NCBI GenBank assembly: GCA_009840385.1 | Contig: VXNX01000013.1 | Coordinates: 1-64,000 of the forward strand | Length of the DNA stretch: 64,000 bases | Origin: Candidatus Dadabacteria bacterium | GTDB lineage: Bacteria; Desulfobacterota_D; UBA1144; Nemesobacterales; Nemesobacteraceae | Reading direction: 5' to 3' | Shown here: one piece after another, positions 1-64,000 of the stretch | How the letters are laid out: every line of letters starts with the position of its first letter | How positions within the stretch are numbered: the first letter of the stretch is position 1 | Made by a program: the position numbers and the translations under genes | Notes under the pieces: generated by a model | What the model saw: the letters and a program-made list of their open reading frames with translations, nothing else | Databases searched by the model: none | Told to the model about the DNA's origin: nothing

Positions 1-40
1 TTAAATGAGGCTTCCCCCTCTCAAACTTCTCCTTTGACAT
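1..40 (-). CDS. tuf: Elongation factor Tu, N-terminal fragment (cut by window start)
   Basis: Only the first 13 codons lie in the window. They read MSKEKFERGKPHL, which matches the start of bacterial EF-Tu just before its GTP-binding loop. An AGGAGG ribosome binding site (51-56) lies 10 bases upstream of the ATG at 38-40. The position directly downstream of fusA is the classical str operon order (rpsL-rpsG-fusA-tuf). EF-Tu delivers aminoacyl-tRNA to the ribosome. Identity rests on few residues but context makes it secure. Confidence 0.9.
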   Translation of the reverse strand, partial: MSKEKFERGKPHL

Positions 41-77
41 TACTCGTTGACCTCCTTACTAAAAAGAACATGAAATA

Positions 78-2162
78 TCAGCTGACATTCGCTGCCTGCT
101 TTAACTCCTCGGCTATGTTGGCAGGCAGAGCAAAATAATGGGAAAATTCCATAGTGAACAGTCCCCTCCCCTCGGTCATCGACCTTAAGCTGGTCGCGTA
201 ACCGAACATTTCGCCAAGCGGAGCTTCCGCTTTTACCGCCTGCATAGCGCCTCTCATTTCCGTACTGCTCACTCTCCCCCGCCTCGAACTCAGGTCACCT
301 ATAACGGTTCCCATATGAGCTTCGGGAACAACCACCTCAAGCTTCATCACTGGCTCAAGAACAACCGGAGAAGATTTATGAACCGCTTCCTTAAATGCCA
401 TGGAACCCGCGATCTTAAAGGCAATTTCGGAAGAGTCGACATCGTGAAAAGAGCCATCGTAGAGCGTGACCGCTATGTCGACAACCGGGTATCCGGAGAC
501 AACACCGGTTTCCATCGCCTCGACTATTCCCTTCTCCACCGCCGGAATAAACTCCTTTGGAATCACTCCTCCCTTTATCTGATCATGGAACTGGAATCCT
601 TCGCCCCTCTCAAGAGGCTCCACCCTTATCTTCACATGGCCGTACTGACCACGTCCGCCGGTCTGTCTTATGTATTTTCCTTCGGTTGCGGATGTGCCCG
701 TTATCGTTTCTCTGTATGCAACCTGAGGCTTGCCGACATTGGCATCAACCTTGAACTCTCTTCTAAGCCTGTCGACGATTATCTCGAGGTGAAGCTCTCC
801 CATGCCGGAAATTACCGTCTGACGGGTCTCCTCGTCGGTTTTCACCTTGAAGGAAGGGTCCTCCATGGCAAGCTTGCTCAGCGACAGGCCGAGTCTTTCC
901 TGGTCGGCGTTTGACTTCGGTTCTATAGCAATCGAAATAACCGGGTCTGAGATATGAAGACTCTCAAGAATCACGGGATTCGAATCGGAGCACAGGGTAT
1001 CGCCCGTGAGGGTGTTTTTGAGCCCCACAGCCGCTGCTATCCCCCCCGCCTCAACCTCTTTTATGTCCTCTCGTTTCTCCGCGTGCATGCGAAGAAGTCT
1101 TCCGATTTTTTCGTTTTTAAGATTGGATGAATTGTAAACCGTTGTGCCTGATTTAAGTTTTCCAGAATAGACACGAAGGTAGGTAAGTTGGCCGACGAAA
1201 GGATCCGACATGATTTTAAAAGCAAGCGCGGAGAAAGGTTCGTCCTTATCCGGTTTTCTTTCGACTTCCTCGTCGGTTTTGGGATGAATGCCCTTTACCG
1301 CAGGCAGGTCCACTGGAGCCGGCATGTATTCCACAACGGCGTCGAGCAGCAACTGCACTCCCTTGTTCTTAAAAGCCGATCCCAGCATCACCGGAATTAT
1401 GGTCGCGTCAATTGTCTGTCGTCTAATGGACTTTCGGATCATTTCCTCGGGGACATCCCCTCCGTCGAGATAAAGCTCCATTATTTCCTCGTCGTTATCA
1501 GAAAGGGCTTCCAGAAGCTTCTCCCTGTACTCGGCCGCTCGCTCTTTGGTGTCCTCGGGAATATCGATGAATTCAAACTTGGCCCCAAGGCTCTCTCCGT
1601 CCCACACCGCCATTTTCATCCTTATAAGATCAACTATCCCGGTGAACTCTTCACCATCGAACCACGGAATCTGAAGACACACGGGATTAGCGTTAAGTCT
1701 CTCTACTATCTGGTCCACAACCCTGTAAAAATCCGCCCCCACCCTGTCCATCTTGTTCACAAAACACATTCTCGGAACGGAGTAGCGATCGGCCTGCCCC
1801 CACACTGTCTCAGTCTGAGGTTCGACTCCACCAACGCAGTCAAATACTACTACCGCCCCGTCAAGCACCTTGAGCGATCTTTCGACCTCTATAGTGAAAT
1901 CAACATGACCGGGAGTGTCTATAATGTTTATCCTGCAGTCTTTCCAGAAACATGTAGTGGTGGCAGAAGTAATGGTGATACCCCTTTCGCGTTCCTGCTC
2001 CATCCAGTCCATAGTCGCCGCGCCTTCATGCACTTCGCCTATCTTGTAGGTTATTCCGGTATAGAACAGTATTCTTTCGGTAGTAGTGGTCTTGCCAGCG
2101 TCTATGTGGGCAACTATTCCGATGTTTCTTACCCTGTCTATGGGAAATATCTGCTCTGACAC
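78..2162 (-). CDS. fusA: Elongation factor G
   Basis: This is the translocase GTPase that moves tRNA and mRNA through the ribosome. The 694-residue product is of normal EF-G length. The G1 loop [12 protein letters not shown], the DTPGHVDF motif and the NKMD motif are all visible near the N-terminus, and EF-G domains II to V follow to the end. I chose the GTG at 2160-2162 as start, giving [20 protein letters not shown] sits 7 bases upstream of it and it leaves a 17-base gap to rpsG. An ATG at 2184-2186 would add eight residues and overlap rpsG, and EF-G proteins do not normally carry that extension. Third gene of the str operon. Confidence 0.98.
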
Positions 2163-2179
2163 CTTGATTCTCCGGGGGA

Positions 2180-2650
2180 TTACCACCTGTAGTGGGCAAA
2201 AGCTCTGTTGGCCTCGGCCATTCTATGAATATCTTCTTTTTTCTTTACCGCGGTACCCCTGTTGTTATGGGCATCGATTATCTCTGAAGAAAGCTTGTCT
2301 ATCATTGATTTTTCAGATCTTGAGCGGGAAGAGTTTATAAGCCACCTGATCCCGAGTGACTGCCTTCTGAAGGAACTAACTTCCATGGGGACCTGGTAGT
2401 TGGCTCCGCCGACGCGCCTTGACCTTACCTCAACCGAGGGCTTTACCTTGTCAATAGCGTCGTGGAAAACCTCAAGGGGATCTTTTCCAGTTTTTTCCTT
2501 TATTTTTTCAAGAGAACCATAGAAGATTTTTTCCGCCTTGCTCTTTTTGCCGTCGTACATGAGGCTGTTTATAAACTTGGCGACTATGGGGTCTCCGGTT
2601 CTTGAATCCGGAGCCAGTTTTCTTCTTGCAACCCTACCTTTTCTCGGCAT
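2180..2650 (-). CDS. rpsG: 30S ribosomal protein S7
   Basis: S7 nucleates assembly of the 30S head by binding the 3' domain of 16S rRNA and lies near the E site. The 156-residue product has the usual length. It has the basic N-terminus [10 protein letters not shown] and the conserved segment [11 protein letters not shown]. It lies 18 bases after rpsL and 17 bases before the favoured fusA start. In other bacteria S7 represses translation of this operon; whether that occurs here cannot be read from the sequence. Confidence 0.98.
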
Positions 2651-2668
2651 CTTCTGATTCTCCGCCAG

Positions 2669-3040
2669 CTACTTAGGCTTTTTGGCTCCGTACTTGGATC
2701 TCCCGTTTCTTCTGTTCTCAACTCCGGTCGAGTCGAGAGTTCCCCTGACTATGTGGTACCTGACTCCGGGAAGGTCCTTTACCCTTCCACCCCTTACAAG
2801 CACAACAGAATGCTCCTGCAAGGTGTGTCCTTCTCCGGGGATATACCCCGTGACTTCTATGCCGTTTGTAAGCCTTATTCTGGCCACCTTCCTAAGCGCC
2901 GAGTTGGGCTTTTTCGGAGTGGTGGTGTAAACCCTTACACAGACCCCTCTTCTCTGGGGACACTTCTGGAGAGCCCTGGCCTTACTTTTCTTCTTGGCCG
3001 TCTCTCTTCCTTTGTTCAGCAACTGACTTATCGTAGGCAT
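2669..3040 (-). CDS. rpsL: 30S ribosomal protein S12
   Basis: S12 lies at the decoding centre and governs proofreading. The 123-residue product has the conserved [13 protein letters not shown] segment, whose lysine is the classical streptomycin-resistance site. It also has [10 protein letters not shown], whose aspartate is the residue methylthiolated by RimO in other bacteria. I use the ATG at 3038-3040 (MPTISQLL), with AGGGG a few bases upstream. A longer in-frame ATG at 3074-3076 lies inside the promoter -10 element, so it cannot be on the transcript. First gene of the str operon. Confidence 0.98.
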
Positions 3041-3074
3041 AAAAACCCCTTCCCGAAATTTGGGGAATCCGATC

Positions 3075-3104
3075 ATTATAAGCTTAATAACGAGCTGATG
3101 TCAA
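3075..3104 (-). promoter_or_regulatory. Consensus sigma-70 promoter of the str operon
   Basis: On the minus strand TTGACA (3099-3104) and TATAAT (3075-3080) both match consensus in all six positions, separated by 18 bases. Transcription should start near 3068, giving a leader of about 28 bases before rpsL. That leader is too short for a large regulatory structure. This is the strongest promoter-like sequence I found in the window. Confidence 0.85.
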
Positions 3105-3445
3105 TAAGCTTGAGGAAAAAAAACGTTAAAGACCCAAATCAAGGGAAGGACTATACTACAGAAAGAAAGCAGGTTTTCAACAGAAATTTGCATACGCAAC
3201 TGCTCAAGGGAATTCCTGCCGAGAAATTTCTGTATTCTTAGCTAGTTAGAACCGATTTCCTAGCACTATTCTTGCCTGACAATTCAAAGATAAGTGTAGT
3301 AGGATCAAGAGAATTTGTAAGGAAAACCAATGCTAGGCGATCCCGCATAATTTTCTCCGCAGCTTCGCGTAACAATGGAATAGCAGAAAAGCAACCCAAA
3401 CTCAGAAGGAACAAACACAAGAGGAACAGAAATATGGTTTCAGGG
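3105..3445. other. Intergenic stretch between purD and the str promoter; no confident gene
   Basis: This A+T-leaning gap lies downstream of purD and upstream of the str promoter. A 77-codon minus-strand frame (3238-3471, TTG start) overlaps the end of purD. It encodes a hydrophobic stretch (FLFLLCLFLLSLG) followed by a charged tail. It might be a small membrane protein, but it has no recognisable family and only a distant AGGGA. A plus-strand frame (3272-3553) runs against purD and looks like a shadow. No tRNA or clear terminator hairpin was seen. Confidence 0.5.
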
Positions 3446-4732
3446 TTATTTATTGTCCCCCACGCGCACAAGCGCTTTTTTCCCTATATCTGTTCTGTAG
3501 ACGAGGTTTTCCTCGGAGATAGAATCAACGGCCTTATACGCACTTCGTATTGACTCCTCTATGGTATCACCGAGAGAAGTGACTCCAAGAACCCTTCCGC
3601 CATTTGTAACCAGCTTGTCCCCGGAAAAAGCGGTTCCCGCGTGAAAAACCACCGTCTCCGAAGTGTCAGTGAAGTCCCCGAGCCTCTTAAGTTCCACACC
3701 CTTGTCATAGCTTCCCGGGTAACCCCTGGAAGCCATAACGACACAGACGCAGAAACCGTCCTTCCACTCTATCGGATCACACTTTACCTCCCCCTTAGCT
3801 ATTGAATAAAGAATGGGAACTAGATCCGATTCCATTCTCATAAGAAGCGGCTGAGCTTCGGGGTCGCCGAAGCGGCAGTTAAATTCAAGCACTTTAAGAT
3901 CGTTGTCTTTTATCATCAATCCAGCGTAGAGAATTCCCCTGTAGGTTCTGCCCTCGGATTTCATTGCCCGCACGGTCGGAACCATTACCTCATCAATTAT
4001 TTTCTGCCTTAATTTATCGGTAACCACGGGAGCGGGAGTATAAGCCCCCATGCCTCCAGTGTTCGGTCCCTTGTCCCCGTCAAAAATCGGCTTATGGTCC
4101 TGGGAAGGCTCCAAGGGGAGTATGTTCTCCCCGTCGGTGAAAGCAAAGAAAGAAGCTTCCTCCCCAGTAAGAAATTCCTCTATTACAACCTTCGTCCCCG
4201 CTTGGCCGAACGCTTCATGCTCCATCATGGAGCGAACCGCGTCTTCTCCCTCCTCGCGGGAGTGACATATGATAACCCCTTTGCCGGCGGCAAGGCCATC
4301 GGCTTTCACCACGAAGGGAGGCTCAGTTTCCGCCACCTTGGCAAACGCCTGCTCGATATCAGTAAAAACAAAATACTCTCCTGTCGGAATACCGTATTTC
4401 TTCATAAGGTCTTTTGAGAAAATCTTGCTTCCTTCAAGCTCCGCCGCAACTTTTGAGGGACCGAAGATCAGAAGACCCTCTTCTTCAAAGAAATCGGTTA
4501 TCCCCTCGCAAAGAGGTTGCTCGGGACCAACGACCGTAAGATCCACCGACTCTTCTTTCACAAATTGCACAAGCGAATCAAAATCTCCCACGCCGATATC
4601 AAGGCACTCGGCGTGGCGGCTTATCCCGGCGTTTCCGGGAGCACAGTAGGTTTTCTCCACCAAGGGACTCTGGCTTATCTTCCAGCAGAGAGCATGCTCC
4701 CTTCCACCTCCTCCGACAACAAGTACTTTCAT
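3446..4732 (-). CDS. purD: Phosphoribosylamine-glycine ligase (GARS)
   Basis: This enzyme catalyses the second step of purine synthesis, joining 5-phosphoribosylamine and glycine with ATP. The 428 residues match the usual PurD length. The N-terminal loop VLVVGGGGREHALCWK, the middle ATP-grasp region (GPSKVAAELEGSK, VVKADGLAAGKGV) and the metal-binding LEFNCRFGDPEAQ segment are all present. It is the last gene of the minus-strand run that starts at rpoZ and lies 49 bases after glmS. Synthesis of purine and of UDP-GlcNAc both draw on glutamine and phosphosugars, but I see no shared regulatory site. Confidence 0.97.
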   Translation of the reverse strand: MKVLVVGGGGREHALCWKISQSPLVEKTYCAPGNAGISRHAECLDIGVGDFDSLVQFVKEESVDLTVVGPEQPLCEGITDFFEEEGLLIFGPSKVAAELEGSKIFSKDLMKKYGIPTGEYFVFTDIEQAFAKVAETEPPFVVKADGLAAGKGVIICHSREEGEDAVRSMMEHEAFGQAGTKVVIEEFLTGEEASFFAFTDGENILPLEPSQDHKPIFDGDKGPNTGGMGAYTPAPVVTDKLRQKIIDEVMVPTVRAMKSEGRTYRGILYAGLMIKDNDLKVLEFNCRFGDPEAQPLLMRMESDLVPILYSIAKGEVKCDPIEWKDGFCVCVVMASRGYPGSYDKGVELKRLGDFTDTSETVVFHAGTAFSGDKLVTNGGRVLGVTSLGDTIEESIRSAYKAVDSISEENLVYRTDIGKKALVRVGDNK

Positions 4733-4781
4733 TCAGAACCCCTCACAAAATTCATATCCTTTCGCCTAGCGACAGTAGAGA

Positions 4782-6611
4782 TCATTCAACCGTGACGACC
4801 TTGGCCAGATTCCTCGGCTGATCCACATCCGTACCCAGAATATTGGCAACATGGTAAGCCAGAAACTGCACGGGGATAACAGATATCATCGGGCTTACCA
4901 GATAGGAACTTTTCGGAATCACTATCTTTCTGTCCCTCTCGTCTGGAAGTTGAAGACCCTTATCCGAGGTTATGAAAATGATCCGCCCTCCCCTGGCCTT
5001 TACCTCCTGGAAATTTCCAAGGAGCTTCCTGTAATACACATCTTCCTCGGGCGCGATGAACACTACGGGCATGTTCCTGTCTATAAGGGCTATGGGGCCG
5101 TGCTTCATCTCCCCGGCAGCGTATCCCTCGGCGTGAATGTAGGAAACTTCCTTGAGTTTAAGCGCACCCTCAAGAGCCACGGGGTAGTTAATCCCCCTGC
5201 CAAGATAGATAAAATTCCTGTAACGGTGAAAATCTCTTGAAAGATCTTTAAGCTCCCCGTCAAGCTCAAGGGTCTTCTGTTGGAGCTTTGAAACCGCCAT
5301 GGCATCGGCTATTAGTTGCCTCGCCCTCCCAGAATCGATCACCTTCCTTGAGATTGCAAGGTATACGGAAAAAAGATAGAAGGCCATAACCTGCGCCGTG
5401 AAGGACTTGGTGGAGGCAACTCCGATCTCGGGACCCGCCTTTGTTGTTATGACGCAGTCAGATTCTCTTGAGATTTTGCTTAGCCTCACGTTCGTTATGC
5501 CGACGGAATTCATACCGAGGTCCTTGGCTTTTAGGAGGGCTTCCGAGGTATCGGCAGTCTCGCCGGACTGAGAAACCGCAATAAAAAGCGCGTCGGGACC
5601 GGTGACGGGATTTCTGTAACGGAACTCAGAGGCAAGCTCTACCTGGGTGTTCACCCCGGCCAATTCTTCTATCATGTATTTCCCTATAAGGGAGGCGTGG
5701 TAGGAAGTGCCACATGCCGCAATAATGATTCTTTGAGTTTTTTGCAAAAGAGAAGGGTCAACGTCCTCGAAAACCACTTCCTTCATGTCCGCCGTGAATT
5801 TTCCCCGGAGCGTGTCGAAAATCGCTTGGGGCTGCTCAAAAATCTCCTTCAGCATATAATGACGATAACCCGATTTCTCAGTCGCCGAATGATCCCAGTC
5901 TACAACCGTTGGCTCCCTTTTAACCGCCTCGCCGGCTGCGTCGGTTATCGAGATACCGTTTTCATCCATAACCACGAAATCGTTGTCCTCAAGAAAAACA
6001 AACTCTCTGGTATAGGGCAGAATCGCCGGGATATCGGAAGCCAGAAAACATTCGTCCCCGTTGCGCGCTATTATAAGAGGAGAAAAGCGCCTTGTGGCTA
6101 TTATCTTTCCGGGTTCTGTATCCGACATGACCGCCACGGCGTAAGAGCCCTCCACTTTTTCAAACGCTTTTCTTGTTGATTCGAGAAGGGAGTTTCCTTT
6201 TTCCGTGAAATCGCGGATCAGATGAGAAATGACCTCGGTATCTGTATCGGAGCAAAATTCGTAACCGGCCGTGACAAGCTCCTCCTTGAGTTCGGGGTAA
6301 TTCTCCACTATGCCGTTGTGCACCACGCTGATCGGGCCCGATACCTGAGGGTGAGCGTTTCTCTCCGAGGGATCGCCGTGGGTGGCCCACCTTGTGTGGG
6401 CAATTCCGAGCGAAGAAGTCACTTCGCAGTCTTTTAGCTTGGTGAGAAGGTTTTCAAGCTTTCCTTCGCTCCTTATTACCCGGGAGCGGCCGTTTTCAAA
6501 AAAACATATCCCGGAAGAGTCGTATCCCCTGTACTCAAGTCTCCCCAGGCTTTCACAGAGAACGCTTTTGGTTCTCCCGGAATTTCCCACGTATCCGACT
6601 ATTCCGCACAT
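4782..6611 (-). CDS. glmS: Glutamine-fructose-6-phosphate aminotransferase (isomerizing)
   Basis: GlmS makes glucosamine-6-phosphate, the first committed step to UDP-GlcNAc for peptidoglycan and LPS. The 609-residue product starts MCGIVGYVG, with Cys2 as the catalytic glutaminase nucleophile after Met removal. HTRWATHGDPSERNAHP follows in the glutaminase domain. Two SIS isomerase domains carry AACGTSYHA and AVSQSGETADT, and the C-terminus ends LAKVVTVE as usual. It starts one base after the glmU stop, so the two are almost certainly translated together. No glmS ribozyme can fit in that spacing. Confidence 0.98.
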   Translation of the reverse strand: MCGIVGYVGNSGRTKSVLCESLGRLEYRGYDSSGICFFENGRSRVIRSEGKLENLLTKLKDCEVTSSLGIAHTRWATHGDPSERNAHPQVSGPISVVHNGIVENYPELKEELVTAGYEFCSDTDTEVISHLIRDFTEKGNSLLESTRKAFEKVEGSYAVAVMSDTEPGKIIATRRFSPLIIARNGDECFLASDIPAILPYTREFVFLEDNDFVVMDENGISITDAAGEAVKREPTVVDWDHSATEKSGYRHYMLKEIFEQPQAIFDTLRGKFTADMKEVVFEDVDPSLLQKTQRIIIAACGTSYHASLIGKYMIEELAGVNTQVELASEFRYRNPVTGPDALFIAVSQSGETADTSEALLKAKDLGMNSVGITNVRLSKISRESDCVITTKAGPEIGVASTKSFTAQVMAFYLFSVYLAISRKVIDSGRARQLIADAMAVSKLQQKTLELDGELKDLSRDFHRYRNFIYLGRGINYPVALEGALKLKEVSYIHAEGYAAGEMKHGPIALIDRNMPVVFIAPEEDVYYRKLLGNFQEVKARGGRIIFITSDKGLQLPDERDRKIVIPKSSYLVSPMISVIPVQFLAYHVANILGTDVDQPRNLAKVVTVE

Positions 6612-6612
6612 C

Positions 6613-7998
6613 TCAGGATTTCTCCTTCTTCGGCCTTTTTCTCTCCGCCCAGCCCTTTATTTCCTTCTGCGCCGCTCGCTCTATCGCGAGAGCACCAGAG
6701 GAAACGTCTCTCGTTATTGTGGAACCCGCAGCCGTAGTGGCCTCTTTCCCCACCTTTACAGGCGCAACCAGCATTGTGTCGCTTCCTATGAAAGCACCGT
6801 CCTCTACAATAGTCCTGTGTTTGTTTACCCCATCGTAGTTACACGTGATGGTCCCGGCGCCAATATTAACCCCGGCGCCGATATCGGCATCCCCCACGTA
6901 GGAAAGGTGAGGAACCTTGGAACCAACTCCTATTTCCGATTTCTTTATCTCGACGAAATTCCCGATCTTGGCCCCGTCTTTTATCTTGGCCTCGGGCCGC
7001 AGATGACAGAAAGGCCCCATTACTACCCCGTCTTCGACTTCGCACCCCGTAAGATACGAGGAGAATCTTATCTCAACGTTATCTCCTATACGCGAATCTT
7101 CAATGTATACCGAGGGGCCCAGCCGACAGCCATCCCCGATGCGGGTTTCACCGTAAATATAGGTATTCGGACAAACCGTCGTATCCTTGCCTATGCTAAC
7201 AGAACCCGATATGTAAGTGGTTTCAGGATCCTCTATAGTAACCCCGTTTTCCATGTGTCTGCGGTTTATCTCACGTCTTATGGTTTTCTCCGCTTCGCCA
7301 AGCTGTTCTCTGCTATTCACTCCGGACACCTCCTTTGAATCCGCCAACGTAAAGGCCTGAACCCCGCATTTTCGGGAAACGCAGAAATTTATGATCCCGG
7401 GCAGGTAATACTCTCCCTGTCTGTTTTCACTATCAAGCCCGCCCAGACCTTCCCAGAGAAAAGAGGAATTCACGCAGTAAATTCCGGCATTTATTTCCTT
7501 TTCCCTCCTCTCCTCAGCCGTAGCGTCCTTGTGCTCCACTATGCGAAGCACTTCCCCTTCGGCATTTCTCAACACCCTTCCGTATCCATCAGGATTCTCA
7601 ACAAGGGTGGATATGAATGAGACATCCGCTACGTTTTTCGCATGAGAATCCGTAAATTCACGCAGAGTGAGCACACTCGTCGCAGGAACATCTCCGCTAA
7701 GTATTAGAATGTCTCCTGAAAAATCCCTAAGAGCTTCCTCGCAGCACGAAACAGCGTGTCCCGTTCCGAGCTGCGGCTCCTGGATCACTATCTCCATCGG
7801 GTAATCCAGAACCGACTCTTTCACGAGCTCAGAGTCGTGCCCCAAGACAAGCACAATCTTGTCGGGTTTCATCTCTTGGGCTGCGTCCAGAACATAACGC
7901 AGCATGGGTTTTTTCAGGATGGGGTGCAGCACCTTGGGAAATTCCGAATTCATGCGGACTCCCTTGCCCGCCGCCAGAATTATAACGGCCAGAGACAT
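6613..7998 (-). CDS. glmU: Bifunctional GlcNAc-1-P uridyltransferase / glucosamine-1-P acetyltransferase
   Basis: GlmU performs the last two steps to UDP-GlcNAc. The N-terminal pyrophosphorylase domain has LAAGKGVRMNSEFPKVLHP and the GTGHAV motif. The C-terminal half is a left-handed beta-helix of hexapeptide repeats (about residues 255-430), with the acetyltransferase segment SYVGDADIGAGVNIGAGT and the following NYDG. The 461 residues match full length. Directly coupled to glmS with one base between them. ssb lies 33 bases upstream in the same run. Confidence 0.98.
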   Translation of the reverse strand: MSLAVIILAAGKGVRMNSEFPKVLHPILKKPMLRYVLDAAQEMKPDKIVLVLGHDSELVKESVLDYPMEIVIQEPQLGTGHAVSCCEEALRDFSGDILILSGDVPATSVLTLREFTDSHAKNVADVSFISTLVENPDGYGRVLRNAEGEVLRIVEHKDATAEERREKEINAGIYCVNSSFLWEGLGGLDSENRQGEYYLPGIINFCVSRKCGVQAFTLADSKEVSGVNSREQLGEAEKTIRREINRRHMENGVTIEDPETTYISGSVSIGKDTTVCPNTYIYGETRIGDGCRLGPSVYIEDSRIGDNVEIRFSSYLTGCEVEDGVVMGPFCHLRPEAKIKDGAKIGNFVEIKKSEIGVGSKVPHLSYVGDADIGAGVNIGAGTITCNYDGVNKHRTIVEDGAFIGSDTMLVAPVKVGKEATTAAGSTITRDVSSGALAIERAAQKEIKGWAERKRPKKEKS

Positions 7999-8031
7999 AA
8001 CCTTATTATGTGTCAGTAAAAACCAAAAGAA

Positions 8032-8460
8032 TCAGAACGGAACGTCATCGTCCGTGAGGCCGGCACCCTCTTCGTAGGCAAAATCATCTTCTGCGGGGGG
8101 TGCTCCTCTACCTCGACTTCCGCTTTCCCCTCTAGCGGAGAGAAACTGCACGGTCCTTCCCACAATCTCGGTCGTATATCTCTTGTTTCCTTCCCTGTCT
8201 TCCCAGGAACGGGTTCTCAGATAACCCTCCACGTAAACGGAACTTCCTTTGGAAAGATACTCTCCGCAGACTTCTCCCAATCTGTCAAACACCACCACTC
8301 TGTGCCACTCAGTGCGCTCTTGGGAATTTCCGTCCCTGTCTCTCCATTTTTCCGTCGTAGCAACCGAGAAATTGGTGACCGCCTTCCCGTCCGGCGTATA
8401 TCTCACTTCGGGGTCTCTTCCCAGATTGCCGAGTATTATAGCCTTGTTAACCGCTGCCAT
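8032..8460 (-). CDS. ssb: Single-stranded DNA-binding protein
   Basis: SSB coats single-stranded DNA during replication, repair and recombination. The 142-residue product has one OB fold (about residues 1-110) starting [19 protein letters not shown], with the conserved TEWHRVVVF. It then has a glycine-rich linker and the acidic tip LTDDDVPF that recruits partner proteins. Located between a NUDIX hydrolase gene and glmU in the rpoZ-purD run; no gene-specific promoter was recognised. Confidence 0.97.
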
Positions 8461-8525
8461 GAGTTTTAATCACCACCGTTTTTACGTTTGCAGAAATTTA
8501 CACGATCATCAGAGAGATTTAAACA

Positions 8526-9122
8526 TTATCTCTTGAAACATCCCGAAGTTTTCCTGAAAAACTCATCAAGTATTCTTCCCGTAAGTCCCCATATTATGTG
8601 ATTGCCGTAAGCGAACACATAATCATTTATCACCTTCCCGTCCCGTTTTCTTTCCCTCACGTCGCGGTTTTTCGGATTAACCAAGTGGGAAACAGGAACG
8701 CAGAAAAATTCAGATACTTCGTAATTGGGAACAAATTCCACTTCACCATCTATCATGGCTACAAAAGGCTTTACAGCATATTGCCTGACAGAAGGGGTGT
8801 AGGGACGTACGAAATCCATTTCCCCGAGAATCTCCGCTTCCTTCGTAGCGTCAAAGCCGAGTTCCTCCCCAGCTTCCCTCAAAGCCGTATCAACAAGAGT
8901 CGCATCGCTTTGTTTTTTCTTTCCGCCCGGGAAAGCTACGTGGCCTGAGAAAGCATCATTCCTGTATTCGGTCCTCTTTATAAACCATATTCCATGGCCT
9001 TCACCCTGCTCGCAGAACATAACCAACACAGCGGATGCCAGAAGTCCTTCGCCAGAATCAGGGGAGGCTCCTGGAGGATCCAAGGCTTTCCTTATCTCTT
9101 CCCGTATGTTCATCGTGCTCAT
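8526..9122 (-). CDS. NUDIX hydrolase, probable CoA pyrophosphatase
   Basis: The NUDIX region reads AFPGGKKKQSDATLVDTALREAGEELGF. The REAGEELG part is the metal-binding helix, and the preceding GGK...D...A-L-RE arrangement is typical of the NUDT7/NudL CoA pyrophosphatase branch, which cleaves CoA to phosphopantetheine and ADP. I chose the ATG at 9120-9122 (MSTMNIREEI), 11 bases after the hydantoinase stop. A longer frame to 9182 overlaps that gene. A second ATG at 9111-9113 is equally possible. Substrate is inferred from family resemblance only. Confidence 0.85.
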   Translation of the reverse strand: MSTMNIREEIRKALDPPGASPDSGEGLLASAVLVMFCEQGEGHGIWFIKRTEYRNDAFSGHVAFPGGKKKQSDATLVDTALREAGEELGFDATKEAEILGEMDFVRPYTPSVRQYAVKPFVAMIDGEVEFVPNYEVSEFFCVPVSHLVNPKNRDVRERKRDGKVINDYVFAYGNHIIWGLTGRILDEFFRKTSGCFKR

Positions 9123-9133
9123 CAAAAAAAGCT

Positions 9134-11080
9134 CTACGCATCGAAACTCACTATAATGCTCCCGTAATCGTCCACTTCGCAAGCACTATCGGGAGGAATA
9201 AAGGTAGTTGCGGTTTTCTCGTAGAGAACGCATGGCCCTTCGAATCGAAAACCCGGCCCGAGCTTTTCTCTCTCGCAGCATCTGGCCTTCACTTTTCTGC
9301 CCTCAAAAGTCACATCTTTTACGAAAAACCGCGGTTCCGATCCCAAACCTGAAGCGGGAAGAATATTTACTTTGCGTTCGGGCATATAAGCCCTCAGTCT
9401 CAGGGTCACGATCTCGACAACGGAAGATTCCTTCTTGTATCCGTAAGCTTTTTCGTGCTCGCGGTGAAAATCCGAAGCCATGGAATCACTGTAGGGAATC
9501 GTGAGTTCATGGGATTGCCTTCGGTATCGGGCGTCAACATGTTTTTCGAATCTGAGATCTTCTCTCCCCAGATCCGCATATGCGATTTCCTTGAGTTCCG
9601 CGAATTTTCGGTCCGTTTGCCGAAGGTCTTCATTATCCGCGGAGGAGAAAAACGTAACTCCGTAGTCCTTAAATGAATCGGCCAGAAGCATCCCGTAGGC
9701 GGAAAGCGCACCCGGATTCCTCGGAAAGACAACTTCCTGGATGTCTAGAGAACGGGCAAGATCACAGGCGTGAAGACCCCCGGCACCGCCAAACGAGACC
9801 AGGGAGAATTCCCTCGGATCATAGCCCCTCCCGACCGATATCACGCGAAGCGCCTTTTCCATGTTTGAATTCGAAATTCTGATTACGGATTCCGCAATCT
9901 CTTCCGCGGAGTGATCCGGGGCAAGAGAGCTGAGTGCCTTGAACGATCTTTCGGGATATATTTTCATCTCGCCGCCCAAAAACCAGCCAGGGTCCATTCT
10001 GCCAAGGACTATATTAGCATCCGTTACAGTCGGCAAAACGCCCTTTCCGTAGCACGCGGGTCCGGGATCAGCCCCAGCGCTTCGCGGCCCGACCTTCAAT
10101 ATGCCTCCCTCCGCGATATAGGCGATTGAACCCCCTCCCGCCCCTATGGTGGAAATGTTTATCATCGGCACCTTGAGCGCGGTACCACCAAAGGTGTTTT
10201 CGGTCGTAAAGCCTATCTTACCGTCGCAAAGAGATATGTCGGTCGAAGTTCCCCCCATGTCATAGGTAATAATTTTTTTTCTTCCAGAAAGCACACATAT
10301 CTCAAAAGCCCCTACAACTCCCCCCGCAGGGCCGGAGAGAACTATTTTTGCGGGCTCTTCGGCAGCCTGCTCAGCGGATATAACTCCGCCGTTTGACTGC
10401 ATGATAGAAAGAGATTTTTCTTCGAGGCTGCGGGAAAGCGAACGCATGTAATTGTCCACTTTGGGAATTAGGTAAGAATTCAAAACGGTTGTTGAGGTCC
10501 TTTCGTACTCCCTGAATTCCGCAACGAGGTTCGACGAGAGAGTGATAGGGATACCGAGTTGAGCAAGCACGGTCGCGACTTTATGTTCATTTTCGGGATT
10601 CGCATACGAATGGAGAAAACAGACCGCTATAGCCTCAACACCTAGAGAAGATATCTTCTCCATTATCTTCCCTACCTCAGCCTCATCCGGGCTATCAAGC
10701 ACACAGCCGCGGTAATCCGTTCTCTCGGAAACACCGAATCTTAGCTCCGAGGGAACCAGAGGCACGGCGGGACTCCAAGACAGGTCGTAAAGTCTCTCCC
10801 TGTTTTGCCGTCTAATCTCGATTACGTCTTCAAAACCTCTTGTGGTGACAAGGCAGGTTCTCGCGCCCTCGCGTTCCAAAAGGGCGTTTGTGGCCACAGT
10901 GGTTCCGTGGATAATTTCCGATATATGGGAAAACTCAGCGGGATGGTTTTCAAGCCCCTTGAGTACCGCTATGGAGGGGTTACGTGGGGTGGAAGGAACC
11001 TTGTCTATCGATATTTCTTTTCCGTCGAAAAAAACAAAATCGGTAAAAGTCCCTCCCGCGTCTATGCCTACAGAAAGCAT
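9134..11080 (-). CDS. Hydantoinase / oxoprolinase family protein, subunit A type
   Basis: This family uses ATP to open hydantoins, 5-oxoproline or related cyclic amides, or to carboxylate ketones such as acetone. The 648-residue protein begins MLSVGIDAGGTFTDFVFFDG, the family's phosphate-binding start. It has HGTTVATNALLERE in the N-terminal domain, then DMGGTSTDISL, IGAGGGSIA and ADPGPACYG in the ATPase domain. The usual B-subunit partner (HyuB) is not in the window. The neighbours, rpoZ upstream and a NUDIX gene downstream, give no hint of substrate. The general family is clear; the reaction is not. Confidence 0.9.
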   Translation of the reverse strand: MLSVGIDAGGTFTDFVFFDGKEISIDKVPSTPRNPSIAVLKGLENHPAEFSHISEIIHGTTVATNALLEREGARTCLVTTRGFEDVIEIRRQNRERLYDLSWSPAVPLVPSELRFGVSERTDYRGCVLDSPDEAEVGKIMEKISSLGVEAIAVCFLHSYANPENEHKVATVLAQLGIPITLSSNLVAEFREYERTSTTVLNSYLIPKVDNYMRSLSRSLEEKSLSIMQSNGGVISAEQAAEEPAKIVLSGPAGGVVGAFEICVLSGRKKIITYDMGGTSTDISLCDGKIGFTTENTFGGTALKVPMINISTIGAGGGSIAYIAEGGILKVGPRSAGADPGPACYGKGVLPTVTDANIVLGRMDPGWFLGGEMKIYPERSFKALSSLAPDHSAEEIAESVIRISNSNMEKALRVISVGRGYDPREFSLVSFGGAGGLHACDLARSLDIQEVVFPRNPGALSAYGMLLADSFKDYGVTFFSSADNEDLRQTDRKFAELKEIAYADLGREDLRFEKHVDARYRRQSHELTIPYSDSMASDFHREHEKAYGYKKESSVVEIVTLRLRAYMPERKVNILPASGLGSEPRFFVKDVTFEGRKVKARCCEREKLGPGFRFEGPCVLYEKTATTFIPPDSACEVDDYGSIIVSFDA

Positions 11081-11146
11081 AAAAGGATTTTTACCTCACT
11101 GCGTGCGATTTAAGACCGCACGTGGAATTACTTCCAAGGTGTTTGA

Positions 11147-11359
11147 TTAGTAGTTATCCCTGTCTTTGGGATATATAACGTTTACCTTTCCCTCGGCTAT
11201 CTCTCTTAATGCCGAAACGACATGCTTGTTGTCGTCATTTTCAGACGCTACGACTGTAGCTCCCTTGGATATCTGGCTTGCCCTTTTCATCGCCGCTATG
11301 GAGAGAGCAAATCTGTTCTCGACTTTCTCTAAGCAGTCTTCAATTGTAATTCTGGCCAT
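11147..11359 (-). CDS. rpoZ: RNA polymerase omega subunit
   Basis: Omega helps fold and hold the beta' subunit of RNA polymerase. The 70-residue product [19 protein letters not shown] has the conserved RF.L....A.RA...G pattern ([13 protein letters not shown]) and a C-terminal [13 protein letters not shown]. It opens the minus-strand run leading to purD. A candidate promoter lies about 60 bases upstream. In many bacteria rpoZ is next to gmk and spoT; neither is here. Confidence 0.95.
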
Positions 11360-11421
11360 AAGTTATTACCTTCCCTGATTAGTACCGAATTATTAAAAAC
11401 GGTTTTAAAACAGAATACCCA

Positions 11422-11451
11422 ATATCATTCAACTCTTCACGATAATGTCAA
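11422..11451 (-). promoter_or_regulatory. Candidate promoter for rpoZ
   Basis: On the minus strand a perfect TTGACA (11446-11451) is followed after 18 bases by TGATAT (11422-11427), a weak -10. It lies in the 135-base gap between the PhoD-type gene and rpoZ and would give a leader of about 55 bases. The -35 match is strong and the -10 poor, so it is only plausible. Confidence 0.45.
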
Positions 11452-11494
11452 TTAAATTCCGCCCTCTTTCTCTCACTCAAAATGTTTTCATCGA

Positions 11495-13225
11495 TTAATC
11501 GTCAACAGCAATCAACTTGCGGTTCCCCGCATCAGGAAGTACACCCAGCATCTTTCCGCCTGAAGTCAACTCCCTGAATTCCAGCTGTTTGACGGTATCC
11601 ACGTATATCCACTGCGACTGCGCCCTTTTAGCGGTAAAACTGACGATTATATAACCGCGGTCCTTTGTGTTTGAGTAGACGAGGTCATCAACCAGCACTT
11701 CCAGATCGCGGGCAAACTCCTCGGCCTGTTGCGACGTAAGCTTGAGATAAGTTTCAAGACCTCCTGAAGACACAGATGGGGTAGCGAACTCAACGCCTAC
11801 CTGATTTCCCATTGCATCCTTAAGGTTGTTCGCCCATCCGTTATGTGTATCCCCTGCAAGTACCACCAAGTTATTATCCGCCCCGTAAGCCGTTCCCAGC
11901 ACCGCTTCGCGCTCCGCAGGGTAACCGTCCCAGGCATCAAGATTATAGGGAAGAACGGTATTTATACGATTCATCTCATCCTGAGTTACAGAAGAATCCT
12001 CTCGCAACATCCGGGCCTTAATCTTGGTCAGTTGATCAATAAGACCAGCAACCTCAGGCGTACGATCGCCCAGATGGGGAATTATTTCAAATGGAACGTT
12101 CATCCTGCCCATAAGGACCTGCTGACCAAGAACCTGCCAAGTGGCGGTTGAACCGGCAAGTTTTCCCCGAAGCCAAGCAAGCTGATCCGGACCGAGCAGT
12201 GTCCGTTCTGGAGAACCAATATCTTTACGGAAACGCTGGCCGTCAAAACCAGTGTCCGGGTCGAAATAATTTTTGTAACCAAGCTGTTTTTCCCGTCCGC
12301 TCAGGCGGGTATCGAGCATGAAAAGTTCAACTAGGTTTCCAAAAGAAAAACTGCGGTATATCCGTTGAGGATTTTTCCCGTCTACAGAACGAACTGGCAT
12401 CCATTCGTAATAGGCCTGAAGCGCAACCGTCTTGCGTTTATCAAAACTTCCTTCACTTTCATCATGATTCTGGGCACCGCCTACGTAAGCGTCGTTTGCA
12501 ACCTCATGATCATCCCAGACGGTGATAAACGGATGTGCGGCGTGAAGAGCCTGAAGCTGGGGGTCTGTCCTGTATAGAGCATAACGCCTCCGGTAATCAC
12601 CAAGTGTCAGGATTTCCTTGTCACTGTACTGCGGAAGATCCCTGTCGGCTTCCTTTGAATTACCAGTGCCGGAATCCGGTGCTCTACCATACTCGTAAAT
12701 ATAGTCGCCAAGGTGAATGACGGCATCCACGTCAGCCGTTTTAGCCGCGTGACCGTAGACATTAAAGTAGCCGCCATGGGAAATGGGATAGTTGGAACAT
12801 GAAAACACCGCCAGCTTAACCGAGTTTACATCGCCCTGTGGCAGGGTCTTGGTACGACCGATAGCGGATGTTACCTTCCCCGAGCGGAAACGATAGTAGT
12901 AAACGGTTCCGGCCGAAAGACCCTTAACATCAATTTTGACCGTGTAATCCCTCTTGGCCGTGGCAGTCTGAACGGAACTATAAACGAGGCTTTCGAACTT
13001 TTCATCCGAAGCGACTTCAACCCTGACCCTAACTCTTTCCTGAGATGTCAGAGGAGTAACTCTTGTCCAGACAATAACCCTGTCAGCCAACGGGTCTCCG
13101 CTTGCAATACCATGATCAAAACTCACACGCCCTGAACCGCCGTATAATGCAAAACCGATAGCAACCAGCAAAACGGCAAAGAAAAAGGCCGTTAAGGCGT
13201 AAACCAGATGTTTTCTGGAAAGCAA
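11495..13225 (-). CDS. PhoD-type alkaline phosphatase / phosphodiesterase
   Basis: PhoD enzymes release phosphate from phosphomono- and diesters outside the cytoplasm using iron and calcium. After an N-terminal hydrophobic segment (about residues 8-29) comes the PhoD N-domain (SFDHGIASGDPLADRVIVWTR, quoted in part). The metallophosphatase motifs SCSNYP, HLGDYIYEYG, WDDHEVANDAYVGG and AGDTHNGW follow. The 576 residues fit the family. Classical PhoD is exported by Tat, but no twin arginine precedes the hydrophobic segment here, so Sec export or a membrane anchor is more likely. No Pho box was recognised in the 197-base gap shared with hisIE. Confidence 0.92.
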   Translation of the reverse strand: MLSRKHLVYALTAFFFAVLLVAIGFALYGGSGRVSFDHGIASGDPLADRVIVWTRVTPLTSQERVRVRVEVASDEKFESLVYSSVQTATAKRDYTVKIDVKGLSAGTVYYYRFRSGKVTSAIGRTKTLPQGDVNSVKLAVFSCSNYPISHGGYFNVYGHAAKTADVDAVIHLGDYIYEYGRAPDSGTGNSKEADRDLPQYSDKEILTLGDYRRRYALYRTDPQLQALHAAHPFITVWDDHEVANDAYVGGAQNHDESEGSFDKRKTVALQAYYEWMPVRSVDGKNPQRIYRSFSFGNLVELFMLDTRLSGREKQLGYKNYFDPDTGFDGQRFRKDIGSPERTLLGPDQLAWLRGKLAGSTATWQVLGQQVLMGRMNVPFEIIPHLGDRTPEVAGLIDQLTKIKARMLREDSSVTQDEMNRINTVLPYNLDAWDGYPAEREAVLGTAYGADNNLVVLAGDTHNGWANNLKDAMGNQVGVEFATPSVSSGGLETYLKLTSQQAEEFARDLEVLVDDLVYSNTKDRGYIIVSFTAKRAQSQWIYVDTVKQLEFRELTSGGKMLGVLPDAGNRKLIAVDD

Positions 13226-13422
13226 AATTCAACTCCTCCCTGCGCAGAGCAGTTTTACAGTTATACACCCAAAATCAACAACAATTCAGAGAAAAACTCT
13301 CAGATGCAAAAAGTGCTTCGAAACGAGCCCTCCGAACGATGATCTCCTGCATCTCCGGCTCTTTGACAACTAAGGCTTTGCAATTATTATCTTGACGTAT
13401 TACCAGCGGAGCGAAACCCCCC

Positions 13423-14082
13423 ATGGATATGGATTTTGAAAAACTGAAGTTCAACGACGAAGGTCTTCTGCCCGTGATAGTGCAGGACAGTTCAAGCGGA
13501 CAGATCCTTATGCTCGCATACGCGAATAGGGAAGCCCTTGAGATGACCGTCAAGACGGGAAGGACCCACTTCTGGAGCAGGTCAAGAAAAAAGATCTGGA
13601 ACAAGGGCGAAGAATCAGGCCATTTTCAGGACGTAAGGGAAATCTTCGTCGACTGCGACTGCGATACGGTGCTCATAACGGTGAAGCAGACAGGGGCAGC
13701 CTGTCACACGGGAAACCCCACATGTTTTTACAGATCAGGGGAGATGCAAGAAAAAGCGGCCCCTACATTCGAAAAAGCATCCCTTAAAAAGGTGTTCTCC
13801 GTAATAGAGGACAGGAAGCAAAACCCGAAGGAAAAATCCTACGTAAGCAGCCTTATGAAAGGCGGGCTCGACAGGATACTAAAGAAAATCGGAGAGGAAG
13901 CCGGCGAAGTCGTAATAGCCGCAAAAAACAGGGATAAAGATGAACTCGTATACGAGCTTACTGACTTGTGGTTCCACTCCATGGTGCTTCTCTGCGAAGC
14001 GGGCCTTTCGCCCCAGGACATATCAGATGAACTTGAGAGAAGGTTTGGCAAGCGCAAAGAAGAATATTCTGGGAACAATTAA
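13423..14082 (+). CDS. hisIE: Bifunctional phosphoribosyl-AMP cyclohydrolase / phosphoribosyl-ATP pyrophosphatase
   Basis: HisIE carries out steps two and three of histidine synthesis. Residues about 1-115 form HisI, with [10 protein letters not shown], the zinc and substrate region [27 protein letters not shown] and the cysteine segment [13 protein letters not shown]. Residues about 120-219 form HisE, with [15 protein letters not shown] and the [10 protein letters not shown] helix. It stands alone, with no other his gene in the window. An ATG six bases further on (13429) is an equally good start. GGAG lies about 12 bases upstream. Confidence 0.96.
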
Positions 14083-14148
14083 GCGCGACCAGACGCAAGA
14101 ACCCGGTTAAAAACCAAGAAATCGTGTGCCGACGGCTAGATTTTTTTC

Positions 14149-14652
14149 TTAGGAGAGTCTTTTCGGAGTAGGCCTGTTCTTTTTAGGCCTGTCCTTCTCT
14201 TCTATGTACTCCCCGATATGAGTTCTTTTTCTCACCGAAGGCGGCAGGTTTGAGAGATCGGGCTTCGGCATGTCGGTTGAAAGGTCCCTGGTAAAAGCGA
14301 AAGTCGAGATCACTTTTTCCACCTTCTTTTTCTCCCCGCAATAGCACTTTACGTTCTTTTCATCCCCTTCTTCGTATATAAGTTCGGAAAACCTGTAGTT
14401 TCGCATGTTGAAAAGCGCAAGCAGGGTTCCATTCTTAAGGTAGTAGTCGTTGAATATGGAATCTTTTCCCTTTCTCCCGTGTTTTGCGACTATTTCTTCG
14501 CGCTCGAGGTCGACAACCTCTATAGCATAGATGTTGTCATATTTCTCGACAAGGCTTTTGACGGTACTCTTGTCCCGTTTTCTCTCAAGAGTCTTTAGTG
14601 ATTTTTCAACGTTGCCTCTGCACTTAGTGCATTCAAATTCATAGAGTGGCAT
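14149..14652 (-). CDS. FmdB-like zinc-ribbon protein with large internal insertion (copy 1)
   Basis: The first residues, MPLYEFECTKC, are the signature of the FmdB/CxxC_CxxC regulatory-protein family, which normally puts its second cysteine pair about 15-20 residues later. Here the partner segment (KCYCGEKKKVEKVISTF) appears only at residues 102-118. About 75 extra residues therefore separate the half-sites, and the second pair is CxC, not CxxC. A charged, proline-rich tail (about 130-167) follows. It lies 9 bases after a paralogue of the same build. The insertion shares a pattern with that paralogue (LKNGTLLALFNMRNYRFSE here). Function unknown; see findings. Confidence 0.75.
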   Translation of the reverse strand: MPLYEFECTKCRGNVEKSLKTLERKRDKSTVKSLVEKYDNIYAIEVVDLEREEIVAKHGRKGKDSIFNDYYLKNGTLLALFNMRNYRFSELIYEEGDEKNVKCYCGEKKKVEKVISTFAFTRDLSTDMPKPDLSNLPPSVRKRTHIGEYIEEKDRPKKNRPTPKRLS

Positions 14653-14661
14653 TTGCGTCTC

Positions 14662-15168
14662 CTATCTGTTGAAATACTGGTTAAGGTGATCCTGTCCTAC
14701 CCAGTCGCTTGCTATTTCTTCATCTTTTTGCTGCTTGTATTCAAGATGCCACCTGAGTTCGTCCCCGGGACCCGGAGCTCTTTTGCTCTTGTCGTCGAAT
14801 ATGGCCTTGAAGGTGGAAAAAACCCTTCTCACAGATCCGGGATCGTCGCAGAGAGGACATTTGATTTCATCCTGATCGTCGTCATCTCCGTACACAAGGT
14901 GGTCGAAACGAAAATTCTTAAGCTCAAGATAAAGCACTTTCCCGTTATCAAGCTTGTAACGAAACCGCCTTGCACCGCTTATACCCCTTTCCCCTAGTTC
15001 AAAGAACTGTTTTCCATTCTTGTCGCTTGTTACTTCGATGTAACAGAAGTTGCGGTTCTGCTTGAAAATTTTCCTCGCATTAGTCTTGGTAAGCTTAGCG
15101 ACCAGATCGTCTATATCCGTGTTGTAACTCTCCATACAACTGTCGCATTCATATTCGTATAACGGCAC
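14662..15168 (-). CDS. FmdB-like zinc-ribbon protein with large internal insertion (copy 2)
   Basis: This 168-residue protein has the family start MPLYEYECDSC (Cys8, Cys11). The second half-site is EIKCPLCDDPGSVRRVFSTF, with Cys104 and Cys107, so this copy keeps two CxxC pairs but 92 residues apart. The inserted part ends KLDNGKVLYLELKNFRFDH, clearly related to the equivalent part of the downstream copy. The C-terminal 45 residues are hydrophilic and unlike copy 1. The two genes form a tandem pair on the minus strand, divergent from the alcohol dehydrogenase gene. Function unknown. Confidence 0.75.
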   Translation of the reverse strand: MPLYEYECDSCMESYNTDIDDLVAKLTKTNARKIFKQNRNFCYIEVTSDKNGKQFFELGERGISGARRFRYKLDNGKVLYLELKNFRFDHLVYGDDDDQDEIKCPLCDDPGSVRRVFSTFKAIFDDKSKRAPGPGDELRWHLEYKQQKDEEIASDWVGQDHLNQYFNR

Positions 15169-15340
15169 GTTATGCCTCCGGAAAAACTTTTAATCTGGAG
15201 AATTATAAACAATATAATCTGAGTTTAAAGCCCGAAAACCCTGAAGCCTCCAAAACATTGCTGAAAAAGAGTGCAGTGAGCAAACACCGCTGCACTGAAA
15301 TCACATCACCCGAATTGATCAATTCCCTGCCATATTATGG

Positions 15341-15349
15341 TGTTATACT
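15341..15349 (+). promoter_or_regulatory. Candidate extended -10 promoter ahead of the alcohol dehydrogenase gene
   Basis: TGTTATACT is an extended -10 (TGn-TATACT). No good -35 sits at the right distance, which extended -10 promoters tolerate. The ATG at 15360 is only 10 bases beyond it, so the message would be leaderless or nearly so. The same 15 bases surrounding it recur upstream of rpoN. Confidence 0.45.
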
Positions 15350-15359
15350 TTGTAGCACG

Positions 15360-16385
15360 ATGAAGGCAATGGTTCTAAAGGGTACGCACGACCTGTCTGA
15401 AAACAATACTCCTCTTGAGTTGCTGGAAATCCCCACTCCGAAACCCGCTGAAGGAGAAGTGCTGATACGGGTTTTGGCCTGCGGCGTCTGTCACACCGAT
15501 ATGGATGAGGTGGAAGGAAGGGTGATGCCTCCTTCTTTTCCAATTGTTCCTGGGCACCAAGTTGTAGGGGTGATTGAAGAACCCAGCCTGAGATTCAACG
15601 CAGGCGACATGGTTGGAGTCGCGTGGATAGGAGGAACCTGCGGAAAATGCGGCCACTGCGGGAGTGGACGGGAGAACCTCTGCCATGAGTTTACTGCTAC
15701 CGGCAGGGACAGAAACGGGGGGTTTGCCGAGTTCATGGTCGCAGACGCAGAATTCATTTACCCCATACCTGCGGAAATGGATCCGGTGAAAACTGCCCCT
15801 CTCCTATGCGCTGGAGCGATAGGTTATCGCTGCGTGAAACTCTCCGGAATAACAGACGGAGACGCCATAGGGCTTATGGGATTCGGGGCTTCAGCTCATC
15901 TGGTGATAAAGCTGCTTCGCCACACATATCCCCTAAGCGAGGTATTCGTATTCGCAAGGGGGGAAAGGGAAAGACAATTTGCCACAGATCTCGGAGCATT
16001 CTGGTCAGGGAAAATTGAAGAGCATTCCCCAAAGCAACTTTCCGCCATCATCGACACCACGCCGGTATGGAAGCCGGTTCTGCACTCGCTTGAGAATCTC
16101 GTCGCCGGGGGAAAACTGGTCGTAAACGCCATCAGTAAAGAAAACTCCGATATTGACTCTCTGCTGAGCCTTGATTATCAGTCGCACCTCTGGCTTGAAA
16201 AAGAGATAAAGAGCGTAGCAAACGTCACAAGAGAGGATGTCGCAGGCTTTCTCTCGGTCGCATCCAGCTTGGGAATAGAGGCTGAGGTCACCGAGTATGG
16301 ACTTGAAGAGGCAAACACGGCGCTTTTGGAAATCAGAAGGGGAGGAGGCAAAGGTGCCAAGGTTCTAAAAATAGCCGACCGGTAA
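15360..16385 (+). CDS. Zinc-dependent alcohol dehydrogenase, medium-chain family
   Basis: The 341-residue product oxidises alcohols or reduces aldehydes with NAD(P). Catalytic zinc ligands are in ACGVCHTD and PGHQVVG. The structural zinc site is CGKCGHCGSGRENLC. The cofactor fold shows GLMGFGASAHLV, as in the propanol-preferring AdhP/AdhA branch. I start at the ATG at 15360 (MKAMVLKG), where homology of this family begins, not at an in-frame codon 102 bases earlier. Convergent with arsC, with 5 bases between them. Substrate cannot be told. Confidence 0.93.
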   Translation: MKAMVLKGTHDLSENNTPLELLEIPTPKPAEGEVLIRVLACGVCHTDMDEVEGRVMPPSFPIVPGHQVVGVIEEPSLRFNAGDMVGVAWIGGTCGKCGHCGSGRENLCHEFTATGRDRNGGFAEFMVADAEFIYPIPAEMDPVKTAPLLCAGAIGYRCVKLSGITDGDAIGLMGFGASAHLVIKLLRHTYPLSEVFVFARGERERQFATDLGAFWSGKIEEHSPKQLSAIIDTTPVWKPVLHSLENLVAGGKLVVNAISKENSDIDSLLSLDYQSHLWLEKEIKSVANVTREDVAGFLSVASSLGIEAEVTEYGLEEANTALLEIRRGGGKGAKVLKIADR

Positions 16386-16390
16386 CTTTT

Positions 16391-16909
16391 TCAAAATACA
16401 GAGTGTCCAATTTCCTCCAGTTTATTCTCAAGCGACTCGCTCTCAAGCGACTCGAATGGAAGAGACAAAAACGCCCTAACCCGTCTTTCCAATAATCCAT
16501 AGGCTTCGGCGAAAGCTTCTCGCTGTTCGGCCTCGGTCCCCTGAACGCCCGCAGGATCCTCAAGACCCCAGTGGGCCGTTACGGACCTGCCCGGCCACAC
16601 AGGACAAACCTCATTCGCCGCATTGTCACACACTGTAAAGACAAAATCCATCGCAGGGGCACCCGCCGCCTCAAACTCGTCCCAAGACTTGGAACGCAGG
16701 TTCTCCGTGTCATGCCCCCGGCGGAGCAGAAGTTCAAGAGCATAAGGGTGAATTTCTCCCCGCGGATGACTTCCAGCGCTGTAGCCGACAAAACGCCCGT
16801 CACTATTGCGATTCAAAAGAGATTCGGCGATAACCGAACGGGCCGAGTTGCCCGTGCAGAGAAACAGTACCCTGTAGATTCGTTCGCGTGATGGCTTCTT
16901 TTCTTTCAT
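16391..16909 (-). CDS. arsC: Arsenate reductase, low-molecular-weight phosphatase type
   Basis: The P-loop VLFLCTGNSARSVIAES (Cys at about residue 18) and the later HWGLEDPAGVQGTEAEQREAF identify the thioredoxin-coupled arsenate reductase family, which reduces arsenate to arsenite. Further cysteines occur in FTVCDNAANEVCPVWPG, as in this family. At 172 residues it is longer than the usual 130-140, with an extra C-terminal stretch containing a repeated ESLES/ESLEN motif. No arsenite exporter or ArsR regulator is nearby. A plain protein-tyrosine phosphatase role is less likely. Confidence 0.88.
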   Translation of the reverse strand: MKEKKPSRERIYRVLFLCTGNSARSVIAESLLNRNSDGRFVGYSAGSHPRGEIHPYALELLLRRGHDTENLRSKSWDEFEAAGAPAMDFVFTVCDNAANEVCPVWPGRSVTAHWGLEDPAGVQGTEAEQREAFAEAYGLLERRVRAFLSLPFESLESESLENKLEEIGHSVF

Positions 16910-16935
16910 AACCTTGCTCTATCGGTTTGCCTACA

Positions 16936-16965
16936 TTTAGACACCTAGGCTTGGTAATATATAAT
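16936..16965 (+). promoter_or_regulatory. Candidate promoter of the decarboxylase-like gene, leaderless
   Basis: TATAAT (16960-16965) is a perfect -10, with TTTAGA (16936-16941, 4 of 6 matches) 18 bases upstream. The favoured GTG start (16972) lies 6 bases beyond the -10, so transcription should begin at or very near the start codon. Confidence 0.5.
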
Positions 16966-16971
16966 TTCTCC

Positions 16972-17757
16972 GTGCCCAAAAATAAAGAAATTCTTGTAAA
17001 AACTGAAAATTCCGTCTGTACCCTTACGCTTAACCGCCCCGAGAAAAGAAACTCTCTTACCCCGAAAACTCTCAAACTGTTAACAGAGGAATTCCTAAAA
17101 CTGGGAGAAATCCCCGAAATCAGGTGTGTTGTGATAACGGGAAGCGGCGATAGGGCATTTTGCTCAGGATACGATATAGACTCAATATCCGATGAAGAAA
17201 TTGCCATAGAAAACGACCATCCTCTTACCGAAGCCATACGGGCAGTAAAATCTTACCCCCTTCCCGTAATAGCAATGATAAACGGTCACGCTTTCGGGGC
17301 AGGGCTTGAGCTTGCGGTTGCCTGTGATATAAGAGTGTGCGTTTCCGATGCCAAGCTCGCAATCCCGCCCGCAAAACTGGGAGTCACCTATCATTACGGG
17401 GGAATAAAACAGTTTCTGAATTTGGTGGGTCCCGGATTTACAAGGGAGCTTTTCTTAACAGGAAACTCCGTTAACGCCGAAAGAGCCTTGGAAAAAGGGC
17501 TTGTCAACCATGTCGTGAAAAAAGACGAACTTGAAAAATTCACCTACGCACTTGCCGAGGGGATAAGCGAGAACGCGCCACTTTCCATGATATCAATGAA
17601 AAAGATGATAAATATCTGGGAAGAAGGGAATCCGCCTTCAGAAGAAAACGAAGAACTTATAAAATCCCTTCTTGCGAAGGTAAGGGAAAGTAGCGACGCC
17701 CAGGAAGGGAAAAAAGCCTTTCTTGAGAAAAGAAAGCCCGTTTTCAAGGGAAAATAG
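16972..17757 (+). CDS. Crotonase-fold protein, methylmalonyl-CoA decarboxylase-like
   Basis: The crotonase fold is shown by AFCSGYDIDSI and GHAFGAGLELAVACD, which form the oxyanion hole. The segment where hydratases carry a catalytic glutamate reads PPAKLGVTYHYGG. This resembles methylmalonyl-CoA decarboxylase (ScpB/YgfG), as do PEIRCVVI, NHVV..DELE.FT and the terminal QEGKKAFLEKRKPVFKG. From the GTG at 16972 the protein is 261 residues, the same as ScpB as I recall it. An ATG at 16927 would add 15 unrelated residues. The reaction is inferred from motif resemblance. Converges on era, 13 bases apart. Confidence 0.8.
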   Translation: MPKNKEILVKTENSVCTLTLNRPEKRNSLTPKTLKLLTEEFLKLGEIPEIRCVVITGSGDRAFCSGYDIDSISDEEIAIENDHPLTEAIRAVKSYPLPVIAMINGHAFGAGLELAVACDIRVCVSDAKLAIPPAKLGVTYHYGGIKQFLNLVGPGFTRELFLTGNSVNAERALEKGLVNHVVKKDELEKFTYALAEGISENAPLSMISMKKMINIWEEGNPPSEENEELIKSLLAKVRESSDAQEGKKAFLEKRKPVFKGK

Positions 17758-17770
17758 AAGCTTTTAAAGT

Positions 17771-18676
17771 TCAGTTTCCGTAGCCAAATTCCTTTATCAG
17801 GAAATCCCTCTGGGTCCAGTTCTCCTTTACCTTAACCCAAAGCTCAAGAAACAGCTTCACTCCCAGTATTCTTTCAATCTCGACCCTGGCCTCAGAACCA
17901 ATCTGCTTGAGCATCCCCCCGCCCTTGCCTATAAGAATTCCCTTGTGGCTTTTCCTCTCAACGTAGATTTCCGCGTTTATCCTAATGAGGTTCTTCTCCG
18001 CATCCTCGCTGAACCCCGAGACCACAACGGCAACCTTATAGGGAATCTCCTTTCGCGTGAGATTGAAAACCTTCTCCCTTATGAGTTCGCTTATATAAAA
18101 AACCTCGGGCTGATCCGTGAAGATATCATCGGGGAAATATTTCGGTCCCTCGGGCAGGTATTTCTTCAGAAGTTCCGTGAGATGCTCCACCCCGTCGTTG
18201 TTAAGTGCTGAGATGGGAATTACTTCGAGGAATTTGTCAGAGAATTTTTCAGCGGCTGAAAGTATCGACAGGAGTTTTGATTTCTTTACCTTATCGATTT
18301 TGTTCACGACGAATAAGGAGGGCTTTTTAAGCATTCTCAGTATGGATTGATCCGCTGTTCCGAAAGGTTTCTCCACATCCGTAACAAACGCCACAAGATC
18401 TGCTTCCGACAATGCGCCGCTTACCGCTCGGGCCATTGACTTTCCAAGCCTGCTTTTTTCCCTGTACACGCCCGGAGTATCGAGGAAAACCAATTGAGAA
18501 TCTTCGAAAGTCTTTACACCCAGGATTCTGTTTCTCGTTGTGCTTGGCTTATCGGAAACGGCGGAGACCTTCTCTCCCACGATGGAATTCACAAGTGTGG
18601 ATTTGCCGACGTTGGGCCGTCCTATCACGGAAATAAATCCGGATCTGAAACTCTCTTTCGAAGCTGTCTGGGACAT
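17771..18676 (-). CDS. era: GTPase Era
   Basis: Era binds the 3' end of 16S rRNA and checks 30S maturation. The 301-residue product has G1 GRPNVGKSTLVNS, G3 DTPGVYREK, G4 VVNKIDKV and a C-terminal KH domain with the conserved KGILIGKGGGMLKQIG. I chose the ATG at 18674-18676 (MSQTASKESF) because the preceding in-frame codons (up to 18799) would run through the divergent promoter region and are unlike Era. It is divergent from the photolyase gene, with 112 bases between them. Confidence 0.95.
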   Translation of the reverse strand: MSQTASKESFRSGFISVIGRPNVGKSTLVNSIVGEKVSAVSDKPSTTRNRILGVKTFEDSQLVFLDTPGVYREKSRLGKSMARAVSGALSEADLVAFVTDVEKPFGTADQSILRMLKKPSLFVVNKIDKVKKSKLLSILSAAEKFSDKFLEVIPISALNNDGVEHLTELLKKYLPEGPKYFPDDIFTDQPEVFYISELIREKVFNLTRKEIPYKVAVVVSGFSEDAEKNLIRINAEIYVERKSHKGILIGKGGGMLKQIGSEARVEIERILGVKLFLELWVKVKENWTQRDFLIKEFGYGN

Positions 18677-18788
18677 AGGAACAGATCTCTGGTTAAATTC
18701 TAACAAAAAGCTACCGAATTTCTGCCAGGGAGATACCTTTTTACCAGTATAATTTATCGTCATCTCCAGAGCAAAAACCAAGTTTCCA

Positions 18789-20246
18789 ATGAAAATCAAT
18801 CAAGACACAGAAACTTCACGTCCAATTATCCATTGGTTCAGAAACGACCTCAGACTCTCGGACAATCCGGCACTTGTGGAGGCGGTAAAATCCACTCGGC
18901 CCGTAGTTCCGGTCTATATACTTGAGGACGCAGATTCAGACCCCTGGGCACCCGGTAGTGCAAGCAGATGGTGGTTACACCACAGCCTCGCGGCACTAAG
19001 TGAATCATTGGAAACCCGCGGGAACAGACTGATTCTGCGTCGCGGACAACCCAAGGATGTGTTGCAAGATCTGGTAACCGAGACTGGCGCCACAGCAGTC
19101 CACGTCACCCGGCTTACGGAACCGCGTGCAATCAAGGTTGAATCCAAAGTGAAGACCGCTCTGAACAGTCTTGGAGTTAGGCTAAGGGTATTTGACGGCA
19201 ACCTGCTTTTTCCGCCGGGGTCCATAATGACAAGGAAAGGGGAACCCTTCAAGGTTTTCACGCCCTTCTATAAAACCTGTCTGCAGAGATTTTCGCTCCA
19301 GAAATCCTTGCCCGCTCCCAAACGGCTTATTTGTACGAAAGAACCCGTCAAGAGTGATTCGCTCGACCAGTGGGATCTGCTGCCTACAGGGCCTGATTGG
19401 GCTAGCGGCTGGCTTGATATATGGACGCCAGGTGAATCAGGAGCTCTTGATTCTCTTGACTCGTTTTTGCAAGATTCAGCGACGGAATACCAGACTCAAC
19501 GCGACCGGCCTGACATTACGGGAACTTCCAAGCTTTCTCCACATCTTCATTTCGGAGAACTATCGCCAAGGACATGCCGGCACCGCTCGCTCATGAATGT
19601 AAAATCCGCCTCGAGAGACGATTTGGAACCCTTTTTTCGCCAGCTTATATGGAGGGAATTTTCCCATCACCTGCTTTATCACTGGCCGACATTCCCTGAA
19701 AAACCGTTCCGACCCGAATTTGAACGCTTCCCATGGGTAAGAGACGAAGAAGCGTTACGCCTGTGGCAACGCGGGCTTACGGGTTATCCGATAGTTGATG
19801 CGGGGATGAGAGAACTTTGGACGACGGGCTGGATGCACAACCGGGTACGCATGATAGCTGCTTCTTTTCTTGTGAAACATATGCTTATCCCGTGGCAGGA
19901 CGGCGCCAAATGGTTTTGGGATACTTTGGTAGACGCAGATCTTGCCAGCAACTCAGTGAACTGGCAGTGGGTAGCGGGCTGCGGAGTCGATGCTGCCCCG
20001 TTCTTTCGAATTTTTAATCCGATTCTTCAGGGTCAGAAATTCGATCCCGATGGCACTTATGTGCGCAGTTGGGTTCCCGAGCTTGAGAATTTGCCAAACA
20101 AGTATATTCACCAGCCATGGACAGCGTCTGAACATATACTTGCGGACTCGGGAATTTCTCTAGGAAGCACCTACCCCTGCCCCGTTGTAGATCATATGGA
20201 CGCGAGAAATCGCGCTTTAGCCATGTTCAAACAGATAAGAAGCTAA
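18789..20246 (+). CDS. phrB: Deoxyribodipyrimidine photolyase, class I CPD type
   Basis: Photolyase repairs cyclobutane pyrimidine dimers using blue light. The 485-residue product has an N-terminal antenna domain (IHWFRNDLRLSDNPAL) and a C-terminal FAD domain. FAD-domain motifs include TSKLSPHLHFGELSPR, WREFSHHLLYHWP, GYPIVDAGMRELWTTGWMHN and NSVNWQWVAGCGVDAAPFFRIFNP. Tryptophans of the electron-transfer chain are present. It stands alone between era and a TraT-like gene. A cryptochrome role cannot be fully excluded, but the sequence fits repair enzymes. Confidence 0.95.
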   Translation: MKINQDTETSRPIIHWFRNDLRLSDNPALVEAVKSTRPVVPVYILEDADSDPWAPGSASRWWLHHSLAALSESLETRGNRLILRRGQPKDVLQDLVTETGATAVHVTRLTEPRAIKVESKVKTALNSLGVRLRVFDGNLLFPPGSIMTRKGEPFKVFTPFYKTCLQRFSLQKSLPAPKRLICTKEPVKSDSLDQWDLLPTGPDWASGWLDIWTPGESGALDSLDSFLQDSATEYQTQRDRPDITGTSKLSPHLHFGELSPRTCRHRSLMNVKSASRDDLEPFFRQLIWREFSHHLLYHWPTFPEKPFRPEFERFPWVRDEEALRLWQRGLTGYPIVDAGMRELWTTGWMHNRVRMIAASFLVKHMLIPWQDGAKWFWDTLVDADLASNSVNWQWVAGCGVDAAPFFRIFNPILQGQKFDPDGTYVRSWVPELENLPNKYIHQPWTASEHILADSGISLGSTYPCPVVDHMDARNRALAMFKQIRS

Positions 20247-20311
20247 GTTTTATGACTTTCGCTGAAGTCGTCTCTGGCCTTAATTCCCCTACATTAAACA
20301 AACGGAAACGC

Positions 20312-21085
20312 TCAGAAAATCCCGCCTATCGACCTCTCAAGACCCGCCTGAAGATGCGGTTTTGCCTCCTCAAAATCTAGATTCGCCTTGTTGGCAACGC
20401 TCACGACCCTAGTCCTGTAGATTTTCCATCTCACGTCGTCAACATGCGAAGTCTGTCTGGTTTTTGTCGCAGTGCCTTGTTGGGCATCAGTATCATCTGT
20501 CTGGTAAATAAGTTCTCCCTCACGGGCTTTCTCCCTGATTTGAATATCGGTGACCATCGTGAAAAGGTCATCTGTTACAAGCGCATCAAATAAAAAGCCC
20601 GCAACTCCGCCCGCAATAGCACCCGCAACGGTACCTTTGTTGACCTCGTCAACATCTCCTCCTATAGCGCCACCTATCACTGCTCCGATAACCGCTCCCT
20701 CGACCACGCCCTGATAGCCCTCTCCGAACATAGCGTTTGTCTCTTCAAGATCGGATCTGCCGACCTTTAGTATGTTGGCCTGAAGAATGAAAGTCGCCTC
20801 GGCCGGGTCTTCCGTGACCCTGTAACCGTTAGAGGCTATTCTCCCTTTGATCCCGTATTCAATTCCGGGTAGTTCCTTATCGGTCGTATTTTTTATGTCA
20901 ACGTATACGACTCTCTCTTCCGGCGACACCGGTTCAAGAAAAATCGTCTCGGACATCTTAGTCTCAACGGTAAGTTTCCTCTTCTCTATAAGGGTTCTGG
21001 TCGCCGCGCAGCCGTTTACAAGAAAGATAAGGCTGACAGCTATAGCAAAAAACAAATTCCTTCTACAGATAAGATCTTTTCTCAT
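20312..21085 (-). CDS. TraT-family outer-membrane lipoprotein
   Basis: TraT proteins are surface lipoproteins of conjugative plasmids that block mating between like cells and give serum resistance. Related proteins occur on chromosomes. The 257-residue product has a lipoprotein signal ending in LVNGC. It shares with TraT the segments KRKLTVETKMSETIFLEP, GYQGVVEGAVIGA, MVTDIQIREKA, RTRVVSVANKANLDFEEAKP and a final LERSIGGI. A glycine/alanine-rich double hydrophobic segment (about 128-170) is typical of the family. No transfer genes are near, so a conjugation role is unlikely here. GGGAG lies 10 bases upstream of its ATG. Confidence 0.88.
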   Translation of the reverse strand: MRKDLICRRNLFFAIAVSLIFLVNGCAATRTLIEKRKLTVETKMSETIFLEPVSPEERVVYVDIKNTTDKELPGIEYGIKGRIASNGYRVTEDPAEATFILQANILKVGRSDLEETNAMFGEGYQGVVEGAVIGAVIGGAIGGDVDEVNKGTVAGAIAGGVAGFLFDALVTDDLFTMVTDIQIREKAREGELIYQTDDTDAQQGTATKTRQTSHVDDVRWKIYRTRVVSVANKANLDFEEAKPHLQAGLERSIGGIF

Positions 21086-21341
21086 TGATTCGAAACTCCC
21101 TTGGTTTTAGTATCGGAGGGAAAATTCCCGCCTTCCAAGATAAAATCGTATTTAAAAAGAAAGAAAAAAACAAATAGAAAAAGAGCTTGAAAAACAGGTG
21201 CCATCGAAGTCTTTTTCACCAGAAATACGGAAGAAAAGATCACGCCTTACCCTCCTCTTAAAACGTCGCCACGACCTTGCCAACGCAAATCAATCTAGTA
21301 TCATTAGCCAATCTTTTTACTGCCGGGAGAACCGCGTTTTC

Positions 21342-23138
21342 ATGCTTGAACTTATGGGAGAGTGGGAAAGATCAAATTTCTGCGGAGAGCTTACCAAAAA
21401 ACATATAGACAAAACGGTAACTCTAATGGGTTGGGTCCAGTCCCGAAGAGATCATGGCGGGGTGATTTTCGTTGACCTGCGCGACAGGGAGGGACTCTGC
21501 CAGATCGTTTTTAATCCGGAGCGTGATCCAAAGATCCATCAGACCGCTGAGCAACTGCGGGACGAATGGGTCATAGCGGTAAAAGGTAAAGTAACACCGA
21601 GAACTGAGGAAACCCTAAACCCGAACCTAAAAACCGGCGAGATCGAAGTCATAGCGGAGCACGTAAGGGTTCTTAACACTTCGAAGGTAATACCGTTTCT
21701 AATAGAAAACGAAGTGAACGCCGATGAGCTTCTGAGGCTTAAGTATCGTTATCTTGACCTCAGAAGACCGCCGATGCGGGATAACATAATCCTCCGCCAC
21801 AAAGTCGCCGCCATGGTGCGAAGCTACCTTAACGAAAACGGGTTTCTCGAGATCGAAACCCCCTATTTCACTAAATCGACTCCAGAGGGAGCAAGGGATT
21901 TCCTCGTCCCGAGTCGACTTAACGAAGGGCAGTTCTACGCGCTTCCCCAATCACCTCAGATATTGAAACAGACCTTAATGATTTCGGGCTTTGATAAGTA
22001 CTACCAGATAGTCAAATGCTTCAGGGACGAGGATCTAAGAGCGGATCGCCAGCCCGAATTCACCCAGATAGACCTGGAGATGTCGTTTGTCTCAGAAGAC
22101 GACGTAATCTCCACGGTCGAAGGCATGATAAAAACAGTCCTTTGGGAAACAAAAGGAATCGAGGTAAGCACTCCCTTTATGAGAATGCCTTACGAAAAAG
22201 CCATGGAGAGATACGGGACTGACTGTCCCGATACGAGGTTCGGACTTGAACTAAAAGATATCTCCTCCATATTCGAGAACTCGCAATTCAAGGTGTTTCG
22301 CGGAGCGTTGGAAAAAGGTGGAGCGATAAAGGCGCTTAACTTAAAGGGAGGGGCCGAGAAACTCACCAGAAAGGAAATAGACGATCTTACCGAATACGCG
22401 GTTTCTCTCGGAGCAAAAGGGCTTGCCTGGATAAGGGTCGGCGAGGACGGATGGAACTCTCCCATAGTTAAGTTCCTAAGCGAAGAGGAATGCGAGCTTT
22501 TAGCCGAAGCCCTTTCAATGGAGAAAGGAGACATAGTGTTTTTCGGTGCGGACTCCGTTGAGATGGTAAACCAGGTGATGTCAAGCGTAAGGCTCAGCCT
22601 TGGCCGAACTCTTTCTCTTGTTGACGAAGAGAAACTCGAATTTCTCTGGGTGGTCGATTTCCCGCTTCTTAAGTACAGTCCCAAGGAAAAAAGATACGTC
22701 GCCGTTCATCACCCCTTTACCGCCCCCAAGGACGAAGACATGGAAAAAATTGAAAGTTCCCCGGGTGAGGCAGTTTCAAAATCCTATGACATAGTCCTAA
22801 ACGGAGTGGAGATAGGCGGGGGAAGCATAAGAATCCACAGAAAAGACATACAGCAAAAAGTGTTTGAAGTAATAGGGGTAGGAGAGGATGAGGCACGGGA
22901 AAAGTTCGGTTTTCTCCTCGAAGCCCTCGAATTCGGAGCCCCTCCCCACGGAGGCATAGCGCTCGGCCTTGACAGGCTTTTGATGCTTCTCTCCGGCGAA
23001 GAATCGATAAGAGACGTAATAGCTTTCCCAAAAACGCAGAAAGGATCCTGCCCCCTGACAGAAGCACCTTCTGAGGTCTCTCCCGAACAGCTTCTTGAAG
23101 CGGGAATAAGCTCCATAGCCAAAAAGCCAGAAGACTGA
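21342..23138 (+). CDS. aspS: Aspartate-tRNA ligase (possibly Asp/Asn non-discriminating)
   Basis: The 598-residue product has the bacterial AspRS build. It starts with an OB anticodon-binding domain (GWVQSRRDHGGVIFVDLRDREG), then class II motif 2 (FRDEDLRADRQPEFTQID), the bacteria-specific GAD insertion, and motif 3 (GGIALGLDRLLML). The His-Gly pair in RRDHGG is typical of bacterial enzymes that charge both tRNA-Asp and tRNA-Asn and need GatCAB; E. coli has Leu there. That reading is inference. I start at ATG 21342, with GGGAGA 11 bases upstream. A second ATG lies 12 bases later. Frames extending to 21198 are unlikely. Confidence 0.95.
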   Translation: MLELMGEWERSNFCGELTKKHIDKTVTLMGWVQSRRDHGGVIFVDLRDREGLCQIVFNPERDPKIHQTAEQLRDEWVIAVKGKVTPRTEETLNPNLKTGEIEVIAEHVRVLNTSKVIPFLIENEVNADELLRLKYRYLDLRRPPMRDNIILRHKVAAMVRSYLNENGFLEIETPYFTKSTPEGARDFLVPSRLNEGQFYALPQSPQILKQTLMISGFDKYYQIVKCFRDEDLRADRQPEFTQIDLEMSFVSEDDVISTVEGMIKTVLWETKGIEVSTPFMRMPYEKAMERYGTDCPDTRFGLELKDISSIFENSQFKVFRGALEKGGAIKALNLKGGAEKLTRKEIDDLTEYAVSLGAKGLAWIRVGEDGWNSPIVKFLSEEECELLAEALSMEKGDIVFFGADSVEMVNQVMSSVRLSLGRTLSLVDEEKLEFLWVVDFPLLKYSPKEKRYVAVHHPFTAPKDEDMEKIESSPGEAVSKSYDIVLNGVEIGGGSIRIHRKDIQQKVFEVIGVGEDEAREKFGFLLEALEFGAPPHGGIALGLDRLLMLLSGEESIRDVIAFPKTQKGSCPLTEAPSEVSPEQLLEAGISSIAKKPED

Positions 23139-23361
23139 CTTTCAAACAAGAACCGCACATTCTGAATATGCAGAACCCGTGATTTCTTCATTGACGAGGG
23201 CAACTGACCATTAAGATACGGTCTAACACGGGAAAAACTTCTTGAATATGAAATCAAACAAATCTGCCAAGAGCGTGAACCCGCTTCATACGCAGTTTAG
23301 AGTCGTTATTACTTCATTTTGACAAGGTCTCAAAAATCCTTGTTTGCTTTATATTTTTTTA

Positions 23362-23370
23362 TGCTATGAT
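23362..23370 (+). promoter_or_regulatory. Candidate extended -10 promoter of sucA-sucB
   Basis: TGCTATGAT is an extended -10 about 36 bases before the sucA ATG. TTGCTT at 23344-23349 lies 15 bases before its TATGAT hexamer, shorter than optimal. A consensus TTGACA occurs further upstream (23319-23324) but has no well-placed -10. The 268-base gap after aspS holds no gene that I can see. Confidence 0.35.
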
Positions 23371-23406
23371 TCTATGCGGTTACCGTTCAGAGCAGGCGGA
23401 AGGTGC

Positions 23407-26265
23407 ATGGACATCTGGAAAAACTTTCACGGGCTCAATTCAGGTTACGTAATGGATCTCTACGAACGTTACGTAAGGGACTCCTCTTCAGTCGACCCCG
23501 CGACAAAAACCATCTTTAAGGATTGGAAACCCGACACCAAATACTCGTCCCTCAGAGTTGAAATAGAACCTGAAATCGAGAAAAACGGCTTCAAGCAATC
23601 ATCCGTAAGAGACGTAAACAAGGCCGTTGCGATCGCGAACATGGCCCAGGCGATAAGACGACACGGCCACCTGGCAAGCAAGATAGATCCACTCGGGGGT
23701 CCTGTTCACGGAGACCTCACCCTGCACGCCGAAACGTTCGGGCTTGAAGAGGAAGAGCTAAGAGACTTCCCCTCGACCCTTGTAGGATGGCCTCTTTCGC
23801 AGAACTCACTTGACGCGCTCGACGGAATAAGAAGGCTAAGGAAAATCTATTCATCCACGACAGGATACAACTACGACCATATCTATGAAGCCGAAGAGAG
23901 AAGATGGATGAGGGGCGCAATAGAGTCTGGTGTTTACCGTCCTCCCCTAAATCCCGTGAACGAAGGGGAGCTCCTAGATACCCTCACTAAAGTGGAGGTA
24001 TTTGAAAACTTCCTCCACAGAATCTTTCCTGGGAAATTCAGGTTCTCGATAGAAGGCGTCGACATGCTGGTGCCGATGCTGAATGAACTCATACATCTCG
24101 CCATCAAAGCCGACATACACCAGATAATTCTGGGAATGGCTCATCGCGGACGGCTGAACGTAATGCACCACGTGATGGAGAAAAACTACAAGTACACGCT
24201 GCTTAAGTTCAAGGACCCTGTTCTGGTAAGAGACTTTGCCGACGACATGGGATGGACGGGGGACGTGAAGTACCACGAGGCCGTAAAACGCGATATCCCG
24301 ACGGGAGACATGCTCGACCGCAACATGAGGATAACCATGGTCCCCAACCCCAGCCACTTGGAATCGGTAAATCCTGTAGTGCAGGGAATGTCGAGGGCAT
24401 GCGGGATAAGTGACGATACGCCGGGTTCTCCGCAATTTGACCCGTCGGCGGTAATCCCGGTACAGATTCATGGAGATTCGGCATTCATGGGACAGGGAAT
24501 AAACGCGGAAACGCTTAATCTCTCCGCTCTTTCGGGCTACCATACCGGCGGGACGATACACATAATCACCAACAACCAGCTCGGCTACACTACTCTTCCC
24601 GCCGACAGCAGAAGCACGCTTTACGCAAGCGATCTTGCCAAGGGATTCGAAATACCGATTGTCCACGTAAATGCGGATGACCCGGTTGCCTGCATAGAGT
24701 CAATACGCCTGGCCTTCGGCTACACATCCAGATTCGAAAAACATTTCCTTATAGACCTAGTCGGCTACAGAAGGTACGGACACAACGAGGCAGACGAACC
24801 GGGATTCACCCAGCCCATGATATACAAGAAGATAGATGCTCACCCCAGGGTGATGAGTATCTGGGCGAAAAACCTGATAGAAAAAGGCACTGTCTCCGAA
24901 AACCAAGTAGAGCAACTCCGGCAAAAACATATGGAGAAGATTTCCGAGGAATTCGAATCGATCTCCCCTGACGACTCCCCCGAGGAATCAACGGCACCTT
25001 CCCCGGAACGGGGGATAGCGAAAAAAACGGTTACCAAGGTTCCAGACGAAACCCTCCGCGAGCTAAACGACTCCCTTCTCTCGGTTCCCGAAGAGTTCAC
25101 CGTAAATTCGAAAATCGCCAGAATACGGGACAGAAGAAAAAACGTTCTCGACGACCCGAACGAAAAGACAATCGACTGGGCCATGGCGGAAGAGCTTGCC
25201 TACGCCTCCATAGTCGCACAAGGCATTCCCATCAGGATAACCGGACAGGACTGCGAGAGAGGGACTTTCAGCCATCGCCACGCGGTGCTCCACGACCCCG
25301 AGAACGGCGCGATCCATATTCCCCTGCAGAGAATTCCCCAGGCGAAAGCGGCGTTTGAGATAAAAAACAGCCCGCTCAGCGAAAACGCCTGCTTGGGTTT
25401 TGAGTACGGATACTGTATCGAGAGAACGAACTGCCTTGTCATATGGGAAGCTCAGTACGGAGACTTCATAAACGGGGCGCAGACCATAGTGGATGAATAT
25501 CTCGTATCGGCAAGGGCGAAATGGGGGCAGACCCCATCTCTGGTTCTCCTGCTTCCCCACGCCTACGAGGGACAGGGACCCGACCACTCGAGCGGAAGGC
25601 TTGAAAGATTTCTCATGTCAGCCGCTGAATATAATATAAGGATAGTAAACTGCTCCACGTCGGCGCAGTTTTTCCACGTGCTCCGTCGCCAGGCCCTGCT
25701 GCTTGAAAAAGATCCCCTTCCCCTGATCGTGATGACGCCCAAGGGACTTCTTCGAAACCCGATGATAAACTCGTCCCTCAAGGATCTGTCCGAGGGGAAA
25801 TGGCTCCCGGTAATTGACGACCCCATGAGCACCCGGCAGGCCAAAAAAGTAAGAAGGCTGATATTCTGTAGCGGAAAAGTATACATTGACCTCATCTCAA
25901 GCGACCTCAGAACCAAATCTCCCGACGTAGCAATAGCCAGAATCGAGCAGCTTTACCCAAGACCCAAGGAAGAGGTAAGCGCCATCTTGGAGAGGTATGG
26001 TAAACTTGAAGAGGTTGTCTGGGTGCAGGAAGAACCCCAGAATGCGGGAGCCTGGAAATACATGCTGCCTTTTTTCAGAAGAAAAATTATCAAGAAGCGG
26101 TTTCCACTCAGTTATATAGGAAGAAAACGCTACTCAAGCCCTTCCGAAGGACTTTCCTCCATGCACAAATACAATCAGGGTCTGCTCATCAAACAGGCGT
26201 TCAGCATAGATAAAGTAGTGGAAGGAAATGAAGAAAGCGGTATAACCTGGCACAGGGATATCTGA
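23407..26265 (+). CDS. sucA: 2-oxoglutarate dehydrogenase E1 component
   Basis: E1 is the thiamine-diphosphate decarboxylase of the 2-oxoglutarate dehydrogenase complex in the citric acid cycle. The 952-residue product begins [22 protein letters not shown], with the first 20 residues typical of E1o. It carries [22 protein letters not shown], the TPP segment [17 protein letters not shown] and the C-terminal transketolase domain with [19 protein letters not shown] prefer the ATG at 23407, with GGAAGG upstream, over in-frame codons up to 63 bases earlier. sucB follows after 25 bases. The E3 subunit and succinyl-CoA synthetase genes are not in the window. Confidence 0.97.
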
Positions 26266-26290
26266 AACAAGCGCGCAAGCGAGGGAGAAA

Positions 26291-27565
26291 ATGGCCAAAA
26301 ACATCGTCGTTCCCCACTTGGGGGATTCCGTAATAGAAGCAACAATAATCAAGTGGACCAAGCAGCTGGGAGACACGGTAAAACTCGGAGAAACCGTGGT
26401 TGAGCTTGAAACCGAGAAGGCCAACTTCGAAGTCGCTGCCGAAACAACGGGTATTCTGGCATCAATAGCGAAAAAAGCCGACGAGGATGTCGAAGTGGGA
26501 GACATCCTAGGAACCATCGAGGCGTCCGCAGGCAAACAGGATACAAAAGACGATACGGAAGAGCCCGCCAAGGAGGCTGAGGCTGCACCCGAGGCGCCAG
26601 CCGAAGAAATTCCACAGGAAAAGCAACGGGAAGAAGAACCGCAGACCCGCGTGACTCCCGTCGCGAGGAATATCGCCGAGCAAAACCAAGTTGACCTCTC
26701 CCAAGTCGTACCCGAGGGAAACAGAATCACGAAAGAAGACGTGGAAAAACACCTTGAGTCACAGAAAACCAAAGAGGAAATCCCGCAAGAGGCTCCATCG
26801 GAGGAAAAAACTCCCGAAACCCCTGTGTCACCCGAGCTTTTCCCATCCCTATCCCAGCTAACCGCTAACAGGGAAAGAAGGATGAAGATGTCGAGACGTC
26901 GCAGGACTATCGCAAGACGTCTTGTTGAGGCTCAGCAGACGGCCGCCATACTCTCCACTTTCAACGAGATCGACATGTCAAACGTAATGGAGCTTCGCTC
27001 GAGAAAAAAAGATGACTTCAAGGAAAGATACGGTGTGAACCTCGGTTTTTCCTCCTTTTTCATAAAAGCCTCTATCGGAGCACTGAAACTGTTTCCCGAG
27101 ATAAACGCCGAGATCCAGGACGATGAAATAGTTTACAAGGACTACTACGACATCGGAATAGCCGTAGGGGCCGAGGGAGGGCTTGTCGTTCCCGTCATAA
27201 GGGAAGCTGACAGAAAAACCTTCGCGCAGATAGAAAAAGAGGTCAGGGAACTTGCCGAGAAGGCAAACGCGAACACGCTCTCACTTGATGAAATTTTCGG
27301 CGGGACCTTCACCATAACAAACGGCGGGGTGTACGGTTCCCTTATGAGCACCCCGATACTGAATCCCCCTCAGGTCGCGATACTGGGACTTCATAAGATA
27401 GAGGAAAGACCCGTTGCGGTTAACGGGGACATATTAATAAGGCCGATGATGTACACGGCTCTTAGTTACGACCACAGGATAGTCGACGGGAAGGAAGCCG
27501 TACAGTTCCTTGTAAAAGTAAAAGAACTTATCGAAGACCCCGAAGCTCTTCTTATCGAAGGCTGA
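26291..27565 (+). CDS. sucB: Dihydrolipoamide succinyltransferase (E2 of 2-oxoglutarate dehydrogenase)
   Basis: E2 accepts the succinyl group from E1 on a lipoyl arm and passes it to CoA. The 424-residue protein has one lipoyl domain (about 1-76, lysine in [11 protein letters not shown]). An acidic, proline- and glutamate-rich linker follows. The E3-binding domain is at about 113-150 ([18 protein letters not shown]), then a second linker, then the catalytic domain from about 195 with [20 protein letters not shown] just upstream serves as ribosome binding site. Operon with sucA. Converges on recG with 55 bases between. Confidence 0.97.
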
Positions 27566-27620
27566 GTCCTGCGCTTTGCACCAAGTAAAAACAAGGCAAT
27601 AAGTAATACCCATTCGGTAT

Positions 27621-30113
27621 TTATGAACTCGTATCCAGTTCAAGCATTTCGCCCCATTTCTCCGCTACATGCGTGAAGAGTTTTTCGTATTCCTTGTAGT
27701 TATCCACCTTACCCATTAATTTGCGGGCGGAATTCCTTGATTCGCCCAGCAACGCGGAATCCCTTATAAGGTTGGCGAAATTGAAACTGGGAACCCCTGA
27801 TTGCTTAGTGCCCATAAATTCCCCGGGCCCCCTGTTCGCAAGATCAAACTCAGAGATTCTGAACCCGTCTGAAGTTTTACCCATTATTTTAAGTCTCTCC
27901 CCGGAGTCCTCTCCCGACGCAAACGAATATACTACATAGCAGGTCGACTCATGCCCGCCCCTGCCTACCCTTCCTCTCATCTGGTGAAGCTGAGAGAGCC
28001 CAAAACGTTCCGCATTTTCTATAACAATTTCAGTAGCATTGGGAACATCAACTCCGACTTCTATCACCGTTGTGGAAACAAGAATATCGCAGCGCTTCGC
28101 AAGAAAATCTCCCATTACCATGTCCCTCTCTTCACTTTTCATCCTGCCGTGGAGAAGGGAAACTCGAAACTCGGAGAACTCTTCCCGCAGTTCCTCAACC
28201 ATTTTGGTCACATGCCTTACGCGCTTAAAATCCTGATTCTCGGACTCCTCTATAAAGGGATAGACAAAATAGGCCTGACGCCCCTGTTCAAGCTTCTTTT
28301 TTACCTGATCATAAAACCATGTTCTGTTCTTCTGCGTATCCCTAAGAACAAAGGTCTCTACCTTTTTTCTTGAAGGAGGGAGTTCGTCGATTATGGAGAC
28401 TTCGAGATCTCCGTACACTGTGATGGCTAGGGTTCTCGGAATTGGAGTAGCCGTCATAACCAGCACATCTGGCACCGTTGCTTTTCGAACAAGCTCGGCC
28501 CTCTGAACAACTCCGAACCTGTGCTGTTCATCTATTACCACGAACCCGAGAGCCTTAAAATCCACCGATTCCGAGATCAGAGCGTGGGTTCCCACCACTA
28601 TATCGGCCTGGCCGGTTTTTATCTCTTCGTGAACACGAGATTTATCCACTTTGGAGAGGGCACTTTTAAGAAGAACTACGGTTACTCCTATGTTCTGGGT
28701 CATTTGTCGCATATTTCGAAAATGCTGTTCGGCCAGTATCTCTGTCGGAACCATAAGTGCGGCCTGATAACCGGACTCAACCGCCCGGAGCATGGAGGCA
28801 AGCGCAACAAGTGTCTTTCCGCTTCCAACATCACCTTGCAACAGTCTGTTCATCGGGCGAGGAGAAACCATATCGGCCTTTATTTCCGAAACAACTTTTT
28901 CCTGTGCGCGAGTAAGAGCAAAAGGAAGTGAGCGGAAAAGTTTTTCTGGAAGAGCGTCACTGGAGTTAAAAGATATACCGCGACTTTCGTCCACCTTTCG
29001 CTTCTTGGAAAAAAGTCCGAGCTGAAGAACAAAAAACTCAAAGAATATAACGGTTCTGTGGGCCCGGGAATCCGCGACCGACCCGGGGTCGTCCAGGTCA
29101 ACCGGAAGCACATCGCCGGGCGGGAAATGAACCTGCTCAAGGGCCTCGGGCAAGTCCATCAGATCGTTTTTTTCCTGAATGTCTTTCGGGATCAATCCCT
29201 TGAAGTCCTGTGCGTGGATATCAAGAGCGTTTCTTACCGCCTCCCTCAGTTTTTTTTGCCTGAGGCCTTCAGTAAGAGGGTAGACGGGGACAATTCTTCC
29301 GAACTGAAGAGGGTTTCCGATATCCTTTTCGCTCTCTATTATCTCAATGTCCTGGGCAAGCGGGTGAATTATCTGAAGAGCCCTGCCGCCCGGAGCCACG
29401 GACACCTTACCATGAATTATGAAACTCATCCCCTTTCTAAAAACTCCCCTAAGGTAAGAAGAGTTGTAATTAAACCAAGTGAGTCTCAGCTTGCCGGTTC
29501 CGTCATAAATCACTACCTGAAAAAATCTCCTCTTCCTGTTTCTTATGTCGCCCACAGAAGCAACCGTACCCCTGACCGTACAGAATTCTTCTGGGGTGGC
29601 TTCAGAAATACTGACTATTTTTCTTCGGTCGTCGTATTTTCTGGGAGAATAAAAAAGAAGGTCATAAACCGTGTGTATGGATTTTTTCGCGAGAAGCCTT
29701 CCAACTCTTGATCCGACCCCCCGAAGTCGTGTGACACTCGGAGAAAAGGCATCTGCACCCGGGTGAGGTTTTTTTTCCGGAACTTGGGCTCGGGTGCGCT
29801 TCTCAGGCAAAACATTCTCATGGGCTTTCTCTTCTGAGAAGCTTATTGCTTTGTGAACGATTCTGAGTGCGGAAGATATTTTTTTTCTTTTCTCTCGCCG
29901 TCCCAATCTCTCGAAGTCAGAAAAAGAATCCCGGAGGGCAGTTATTTGAGTTTTTATCTCCGCCGGGGGACCGGATGTAAGAACTTTTGTGCATGAGTTC
30001 CTTACGGTTACTCCCAGGCCAGCCATCCTGTCTAGATTTGAGAAATTATCTTTTGAGGCAAATTTAAGAGGTTTTTCCAAAGAAAGCAGATTTTTTTCCA
30101 GCTCGCCCCGCAT
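27621..30113 (-). CDS. recG: ATP-dependent DNA helicase RecG
   Basis: RecG remodels stalled replication forks and branched DNA. Residues from about 120 show the wedge/OB domain (LRGVGSRVGRLLAKK, VRGTVASVGDIRNRKRRFF). Helicase motifs GDVGSGKTLVALASM, DEQHRFGVVQR and MTATPIPRT follow. The C-terminal part has HGRMKSEERDMVM, TTVIEVGVDVPNA and QMRGRVGRGG. At 830 residues it is longer than the usual about 690; the first 120 residues are an extra N-terminal region like those in several delta-group RecG proteins. It starts 6 bases after topA ends, so the two form an operon. Confidence 0.97.
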   Translation of the reverse strand: MRGELEKNLLSLEKPLKFASKDNFSNLDRMAGLGVTVRNSCTKVLTSGPPAEIKTQITALRDSFSDFERLGRREKRKKISSALRIVHKAISFSEEKAHENVLPEKRTRAQVPEKKPHPGADAFSPSVTRLRGVGSRVGRLLAKKSIHTVYDLLFYSPRKYDDRRKIVSISEATPEEFCTVRGTVASVGDIRNRKRRFFQVVIYDGTGKLRLTWFNYNSSYLRGVFRKGMSFIIHGKVSVAPGGRALQIIHPLAQDIEIIESEKDIGNPLQFGRIVPVYPLTEGLRQKKLREAVRNALDIHAQDFKGLIPKDIQEKNDLMDLPEALEQVHFPPGDVLPVDLDDPGSVADSRAHRTVIFFEFFVLQLGLFSKKRKVDESRGISFNSSDALPEKLFRSLPFALTRAQEKVVSEIKADMVSPRPMNRLLQGDVGSGKTLVALASMLRAVESGYQAALMVPTEILAEQHFRNMRQMTQNIGVTVVLLKSALSKVDKSRVHEEIKTGQADIVVGTHALISESVDFKALGFVVIDEQHRFGVVQRAELVRKATVPDVLVMTATPIPRTLAITVYGDLEVSIIDELPPSRKKVETFVLRDTQKNRTWFYDQVKKKLEQGRQAYFVYPFIEESENQDFKRVRHVTKMVEELREEFSEFRVSLLHGRMKSEERDMVMGDFLAKRCDILVSTTVIEVGVDVPNATEIVIENAERFGLSQLHQMRGRVGRGGHESTCYVVYSFASGEDSGERLKIMGKTSDGFRISEFDLANRGPGEFMGTKQSGVPSFNFANLIRDSALLGESRNSARKLMGKVDNYKEYEKLFTHVAEKWGEMLELDTSS

Positions 30114-30119
30114 GATGAA

Positions 30120-32369
30120 TCAGTTTTTTTCCGCTTTCGTGGTTTTTCTGACTATATTGCCGTCTTTATCGAGGTTAAGGGTGCTTCTACACTTGGGATA
30201 GCCGCTGCAGCCGAGAAACTGCCCGCGTCGGCTCCGCCGAACAACCATCGGTTTGCCGCATTTCTCGCATTTGATATCTTCGCGGATCTGGGGAGCCTCT
30301 TTATGCTTTATGACAATTCTGCCATTTTCTCTTGTGAATTCCTTGGGGTTTTTGCAATCTGGATACCTTGAACAGGAAAGAAACTGCCCGTAGCGTCCCT
30401 CCTTTATCACCATGGGAGCTCCGCACTTGTCGCATTCGACATCATCGCAGATTTCGGGATCGGTTTTCTTCCCCACGATGATTTCCCCGTCCTCCCCCCT
30501 TGTAAAGTCCTTTGCGTTCTTGCAGTCCGGGTATCCTGAACAGGAAAGAAACTCCCCGTAGCGCCCTTCCCTTATTACCATCGAGGCTTCGCACTTATCA
30601 CATTTGATATTGGTTGGAATTTCCACCTTGCGTCCCTCGATTTCCTCCTCGGCCCGGGTCACGCTTTTTGAAAACCCCTCGTAAAAGCCCCGCAACAGAT
30701 CAACCCAGTGAACTTCACCTTCTTCCACCCTGTCAAGATCGCTCTCCATCTGGGCCGTAAACTCCTCGTTCATTATCCCCGGGAACCCTTCCATCAGAAA
30801 ATCGTTCACGGAGCATCCAAGAGTGGTCGGGACGAACCTTCCTTTCTGCCGCTCGGTGTACCCCCTATCCTGTATTGTCGAAAGGATAGAAGCGTAGGTC
30901 GAGGGTCTTCCAATGCCTTTTTCCTCAAGTTCCTTCACAAGCGAACTCTCCGAGTATCTGGGCGGAGGTTGAGTGAAATGCTGCTTGGGGTCAAGCTTCA
31001 GAAGGGAGAGAACGTCTCCTTCATGAAGCTCGGGGAGTTTTTTGTCCTCATCTTTTCTCGAGCTCGTATCCGTTTTGGCATTTTCCTCTTTCTCCGTGGC
31101 TTCCTCGTAGGCGGCCGTGAAACCCGGAAATTTCATCACGTTGCCCGTCGCCCTGAAAACCGCTTCGCCCGCAGTGATATCAGCACGAGTCTGGTCGTAT
31201 ACAGCCGGGGTCATCTGCGAGGCAATAAACCTTTTCCATATAAGGGAGTAAAGCTTGTACTGGTCTTCTGTGAGAAACTTCCTTAGCTCATCGGGATGCC
31301 TCGAGGGAAACGTGGGCCTTATGCATTCATGGGCGTCCTGCGCAGATTTTTTTACCTTAAAAACGTTCGGGCGTTTCGGTACGTAGGTTCCACCGTAATT
31401 CTCGGATATAAAGCTCCTGGCCTCCGCTACGGCGTTATCAGACGCCCTCACAGAATCGGTTCTCATGTAGGTTATAAGTCCTACCGGGCCCTCCCTTCCA
31501 AGCTCAACTCCCTCGTAAAGCCCTTGTGCAACCAACATGGTCTTCTTGACGGAGAAGCGGTTTTTCTTCGAGGAATCCTGCTGAAGCGTGCTGGTTATGA
31601 AAGGGGGTGACGGCCTTCTTTTCCGTTCTTTCTTTTCAATTGATCCTACGACAAAATCCTTTCCTGAAATTGCGGAGACTGTTTCCTCGGACTGCCGTGC
31701 GTTTTCGATCTTGGCCTTTTTTCCCCGGAACATATGGAGCGAAGCCGTAAAAGCTTCTGAATCGGGGACTGCGTTCTTCTTAACGAGTGCATCAAGAGTC
31801 CAGTATTCCCGCGGCTTGAAATTCTCAATCTCCCTCTCCCTCTCCACAACGAATCTAAGAGCGACGCTTTGCACCCTGCCGGCGCTCAGCCCCTTTTTCA
31901 CCTTTTTCCAGAGAACAGGACTCACCTTGTAGCCGACGATTCTGTCAAGAATTCTTCTTGCCTGCTGGGATTCGAAACGGTCCCTGTTGATTTCAAGAGG
32001 CCTGCTCATTGAGTCCTTGATGCCCGCTTCTGTTATTTCATGTATAAGCACCCTTTGGACCTTGTCCCAGAGATCGAGGCGGTTGGCTATATGCCACGCG
32101 ATGGCCTCCCCTTCCCTGTCCGGGTCGGAGGCCAGATAGACTTTTTCCGCGTCCCGCGACGCTTTTTTCAGATTCTCAAGATACTTCGTTTTACCTTTTA
32201 TGACGGTATAGTTGGGCTTGAAATCGTTTTGGATATCCACCCCGAGCTTGCTACTCGGAAGATCTATGAGATGCCCCGAAGAAGCCTCCACACGGAAATC
32301 CCGGCCGAGATATTTTTTTATTGTTCTCGCCTTTGATGGAGATTCGACTATTACAAGGGATTTAGCCAT
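30120..32369 (-). CDS. topA: DNA topoisomerase I
   Basis: Type IA topoisomerase that relaxes negative supercoils. The TOPRIM domain (SLVIVESPSKARTIKKYLG, ASDPDREGEAIAWH) is followed by the active-site tyrosine in GLITYMRTDS. At the C-terminus are three four-cysteine zinc ribbons: about residues 579-612 (CDKCEASMVIREGRYGEF), 643-676, and one from about 695 (CEKCGKPMVVRRSRRGQF). The 749-residue length is normal. Upstream, 112 bases separate it from the epimerase gene; recG lies 6 bases downstream. Confidence 0.98.
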   Translation of the reverse strand: MAKSLVIVESPSKARTIKKYLGRDFRVEASSGHLIDLPSSKLGVDIQNDFKPNYTVIKGKTKYLENLKKASRDAEKVYLASDPDREGEAIAWHIANRLDLWDKVQRVLIHEITEAGIKDSMSRPLEINRDRFESQQARRILDRIVGYKVSPVLWKKVKKGLSAGRVQSVALRFVVEREREIENFKPREYWTLDALVKKNAVPDSEAFTASLHMFRGKKAKIENARQSEETVSAISGKDFVVGSIEKKERKRRPSPPFITSTLQQDSSKKNRFSVKKTMLVAQGLYEGVELGREGPVGLITYMRTDSVRASDNAVAEARSFISENYGGTYVPKRPNVFKVKKSAQDAHECIRPTFPSRHPDELRKFLTEDQYKLYSLIWKRFIASQMTPAVYDQTRADITAGEAVFRATGNVMKFPGFTAAYEEATEKEENAKTDTSSRKDEDKKLPELHEGDVLSLLKLDPKQHFTQPPPRYSESSLVKELEEKGIGRPSTYASILSTIQDRGYTERQKGRFVPTTLGCSVNDFLMEGFPGIMNEEFTAQMESDLDRVEEGEVHWVDLLRGFYEGFSKSVTRAEEEIEGRKVEIPTNIKCDKCEASMVIREGRYGEFLSCSGYPDCKNAKDFTRGEDGEIIVGKKTDPEICDDVECDKCGAPMVIKEGRYGQFLSCSRYPDCKNPKEFTRENGRIVIKHKEAPQIREDIKCEKCGKPMVVRRSRRGQFLGCSGYPKCRSTLNLDKDGNIVRKTTKAEKN

Positions 32370-32481
32370 AAAAACAGTTGTTCCGTTTATAGAATTCAGC
32401 CTAAATCTTATAAAAAGCCGACGGAATCTGTCAAGACCGACGGAAAATCCGGGATTGTTTCCCCAGAGCCGCTACAGCGTA

Positions 32482-33468
32482 TCAGACTTCAATACTCCCC
32501 GCAAGAGCCCTGTTGGCATTATACCACCTGAGCGAGTTTTCAATGCCGGTTTCTATATCAAAGAGAGGGTCCCAGTCCAGAATTCTTTTTGCCTTGTCTA
32601 TGCTTGCTAGGGTAACCCTGATATCGGAAGGATGCGGAGGGTCACAAACAATATTGGCTTTTTTGCCGGTTCTGCGCTCTATTACATCTATCATCTCGTT
32701 TAGGGAAACCGAAGTCGCGCTTCCGAGGTTTATTATCTCAAAGCCCAGATTCCTTATCGCTGAAACCGTACCCGCCGCAATATCATCAACATAGGTAAAA
32801 TCCCTTTTCTGCTCCCCGTCGCCGAGTATAACTATTTCCTCTCCCTCATTTATCCACTTTATGAACCGAAAAACACTCATGTCCGGCCTTCCCGCGGGCC
32901 CGTAAACGGTAAAGTAGCGGAGCACCGAGATATCTATTCCGTAAAGGGAGTTGTAAACCGAGCAAAGGCCCTCGGCGGATTTCTTTGAGGATGCGTATGG
33001 AGAAAGCTGATAATCGGTCTTCATATCCTCGCTGAAAGGAATATCGTTTTCCCCGTAAACGCTCGAAGTTGAAGCCTGCACGAACTTGCCTATTTCCTCG
33101 CAGCGGCAGAACTCAAGCAGATTAAGGGTCCCCGTCACGTTGGTAGAGTAATATATCCAGGGATTTTCGATGCTCTGGCGAACCCCGGCACTGGCCGCAA
33201 GGTTAATTACGCAGTCAATTCGGCCACCCTCGCAAAAACCTTTTATTTCTTCACACGCCGAAAGAAGCCTGGGGTTATCCGATATATCGCATCCGAAAAA
33301 ACTGAACCTCTCCCGCTCGAAGAGAGTTTCAAGCCTGTGGTGTTTGAGTCTCACGTCGTAAGCATCCGACATGTTATCGAGCCCGAAAACAAAATCCCCG
33401 CGCTCAAGAAGGAACTCGCACACCCTAGCGCCTATAAATCCCGCACAACCCGAAACGATTATATTCAT
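32482..33468 (-). CDS. NAD-dependent epimerase, probable UDP-glucuronate 4-epimerase
   Basis: The extended short-chain dehydrogenase fold is shown by VSGCAGFIGARVCEFLLERG, the catalytic tyrosine and lysine in SPYASSKKSAEGL, and RYFTVYGPAGRPDMSVFRFI. The last resembles UDP-glucuronate 4-epimerases. It lies 31 bases after UDP-glucose dehydrogenase, which makes UDP-glucuronate, so the pair would yield UDP-galacturonate for surface polysaccharide or LPS. The glycine motif reads GCAGFIG instead of the common GGAGFIG. UDP-glucose 4-epimerase is the main alternative. Confidence 0.85.
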   Translation of the reverse strand: MNIIVSGCAGFIGARVCEFLLERGDFVFGLDNMSDAYDVRLKHHRLETLFERERFSFFGCDISDNPRLLSACEEIKGFCEGGRIDCVINLAASAGVRQSIENPWIYYSTNVTGTLNLLEFCRCEEIGKFVQASTSSVYGENDIPFSEDMKTDYQLSPYASSKKSAEGLCSVYNSLYGIDISVLRYFTVYGPAGRPDMSVFRFIKWINEGEEIVILGDGEQKRDFTYVDDIAAGTVSAIRNLGFEIINLGSATSVSLNEMIDVIERRTGKKANIVCDPPHPSDIRVTLASIDKAKRILDWDPLFDIETGIENSLRWYNANRALAGSIEV

Positions 33469-33499
33469 GACAGTAAAAACCGCTCCCAGACCATCTTTC

Positions 33500-34795
33500 T
33501 CACCTGCCGATTCCGAAATACGTGATGCCCAAGATCTTTAGTTTCGCTTGATCATAAATGTTTCTTCCGTCAAATATCACCGGGGTCTTCATGAGTTCCC
33601 TTATCTTCTCGAAATTCGGCTGTCTGTACTGGCTCCACTCGGTGTGAATCACCAAGGCATCCGCATCTCTGCAGGCATCATAGTAGGATTCGAAATAATC
33701 CACACTGTCTCCAAGGACAGCCCTCGCGTTACCCATGGAAGCAGGGTCGTGGACGGCAATCGAACATCCCACCTCAAGGAGTCTGCCTATAACGTAAAGC
33801 GACGGGGCCTCTCTTATATCATCGGTATTGGGCTTAAACGAAATTCCCCACACGGCAATTCTTCTTCCGCTTAGATCGCCGAAAAATCCGGCTATTTTAT
33901 CAAAAAATCTCTCCCTCTGCGCTGTGTTCACCCGATCAACCGCAGTTACCACTCTGGATTCATACCCTACATCGCGCGCCATTTGCTCAAGAGCCTTTAC
34001 ATCTTTCGGAAAACACGACCCTCCGTATCCGATTCCCGGGTAGAGGTAATATCTGCCTATCCTCGAGTCAGAACCCATCACAGAGCGTACCTCGGATACG
34101 TTCGCGCCAAGAAGCTCACACAGGTTCGCTATATCGTTCATAAACGATATCCTGGTAGCAAGCATTGCGTTTGATGCATACTTTGACATTTCAGAAGACC
34201 GGATGGAAACCACTATTGTCCTGTCGGCTGACCTCATGAAGGGGGAATAAAGATCCCTAAGAACGGAACCCACCGATTCGTCCTCAACCCCTATGACAAC
34301 CCTGTCGGGTTTAAGAAAATCTTCTACAGCCGCGCCTTCCTTGAGAAACTCCGGGTTAGACGCCACACCGAATTCCTGGTCCGTTATAGACTTTATGGTG
34401 TCGCGCACTTTCTCGGTAGCGCCCACGGGTACCGTGCTTTTGGTGACGACTATCTTGTAGCCGTCAAGATTCTCTCCTATCGATCGCGCCACATCGAGAA
34501 CGGAGGAGATATCGGCTTCGCCGTTTTCCGCCTGAGGAGTTCCGACCGCAATGAATATCAGAAAGGATTCCCTGACGGCAAAAGCTATGTCGGTCGTGAA
34601 AGAAAGTCTTCCCTCGTCAATGTTGGTGCGCACTATCTTGTCAAGACCGGGCTCGAAAAACGGAACCTCTGCACGCCGAAGAGTCTCGATTTTCTCCTTG
34701 TCTATGTCAACGCACAAAACGCTGTTTCCGCTTCCGGCAAAACACGCGCCTGTGACAAGCCCGACGTAACCTGTTCCTATAACCGCTATTTTCAT
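33500..34795 (-). CDS. ugd: UDP-glucose 6-dehydrogenase
   Basis: Oxidises UDP-glucose to UDP-glucuronate with two NAD. The 431-residue product has KIAVIGTGYVGLVTGACFA at the N-terminus, the ASNPEFLKEGAAVEDFLKPDRVV segment (quoted in part) and the catalytic cysteine in GIGYGGSCFPKD. The C-terminal domain has GISFKPNTDDIREAPS. I start at the ATG at 34793-34795, with GGAG about 11 bases upstream. A longer in-frame start at 34837 would add 14 unrelated residues. First gene of a pair with the epimerase; divergent from yjbQ. Confidence 0.95.
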   Translation of the reverse strand: MKIAVIGTGYVGLVTGACFAGSGNSVLCVDIDKEKIETLRRAEVPFFEPGLDKIVRTNIDEGRLSFTTDIAFAVRESFLIFIAVGTPQAENGEADISSVLDVARSIGENLDGYKIVVTKSTVPVGATEKVRDTIKSITDQEFGVASNPEFLKEGAAVEDFLKPDRVVIGVEDESVGSVLRDLYSPFMRSADRTIVVSIRSSEMSKYASNAMLATRISFMNDIANLCELLGANVSEVRSVMGSDSRIGRYYLYPGIGYGGSCFPKDVKALEQMARDVGYESRVVTAVDRVNTAQRERFFDKIAGFFGDLSGRRIAVWGISFKPNTDDIREAPSLYVIGRLLEVGCSIAVHDPASMGNARAVLGDSVDYFESYYDACRDADALVIHTEWSQYRQPNFEKIRELMKTPVIFDGRNIYDQAKLKILGITYFGIGR

Positions 34796-34961
34796 CTCTT
34801 GAATCTCTCCGGAAAAACCCGTTGGCAACACTCCCACAGGAGCTTTTCAGCAACCTAAAAAGACAAGATAGGGTACAACAAATCCCCAAAAAATAAACAG
34901 AACCGAGGAAAACCTGCGACGGACAAAGTATAGTTACAGTAAAAAAACAAGGAGGCGGATT

Positions 34962-35375
34962 TTGAAATCTCACACCGAGTATCTGTGGTTTAACACAGAC
35001 AAAAAAAGGGAGTTCATTCATATAACTCCGACGGTAAGACGGATCGTGCAGCAAAGCGGCATAACCGAGGGTTTTGTCCTCGTGTCCGCGATGCACATAA
35101 CGGCTTCTGTCTTCGTAAACGACCTTGAGCAGGGACTTTTCGAGGACATCTGGGAGTGGCTTGAAGGCATCTCCCCCTTCAGGGAAGATTACAAGCATCA
35201 CCGCACGGGGGAAGACAACGGCGACGCTCACCTGAAAAATCTCCTCATGCACCACCAGGTGATGGTTCCCGTTACGGAAGGAGACCTTGACCTCGGTCCC
35301 TGGCAGGAGATCTTCTACGGAGAGTTTGACGGCGGAAGAAGAAAAAGGGTCGTCGTGAAGGCCCTCGGAATATGA
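34962..35375 (+). CDS. yjbQ: YjbQ/UPF0047 family protein
   Basis: A small conserved protein (137 residues); members have been linked to thiamine-phosphate synthase activity, but the physiological role is unsettled. The hallmarks are [16 protein letters not shown], the [15 protein letters not shown] segment and [24 protein letters not shown] (quoted in part). The start is TTG at 34962. A GGAGG (34951-34955) sits exactly 6 bases before it and no better start exists. Its stop overlaps the ATG of the next gene (ATGA), so the two are translationally coupled. Confidence 0.92.
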
Positions 35376-35845
35376 AAAACAGTCGACAGAACAGAAAGCC
35401 CAGAATATTCATAGACAGCCGTGGAAGGTGGTTTCACGATGGGGTCAGGATAACCCACAGGTGGACATACCTTGAGAACAACAAAAACCTCGATATAGAC
35501 GAGGACGGAAGATTTTTCGTTGAAGAAAGAGGAAGCAGGGTCTACGTTGAGTGCGAGGACACCCCTTTTGTTGTTACCATGGTAACTAAGACGGAAGACG
35601 GTTTTTCAATAAGGTTAAACGACGAATCCGGGGAAGAACTGGATTTGACGACTCTCACCATAGCCGAGCAGAACATACCTTACGTAAGAGTAAAGAACGG
35701 GAAATTCGAGGCTAGGCTGCTTAGCGCGGCCTACTACGAACTAATGAAATACGCAGGAAAAGACGAGAAAGGCTTTTACCTGGAATCTGGACGGAGCAGA
35801 TCCTATCTGCACCCCAACTCAAGAACCGTAAAAAACTACAAGTAA
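35372..35845 (+). CDS. DUF1285-family protein
   Basis: A 157-residue protein of unknown function. [16 protein letters not shown] near the start, [15 protein letters not shown] in the middle and [21 protein letters not shown] later correspond to the pattern I associate with DUF1285. That family has a two-domain beta fold and no settled role. The start overlaps the stop of yjbQ by four bases. The C-terminal end ([16 protein letters not shown]) is basic. Family assignment is by remembered pattern, not by search. Confidence 0.7.
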
Positions 35846-35895
35846 GTTCGTTGCGGAAACATTTTTTATAAACTTATAGACTTCGAGGACTTTTT

Positions 35896-36630
35896 TTGAA
35901 CCACATCAAGAAACTCCAAACCAAGCTCGATGAAGTCTCGGATGAGAAAACGAGAAAATGGTTTGAGAATTATCTGAAAAACGCCATCTCTTACAGAGGA
36001 GTAAAGACTCCTACGGTTGCGAAGATTGTCAGCCATTGGAGAGTTGATAAGGCCATTGACAAGCTACCTCTGAAAAAACAGATGGAGATAGCATGCGACC
36101 TGATCAGGGAGAAAAAAGCCGAAGATAAGTTTGCCGGAATCATATATATACAGAAGTATCTCTTGGGCAGCCTCGAGACCGATATTCTCCTTCAGAACTT
36201 CAGTCGCCTGTACGATCAGGAGGCGTTCCAGGACTGGTCAACTACCGACTGGTTTTGTATTCGAGTTCTTGACCCTTTTATAATGAAGTCAGAGGATACA
36301 GTCGCACGGGAAATAGGCTCCTGGTACAAGAGCAGGGATCTCTGGCAAAGAAGGTCGTCAATAGTTTCTTTCAGAGGTTCGGCCAAAAAAAACAAATATC
36401 TGGCAATCATAAAAAGAAATATAGCTTCCCTAGTAAAGGAAGATGAAAGATTCATTCAGACAGCTATCGGCTGGCTGATCTCGGAGTTATCTCGCCACTA
36501 CCCCGATGAGGCAAATAATATCGTATCAGAGCATTTCTCGGACCTTTCATACGAAGTGGTTAATCGGCATACCAAATATTTACCAGACCATAAAAAATTA
36601 AAGGAGAGAAAAAGAAAGTCGTTACGGTAG
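35896..36630 (+). CDS. DNA alkylation repair protein, AlkD-like HEAT-repeat glycosylase
   Basis: AlkD-like enzymes remove bulky or positively charged alkylated bases. The 244-residue, all-helical protein has the typical features. These include the N-terminal GVKTPTVAKIV, the LREKKAEDKFAGIIYIQKYL-like second helix pair, WSTTDWFCIRVLDP, the WQRRSSIVSF motif (Trp-Gln-Arg-Arg) and a C-terminal TAIGWLISELSRHYPDE. It starts with TTG at 35896 behind GAGG 7 bases upstream. It may be cotranscribed with the two preceding genes, 50 bases away. Confidence 0.88.
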   Translation: MNHIKKLQTKLDEVSDEKTRKWFENYLKNAISYRGVKTPTVAKIVSHWRVDKAIDKLPLKKQMEIACDLIREKKAEDKFAGIIYIQKYLLGSLETDILLQNFSRLYDQEAFQDWSTTDWFCIRVLDPFIMKSEDTVAREIGSWYKSRDLWQRRSSIVSFRGSAKKNKYLAIIKRNIASLVKEDERFIQTAIGWLISELSRHYPDEANNIVSEHFSDLSYEVVNRHTKYLPDHKKLKERKRKSLR

Positions 36631-36990
36631 CTGAAAATCCCGTTTAGAACAGGAGAAAAAAAGAGAAATAACACCAGATTTAAGAATCATCTAATTAGAT
36701 TTGTTTGAAACCTGTTGGGGCATGGGTTACACTGCCCCTGCAAATTATGGGCTCCATCCGCTCAGAAAACAGATTTGCAATGCAGTCCATAAAACCGTGT
36801 ATTGAAATCGCCATCAGCCTTGGCAATGCGATTGGAGAAAAATGCTGCAAATTGAAATTATTACGGTTTCGTCGCAATCGGGACAATCGAGGTCTTTACA
36901 GCCTGCAGTTTTGGCAACGGCTACGCGTATTATGCTAGTGATATCTGCATTCACAAAAACCCATACGGAAATGCGTCATGGAGGACTGGG
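36631..36990. other. Gap before carbonic anhydrase with a possible decayed N-terminal copy
   Basis: No intact gene is visible in these 360 bases. On the plus strand the frame at 36707-36808 reads ETCWGMGYTAPANYGLHP before a TGA (36806-36808). It looks like a degraded version of the carbonic anhydrase start (LTCWGYTGVKGPDNWGLLSP). Separately, the carbonic anhydrase frame stays open upstream to 36856 but has no ATG, GTG, TTG or CTG there. A 77-codon frame at 36705-36938 has no family resemblance. The segment may be a relic; coincidence cannot be ruled out. Confidence 0.4.
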
Positions 36991-37671
36991 TTGACTTGCT
37001 GGGGTTATACCGGGGTCAAAGGTCCCGATAACTGGGGCTTGCTCTCGCCGGATTATGAGACCTGCGCTATCGGACGCATGCAGTCACCGATTGACATCAC
37101 CGGTGCCTTTCCCGTCAATGGACCGGCACTGAAATTTGATTACAAACCCTCTTCTCTGAAGATTCTAAACAGTGGACACACCCTCCAGGTAAATTACGCA
37201 CCAGGCAGCACACTGACTGCAACAGGCGAAATTTACGAACTGTTGCAGTTTCACTTTCACGTTCCGAGCGAACACGCCTTTGATGGTTCGCACGCGGCGA
37301 TGGAGGCACATTTCGTACACAAAAACCTAGCAGGCGTGCTGGCAGTGGTTGGTGTTATGATGGAAGTAGGCACACAAAACCATGCTCTGGCTGCGGTGTT
37401 TGACAACGTACCGACCGAGGCAGGAATAGAAGTTGATGTTGCGGGCACGACAGTGGATGCATCTGCAATACTGCCGACGGCGACCACCGGTTACTTCCAT
37501 TACAAGGGGTCACTCACCACCCCTCCCTGCAGTGAGGGAGTACACTGGTTCATTTTTCCGGACGCAATTCAGGTGAGTGCAGAACAGGTCGCAAACTTTG
37601 AGCGGATGTTCGGACACAATGCACGTCCGTTACAAAAGCGCAACGACCGTCTGCTGATTGTATCTTCGTAG
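36991..37671 (+). CDS. Alpha-type carbonic anhydrase, no signal peptide
   Basis: Catalyses reversible hydration of CO2. Zinc ligands lie in FHFHVPSEH and MEAHFVH. QSPIDI and LTTPPCSEGVHWFI are also canonical. Two cysteines (in YETCAIG and PPCSEG) are those that form a disulfide in exported alpha-class enzymes. The start is TTG at 36991, with a perfect GGAGG (36980-36984) 6 bases upstream, giving MTCWGYTG and no export signal. Alpha-class enzymes are nearly always secreted, so the missing leader is odd. The stop is 2 bases from the end of convergent hemW. Confidence 0.93.
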   Translation: MTCWGYTGVKGPDNWGLLSPDYETCAIGRMQSPIDITGAFPVNGPALKFDYKPSSLKILNSGHTLQVNYAPGSTLTATGEIYELLQFHFHVPSEHAFDGSHAAMEAHFVHKNLAGVLAVVGVMMEVGTQNHALAAVFDNVPTEAGIEVDVAGTTVDASAILPTATTGYFHYKGSLTTPPCSEGVHWFIFPDAIQVSAEQVANFERMFGHNARPLQKRNDRLLIVSS

Positions 37672-37673
37672 TT

Positions 37674-38858
37674 TCAGTGAAAAACCCCGCACACCCTTGC
37701 AACCAACTCATCGGTGAATACCCTTCCCTTGGCGGTGAGCCTGAGACGGCCGCCGTCGGTGAGAATAAAGCCGTCTGACTCAAGATATTCGAGGCTGCAA
37801 GTATCGGTTTCACAGCCAAAACGTTTTTCTATGTCTCCAATTTCCACCCCTTCACTAAGCCGAAGTCCCATGAGAATGGTATCCTCAAGGGCGGTCATCC
37901 GCGAGAGATCATAAGAGGCACAGACAGCTCTTCCATCTCCCGCTATCCGTTTCATGTAGAGTTCGGGATTTCTTACGTTTGACCACCTTCTTCCCCATCC
38001 CTCTTCTCCTTCGTGGCGAATATGGGAATGGGCCCCGGCACCAACTCCCAAGTAATCATGGCAGTTCCAGTAAATAAGGTTATGCCTGCACTCATAGCCA
38101 CGCTGGGCAAAATTCGATACCTCGTAATTACCGTATCCCTGCCCCTCCAGAATCTCCCGTGCACTTTGCATGAATTTGACCAGAACCGAATCATCGGGAA
38201 GAGAAAGCTTCCCTTTGCGCCAAAGTGTCGCAAACTCCGTACCGGGCTCAATCGTAAGACAGTAAGCAGATATATGGGTCGGGGAGAAACTCAGGGCGGT
38301 GTGGATATCGTTCTCAAACTCTTCCCGAGTCTCCTGCGAACTTCCGTATATAAGATCAAGGTTATAGTTATGAAAACCAGCATCCCCAACATCAACAAGC
38401 GCTCGAACGCAGTCCTCCGGAGTCGTGAATCTCCCGTAGAAATCAAGTTTTCTCTGGGAAAAAGACTGTATGCCGACGCTTATCCTGTTTATGCCGACGC
38501 TCCGAAGCAAAACCAGTTTTTCCCTGTCGGCGGTTCTCGGGTTTACCTCAAGGGTTACTTCCGCGGTGGATGAAAAGGAGGCAATCGAAGCAAGTTTCTC
38601 CATTACCAGCCCTATGTTTCGGGGTTTTAAAAGCGACGGGGTTCCTCCCCCGAAAAACACCGTGCTTATTTCTCTTCCTTCAAGAATCTGCCGGCAGCTT
38701 TCAATTTCTCTTTCCAGAGCGCAGACATAATCATCCTCCGGAAAGTTGCCATTAGTCCCATAGGAGTTAAAATCACAGTAAGGACATTTGGTAAGACAAT
38801 ACGGAATATGGACATATACGCCAAGCGGCGTTTGGTCTTTACAGATATTCTCTTTCAT
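37674..38858 (-). CDS. hemW: Radical SAM heme chaperone HemW
   Basis: HemW carries a 4Fe-4S cluster and delivers heme; it was long annotated as coproporphyrinogen III oxidase-like. The 394-residue product has VYVHIPYCLTKCPYCDF, which supplies CxxxCxxC for the cluster. It also has FGGGTPSLL, SVGIQSF and YEVSNFAQRGYECRHNLIYW (HemW-specific). A C-terminal winged region follows. Its ATG is only 34 bases from that of divergent tolC, so the two promoters must overlap. Confidence 0.93.
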   Translation of the reverse strand: MKENICKDQTPLGVYVHIPYCLTKCPYCDFNSYGTNGNFPEDDYVCALEREIESCRQILEGREISTVFFGGGTPSLLKPRNIGLVMEKLASIASFSSTAEVTLEVNPRTADREKLVLLRSVGINRISVGIQSFSQRKLDFYGRFTTPEDCVRALVDVGDAGFHNYNLDLIYGSSQETREEFENDIHTALSFSPTHISAYCLTIEPGTEFATLWRKGKLSLPDDSVLVKFMQSAREILEGQGYGNYEVSNFAQRGYECRHNLIYWNCHDYLGVGAGAHSHIRHEGEEGWGRRWSNVRNPELYMKRIAGDGRAVCASYDLSRMTALEDTILMGLRLSEGVEIGDIEKRFGCETDTCSLEYLESDGFILTDGGRLRLTAKGRVFTDELVARVCGVFH

Positions 38859-38892
38859 CCGCGCTCAAGCGGCACACAGCGGTTGCCACACG

Positions 38893-40119
38893 ATGAGTAT
38901 ACCGAAAAAATTCCTCCTTTCTCTCTGTTCACTGCTGCTGTTTTCCCAGACCGCGTGGGCACAGGAAATAATCCCGATTGAGCGAGCCGTCGAGATAGCT
39001 CTGCTTAACAATCCCGAATTCAGGATTTCCCGTTCCGAGGTCGACATCTCGAAATCACTGCTCACGCAGGCCAAAGCTCCCCTTTACCCTCAACTTAAGG
39101 GAAAAGTGGTAGTACCGTTTGTGGGAAGGGAATCCGGTTTTTACGTGGACCAGATGATATGGGACTTCGGAAAGACAAGAGCCAGGATAAGGGCAAGAGA
39201 ACACCACCTCGAGTCGGCAGAACACTCGCTTACAGGTTCAAAAACGATGCTTGTACGCGACACTCACATAGCCTATTACCAAGCGCTTTCCGAAAAGAAC
39301 CGGCTTCAGGAAGCAGCCACGGAGACCCAACGCAGAGGATGGCTTCTTGAAAAGACCGAAGAACTTTTCGCCGTCGGAAAAAGATCCGCCCAGCAGCTAA
39401 GCCAGGCGGAAATCGACCTGCAGCAGGCAAAACTCGAACTTGTCTCAAGAGAAAGCTCCTACGAGCTGGCCATGCTTAACCTAAGACACCTGATGAATGA
39501 TCCTTCGCTTGAGCAATTCGATATCCGGGAGAACCTTTTCTATGAGAAGGTGAACGAAACCAGAGAGAATCTTGTGGGGCTCGCCCTTTCTCAGAACCCG
39601 GATATAAAGAGTCTCCTGGCGGACCGCGGCGGAATAAAAGCCTCGCTTGCCGAGAACAGAGGGAAGTTTCTCCCGTCGATATTCGGCAGGGCGGCCTACA
39701 GGTTCGAAGGAGAAGGTGCCGAGACGCCGGCGTTTATCGCCGGGGTCGGCATAAAGATTCCCATTTTCGAGGGATTCTCAAGATTCGGCCAGATGGCCCA
39801 GTCAAGAGCCGAACTCGTAAGAAACGATGCGCAGACCGAACTGCTTAGAAACAGAATAATTCTCTCGGTCGGGGAACTCTATCTCCAACTCAAACATCTT
39901 GAGAAGAGAATAGGAATATTCGCGGATTCGGAATCGATATCTGAGAGAAACCTGCGTCTCGTGAAAGAAAGATACGAGGCCCGAAGCGCTTCGAAAATAG
40001 AACTCGCCGAAGCGCAGGCGCTTTACGAAGAGGCGGTAGCGGACTACAAAAACTCCATATATGACTATAAAATAGTGAGATTAAGACTGCTAAGTCTCTG
40101 TGGAAAAGAGATACCATGA
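38893..40119 (+). CDS. TolC-family outer-membrane efflux channel
   Basis: The protein forms the outer-membrane duct of tripartite exporters. From ATG 38893 it is 408 residues with a signal peptide (MSIPKKFLLSLCSLLLF, cleavage after AWA). Two OEP repeats of long helices follow (about 25-200 and 215-400), with patterns like LTQAKAPLYPQLKG and ARSASKIELAEAQALYEEA. In-frame codons up to 38788 would run into hemW and hide the signal peptide. The next gene begins inside its stop codon (ATGA overlap). Exported substrate unknown. Confidence 0.9.
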   Translation: MSIPKKFLLSLCSLLLFSQTAWAQEIIPIERAVEIALLNNPEFRISRSEVDISKSLLTQAKAPLYPQLKGKVVVPFVGRESGFYVDQMIWDFGKTRARIRAREHHLESAEHSLTGSKTMLVRDTHIAYYQALSEKNRLQEAATETQRRGWLLEKTEELFAVGKRSAQQLSQAEIDLQQAKLELVSRESSYELAMLNLRHLMNDPSLEQFDIRENLFYEKVNETRENLVGLALSQNPDIKSLLADRGGIKASLAENRGKFLPSIFGRAAYRFEGEGAETPAFIAGVGIKIPIFEGFSRFGQMAQSRAELVRNDAQTELLRNRIILSVGELYLQLKHLEKRIGIFADSESISERNLRLVKERYEARSASKIELAEAQALYEEAVADYKNSIYDYKIVRLRLLSLCGKEIP

Positions 40120-41252
40120 AAAACTTGCCACGCTCAAAACTTCTCTACGCCCTCGCCGGAGCAATCGTTATCGCCGGATACTTCATTTTCTTCGGAGGAA
40201 GCAAGGGCGAGATAAAATACGTAACTCAGAAAATCGAGAGGGGAGATATAACTTCCCTAGTAAGAGCCTCTGGAACCCTGGAACCCACGAAGGAAGCAAG
40301 GATATATTCACAAATAAACGGAACCATAAAGGAAATCCGCGCGGAGGTAAACGACGAGGTAAAAAAGGGCCAGGTGCTCGCCCTCATAGAAGGGCCGGAG
40401 GGACTTTCGGGAGACGTTGAATACTTCAAGGAGATACTTAAGAAGACCGAAACCGACCTCGAAATTTCAACCAACTCGCACGAGGCAAGCAAGAGGCTTT
40501 ACGAAAAAGAACTCATTTCCCGTGAGGAATTCAACAAATCGCTTTCCGAGCACAGCATGGCGGCTGCCGCCCGGGAAAAAGCTCAGGCCGATCTGGATAC
40601 GGCACAGAGAAGACTCGACTCAACGCGAATTACTTCAATTCTTGACGGCGTGGTGCTCGAAAAAAACATCATAATCGGCGAACAGATACACCCGAACAAA
40701 TCTGAACCCCTGTACGTACTGGCCGAGAACCCCAGAACTCTCCATCTGGTTTCAAACGTAAGTGAAGCAGACATAGGAAAGATAAAAGAGGGTCAGGATG
40801 TCCTCTTCAAAGTTGACGCATTCCCGGGCAAGGATTTCAGCGCAAAGGTAAAGCGGGTGGCAAACTCCCCCAGCATAAAAAACGATGTCGTCACCTACGA
40901 CGTAACGTGCCTTGTCGAAAACCCGGAACTTGAGCTTAAACCCGGTATGACCGCCGAAGTAAAAAAAGTCATATCAACCAAAAAAGACGTGCTCAAGATT
41001 CCTACTGCCGCACTTCGCTTCATTCCCCCGAAATCCTCAGCCGTCGCTGCTGAGGCAGGGGAAAACGTCTGGATCCTCAAACAGGGGAAACCCTCGCCCA
41101 TAGTAATAGAAACCGGGATAAGCGATGATTTCCACACAGAAGTCGTAAGCGGTCCCCTCTCAGAAGGAGACCAGATAGTGGTTGAGTACACAATTTCCGG
41201 CAGAAACAACAAAGGACCGGGATTTGCGCTGCCCCAGCCGAAAAGATTCTGA
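40116..41252 (+). CDS. Periplasmic membrane-fusion protein (MacA/HlyD type)
   Basis: This adaptor links an inner-membrane pump to the TolC-type channel. The 378-residue product has one N-terminal membrane helix (about 9-26, LYALAGAIVIAGYFIFF). A split biotinyl-lipoyl domain (ASGTLEPTKEARIYSQINGT, with LDGVVLEKNIIIGEQI later) and a coiled-coil hairpin (about 105-175) follow, then beta-barrel and membrane-proximal domains. It overlaps the channel gene by four bases and the ATPase gene by one, so all three are coupled. MacA-like is the best fit. Confidence 0.9.
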   Translation: MKNLPRSKLLYALAGAIVIAGYFIFFGGSKGEIKYVTQKIERGDITSLVRASGTLEPTKEARIYSQINGTIKEIRAEVNDEVKKGQVLALIEGPEGLSGDVEYFKEILKKTETDLEISTNSHEASKRLYEKELISREEFNKSLSEHSMAAAAREKAQADLDTAQRRLDSTRITSILDGVVLEKNIIIGEQIHPNKSEPLYVLAENPRTLHLVSNVSEADIGKIKEGQDVLFKVDAFPGKDFSAKVKRVANSPSIKNDVVTYDVTCLVENPELELKPGMTAEVKKVISTKKDVLKIPTAALRFIPPKSSAVAAEAGENVWILKQGKPSPIVIETGISDDFHTEVVSGPLSEGDQIVVEYTISGRNNKGPGFALPQPKRF

Positions 41253-41947
41253 TGACACTCTCTGTAATCAAGCTAAAGGACATCGGCAAAACATACTCGA
41301 ACGGGAAAGTGCAGGTCGAAGCGCTTCGCGCAATAAACCTTGAGATCGCACAAGGAGAATTCGTCGCCATCATGGGATCCTCAGGGTCCGGCAAAAGCAC
41401 CCTTATGAACATTCTCGGCTGCCTCGACACCCAGAGCCGGGGAGATTATCTGCTTGACGGTACCGACATAATGGAGCTTGAAAGCGATGAGAAGGCGGAA
41501 ATACGGAGCACGAAGATCGGCTTTGTCTTCCAGAGCTTTAACCTGTTGCCCCGAACGACGGCGCTTGAAAACGTGGAGCTGCCGCTCGTTTATTCAGCCA
41601 TGCCGGGGGCGCAGAGAAAAAGGCTCGCCTCGGCCGCGCTCGCCCTCGTGGGACTTGAGCAGAGAGCGGACCACCTTCCCAACCAACTCTCGGGGGGACA
41701 ACAGCAAAGGGTGGCGATAGCAAGGGCAGTTGTGAACAACCCGAGGATGATACTAGCGGACGAACCCACCGGAAACCTGGACACGGCAACTAGTTACGAG
41801 ATAATGAAGATATTCAGGGACCTGAACGAACAGGGAAAAACCATAGTAATGATAACGCACGAAGAAGACATCGCCTCTCACTCAAAAAGAATAATAAACC
41901 TGAAGGACGGGGAGATTATCGAGGACAGACCGAACGGCCCGATTTGA
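41252..41947 (+). CDS. ABC transporter ATPase, MacB/LolD type
   Basis: The 231-residue ATPase has Walker [20 protein letters not shown], the family-specific [21 protein letters not shown] (quoted in part), signature [14 protein letters not shown], Walker [12 protein letters not shown] and the H-loop MITHEED. This pattern is typical of MacB/LolD/FtsE exporters. It starts at the last base of the adaptor gene. The FtsX-like permease that normally follows (separately or fused) is missing: the next gene is an unrelated transporter on the other strand. The permease must be elsewhere or lost. Confidence 0.95.
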
Positions 41948-41990
41948 TTCCGTAGACCCTCGCAAACCGTGACGCCGCAACTCGGGAAAT

Positions 41991-42014
41991 CCCGATTGTG
42001 AGAACTCAATCGGG
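41991..42014. repeat. Perfect inverted repeat between convergent exporter ATPase and amt genes
   Basis: CCCGATTG (41991-41998) and CAATCGGG (42007-42014) form an 8-base-pair stem with an 8-base loop. No T-run follows on either strand. Short copies of CGCAACT flank it on both sides. It may act as a bidirectional terminator or RNA-stabilising hairpin for the two converging genes. Confidence 0.6.
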
Positions 42015-42072
42015 TCGCAACTTGCCTCTGGCCGCCCGCGGTCAAAATCGGAAGACTGCCCTGGCGTTCTAA

Positions 42073-43467
42073 TCAGTCTTCTTCCGGCATTACCACGAAT
42101 TCTGGATAAGCTTCGATGCCCAGTTCGCCCACATCCTGGCCGATGGCCTCGACATCCTTCGAGACCCGCAATCCCAGGGTCCGGTCGATTAGAAACCACA
42201 ACAGCATCGAAAGCCCAAACACAAACGCGCCGATGGCCAAAATGCCGATGACCTGAGCAAAGAGGCTTCCACCGGCGGCGATGCAGACCGCCAACGTCCC
42301 CCAGATTCCGGTGCAGAGATGAACGGGGACAGCACCCACGACGTCGTCAATCTTTATCATTTCCAAAGACTTCATGGACAACAGGCAAACAATGCCCCCG
42401 ATCGCTCCGATCACTATTGCCCAGTGATGCTGGACGATATCCGGCGCCGCTGTGATCGCAACGAGACCAGCCAGAGCGCCATTAAGTCCGGCGAACAGAT
42501 CGACACGGCCCAGCACGGGCCGGGAGAGGCTCAGAGCTGCCAGAACCCCAGCCCCGGCGGCTAGATTGGTGTTGGCGAAGATGTTGCTCACGGCCACGGC
42601 ATCGAATGCGCCGCTGAGGGCAAGCTGTGAACCGCCATTGAAGCCGAACCAGCCCAGCCACAAGATAAAAACGCCGAGAGTGACGACCGGAACATTGGAT
42701 GGAGGGGTCGATTTGACACTGCCATCGGCCCGGAACTTGCCAGAGCGCGGCCCAACCATGATGGCCCCCGCGAGCGCTGCCCAGCCTCCCGTGGAGTGGA
42801 CCACGGTGGAACCGGCGAAGTCCTTGAACCCCAATTCGGCCAACCAGCCCCCAGCCCAGGTCCAAGCGCCAACAACTGGGTAGATGACCGAGGTCAACAC
42901 CACTATGAAAACGAAAAAAGACCACAGCTTCACGCGCTCGGCCAGAGTACCCGAGACAATCGAAGCCGTGGTCGCCACGAACACCATCTGGAAGAACCAG
43001 TACGACATCGCCGAGTAGCCGCTCTCGACAACGGCCGTGGCAGCTGTTTCCTCACCGCCCAGCAGTGCTACTTCATCGGCGGTCGTGCCGTACAGGAATT
43101 CCAGCGAACCAAACCAGCCACCCGGCTCGACGCCGACATACATGATGTTGAAGCCGATCAGGTAGTACGCCAGTCCGGCAATGGAGTAGAGACCAATGTT
43201 CTTCAAGCAAATGACCGAAGCGTTTTTCGTCCGCACCGAACCCGCCTCGAGCATTGTGAAGCCTGCTGCCATCCACATCACGAGGGCACCCCATACAAGG
43301 AACCCAAACGTGTTGAAGACGAACTGCGCCTCGCCCTCGACGGCGGCCTGCGCGGGCGTGGGCGACAAGGCGCAGACAAGTAGTATCGCGACAATGCCGA
43401 ATCTAGTCACAACCCGGGCGGCAACACTTCGACAGCCCTTAAATAAGCGAAAGTCATGGATGATCAT
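42073..43467 (-). CDS. amt: Ammonium transporter (Amt family)
   Basis: A membrane channel for ammonium uptake. The 464-residue protein has an N-terminal signal (cleavage near TPAQA) and about eleven membrane segments. The pore histidines lie in FAGSTVVHSTGGWAALAGA and GAVPVHLCTGIWG. No glnK/glnB PII gene is adjacent, although amt and glnK are usually paired. Two 60-base lines counted inside it are 62% G+C, against 50-55% in lines from eno and the exporter ATPase, which suggests a different origin. GGAGG (43480-43484) lies 12 bases before the ATG. Confidence 0.94.
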   Translation of the reverse strand: MIIHDFRLFKGCRSVAARVVTRFGIVAILLVCALSPTPAQAAVEGEAQFVFNTFGFLVWGALVMWMAAGFTMLEAGSVRTKNASVICLKNIGLYSIAGLAYYLIGFNIMYVGVEPGGWFGSLEFLYGTTADEVALLGGEETAATAVVESGYSAMSYWFFQMVFVATTASIVSGTLAERVKLWSFFVFIVVLTSVIYPVVGAWTWAGGWLAELGFKDFAGSTVVHSTGGWAALAGAIMVGPRSGKFRADGSVKSTPPSNVPVVTLGVFILWLGWFGFNGGSQLALSGAFDAVAVSNIFANTNLAAGAGVLAALSLSRPVLGRVDLFAGLNGALAGLVAITAAPDIVQHHWAIVIGAIGGIVCLLSMKSLEMIKIDDVVGAVPVHLCTGIWGTLAVCIAAGGSLFAQVIGILAIGAFVFGLSMLLWFLIDRTLGLRVSKDVEAIGQDVGELGIEAYPEFVVMPEED

Positions 43468-43492
43468 AGCTGCTTTTTACCTCCTTCTACGA

Positions 43493-43505
43493 TGGACAGT
43501 GTCCA
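43493..43505. repeat. 13-base palindrome near amt start, possible operator
   Basis: TGGACA-G-TGTCCA is a perfect inverted repeat with six-base arms, 9 bases upstream of the amt Shine-Dalgarno sequence. Its place inside the predicted leader suggests an operator or a small hairpin. No regulator was identified. Confidence 0.45.
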
Positions 43506-43608
43506 CGCAACGAGCGACAAGACCAAGACGCAGCCTTAGAGAGCATAGCGCTCGTGTTGAAATCAAGTCAAAATAATGCCCGATTGCCGAAAAGATATTT
43601 CTCTACCC

Positions 43609-43638
43609 ATTATAAGATACATTACACGCCTTGGGCAA
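43609..43638 (-). promoter_or_regulatory. Candidate promoter of amt
   Basis: On the minus strand a perfect TATAAT (43609-43614) is preceded after 18 bases by TTGCCC (43633-43638, 4 of 6 matches). The leader would be about 135 bases and include the palindrome at 43493-43505. Confidence 0.4.
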
Positions 43639-43795
43639 CTGCTCAATACAAACCAATTGATTCTACACCGCAGTGAACAAGCAATTCTGCCGGTTTTATC
43701 ACGAAATCCAGATGCCCGTAACTTCCAGACGTGAGAGGAAGTCTTTGTTTCGCGTTGGAGATTGTCACCTTTGCACTGCTAATTCTACGACATGT

Positions 43796-43823
43796 TTGAA
43801 AAATACTTCCAATTCCGTACAAT
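43796..43823 (+). promoter_or_regulatory. Candidate promoter of eno-leuC-leuD
   Basis: TTGAAA (43796-43801) and TACAAT (43818-43823) are each one base off in 5 of 6 positions, with a 16-base spacer. They would give a leader of about 55 bases ending in a GAGG site 9 bases before the eno ATG. Confidence 0.55.
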
Positions 43824-43854
43824 CAAACCCAAATCAGGCGGTTGCGCTTCATAG

Positions 43855-45162
<1,308 letters not shown>

Positions 45163-45164
45163 AA

Positions 45165-46589
45165 ATGGCGGGAAAAACTCTTTTTGACAAAATCTGGGAA
45201 TCTCACCTCGTTCATGAGGAAGAGGGCAAGCCCTCCCTTCTCTACATAGACCTTCACCTCGTTCATGAAGTTACTTCTCCGCAGGCGTTTGAAGGGCTTA
45301 GAATCACAGGGCGGAAGGTAAGACGACCTGATCTCACTTTCGCCACTATGGATCATAACGTCCCGACCACAGACCGCAGCGGACCCATCTCGGACCCCAT
45401 ATCCGCAAAGCAGATAGAAGCTTTGCGGCAAAACTGCAAGGATTTCGGAATAACGCTCTTCGGAATAAGAATAAACAATCACTCCCAAGGTATAGTGCAC
45501 GTTATCGGTCCCGAACTCGGTCTCACAAAACCAGGGATGACCATAGTGTGCGGAGACAGCCATACCTCCACCCACGGTGCGTTCGGAGCGCTTGCTTTTG
45601 GCATAGGAACAAGCGAGGTGGAGCACGTTCTTGCGACACAGTGCTTAAGGCAGAACCGCCCCAAGGTGTTTGAAATAAAAGTCGAGGGCGAACGGCAGTA
45701 CGGAGTTACCGCGAAAGACATAATCCTTGGCATAATCGGGCACATAGGAACCGCAGGGGCCACAGGAACCGTAGTCGAATACCGGGGGGAAGCAATAGAG
45801 GCACTTTCCATGGAAGAAAGGATGACGGTGTGCAACATGTCGATAGAGGGAGGAGCCAGGGCCGGAATGATAGCACCTGACCAAAAAACCTTTGAGTACG
45901 TAAAGGATCGCCGCTACGCCCCCAAAGACGGCAATTACGAAGACGCGCTGCGTCACTGGGAAACGCTTCGCACGGACCCCGACGCCGTATTCGATAAATC
46001 CGTCACTCTTGATGCCTCCGAGATAGCTCCGCAGGTAAGCTGGGGAACAAACCCCGGGATGGTAACGGACGTAACTTCAAGAGTACCTGACCCCAGGGAA
46101 TGCGAAGATTCAAGTAGAAGAAAATCAATGGAACAAGCCCTTGAGTACATGGGCCTAAAGGCAAACACCCCAATAACGGACATACACGTTGACAGGGTGT
46201 TTATCGGTTCGTGCACGAACTCCAGAATGGAGGACCTTCTGGCGGTTGCGAATCTTGTAAAAGGGAAAAAAGTCGCCGACGGAGTAAATGCCATGGTGGT
46301 TCCCGGTTCCCAGCTCGTAAAGAAAAAAGCCGAAGAGATGGATCTTCACAAGGTATTTACCGAGGCTGGGTTTGAGTGGCGCGAGTCGGGATGCAGCATG
46401 TGTCTCGGAATGAACCCCGACATACTTGCGCCGGGAGAGAGGTGCGCCAGCACGTCTAACAGGAACTTCGAGGGTCGCCAGGGAAAAGGGGGAAGAACTC
46501 ACTTGGTTAGTCCGATTATGGCGGCGGCGGCAGCACTCACGGGACATTTCGTTGATGTGCGCGGCTGGGAAATAGAAAAGGGAATCTGA
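45165..46589 (+). CDS. leuC: 3-isopropylmalate dehydratase large subunit
   Basis: With LeuD this isomerises 2- to 3-isopropylmalate in leucine synthesis. The 474-residue product has the start [14 protein letters not shown], the [20 protein letters not shown] region, and the three cysteines that hold its 4Fe-4S cluster in FIGSCTNSR and [12 protein letters not shown]. The end GHFVDVRGW is typical. The ATG at 45165 has GGAG 9 bases upstream. An in-frame TTG at 45150 overlaps eno and is less likely. Confidence 0.98.
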
Positions 46590-46592
46590 GAC

Positions 46593-47219
46593 ATGGAAAA
46601 ACTTCTTAAGGTATCGGGAAAAGTTGCGGCTCTTGACAGAATGAATGTCGACACCGACCAGATAATTCCCAAGCAGTTCTTAAAACGTATTGAGAGAACC
46701 GGGTTCGGAGAGTTTTTGTTTTTCGATTGGAAATTCAACGATGACGGCACCTTAAATGAGGATTTCGAACTCAACCAGACAAGATACGCAGGCGCGTGCA
46801 TACTGCTCACGAGAGAAAATTTCGGAAGCGGAAGCTCTAGGGAACACGCTCCCTGGGCGATAAGGGAAGCGGGGTTCAGGGTAATTCTGGCTCCTTCCTT
46901 CGCAGATATTTTCTACAACAACTGTTTTAAGAACTCGATACTTCCCATAGTCCTCCCCAAGGACAGAACAGATGAGTTGTTTCGCATTGTATGGGAAAAT
47001 GAGGGTTATTCCCTTGAGGTTGACTTGGTTGAAAAATCCGTAACAGGGGAAGGGATAAGTTTTTCATTCGAGATAGATGACTTCAAAAGAAAGGTGCTCC
47101 TTGAGGGACTCGACGACATATCGCAGACCCTTGAGTTAGAAAACAGCATAGAGAAGTACGAAAAACTTTTCGCGGATAAAAGAAAGTGGGTCCTTCCTGA
47201 AGAGCGAGAGAGCCTTTAA
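46593..47219 (+). CDS. leuD: 3-isopropylmalate dehydratase small subunit
   Basis: The swivel-domain partner of LeuC. The 208-residue product has MNVDTDQIIPKQFLKRI and the substrate loop ENFGSGSSREHAPWAI, followed by APSFADIFYNNCFKN. It starts 3 bases after the leuC stop, so the two are coupled. leuB and leuA are not in the window. Confidence 0.98.
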   Translation: MEKLLKVSGKVAALDRMNVDTDQIIPKQFLKRIERTGFGEFLFFDWKFNDDGTLNEDFELNQTRYAGACILLTRENFGSGSSREHAPWAIREAGFRVILAPSFADIFYNNCFKNSILPIVLPKDRTDELFRIVWENEGYSLEVDLVEKSVTGEGISFSFEIDDFKRKVLLEGLDDISQTLELENSIEKYEKLFADKRKWVLPEERESL

Positions 47220-47242
47220 TCCCCACCCAACCTACCCCGTTT

Positions 47243-47464
47243 CTATTTTCTGAAGAAAAGATTGCCCAGAAGCGTGAGCAGGATGCTCAGCACTATGCAG
47301 GTTACGATCGGAAAATAAAAACTGAAGTTCTCTTTTTCGATTTTTATATCTCCGGGAAGTTTTCCGAAGAAATCAAGTTTCGCCGCATAAGGCAGCATGA
47401 CTCCGAGCGCTATTAGCACCGCACCGAGAATGATTATGATTCTTGCGGCTTCGCTTACGTTCAC
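47243..47464 (-). CDS. DUF2905-family small membrane protein
   Basis: A 73-residue protein with two membrane helices (about 7-28 and 50-71) and between them the family hallmark FFGKLPGDIKIEKENFSFYFP. This is the DUF2905 pattern; the function is unknown. Convergent with leuD, 23 bases away, and divergent from the peptide-binding lipoprotein gene. Confidence 0.85.
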   Translation of the reverse strand: MNVSEAARIIIILGAVLIALGVMLPYAAKLDFFGKLPGDIKIEKENFSFYFPIVTCIVLSILLTLLGNLFFRK

Positions 47465-47637
47465 ACGAAAAAAGATAACCGCATAAAAACAATTGAGAAA
47501 TTCTCCGCAGTCTCAAAGTTTTTCCGAGCATCTGCAATTGATGGCCCCGATAACGATTGCGTTCCAAATGTTTCTTGGTAATAATAGGAAAATTCTAAAA
47601 CTTCAGTAGTACTAATAACCTCTCAGGAGAAATTCAG

Positions 47638-49365
47638 ATGAAATACAAAAAAACGTTCCTAGTCTTGGCCATGATAGTGACAGGACTCTTCATAACTTCC
47701 TGTGGAGATGACGATGATGATGAAACCCTGACCATACTTTACTGGCAGGCCCCTACTATCGCCAACCCTTATCTCGCCGGCGGGACCAAGGATGTTGATG
47801 CTAGCGCTTTGATCCTAGAGCCCCTGGCTAACTATGATGAGGAAGGAAGGCTAGTACCTCGACTAGCCGAGGAAATCCCGACCGTGGACAATGGCGGCGT
47901 ATCAGAAGATATGACCATGATTACCTGGAAGCTCAAAGAAGGAATCCTCTGGTCCGATGGCACCCCTCTAACGGTCGAAGACGTTATATTTACCCACAGA
48001 TACCTGTGTTCTCTGCCAGCAACGGAAAATGTGTGTGGTCCCGTACCTATAGGGAACGTGGACCCTGTCGAGGATTCCCCCCATAGCGTCAGAATTACCT
48101 TCTCCGCCCCCGTAATTTATCCATATACTCTCTTTGTCGGGGCCTCTTCCCCTATCCTGCAAAAAGCGCAGTTTGCAAACTGCGTTGGTGAGGCAGCTCA
48201 GGGTTGCCGCATGGAGAACCTTTATCCCGTAGGCACGGGGTCCTACAAAATCACCGATTTCACAATCAGTGAATCGGATGCCGAAACTACCTCTGTTCTT
48301 ACCTACAAAATCAATGAACATTTCCACTCGACCGAGAAACTCTTCTCGAAAGTAGTTATCAAAGGCGGCGGGAACGCTACGGCTTCCGCCCGGGCCGTTT
48401 TGGAAACAGGAGAGGCAGATTATGGTTGGAACCTGCAAATAGACCCTCAAACTCTCGCATCTTTCCAAGAGGTCGGCAGGGGAACAGTTCGGCCGGCCTT
48501 CGCCTCTCTTATTGAGCATTTGGTAGTCAACTTCACTAATCCCGATCCAGCTCTGGGAAACCGGCGCTCCGAGTGGTCAGACGGCAATAACCCTCATCCC
48601 TTTCTGACCGACCCGGCAGTGCGCAGGGCCTTGTCTTTAGCAATTGATCGCGGACATATCGTCGAACAGCTTTACGGCACCGCGGGCAGGACAACCTGCA
48701 ATGTTGTTCCGGCGCCTCCCCAGTACACTTCACCAAATAACGAAGACTGCCTGACCCAGGATATTGAGGAAGCAAAAACCCTGCTCGATCAGGCCGGATG
48801 GGTACCAGGCGACGACGACATCCGGGAAAAAGATGGAGTCCGCCTGAAAATTCTTTATCAAACCTCTACAAACCCGGTTCGCCAAGGTACCCAGGAACTG
48901 ATTCAGAGATGGTGGAGGGATATAGGGGTGGAAACCGAGTTGAAGAGCATTAACGCAGGTGTTTTCTTTAGCAGCGATCCAGATAATCCCGACAACCTCT
49001 GGAGATTTTATGCCGATATTGAAATGTATGCCAACGGAACATCATCCATTGATCCGCAGGGTTATCTGTCGAGCTGGCTAGCTACTGAAATTCCCGGCTC
49101 CGAAAACGACTGGGCGGGCAGCAACGTATCCCGCTGGTCTAACCAAGATTACGATGATCTCTATCAGGAACTGACGCGGACCCCTATCGGCCCAGATCGC
49201 GAAAACCTAGTCATCCAAATGAATGACATGTTGGTTCAGAACCATGTAGTGATTCCCTTGGTTCACCGCGCCTTTGTCTCGGCTTTCAGCAACAGCCTGA
49301 AGGGAGTAAGGGTAAACGGATGGGATTCCGAGCTGTGGAATATACACGAGTGGTACCGGGAATAA
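47638..49365 (+). CDS. Extracellular solute-binding lipoprotein, family 5 (peptide type)
   Basis: The 575-residue protein is a lipoprotein (signal ending FITSC, then an acidic GDDDDDE stretch) of the SBP_bac_5 family, which feeds oligopeptides, nickel or opines to ABC importers. Conserved parts are LILEPLANYDEEGRLVPRLAE, WKLKEGILWSDGTPLTVEDVIF (each quoted in part), YPVGTGSYKI and DPAVRRALSLAIDR. No permease or ATPase genes adjoin it, so it is an orphan here. AGGAG lies 9 bases before the ATG. TTGCGT (47557-47562) and TAATAA (47579-47584) with 16 bases between could be its promoter, but weakly. Confidence 0.92.
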   Translation: MKYKKTFLVLAMIVTGLFITSCGDDDDDETLTILYWQAPTIANPYLAGGTKDVDASALILEPLANYDEEGRLVPRLAEEIPTVDNGGVSEDMTMITWKLKEGILWSDGTPLTVEDVIFTHRYLCSLPATENVCGPVPIGNVDPVEDSPHSVRITFSAPVIYPYTLFVGASSPILQKAQFANCVGEAAQGCRMENLYPVGTGSYKITDFTISESDAETTSVLTYKINEHFHSTEKLFSKVVIKGGGNATASARAVLETGEADYGWNLQIDPQTLASFQEVGRGTVRPAFASLIEHLVVNFTNPDPALGNRRSEWSDGNNPHPFLTDPAVRRALSLAIDRGHIVEQLYGTAGRTTCNVVPAPPQYTSPNNEDCLTQDIEEAKTLLDQAGWVPGDDDIREKDGVRLKILYQTSTNPVRQGTQELIQRWWRDIGVETELKSINAGVFFSSDPDNPDNLWRFYADIEMYANGTSSIDPQGYLSSWLATEIPGSENDWAGSNVSRWSNQDYDDLYQELTRTPIGPDRENLVIQMNDMLVQNHVVIPLVHRAFVSAFSNSLKGVRVNGWDSELWNIHEWYRE

Positions 49366-49554
49366 TCCCAACCGCTGACACTTGAAATTCGGGGTTCAGG
49401 TTTTACATCCAAGCTGTAATCACCGCCAGATGCCACTATCATCGATCCGCCTGAACACCCCCTGCTCCGCATGCTGCAGCAATTGCTATTAACCTTGCTC
49501 TTCCCGCTCGGTGCCTTGCCATAGCAGGTCGAAAATTAAATAAAAATCAAATGG

Positions 49555-49563
49555 TGTTATACT
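49555..49563 (+). promoter_or_regulatory. Candidate extended -10 promoter of the rpoN cluster
   Basis: TGTTATACT is an extended -10 that would give a leader of about 37 bases before rpoN. The surrounding 15 bases (from 49551) are identical to those around the alcohol dehydrogenase promoter at 15337-15351. No clear -35 is present. Confidence 0.45.
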
Positions 49564-49606
49564 TTTTGTAAGGGGTGGAAGAACAAGGAAAGGAGAAAAT
49601 AGTTTA

Positions 49607-51034
49607 ATGAGCGGAATCGGAGTCGGTCTCGCGCAGAGCCCGAACGTGGTACAGAAGCAAAAGCTCATACTCACCCAGCATCTTAAGCTTTTTCTAAGCC
49701 TAGTCCAGATGAATACGGTTGAGCTTAAGGAATACCTTGAGGAACAGCTCATAGAGAATCCCGCTCTAGAGGAAGATCCCGATTCATCTGTGGAGACGGA
49801 AAAAGAGAGCCTGAGCGAATCTCTTCTAAACGAGCTCGGCCCCTCAGAAACCGACTATCCTATGCCCGAAGAGTTCTCCCCGGAGATAAACGAGGCACCG
49901 GAGTGGGAGAACCAGATACCCAGCCAGGATTCCCTGTTTGAGCACCTCAGCTGGCAACTCTCAATGACTGATTTAAGCGAACGGCAAAAGCAGATAGCTT
50001 CGCTTATAATCGGGAACATAAACGAGGACGGATACCTTGAGATTGAACCTGAAGAGATAGCAAGGCTGCTTGAGGGAGAAAGCTCATCCGCAGGGGGTGA
50101 GAACTGTCTAATGGAAGTAATGCGGGTTGCCGAGAAAATACGCACCACGTTTGATCCCGTCGGAGTTGGTTCCCGCTTCCTCTCCGAGTGTCTTGCGGCG
50201 CAGGCCATGGATCTCGGTTATCAGAAGGAAAGTCCGATTATGAAAGTGCTGGAAAATCATATCGACGACCTAAGCACAAAAGACTACGACAAGATCTGCG
50301 CGGAGCTTGAGGTGAGCAGTGAAGAAATAAAGGAAATCGAAGCTGTAATAACCTCGCTTGAGCCTAAGCCGGGGAGACCCTATTACACCAAAGACACCGC
50401 CAGAAGCATCGTCCCCGACTTCTATGTGTACAAGGTGGGAGACGATCTCCAGATGCAGTCAAACAGAAGCTTCCCGAAACTCAGGATAAGCTCCTACTGC
50501 AGAAAAATTCTCGCCGACCGCGCGAACCTTACCGGAGAAACCACGGACTACCTGCGGGAAAAAATCGAGGTGGCCCAGAGAATAGTCCGCTGCATTGAAG
50601 AGCGGGAGACCACAATGCGCAAGGTGATAGAGAAGATCGTAAACGAGCAAAGAGAGTTCTTCGACCACGGAAGCGCTCACATAAAACCCCTCAGGCTAAA
50701 GGACGTGGCTGAAACCGTGGGCATTCACGAATCAACCGTGAGCCGGATAACAAGCAGAAAATACATACAGTGCCCGCAAGGAGTCGTGGAACTTAAAAAA
50801 CTTTTCTCAAGAGGAGTTCACTCATCAAACGGGCAAAAAGTTTCGCTTGAGAGAATAAAATCAATGATAAGGGAAATAGTTAATGACGAACCGGCCCAGT
50901 GCGCATTCTCGGACGAAGACATATCCAGAATACTTTCCATGAAAAACATAAAGGTCGCGAGAAGAACGGTCGCGAAATACAGAAAAATACTTGGGATACC
51001 CAGTTCATCAAAAAGACTCTCAAAGGAGGTTTGA
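49607..51034 (+). CDS. rpoN: RNA polymerase sigma-54 factor
   Basis: Sigma-54 directs transcription of genes that need enhancer-binding activators, often for nitrogen and carbon use. The 475-residue product has the glutamine/leucine-rich activator-contact region (QKQKLILTQHLKLFLSLVQMN, quoted in part). Then comes an acidic linker, the core-binding domain and the HTH (VAETVGIHESTVSRITSRKY). The C-terminal RpoN box reads ARRTVAKYRK. hpf starts 3 bases later. No dedicated activator gene is in the window. Confidence 0.97.
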   Translation: MSGIGVGLAQSPNVVQKQKLILTQHLKLFLSLVQMNTVELKEYLEEQLIENPALEEDPDSSVETEKESLSESLLNELGPSETDYPMPEEFSPEINEAPEWENQIPSQDSLFEHLSWQLSMTDLSERQKQIASLIIGNINEDGYLEIEPEEIARLLEGESSSAGGENCLMEVMRVAEKIRTTFDPVGVGSRFLSECLAAQAMDLGYQKESPIMKVLENHIDDLSTKDYDKICAELEVSSEEIKEIEAVITSLEPKPGRPYYTKDTARSIVPDFYVYKVGDDLQMQSNRSFPKLRISSYCRKILADRANLTGETTDYLREKIEVAQRIVRCIEERETTMRKVIEKIVNEQREFFDHGSAHIKPLRLKDVAETVGIHESTVSRITSRKYIQCPQGVVELKKLFSRGVHSSNGQKVSLERIKSMIREIVNDEPAQCAFSDEDISRILSMKNIKVARRTVAKYRKILGIPSSSKRLSKEV

Positions 51035-51037
51035 ACC

Positions 51038-51580
51038 ATGAAGGTTGATATCATCACGAAAAACATTCCCGACAAAAGAAGATCGGAGCACCTCAAGCGT
51101 TACGCGATGAAAAAAATGCCAAAGCTCCAGAGGTATATAGACCCTGAGAGGAATCCCTCGGAGGCAAGAATACTTCTTTCAGCAGAAAAACTCAGAAACA
51201 ACGCGGAAATTACTATCAGCTCGGGACCCTTAAAAGCATCAGCTTCAGTAGAAACCGAAGAAATGCACTCCGCCATAGACAAGCTTTTCGACACGATCAT
51301 AAAGCAGCTGCGAAGAAGAACGGACAAACAACTGACACTCAGAAGAAGGAACGCGTCAAAGACCCCTTCCGCGGCACGCGAACAGAGAGCGGAAAGGGGA
51401 AACAACCTTAGGGTGGATCACCAGTTTTTGAGCCCCAAACCCATGAGCGTTGCGGAGGCACTGCTGCAGCTTGACGCCTCCGAAGAGGATTTCGTGGCCT
51501 TCAGAAACAGTGAGACGCTTGAAATGAATGTTGTTTACAAAAAAGCTGATTCGAAAAAGGTAGGACTTCTTACCCCCTGA
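51038..51580 (+). CDS. hpf: Ribosome hibernation promoting factor, long form
   Basis: HPF binds the decoding region of idle ribosomes and the long form joins them into 100S dimers. The 180-residue product has an N-terminal S30AE domain (about 1-105) and a C-terminal dimerisation domain (LSPKPMSVAEALLQLDASEEDFVAFRN, quoted in part, to NVVYKKADSKKVGLL). A strong AGGAGG precedes the ATG. Its place between rpoN and ptsN is the standard order. Confidence 0.95.
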   Translation: MKVDIITKNIPDKRRSEHLKRYAMKKMPKLQRYIDPERNPSEARILLSAEKLRNNAEITISSGPLKASASVETEEMHSAIDKLFDTIIKQLRRRTDKQLTLRRRNASKTPSAAREQRAERGNNLRVDHQFLSPKPMSVAEALLQLDASEEDFVAFRNSETLEMNVVYKKADSKKVGLLTP

Positions 51581-51596
51581 ACGCGGAAAAAGAAAA

Positions 51597-52061
51597 GTGA
51601 GAATATCGGAATGCCTGGAGAAAAATTCCGTATTTCCCGAACTCGTTTCGACAACAAAACCGGACGTGCTGAAGGAAATCTCAGAGAAAGTCGCAGGGGC
51701 CGTCCCCAGGCTTAACGTGCAGAGACTTAACGAAACTCTTGCCGAACGGGAGGGAATATGCAGCACAGCGATTGATTCCGGGGTAGCAATTCCGCACGTA
51801 AAACTCCTCGACATTCCAGATATAACCATCGCATTTGCCAGAAGCGAGGCCGGGGTTGATTTTGACTCGCTTGACGGAGAGAGGACCCATCTCTTCGCTG
51901 TTTTAATAACCCCAGAGAACTGCCCCATGGAAACCCGGGTAAAACTGCTTGCCCGGTTATCCCGTATACTCGGGCAAAATGACTTGAGGCCAAAACTCGT
52001 TGCCTCAAAAGAGGCTTCTGAGATTTATAATCTGCTTATTGAAGAAGATGAAAAGCTCTGA
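51597..52061 (+). CDS. ptsN: PTS IIA-like nitrogen-regulatory protein
   Basis: EIIA-Ntr receives phosphate from NPr/HPr and regulates potassium uptake, nitrogen and stress responses. The 154-residue product has the phosphorylated histidine in GICSTAIDSGVAIPHVKL and the usual alpha/beta fold. The start is GTG at 51597 with only a weak upstream purine stretch. The hprK start lies 14 bases inside its 3' end, so translation is coupled. Confidence 0.94.
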   Translation: MRISECLEKNSVFPELVSTTKPDVLKEISEKVAGAVPRLNVQRLNETLAEREGICSTAIDSGVAIPHVKLLDIPDITIAFARSEAGVDFDSLDGERTHLFAVLITPENCPMETRVKLLARLSRILGQNDLRPKLVASKEASEIYNLLIEEDEKL

Positions 52062-52467
52062 AAATAATCACTCCCTCTCGGTTGGGGATTTTTACGGAAA
52101 GTTCGGAGAAAAGCTCTGCCTTGATCCCGTCCACGGGGAAAGGGGGTTTGAAAGACGCATAATTTCGCCGAGCGCCAAAAAGCCGGGACTGAGAATGATT
52201 GAAAAGAAAATAGAGCTCGAGGAGGGAAACATACAGGTACTCGGCAGAACTGAAATCTCCTACATAAACGGATTCCCCGACAGAACACAGAAAAAGATAA
52301 TAACGAATCTTCTGTCAAACGATATTCCGTGCTTTATACTCTCAAAGGGAGCCCGCCCGGATAAATCCTTTGCCGAACACTTTGAAAGAAAACAGATACC
52401 GCTTTTCACCACTACCCTGGGCACGGGTAAATTCATAACCATTTTAAATGAGCTTCTCACCGAGTAA
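52048..52467 (+). CDS. hprK: HPr kinase/phosphorylase, N-terminal domain (frame ends at in-frame TAA)
   Basis: These 139 residues match the N-terminal (MurF-like) domain of HprK, with SVGDFYGKFGEKLCLD, GRTEISYINGFP and the typical hand-over ERKQIPLFTTTLGTGKFITIL (quoted in part). The frame then meets TAA at 52465-52467. Reading through it in the same frame gives FATRITVHGVLLDVHHMGVLILG, the normal continuation of HprK. The whole locus is thus a full-length hprK (309 sense codons) with a single nonsense codon at the domain junction. It may be a real split, a recent mutation, or a sequence error. Confidence 0.8.
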   Translation: MKSSENNHSLSVGDFYGKFGEKLCLDPVHGERGFERRIISPSAKKPGLRMIEKKIELEEGNIQVLGRTEISYINGFPDRTQKKIITNLLSNDIPCFILSKGARPDKSFAEHFERKQIPLFTTTLGTGKFITILNELLTE

Positions 52468-52506
52468 TTCGCGACCCGGATAACAGTTCACGGAGTACTG
52501 CTGGAT

Positions 52507-52977
52507 GTGCATCATATGGGAGTTCTTATCCTCGGGAAAAGCGGAATCGGGAAAAGCGAATGCGCTATTGACCTTATAATACAAGGTTCCAAGCTTATCG
52601 CGGACGACGTGGTTGAGATAAGAAAGATAGGCTCTCAGACACTTGTCGGAGTGGGTCCTGAGAACATAAGATATCTTCTGGAGGTAAGGGGGATAGGCAT
52701 AGTGAACATAAAGGATCTTTTCGGAACCACCTGCGTTATGGAAAAAAGAGAAATCGACATGGTCATAGAACTTCACAAGTGGGACTCCGAGACGGAATAC
52801 GATCGTCTTGGCGTGGACACGAAAACATACTCCATACTCGACATCGAACTGCCGTACATGGTACTGCCGGTGAGCCCGGGAAGGAACATGGCGTCGGTAA
52901 TAGACGTGGCAGTGCGAAGCCATATACTTAAGGACACCGGTAAAAGTATCGAGATTCCCTCCGGCACTCGGAAATAA
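52507..52977 (+). CDS. hprK: HPr kinase/phosphorylase, C-terminal catalytic domain
   Basis: This part holds the catalytic machinery. It has Walker A GVLILGKSGIGKSECAID, the DDVVEIRK segment, the RGIGIVNIKDLFG signature and the C-terminal helices ending at SHILKDTGKSIEIP. I give the first plausible restart, GTG at 52507, with GGAG (52492-52495) 11 bases upstream; CTG at 52501 is an alternative. HprK kinase domains from other bacteria are reported to work without the N-terminal domain, so activity is plausible. The stop overlaps the rapZ ATG by one base. No HPr gene lies in the window. Confidence 0.8.
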   Translation: MHHMGVLILGKSGIGKSECAIDLIIQGSKLIADDVVEIRKIGSQTLVGVGPENIRYLLEVRGIGIVNIKDLFGTTCVMEKREIDMVIELHKWDSETEYDRLGVDTKTYSILDIELPYMVLPVSPGRNMASVIDVAVRSHILKDTGKSIEIPSGTRK

Positions 52978-53834
52978 TGGAGCAGATAATAATATTAAGC
53001 GGACTCTCCGGTTCGGGGAAAAGTACCGCGGCGAAAGTGCTTGAAGACCTGGGCTTTTTCTGCGTCGACAACCTGCCTCCCGAGCTTCTTTTCTCTTTTA
53101 TCGACCTTTGCGGAAAATCCCTTACGCAGATAAAAAAAGCGGTCGTAGTAATTGACATACGTATACCGGTAAAAGATGCGCTTCATGACTTCGAAGAGGT
53201 GCTGGGAAAAATAAGAGAGTCGGCCAAAGAAGTCGACCTCGTATTTCTTGAATGCTCCGATGAGACAATTGTTAAAAGGTATAAGGAGACAAGGAGAATC
53301 CACCCGCTTGGAAATGAGAGAACTCTCCCCGAGGGAATATCAGAGGAGAAGCAAATTCTTGAAGACATACGCGAACTCTCGAACCATCGCATAGACACAA
53401 GCGCTCTCAGCATTCACGATCTAAAAGCGGTCATAGCCAAGATTGCCGGGACAACTGACAAAAGCACCCCCCTTCTTACCTTCCTTTCCTTCGGCTACAA
53501 GTACGGAATTCCCGAAGATGCAGACCTGGTTTTTGACGTTCGCTTCTTGAGAAATCCTCATTTTACCGAATCCCTGAGGGATTTAGACGGAACAAGGAGC
53601 GAAATCGTTGATTTTGTCATGTCGGATAAAGCTTCACAGGAGTTCCTGGAGAAACTCTGCGCTTTTCTGCGCTTTTTGATTCCCAAATATTCCGAGGAAG
53701 GGAAATCATATCTTACCTTGGCGGTTGGCTGCACCGGGGGAAAACATCGGTCGGTAGTTATAGCCGATGCCTTGGGCAAAAACCTCTCCGAACACTCTGC
53801 GATTATTAGACACAGGGATATAAATAAGCTATAA
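52977..53834 (+). CDS. rapZ: RNase adapter RapZ / YvcJ family nucleotide-binding protein
   Basis: RapZ binds nucleotides and, in enterobacteria, presents small RNAs to RNase E to control glmS. The 285-residue product has Walker A LSGLSGSGKSTAAKVLED, CVDNLPPELL, Walker B-like VDLVFLECSD and the C-terminal DVRFLRNPHF and GCTGGKHRSV motifs. It is directly coupled to hprK. glmS is elsewhere in this window, but no small RNA of the GlmZ type was seen, so that mode of control is not implied. Confidence 0.95.
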   Translation: MEQIIILSGLSGSGKSTAAKVLEDLGFFCVDNLPPELLFSFIDLCGKSLTQIKKAVVVIDIRIPVKDALHDFEEVLGKIRESAKEVDLVFLECSDETIVKRYKETRRIHPLGNERTLPEGISEEKQILEDIRELSNHRIDTSALSIHDLKAVIAKIAGTTDKSTPLLTFLSFGYKYGIPEDADLVFDVRFLRNPHFTESLRDLDGTRSEIVDFVMSDKASQEFLEKLCAFLRFLIPKYSEEGKSYLTLAVGCTGGKHRSVVIADALGKNLSEHSAIIRHRDINKL

Positions 53835-53841
53835 AAATCCT

Positions 53842-54252
53842 ATGTTTTCCATAGTAGTGATCACGCACGGAGAGCTCGCAAAAGAGCTTATATCAGCCGT
53901 GAACTTCATCCTGCCCGAGAAACCTAGGGTCAAGATGACTGCGGTCTCAATAGACGCTTCAAAAGACTCAAAAGATTTCGAAAAAAAGGTGCGGGCTTCA
54001 ATTGATACCGTTGACGAGGGAGGCGGAATACTGCTTGTAACTGATATGTTCGGAGGAACCCCTTCCAATATAAGCCTTATGTTTCTTGAGAGCGGCGAAA
54101 TGGAGGTAATTTCAGGGGTAAACCTGCCTATGCTCCTAAAACTAGGCACTGTTAAGGAAGAAACTACTCTCAAAGAAGCTGTGGACCTCGCGGCCAAGGC
54201 GGGAAGAGATAACATAATAGTGGCAAGTGAACTTCTTAATAAAAACGGTTAG
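53842..54252 (+). CDS. PTS EIIA component, mannose family
   Basis: The 136-residue protein has the phosphorylated histidine in VVITHGELAKEL and the VTDMFGGTPSNI motif of the mannose-class EIIA (PF03610-type). No EIIB, EIIC or EIID genes adjoin it, so it is probably regulatory, in keeping with the ptsN-hprK-rapZ neighbours. It begins 7 bases after rapZ with no good Shine-Dalgarno, which suggests coupled translation. Confidence 0.92.
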   Translation: MFSIVVITHGELAKELISAVNFILPEKPRVKMTAVSIDASKDSKDFEKKVRASIDTVDEGGGILLVTDMFGGTPSNISLMFLESGEMEVISGVNLPMLLKLGTVKEETTLKEAVDLAAKAGRDNIIVASELLNKNG

Positions 54253-54275
54253 AATACGCCGGAGAGGATGCTGAA

Positions 54276-54599
54276 ATGGACGTAAACACGCTTGACTCCG
54301 TTATCGAGATGTACACAAATCACCTTCTTCAGGGCGATCTTGAGGGATTTAAGATCGAGATATCTCCGGAAATAAAGGATGAGCTCGCGGCAATAGCCCT
54401 TTACCTCGATTCAAAGACCGTCAGGGCGTCGGGGGAAATAGAAGAATTCTACGAAGGGTACAAAAGAGCGGCGTTTGACGTACTTACTTTCATGGGGGTT
54501 GAGTTTTTTGAAGACAGGGAGAACAAGCTGATCAAGATAATGAAGTCAAACTATAACTCCCAGCTACAGGAAGAGCTCAAGAAAAGTATCTGGGGATAG
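54276..54599 (+). CDS. Uncharacterised protein of the PTS regulatory cluster
   Basis: I do not recognise this 107-residue protein. It is acidic in the middle and predicted mostly helical, with IEMYTNHLLQGDLEGFKIEI at the start, the repeated-looking IEEFYEGYKRAAFDVLTFMG and a lysine-rich end. There is no signal peptide, membrane segment or cysteine. GGAGAGG lies about 8 bases upstream of the ATG. It is on the same strand with short gaps (23 bases after the EIIA gene, 33 before the HAD gene), so it is probably cotranscribed with the PTS-regulatory genes. Confidence 0.75.
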   Translation: MDVNTLDSVIEMYTNHLLQGDLEGFKIEISPEIKDELAAIALYLDSKTVRASGEIEEFYEGYKRAAFDVLTFMGVEFFEDRENKLIKIMKSNYNSQLQEELKKSIWG

Positions 54600-54632
54600 A
54601 ATACCCTCCCCCGTAAATTCCCGGCCCCGATT

Positions 54633-55433
54633 ATGGATTTTGGAAATTCATTTGATTACTTCGTCTTTGATCTGGACGGGGTTATATATTCCGGCGAAAA
54701 AGCCATCGGCAACTCCCCCCGAGTGCTCAAAACATTAAGGAAGAATAAAAAGAAAATACGTTTCATAACCAATAATCCTTCACGGGCACCCTCTGAATAC
54801 GCCAAAAAACTCCGAAAACTCGGAATCGAATCCCACAGCAGTGAATTTGTAACTTCCCCCATGGCAACCGTTTCTCTTATAAAGGAAAAGCTTCCCTCTG
54901 AAAAATGGAATACCGTCTTCATAGCGGGAAGCGACTACCTGAAAAACGAAGTCACCCAAACCGGACTGGTTGAACTTTACGGGGAAGATTCCCTCGACGC
55001 AGACCTCGTGGTGATGGGAAGCCATCCCAGATTTAACCTTGAGGAAATAAAAACCGCATCCATAGCCATCGGAAACGGAGCAGACTTTATCGGTACGAAC
55101 GGAGATTACTTCTATCCCTGCGAACACGGCCGGGCTCCCGCGACAGGAGCCCTTCTCGCTTCAGTGGAAGCGGCGTCGGGAAAGAAGGCGTTGACAGCCG
55201 GAAAACCCCAGAGATACATGTTTGACCTCCTGGAACAAAGCGGTGTAGCACCGACAAAAAAGACTCTTCTTGTCGGAGATAGTCTCCGCACCGACGTTGT
55301 CGGAGGGAAAAAAGCGGGTTATAGCACGGCGCTTGTGCTGAGCGGAGTTACAAAGAAAACCGACCTCGGGAGCGATGAAACAACACCCGATTTTATCTTG
55401 GAGAACGTCTCTTTTCTTTTGAGATCGCAGTAA
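54633..55433 (+). CDS. HAD-superfamily IIA phosphatase (NagD-like)
   Basis: Motif I is FDLDGVIYSG, motif II FITNNPSRAPSEYAKKL, and motif III/IV are GKPQRYMFDLL and LLVGDSLRTDVVGGKKAGY. The 266-residue length and the large cap domain fit the HAD-IIA group (NagD, p-nitrophenyl phosphatase, AraL), which dephosphorylates nucleotides or sugar phosphates. Substrate not determinable. Last recognisable gene of the rpoN cluster direction. Confidence 0.9.
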   Translation: MDFGNSFDYFVFDLDGVIYSGEKAIGNSPRVLKTLRKNKKKIRFITNNPSRAPSEYAKKLRKLGIESHSSEFVTSPMATVSLIKEKLPSEKWNTVFIAGSDYLKNEVTQTGLVELYGEDSLDADLVVMGSHPRFNLEEIKTASIAIGNGADFIGTNGDYFYPCEHGRAPATGALLASVEAASGKKALTAGKPQRYMFDLLEQSGVAPTKKTLLVGDSLRTDVVGGKKAGYSTALVLSGVTKKTDLGSDETTPDFILENVSFLLRSQ

Positions 55434-55553
55434 GGGACAAGTAATAGATGAGAGTACATCGCATTCCTTAACAAAGACCCAATCTCGGGCTGTTGACTTT
55501 TGGTAACCGGGGTGTAGTGTTTGGATAGAAATTTTTTCCCGCCGGAGGCAACC

Positions 55554-55733
55554 ATGCTCAAATTTATCAAAAAAGAAGATGAAAACCTCGATTACCCATT
55601 AGATATATTTGATGAAGAGGATGAATTTGCCGACGAGTTTGATGAACTCTTCGAAGAAGTAAACTACCTTTATTACGATGACGACTCAGAAGAAATTCTC
55701 GGAGATGAAAAAGAAAGAAGAGTGCTTCACTGA
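55554..55733 (+). CDS. Small, extremely acidic protein of unknown function
   Basis: From the ATG at 55554 the product is 59 residues, of which 24 are Asp or Glu (41%). It has runs such as DIFDEEDEFADEFDELFEE and YYDDDSEEILGDE, a short basic start (MLKFIKK) and a basic end (KERRVLH). A perfect GGAGG (55544-55548) 5 bases upstream supports translation. TTGACT (55493-55498) and TAGTGT (55515-55520) may be a weak promoter. It is not followed by another gene on its strand. No family recognised; it resembles nucleic-acid mimics only in charge. Confidence 0.6.
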   Translation: MLKFIKKEDENLDYPLDIFDEEDEFADEFDELFEEVNYLYYDDDSEEILGDEKERRVLH

Positions 55734-55880
55734 GTCCCGTCGTAACAATTTGTCATCACTTTTATAAACTCTCTGAGAATCTTTTCCCAATTCCCAGATC
55801 CGAGTTTTGAAAGCGGATTCAAGACGCCCTGAGTTCCACACATAACTCAAAGCGTCTTAGATCAAACTGAACCCCATCTA

Positions 55881-58319
55881 TCAGAAGCGCATGCGGGTAA
55901 CCACGCCGAAAGTACGGGGTTGACCCACTCTGTAGGCAAGACGGGCCCGTCCGTTCCTCTCACGATCAAACGAAAGCCTCACGTTTTCATCGGTAAGATT
56001 CTTCACGTAGGCGGTGAATTCAAGATTGTTATATACAAGCCCTGCCGAGAGATTGAACAGGTGGTATGAATCAAGCAGCAGATCAACAGTTGTAGAAGCA
56101 GGGATACCATGTGGGAAACCATGCTCGAAAACTCCCTTGCCGGGTACTTGATCACCCGACTGTGTTATGCTGTCACCTACGAACTGCCATGAACCGGAGA
56201 TATAGCTTTCTCTAGCGTTCAAAAGACCCGGCAAAGTATAAGTGGCGGATCCCGAGAGCTGCCAGTCGGGAACTGAAGGTATACGGTTACCTTCTTCTAT
56301 TCCATCAAGCACACCTCCTCCAACCGTCCTCAAAGTGGAATCAAACTCCGCTTCTATGTAGCTTCCCGCAAAGGCAAACAGCAAATATCTTGTCGGCTGA
56401 ATGGATAACTCAAGTTCCGCTCCTGCCGTGTGAGATTCGGGTACGCTGATCGTAACCCTGGAAGAACAGGGTCCCGCATCAACATTTACACCCAGATTTT
56501 CAATGTCGGTATAAAAAACCGAGCCGTTGAATGTAACATTCTCAAAGGAGGACTTAAACCCGACCTCATAGTTCCAGAGAGTCTCGTCTTCAAACTCCTG
56601 ATAAACACTATATACAGGAAAATGATTAACCCCCTTACTGTCTGTACAAAGCGGTTCGTTCAGCGGGTCGTTGACGCCGCCTAGGCGAAATCCACGGGAG
56701 ACTTGGACATTAAAAGTAAGGTTATCGTTAGCATCATAACTCACCATGAACCGGGGCGAGAACCCGTCGGAGGAAACCGTTTCGTCCTGATTCTGGGCAG
56801 CACTATTAGAGAAACCTCCGCCAGACTTGAAAGTCTTATCCTCTTCCCAGTCATACCAGCGAAGCCCCGCCGTCAGATCCAGACGTTCAAGCAGAGCGTA
56901 GGTCGCTTCACCGAAAAGCGCGATCTGCCTCAAGTCGTAAGTAAGATCGGAACTGTATGGCGAGTCCACCGCGTCAGGGAAATTAGTGTCAGCCGAAGGC
57001 ACCATCCATAGATCATCATATCCAGGCGTCGGCAGACGCTGGGAATAGTCACGCTCCACATCCGAGTAGAAAACCCCCGCAAGCCACTGCAGACGGCTTG
57101 CGCTATTTGAGCTTAAACGGAACTCATGGGTCATCTGCTCAAGATCCGTGGTATCGCGCAGGTTAGAAGGATTTATTACGTTGCTAATAGGATCATTGGG
57201 AAAAGGAACAGCTGGATGATTACGAAGATCCACACTTACGCTGCCGGTAAGAGCGCTTGCGTCGCGGCTTACAAGAAGATCGCGGTTTATATAAGCCGCG
57301 GAGTAAGTAACGTCAAAAACTCCTTCTATCTCCCAGTTAATTACCGTGTCGAAAACAAGAGTCTCGTCTTCAAAGGCTTCGTCGAGCAGAAGTACCTGCT
57401 CCCTCTCTCCAAGAGTTACGCTATTACCCAAGTAAGCAAAAATGTTGAATACCTCGTCGCGGTTAAATCCCCCGAGATCAATGTTCTGATACACAACGCG
57501 AGGGGTGATGGAGAGATTTTCGGTCGGCTTCCACAAAAAGGAGAGGCGCCCGCCGTGTCGGCTTCCGTCATTAACATCTTCATCCATCCCGCCGCTTTCT
57601 CTATGCGCATCGATGAAGCCGCCGTACCTAGTTCCGTAAGCTACAAGCCTTACGGCCGCGTCATCGCCCAGAGGAACGTTAAGGGCGGTTTTGAGATGAC
57701 CTCCCGCGGAGCCTTCGTCAAGATAGTTTCCGTCAACCTCGACTTTAATCTCATTTACACCAAGTTGCGGCTGGTTGGTTATGTAGCGAACCGTACCGCC
57801 GATTGAGCCTGATCCGAAGAGCGTGCCCTGCGGACCTCTCAGTGTCTCAACACGGTTAAGGTCGAAAAGGTCGATATCAGGGGTGAAAAGCGACAATGAT
57901 ATCGGGGTTTCGTCAAGATAGACCCCTACCTGCTCCTTTACGCCGGGCTGGTCCCGCACTATCTGTCCGGAAGAAACGCCACGGATCGTAACTACGCTCT
58001 GGCCCGGTCCGAGGTTCTGTATGGAGAGTCCTGCGACGTTTCGGGAAAGATCCTCCAGGTCAGCGGTGTTAAGGCGCTTGATATCCTCTTCTGACTGGAC
58101 ATTCAAGGAAAAAGGGACTTCCTGGGCAAGCTGAGCGCGCTTGGTGGCGGTCACGATCATTCTCCGAAGCGTGTAACTGCCTTCCTCTACAGCACTGAGA
58201 TTTTCTTTTTGTTCATCCTGCCCCTCCTGCGCAACTGCGGTTAGGGAAAAAACCAATGAGAACAGGGAAAGAAATGCAAAAAACCTTATGGCTACGCCAA
58301 GCCGAATCTTAAAATTCAT
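55881..58319 (-). CDS. TonB-dependent outer-membrane receptor
   Basis: The 812-residue protein takes up a bound ligand (siderophore, cofactor or other large solute) using energy passed by TonB. A signal peptide (to about residue 30, cut near AVAQ) is followed by a TonB-box-like MIVTATKR. The plug domain has VVTIRGVSS, VGVYLDETPIS and VETLRGPQGTLFGSGSIGG. The 22-strand barrel ends FGVVTRMRF. I use the ATG at 58317-58319, with GGAGG 8 bases upstream, over a TTG two codons earlier. No TonB, ExbB or uptake partner lies nearby, so the ligand is unknown. Confidence 0.95.
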   Translation of the reverse strand: MNFKIRLGVAIRFFAFLSLFSLVFSLTAVAQEGQDEQKENLSAVEEGSYTLRRMIVTATKRAQLAQEVPFSLNVQSEEDIKRLNTADLEDLSRNVAGLSIQNLGPGQSVVTIRGVSSGQIVRDQPGVKEQVGVYLDETPISLSLFTPDIDLFDLNRVETLRGPQGTLFGSGSIGGTVRYITNQPQLGVNEIKVEVDGNYLDEGSAGGHLKTALNVPLGDDAAVRLVAYGTRYGGFIDAHRESGGMDEDVNDGSRHGGRLSFLWKPTENLSITPRVVYQNIDLGGFNRDEVFNIFAYLGNSVTLGEREQVLLLDEAFEDETLVFDTVINWEIEGVFDVTYSAAYINRDLLVSRDASALTGSVSVDLRNHPAVPFPNDPISNVINPSNLRDTTDLEQMTHEFRLSSNSASRLQWLAGVFYSDVERDYSQRLPTPGYDDLWMVPSADTNFPDAVDSPYSSDLTYDLRQIALFGEATYALLERLDLTAGLRWYDWEEDKTFKSGGGFSNSAAQNQDETVSSDGFSPRFMVSYDANDNLTFNVQVSRGFRLGGVNDPLNEPLCTDSKGVNHFPVYSVYQEFEDETLWNYEVGFKSSFENVTFNGSVFYTDIENLGVNVDAGPCSSRVTISVPESHTAGAELELSIQPTRYLLFAFAGSYIEAEFDSTLRTVGGGVLDGIEEGNRIPSVPDWQLSGSATYTLPGLLNARESYISGSWQFVGDSITQSGDQVPGKGVFEHGFPHGIPASTTVDLLLDSYHLFNLSAGLVYNNLEFTAYVKNLTDENVRLSFDRERNGRARLAYRVGQPRTFGVVTRMRF

Positions 58320-58384
58320 CTCCAAAACCTCCTTAAATCACTCACTTTACTGTGACTCAGGCCACATACTTAGGCAATATTCGC

Positions 58385-58393
58385 ATTTTAACA
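58385..58393 (-). promoter_or_regulatory. Candidate extended -10 promoter of the TonB-dependent receptor
   Basis: On the minus strand TGTTAAAAT is an extended -10 with no strong -35. It lies between tRNA-Leu and the receptor gene and would give a leader of about 60 bases. Read-through from the tRNA promoter is the alternative. No Fur-box-like palindrome was noticed. Confidence 0.35.
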
Positions 58394-58421
58394 CATTTGT
58401 TTCAGGATTTGTTAGAAAAAA

Positions 58422-58506
58422 TGCCCAGGGCCGGACTCGAACCGGCACGGGAGATACTCCCGAGGGATTTTAAGTCCCTTGCGTCTACCAATTCCGCCAC
58501 CCGGGC
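58422..58506 (-). tRNA. tRNA-Leu (anticodon UAA)
   Basis: The minus strand folds as a class II tRNA. The acceptor strands are GCCCGGG and CCTGGGC (one G-T pair), and the D-arm has GGCGGAATTGGTAGACGC. The anticodon stem-loop AGGGA-CTTAAAA-TCCCT places TAA at 34-36. A long variable arm (CGGGAGTATCTCCCG) and a T-arm GCCGG-TTCGAGT-CCGGC follow. The discriminator is A, as in tRNA-Leu. CCA is not encoded. Confidence 0.95.
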
Positions 58507-58530
58507 ATTACGCTGAACTTGGTTCAGAAC

Positions 58531-58605
58531 TGGAGGCGGCGCCCGGAATCGAACCGGGGTATGACGGTTTTGCAGACCGTTGCCTTACCTCTTGGCTACG
58601 CCGCC
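58531..58605 (-). tRNA. tRNA-Cys (anticodon GCA)
   Basis: The minus strand gives a 7-base-pair acceptor (GGCGGCG with CGCCGCC) and the anticodon stem-loop ACGGT-CTGCAAA-ACCGT, with GCA at 34-36. The T-arm is CCCGG-TTCGATT-CCGGG. The discriminator is U, the identity base of tRNA-Cys. CCA is encoded here, unlike in the neighbouring tRNA-Leu 24 bases downstream. Confidence 0.95.
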
Positions 58606-58625
58606 CCTGTAGCACGGAATTTTGA

Positions 58626-58654
58626 ATTGTACCGAAAAAAAGAAGTTTTGTGAA
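58626..58654 (-). promoter_or_regulatory. Promoter of the tRNA-Cys / tRNA-Leu pair
   Basis: On the minus strand TTCACA (58649-58654, 5 of 6) and TACAAT (58626-58631, 5 of 6) are spaced by 17 bases. Transcription would begin about 14 bases before tRNA-Cys. Confidence 0.65.
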
Positions 58655-58682
58655 TTTTGCCAAGCGGCGCATCCAGCTTCTC

Positions 58683-59474
58683 TCACGACGCGGGATCAAT
58701 TTCGAAGTTTCCCGTAACAGTTGCTTTTCCCGACAAGCAGACTCTTTTCTCAAGAAGTCTTGTATGAACTAAGCCACCCCTTTCTGACGCCTGGTAGCCA
58801 GCGAGTTCTTTTTTCCCGAGCCTACGGCTCCAGAAAGGGCAGAGGCAGCAGTGAGCAGATCCCGTGACCGGATCCTCGTCTATCCCGGCGTTGGGTGCAA
58901 AAAAGCGTGAGACAAAATCGTAACGATCAGAACTTGAGATGCTAGTTATGATAAGTCCTCTTGAATCAAGCTTCTTAACATGGTTCAGTTCCGGGACAGC
59001 GTTTCTTATTGTTTCCTCGTTTTCGTAGAGGGCGATGTAATCAAAACGGTTTCTTCCCACGTAAAGAGGCGCAGAGGAAATTGCTATGAGCAAATCCTTC
59101 GGCATCCCCACTTCCCAAGGATCCTCCGAGGGAAAATCCATCTCTACAAGATCATTTTTTCTCCTTGCGGTAAGAACCCCGCTTTTTGTAGAAAACACGG
59201 CATCTTCCGTCGCGGGGATGATGCCGAGAGTAAAGATAATGTGGGCACTCGCCAAGGTAGCGTGTCCGCACAAGTCAACTTCTGTTTCGGGAGTAAACCA
59301 CCTGAGTTCAAAAACGCCGTCTTTTTCGAGAAGAAAAGCCGTCTCGGAAAGATTTACCTCGGAAGCGATTTTCTGCTTTGCCCGATCTGGTATTTCTTCC
59401 TCAAGAATGCTCACGGCAGCCGGATTCCCTGAATCCGGCCCGTCGGTAAAGGCATCAACGATGTATACTCTCAT
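58683..59474 (-). CDS. PhzF-family protein (epimerase/isomerase fold)
   Basis: PhzF relatives have two halves of a diaminopimelate-epimerase-like fold and act as isomerases in varied pathways. The 263-residue product has VDAFTDGPDSGNPAAVSIL, LSETAFLLE, RWFTPETEVDLCGHATLASAH (quoted in part), and the second half RFFAPNAGIDEDPVTGSAHCCL. The catalytic glutamate of phenazine PhzF is in the SETAF region. No phenazine genes are near, so its substrate is unknown. Its ATG overlaps the VWA gene stop by one base, which couples them. Confidence 0.9.
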   Translation of the reverse strand: MRVYIVDAFTDGPDSGNPAAVSILEEEIPDRAKQKIASEVNLSETAFLLEKDGVFELRWFTPETEVDLCGHATLASAHIIFTLGIIPATEDAVFSTKSGVLTARRKNDLVEMDFPSEDPWEVGMPKDLLIAISSAPLYVGRNRFDYIALYENEETIRNAVPELNHVKKLDSRGLIITSISSSDRYDFVSRFFAPNAGIDEDPVTGSAHCCLCPFWSRRLGKKELAGYQASERGGLVHTRLLEKRVCLSGKATVTGNFEIDPAS

Positions 59475-60694
59475 TAGAAGCCCGCTGGAAATTCCGACGC
59501 GCCACGGTGGCCGGGACGGCGCTTGAGAGCCAAAATCGCGTCTTTTATGCCTGCAAGCGTCAGGGGAAACATGCTACCTTCGTAGAAATCGTTCAGCATT
59601 CCTATGCTTTCAGTCCACTTCCAATCATCCCGCGGTACGGGGTTAAGCCACACGGTAAAAGGATATTTCGTTTTTACTCTCTCAAGCCATCGCAGGCCAG
59701 GCTCGTCGTTATTGTGCTCGACGCTTCCGTTGGGATAAACAAGTTCCCATGGGGACATGGACGCGTCGCCGACTATAATGCACTTGTAATCGCTGTTGTA
59801 TTTGTTGAGCACCGAGAAGGTAGGTATCCGCTCGCTGAAACGTCTTGCGTTATTTTTCCATACGGCTTCGTAGATACAATTGTGAAAATAGTAGAATTCA
59901 AGGTGTTTGAACTCATGTCTGGCTGCGGAAAAAAGTCTTGAGCAAAGCTCGACATGATCTTCCATCGAACCTCCGACGTCGAAGAACATAAGAACCTTGA
60001 CGTTGTTTTTCCGTAGGGGAACAAACTCAAGGTCAAGCAGCCCCGCGTTTTTCGAAGTTCTGTCGATCGTCCCCTCGATGTCAAGTTCCTCCCCCACCCC
60101 TTCTCTTGTGAGAACCCTGAGTTTTCTCAGGGCCATCTTCATGTTCCTGACGTTTAATTCCACCGAATCGTCAAGATCACGAAATTCCCTTTTGTCCCAT
60201 ACTTTAACGGCCCGTCTCTGCCTGCTGCCATCCTGTCCTATGCGAACCCCGGCCGGGTTGTAACCGTAAGCTCCGTAAGGCGAAGTCCCCCCGGTGCCTA
60301 TCCATCTGTTTCCTCCCTGGTGGCGTTTTCTCTGCTTCTCGAAAATTTCTCTCAGCCTCTCCATCAGTTCCTCTAGCCCGCCCATGGAGCGGATCATCTC
60401 TTTATCCTCCTCGGAGAGGACGTTTTCGAAATTCTTGCGCAGCCACTCAAGCGGAATCTGCATGAACTGCTCGGTATCGGCAAGCTGGGCTCCTCTGAAA
60501 TAAGCGGAAAAGAGCCTGTCGAATCTGTCAAGATGCCGTTCGTCTTTTACCATCACGCAACGGGCAAGATAGTAGAAATCGGTTGAGTCATAACCGATCA
60601 CGTCACGGTCAAGGGCTTCCAGGAAAGTAAGATACTCTTTTAGGGTGACGGGAAATCCGTCGTTTTTAAGCAGCAGGAAAAAATCAAGAAACAT
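59474..60694 (-). CDS. VWA-domain protein, CoxE-like, partner of MoxR ATPase
   Basis: The 406-residue protein has a helical N-terminal region with LVTLKEYL-type pattern (PVTLKEYLTFLEALDRD), a charged centre and a C-terminal von Willebrand A domain. The metal-site motif reads FFDVGGSMEDH, the DxGxS form usual in this CoxE-like group. MoxR-VWA pairs act as chaperones that insert metal or mature enzymes or complexes. It follows the MoxR ATPase by 18 bases. The client is unknown; no metalloenzyme gene adjoins. Confidence 0.88.
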   Translation of the reverse strand: MFLDFFLLLKNDGFPVTLKEYLTFLEALDRDVIGYDSTDFYYLARCVMVKDERHLDRFDRLFSAYFRGAQLADTEQFMQIPLEWLRKNFENVLSEEDKEMIRSMGGLEELMERLREIFEKQRKRHQGGNRWIGTGGTSPYGAYGYNPAGVRIGQDGSRQRRAVKVWDKREFRDLDDSVELNVRNMKMALRKLRVLTREGVGEELDIEGTIDRTSKNAGLLDLEFVPLRKNNVKVLMFFDVGGSMEDHVELCSRLFSAARHEFKHLEFYYFHNCIYEAVWKNNARRFSERIPTFSVLNKYNSDYKCIIVGDASMSPWELVYPNGSVEHNNDEPGLRWLERVKTKYPFTVWLNPVPRDDWKWTESIGMLNDFYEGSMFPLTLAGIKDAILALKRRPGHRGASEFPAGF

Positions 60695-60712
60695 GAGCGT
60701 ATCCCCCAGCCC

Positions 60713-61549
60713 TCACCTTCTGAATCTTCGCCTCATAACCTCAAGCATCTCGTAGTCCGCCTCATTTTTGATAAGTGCGCCCGAGTAAGGAGGCAGGTTC
60801 TCCTCAAGATCCACTCCCGGGAGTTCCCCTGCGGCCACTCGATCAGCCGCAAGGAGCTTTATCCAGTCTATGAGTTCGCTTGTCGAAGGTTTTTTCTTAA
60901 GACCGTCGATTTCCCTGACGGAATAAAAAAGGGTAAGCGCGTTGTCCATAAGTTTCCGCCCGAGATCCGGGTAATGAACTTTTACTATTTTCTCAAGAGT
61001 CTTGCGGTCGGGAAAGGCTATGTAATGAAAAAAACATCTTCTCAAAAAGGCGTCGGGAAGCTCCTTTTCGTTATTCGAAGTAATTATCACTATTACTCTC
61101 TTAACCGCCCTTACGGTTTTTTTAAGCTCGTAGCAATAAAATTCCATCTTGTCTAGTTCCAAAAGAAGGTCATTCGGAAACTCTATGTCCGCCTTGTCTA
61201 TCTCGTCAATCAGAAGTACTACCTGCTCCGGGCTCTCAAAAGCCTCCCAGAGTTTTCCTTTCTTTATGTAGTTTGAGATATCGTTTACCCTCTCGTCCCC
61301 GAGTTGTGAGTCACGAAGCCTGGCGACGGCGTCGTATTCGTAAAGACCCTGCTGGGCCGTCGTAGTGGACTTTATGTGCCACGTTATAAGTTGCTTTCCA
61401 AGCGCCTTCGCAACCTCAAACGCGAGCATTGTCTTACCCGTGCCCGGCTCTCCCTTCACAAGTAGCGGACGCTCAAGAGTAATAGACGCATTAACGGCTA
61501 CTGATAAGTCGTTTGTGGCTATGTAATCGCTTGTGCCTTTGAACTTCAT
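60713..61549 (-). CDS. MoxR-family AAA+ ATPase
   Basis: The 278-residue ATPase has Walker A VKGEPGTGKTMLAFEVAKAL, Walker B VVLLIDEIDKADIEFPNDLL, sensor 1 IITSNNEKELPDAFLRRCFFH (each quoted in part) and a C-terminal helical lid. This is the MoxR branch found with CoxE-like VWA proteins (as in cox carbon-monoxide dehydrogenase clusters), and here too the VWA partner follows immediately. A role in enzyme maturation is inferred from the family. Confidence 0.92.
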   Translation of the reverse strand: MKFKGTSDYIATNDLSVAVNASITLERPLLVKGEPGTGKTMLAFEVAKALGKQLITWHIKSTTTAQQGLYEYDAVARLRDSQLGDERVNDISNYIKKGKLWEAFESPEQVVLLIDEIDKADIEFPNDLLLELDKMEFYCYELKKTVRAVKRVIVIITSNNEKELPDAFLRRCFFHYIAFPDRKTLEKIVKVHYPDLGRKLMDNALTLFYSVREIDGLKKKPSTSELIDWIKLLAADRVAAGELPGVDLEENLPPYSGALIKNEADYEMLEVMRRRFRR

Positions 61550-61586
61550 TTTTCACCTGCCTGTTGGGGAACCGCAGAGACCCCGC

Positions 61587-62456
61587 CTATTTATTGAATA
61601 CGATTGTCCTGTTTTTGTAAATCAAAATCTCCCGGTTTATATGGGACCAGATCGCGTTTGAAAGAACCAGCTTCTCAAGATCCTGCCCCTTTCTTTTGAG
61701 GTCGTCTATCGAGTCATCATAGTTAACCTTTATGACATCCTGCTCTATTATGGGTCCCGAATCGAGTTCATCGGTTACGTAATGACAGGTTGCTCCGACC
61801 ACCTTAACCCCCCTTTCATACGCAGAGTGATAAGGGCGCGCACCAGGAAAGGCCGGAAGAAACGAATGATGGATATTCATTATTCTGTTGGGATAATGCG
61901 ATACGAAATTCTCGGTAAAAATCTGCATATACCTTGCAAGCACTATGAAATCCACATCGTAGCTGTGAAGAAGTTCAAGCTGCTCTGCCTCCACTTTTTC
62001 CTTGTTGTCCTGAACGTTCTCGAACACATAGAAATCCGCTCCGTGAAGACCCGCCACATCCCTGAGATCCGGATGATTGCTTATCACAAGGGGCATCTCA
62101 ACGTCCCATTCCCTAGCGCGGAGTCTGTAAATTATGTCCGAGAGGCAGTGGGGAAGCTTGGAAACGAAAACCGCCATGCGCGGGATGTCTCCCGTAAAGA
62201 AAACCTCGAATTTCATGTCGAGTTTCTTCGCTACTTTCTCGCGGAAAATCTCCTCCGTCTCCTCGCGGGAGAGAGTAAAGCCGTCCATCCCCCACTTGGC
62301 CCGGATAAAGGTCACCATGTCGTTCGTGTCAACACAATGCTGCAGTGCGTGGATATTACCCCCGTATTCGAATATAAAGTTGGTGACCGCATGAACAAGA
62401 CCGGGGCGATCCGGGGAGTGCACTAGCAGAATTGCTTCTTCCTGTTTTTCCGGCAT
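61587..62456 (-). CDS. purU: Formyltetrahydrofolate deformylase
   Basis: PurU hydrolyses 10-formyltetrahydrofolate to formate and tetrahydrofolate, balancing one-carbon units. The 289-residue product has an N-terminal ACT domain (ILLVHSPDRPGLVHAVTNF) and a C-terminal formyltransferase-like domain. The latter has ISNHPDLRD, LARYMQIFTENF, NIHHSFLPAFPGARPYHSAYERGVK (quoted in part), GATCHYVTDELDSGPII and the catalytic Asn/His/Asp. Same-strand run with the GNAT and enoyl-CoA hydratase genes upstream. Confidence 0.96.
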   Translation of the reverse strand: MPEKQEEAILLVHSPDRPGLVHAVTNFIFEYGGNIHALQHCVDTNDMVTFIRAKWGMDGFTLSREETEEIFREKVAKKLDMKFEVFFTGDIPRMAVFVSKLPHCLSDIIYRLRAREWDVEMPLVISNHPDLRDVAGLHGADFYVFENVQDNKEKVEAEQLELLHSYDVDFIVLARYMQIFTENFVSHYPNRIMNIHHSFLPAFPGARPYHSAYERGVKVVGATCHYVTDELDSGPIIEQDVIKVNYDDSIDDLKRKGQDLEKLVLSNAIWSHINREILIYKNRTIVFNK

Positions 62457-62505
62457 TTTCAGTTAAAATCCGTTTCCTAGTTTTTGATGGCTTCCGCCTA
62501 TAAGA

Positions 62506-62994
62506 CTACGACCAAGGCTCCTTGTAGTAGTAGGTAAAGTTAGCAACCTTCGGCCGCTCCGTCCATCCTTTTTTTCTGTAAAAACCCCGCAGGTACGATG
62601 GCTTGTCCCTGCCGTTGGTCACCATCAGACGGTAAACATCCCTTTTTTTACCCTCTTCCATAACCGCTTCGATAAGGCGGCTCCCCGCCCCCATTCCACT
62701 TGCCGAAGGACTTACGAACAGGTCTGAGACGTAGCCCTCGTAGCTTCCGAGCATAACAAACGGTACCCAGTGAACGGTGGTGAACCCGAGGACCCTTCCC
62801 CCGGAATCACATGCGACGTACATGGTGTGCCCTTCCGGATCTCCGTTTGCTTGAAGTATGAGATCCCGAATCGGAGACGACACTTCCTCAAGTGAAAGGG
62901 AGTTCCTTCTCTCAGACCAGCCAATCTCTTTCAGTATCAGGGCCATCGCCTCCGCGTCGTCGTCCGTGGCTTTTCTTACGGTGAGTTCTTTCAA
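62506..62994 (-). CDS. GNAT-family N-acetyltransferase
   Basis: The 162-residue product has the GNAT core, with the acetyl-CoA loop VSPSASGMGAGSRLIEAVMEEG (quoted in part: SGMGAGSRL) and a C-terminal YLRGFYRKKGW. I start at TTG 62992-62994 (LKELTVRKATDDD), which has AGGAAG just upstream and lies 19 bases after the preceding gene. The frame is open much further, to 63114, but that part overlaps the hydratase gene. Substrate unknown. Confidence 0.85.
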   Translation of the reverse strand: MKELTVRKATDDDAEAMALILKEIGWSERRNSLSLEEVSSPIRDLILQANGDPEGHTMYVACDSGGRVLGFTTVHWVPFVMLGSYEGYVSDLFVSPSASGMGAGSRLIEAVMEEGKKRDVYRLMVTNGRDKPSYLRGFYRKKGWTERPKVANFTYYYKEPWS

Positions 62995-63013
62995 AGTTCT
63001 TCCTGCAACATTA

Positions 63014-63790
63014 TCATTTTTTCTTTTTTCCCAAGGTTTCAACCAGAGCCCGGAGGCTCTCCAAAACTCCCGGGCTGCGCAGAATTTTCGGAAGTTCCCT
63101 GTCAACCTCGGCACAAGTTCCTTCTATATTCGCCACGACCTCGCGGCGAAGAGCCGTTTTAGAGAAGGCGTAACCGGGAATAAGCGACGGACCGTACTGA
63201 CCCGCGAACTCAACGCAGTGAGAAAGAAGCTTGTCCGCTTCGTTGCTTTCATCGAAAAAACCGAGTCTGACGGCGTCGCGGGGTTCGTAAAGAAAACCTG
63301 TTGTCATGACCTGCTGCGCAATTGCCGTACCCAGCACGTAAAGCACGATCTGGGCTATCGCCGAAGGAATGGGAAAACCTATGGTGATTTCATTAAGACC
63401 GAACCTTGCTCCTGAATCAACGCATACCCTGTAATCGCAGCAGAGCGCCAGTATAAGTCCACCCGCTATCGCGTGACCGTTCACCGCAGCCACAACAGGT
63501 CTTTCATAAGTAAAAACCCGAAGCAAAGCGCCGCGAAAACGTTCGTACCACTGCCAGATTTCCTCTTCGTCCCCAGTGGTAAAAAGCGAAAGATGGTACT
63601 TAAGATCAAGGCCGGCGGAAAAAACCCTCTCAGAAGAGGTAAGGACCACGGGGCTTTCCGTGTGATCGCTCTCAAGCGTCGTGAAAGCCTCGTCAAGGTC
63701 ACTGAAGAAGCCCTCGCCCATGACGTTCATCGGGTTTGAGTTCATGCGCACGACTGCGACGTCACCAATTCTTTCAATTTCCCAGCTCAT
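63014..63790 (-). CDS. Enoyl-CoA hydratase/isomerase family protein
   Basis: A crotonase-fold protein of 258 residues from the ATG at 63788-63790 (MSWEIERIG). Oxyanion-hole segments are VFSAGLDLKYHL and GHAIAGGLILALCCDY. A glutamate in FGLNEITIGFPIP fits one of the catalytic acids of hydratases and isomerases. It may act in fatty-acid oxidation, but no other such gene adjoins it. Upstream lies glnS, 30 bases away. Confidence 0.9.
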   Translation of the reverse strand: MSWEIERIGDVAVVRMNSNPMNVMGEGFFSDLDEAFTTLESDHTESPVVLTSSERVFSAGLDLKYHLSLFTTGDEEEIWQWYERFRGALLRVFTYERPVVAAVNGHAIAGGLILALCCDYRVCVDSGARFGLNEITIGFPIPSAIAQIVLYVLGTAIAQQVMTTGFLYEPRDAVRLGFFDESNEADKLLSHCVEFAGQYGPSLIPGYAFSKTALRREVVANIEGTCAEVDRELPKILRSPGVLESLRALVETLGKKKK

Positions 63791-63820
63791 AATGTTTCTC
63801 AATCCGCACGAAAGCCGCAA

Positions 63821-64000
63821 TCAAGCCGTTTTGCCTCCCGAGCGGCGACTCCATGAATCCCTAAGGGAAACCGTCCTGTTAAAAACGGGCGCCCCGGGCA
63901 CTGAATCCGCGGAATCAAGCATGAAATATCCCTTCCTTTCAAACTGATAGTTGATATCTCCTAAACAGTCCCCAAGAGCCGGTTCGGCCGCGCAATTCTC
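63821..64000 (-). CDS. glnS: Glutamine-tRNA ligase, C-terminal fragment (cut by window end)
   Basis: The last 59 codons of a gene that begins beyond the window. The reading YQFERKGYFMLDSADSVPG followed by VFNRTVSLRDSW is the conserved C-terminal anticodon-domain end of GlnRS. The stop is TGA at 63821-63823. GlnRS means that glutamine is attached directly to tRNA-Gln in this organism. Confidence 0.9.
   Translation of the reverse strand, partial: ENCAAEPALGDCLGDINYQFERKGYFMLDSADSVPGAPVFNRTVSLRDSWSRRSGGKTA

Follow-up and report, generated by a model that had tools for sequence, protein, structure and literature searches.

The window we analysed, 64,000 nucleotides of a Dadabacteria contig, carries hprK in the gene order rpoN-hpf-ptsN-hprK-rapZ-manX (Table 1). 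The genome is 1.66 Mb in size and of the sponge type of Dadabacteria, and the best of its named matches come from metagenome-assembled genomes of Dadabacteria, whose catalytic domain is 86-95 percent identical. The hprK frame (52048-52977) reads as 139 amino acids, a TAA at 52465-52467, a further 169 amino acids in the same frame and a final TAA, the last base of which is used by the ATG of rapZ. An earlier note on this DNA had described a single stop inside an otherwise intact hprK, placed at its domain junction, and both observations hold up. The first part matches Hpr_kinase_N (Pfam PF02603, E 1.7e-24, 86.6 bits, residues 20-137), which spans 52108-52458, and the second matches Hpr_kinase_C (Pfam PF07475, E 3.4e-60, 202.9 bits, residues 1-159). 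The second part also matches the solved HprK structures 1ko7, 1jb1, 2qmh, 1knx and 3tqf, and its P-loop GKSGIGKSE and signature LEVRGIGIVNI are unbroken. In domains, domain order and gene neighbourhood the locus is like that of the full-length two-domain HprK/P (PF02603 plus PF07475) of its congeners and of Firmicutes. It differs in that codon 140 is TAA and not Glu, so that both domains are there but the single uninterrupted frame joining them is not. No second hprK was found in the genome, and the gene is thus single-copy.

Table 1. Features of the hprK region in window coordinates.
Feature	Position	Strand	Remarks
ptsN (EIIA-Ntr type)	51597..52061	+	upstream, overlaps hprK start; PF00359, E 6.5e-24
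5' part of hprK, N-terminal domain	52048..52467	+	139 codons, ends at premature TAA; aligns end to end with congeners
premature TAA in hprK	52465..52467	+	Glu140 (GAA/GAG) in 13/13 congeners; one G-to-T change from GAA
3' part of hprK, catalytic domain	52468..52977	+	same frame as 5' part; Hpr_kinase_C match
GGAG, claimed ribosome-binding site	52492..52495	+	11 nt upstream of GTG; in CAC-GGA-GTA = His148-Gly149-Val150; in 13/13 congeners
hypothetical restart ORF from GTG (Val154)	52507..52977	+	156 aa; without strand betaA and His-Gly motif
rapZ	52977..53834	+	downstream, intact; PF03668/PF22740
manX-like EIIA (fructose/mannose family)	53842..54252	+	intact; PF03610, E 3.2e-22

The substrate of the kinase is encoded in the same genome. 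HPr lies at C13:236971 and has the sequence GLHARAA and a Ser46-type motif, GKSILGV, which contains the regulatory serine. EI is present as well, ptsN and manX adjoin hprK, and a search of the window genome for the EIIC family PF02378 found none; taken together the gene set looks like that of a regulatory PTS. HPr has therefore been kept while its kinase has lost its reading frame. In another genome of the same order (G015, 88 percent complete) HPr is present and hprK was undetected, a weak hint that the order may already include a case in which the kinase was lost and HPr retained.

Codon 140 in the genus and the age of the stop

Our comparison used 13 other species of the genus, each represented by one genome. 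In all of them hprK is uninterrupted, and it aligns without gaps to the window frame at 82-92 percent identity. Codon 140 always encodes Glu, as GAA in 10 species and GAG in 3, and the flanking residues (LAE-E-FATRITVHGVLLDV) do not vary among the 13. The history of the stop would most simply be one G-to-T change from GAA, confined to the window genome. A sense codon in the close relatives and a stop in one lineage is the pattern of a nonsense pseudogene, and the window gene shares with recent bacterial pseudogenes made by nonsense point mutation a single-lineage stop, sense codons in the relatives, an otherwise unchanged frame and a single copy.

These results narrow the four options that the earlier note had left open: a true split enzyme, a recent nonsense mutation, stop-codon readthrough and an assembly error. 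The note had named a stop conserved in sister genomes as support for a split, and none of the 13 congeners has such a stop. A long-standing functional split would need the stop to be shared by relatives, and since all 13 lack it, a split conserved across the genus is ruled out by their uninterrupted frames. Nonsense mutation and assembly error remain, and the former is favoured for reasons given below.

Programmed readthrough of the stop, which would yield full-length HprK, is in keeping with a frame that remains open, and under constraint, both before and after the TAA. It would however call for a stop conserved in relatives with an open frame beyond it, and this stop occurs in one genome only; a conserved recoding signal is not expected where the relatives lack the stop. 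TAA is also an ordinary stop in this genome, ending both hprK and rapZ, and local RNA folds are no better than those of shuffled sequences. Nothing points to readthrough, and we regard it as extremely improbable.

The selective constraint on the frame may say something of the age of the stop. On the terminal branch of the window genome, dN/dS is 0.16 for the N-terminal and 0.10 for the catalytic domain of hprK, compared to 0.13 for ptsN and 0.10 for rapZ (all three-point branch estimates), and the values for congeners are similar. Because hprK resembles both its flanks and its congeners, the stop should be young relative to the branch, or else an error. An unrelaxed frame of this kind would fit a recent mutation, an error or a still-working product just as well. 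Beyond the stop itself the frame shows no decay. A few replacements fall at sites that are otherwise invariant among the congeners: A138T beside the stop, and N151S, Q152H, E156D and K160S (numbered within the catalytic part) in the C-terminal tail (AVRSHILKDTGKS vs AVRNQILKETGKK). These five changes are possibly a sign of slight relaxation, with which they are compatible without proving it.

The position of the stop, neat as it looks, is only mildly unlikely by chance. In the hprK of one congener 92 of the 309 codons can turn into a stop, by 102 single-base paths, and 2 of these paths (about 2 percent, a figure reckoned after the fact) lie within codons 136-144.

Assembly quality around hprK

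The main competitor to a real mutation is an error of sequencing or assembly, or a minor-strain base that entered the consensus of this metagenome-derived genome, in which case the real hprK would be intact. In favour of such an error, a single base separates TAA from GAA, constraint on the remainder of the frame is normal, and every congener has the gene intact. To set against this we have the state of the surrounding assembly. Genes that are intact in two congeners were compared over 244 kb of the window's contig. About 161 of them (some 60,000 codons) were found in the window genome, and a real internal stop was present in hprK alone, with no frameshift-type split among them. Looser first surveys were noisy, giving many flags from shadow ORFs such as one inside era, and the filtered survey left only hprK; general decay or an error-prone assembly can thus be rejected. 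Two other flags of the survey sit at the extreme 5' ends of genes. One of these, at mqnC (G000:C13:240757-241959), lies upstream of the true start: the congener ORFs run upstream of the likely start and the stops of the window genome fall in that stretch, so that the apparent interruption of mqnC was rejected as an effect of annotated starts.

The number of ways to make a stop also bears on the error reading. Of the 2781 paths by which a random substitution can change hprK, 102 (about 3.7 percent) produce one, and a single chance nonsense error would imply about 27 substitution errors in the coding sequence of hprK, which seems high for an assembly that is free of frameshift errors. As the 244 kb around the stop are otherwise clean, we favour a recent nonsense mutation over an error, which we consider unlikely though still to be reckoned with.

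Putative restart signals and natural short HprKs

Another reading is that the two parts make a two-piece enzyme, in which the N-terminal domain ends at the TAA and a restart at the GTG (or at an ATG at 52516) gives a catalytic-only kinase like that of alphaproteobacteria. The catalytic half is indeed unbroken in sequence, and such domains can work alone. Some HprKs, in alphaproteobacteria and Coxiella, consist of the catalytic domain only (PMC2405797). The claim of the earlier note that the C-terminal domain alone can be a kinase is supported by the Brucella catalytic-only HprK, which is a functional kinase, and by the artificially truncated L. casei enzyme, which keeps its activities without its first 127 residues (PMC2937029).

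The same has come about within the class of the window genome. Catalytic-only HprK occurs there in two separate lineages, in all 14 genomes of one family (f8) and in 4 of the 7 genomes of one genus (g10), and the tree requires two changes for the loss of the N-terminal domain. The short hprK sits directly after ptsN in both (L132-L140 in the family, L128-L131 in the genus) and no N-terminal domain was found elsewhere in these short-hprK genomes, which argues that the domain was lost and not split off. In the 1-Mb genomes of the family the cluster reads rpoN-ptsN-hprK-manX, with hpf and rapZ unmatched between them at the sensitivity used. Apparent stops inside hprK in three of the family's genomes (G046, G051 and G052) are not interruptions; there the matches extend upstream beyond the point where the short HprK starts. 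Together with the alphaproteobacterial and Coxiella (3tqf) proteins, these lineages show the N-terminal domain to be dispensable in nature.

They also show what a working short form keeps. All 13 natural short HprKs that we read start 7-17 residues ahead of the His-Gly motif. The Dadabacteria proteins have their start ahead of the betaA/His-Gly strand, and no N-domain ORF precedes them, whereas the window genome has its N-terminal domain intact and every in-frame ATG, GTG or TTG after the stop falls downstream of the motif. The product from Val154 would begin 9 residues ahead of the P-loop and would lack both betaA and the window's His148 and Gly149, which are the equivalents of His140 and Gly141. 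Numbered as in E. faecalis, betaA (135-140) makes contact with HPr and His140 belongs to the active site (PMC9399212), and ATP binding is affected when Gly140 is mutated in M. pneumoniae (PMC11204831). A restart in the window would therefore not keep what the natural short forms keep.

The earlier note had also pointed to a GTG with an upstream GGAG as a possible restart. Both are present, but as codons of conserved residues that all 13 congeners carry without having the stop, and hence tell us nothing about restart. A stop and restart conserved together in relatives, as a split enzyme would have, are absent, the stop being common to no congener. A separate N-domain gene or split HprK was found in none of 61 genomes, where two fragments in G042 are cut by contig ends. 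Folding of the junction RNA was no better than that of shuffled sequences (z -0.19) and gave no recoding structure, and a search for a promoter of the 3' half returned weak consensus matches only. On this evidence we think a two-piece enzyme quite improbable. A related reading takes the window species as a first step from the two-domain to the catalytic-only form, with weak restart or low-level readthrough keeping enough kinase. We hold this to be very improbable; if true, it would be a point on the route that two Dadabacteria lineages completed by deletion of the N-terminal domain.

A probable recent nonsense mutation and its meaning

The reading that we favour, and find reasonably likely, is a recent nonsense mutation in a single-copy hprK. 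The genus would have had an ancestral full-length hprK, and the lineage of the window would recently have acquired a nonsense change at Glu140, most simply GAA to TAA. Translation should then end after the N-terminal domain. This domain of HprK has no defined activity. The catalytic half would probably be made little or not at all, and any product of internal restart would be without betaA and the active-site His-Gly. With a stop after the N-terminal domain, a catalytic half that is little made and a restart product so shortened, the sole HprK is probably inactive. In that case phosphorylation of HPr at the regulatory serine would cease, while genes for the EI-HPr-EIIA phosphorelay remain.

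As it stands, the finding is either another regulatory gene with a recent interruption, in a symbiont lineage that is uncultured, or an error of a single base, and in either case it is ordinary. It does offer a caution, in that a stop lying neatly between two domains and followed by GGAG and GTG is no evidence of a split enzyme when these signals are codons in every relative. If the mutation is real, control through P-Ser-HPr would have been lost naturally in this species, whose genome retains EI and HPr and gave no match to the EIIC family PF02378.
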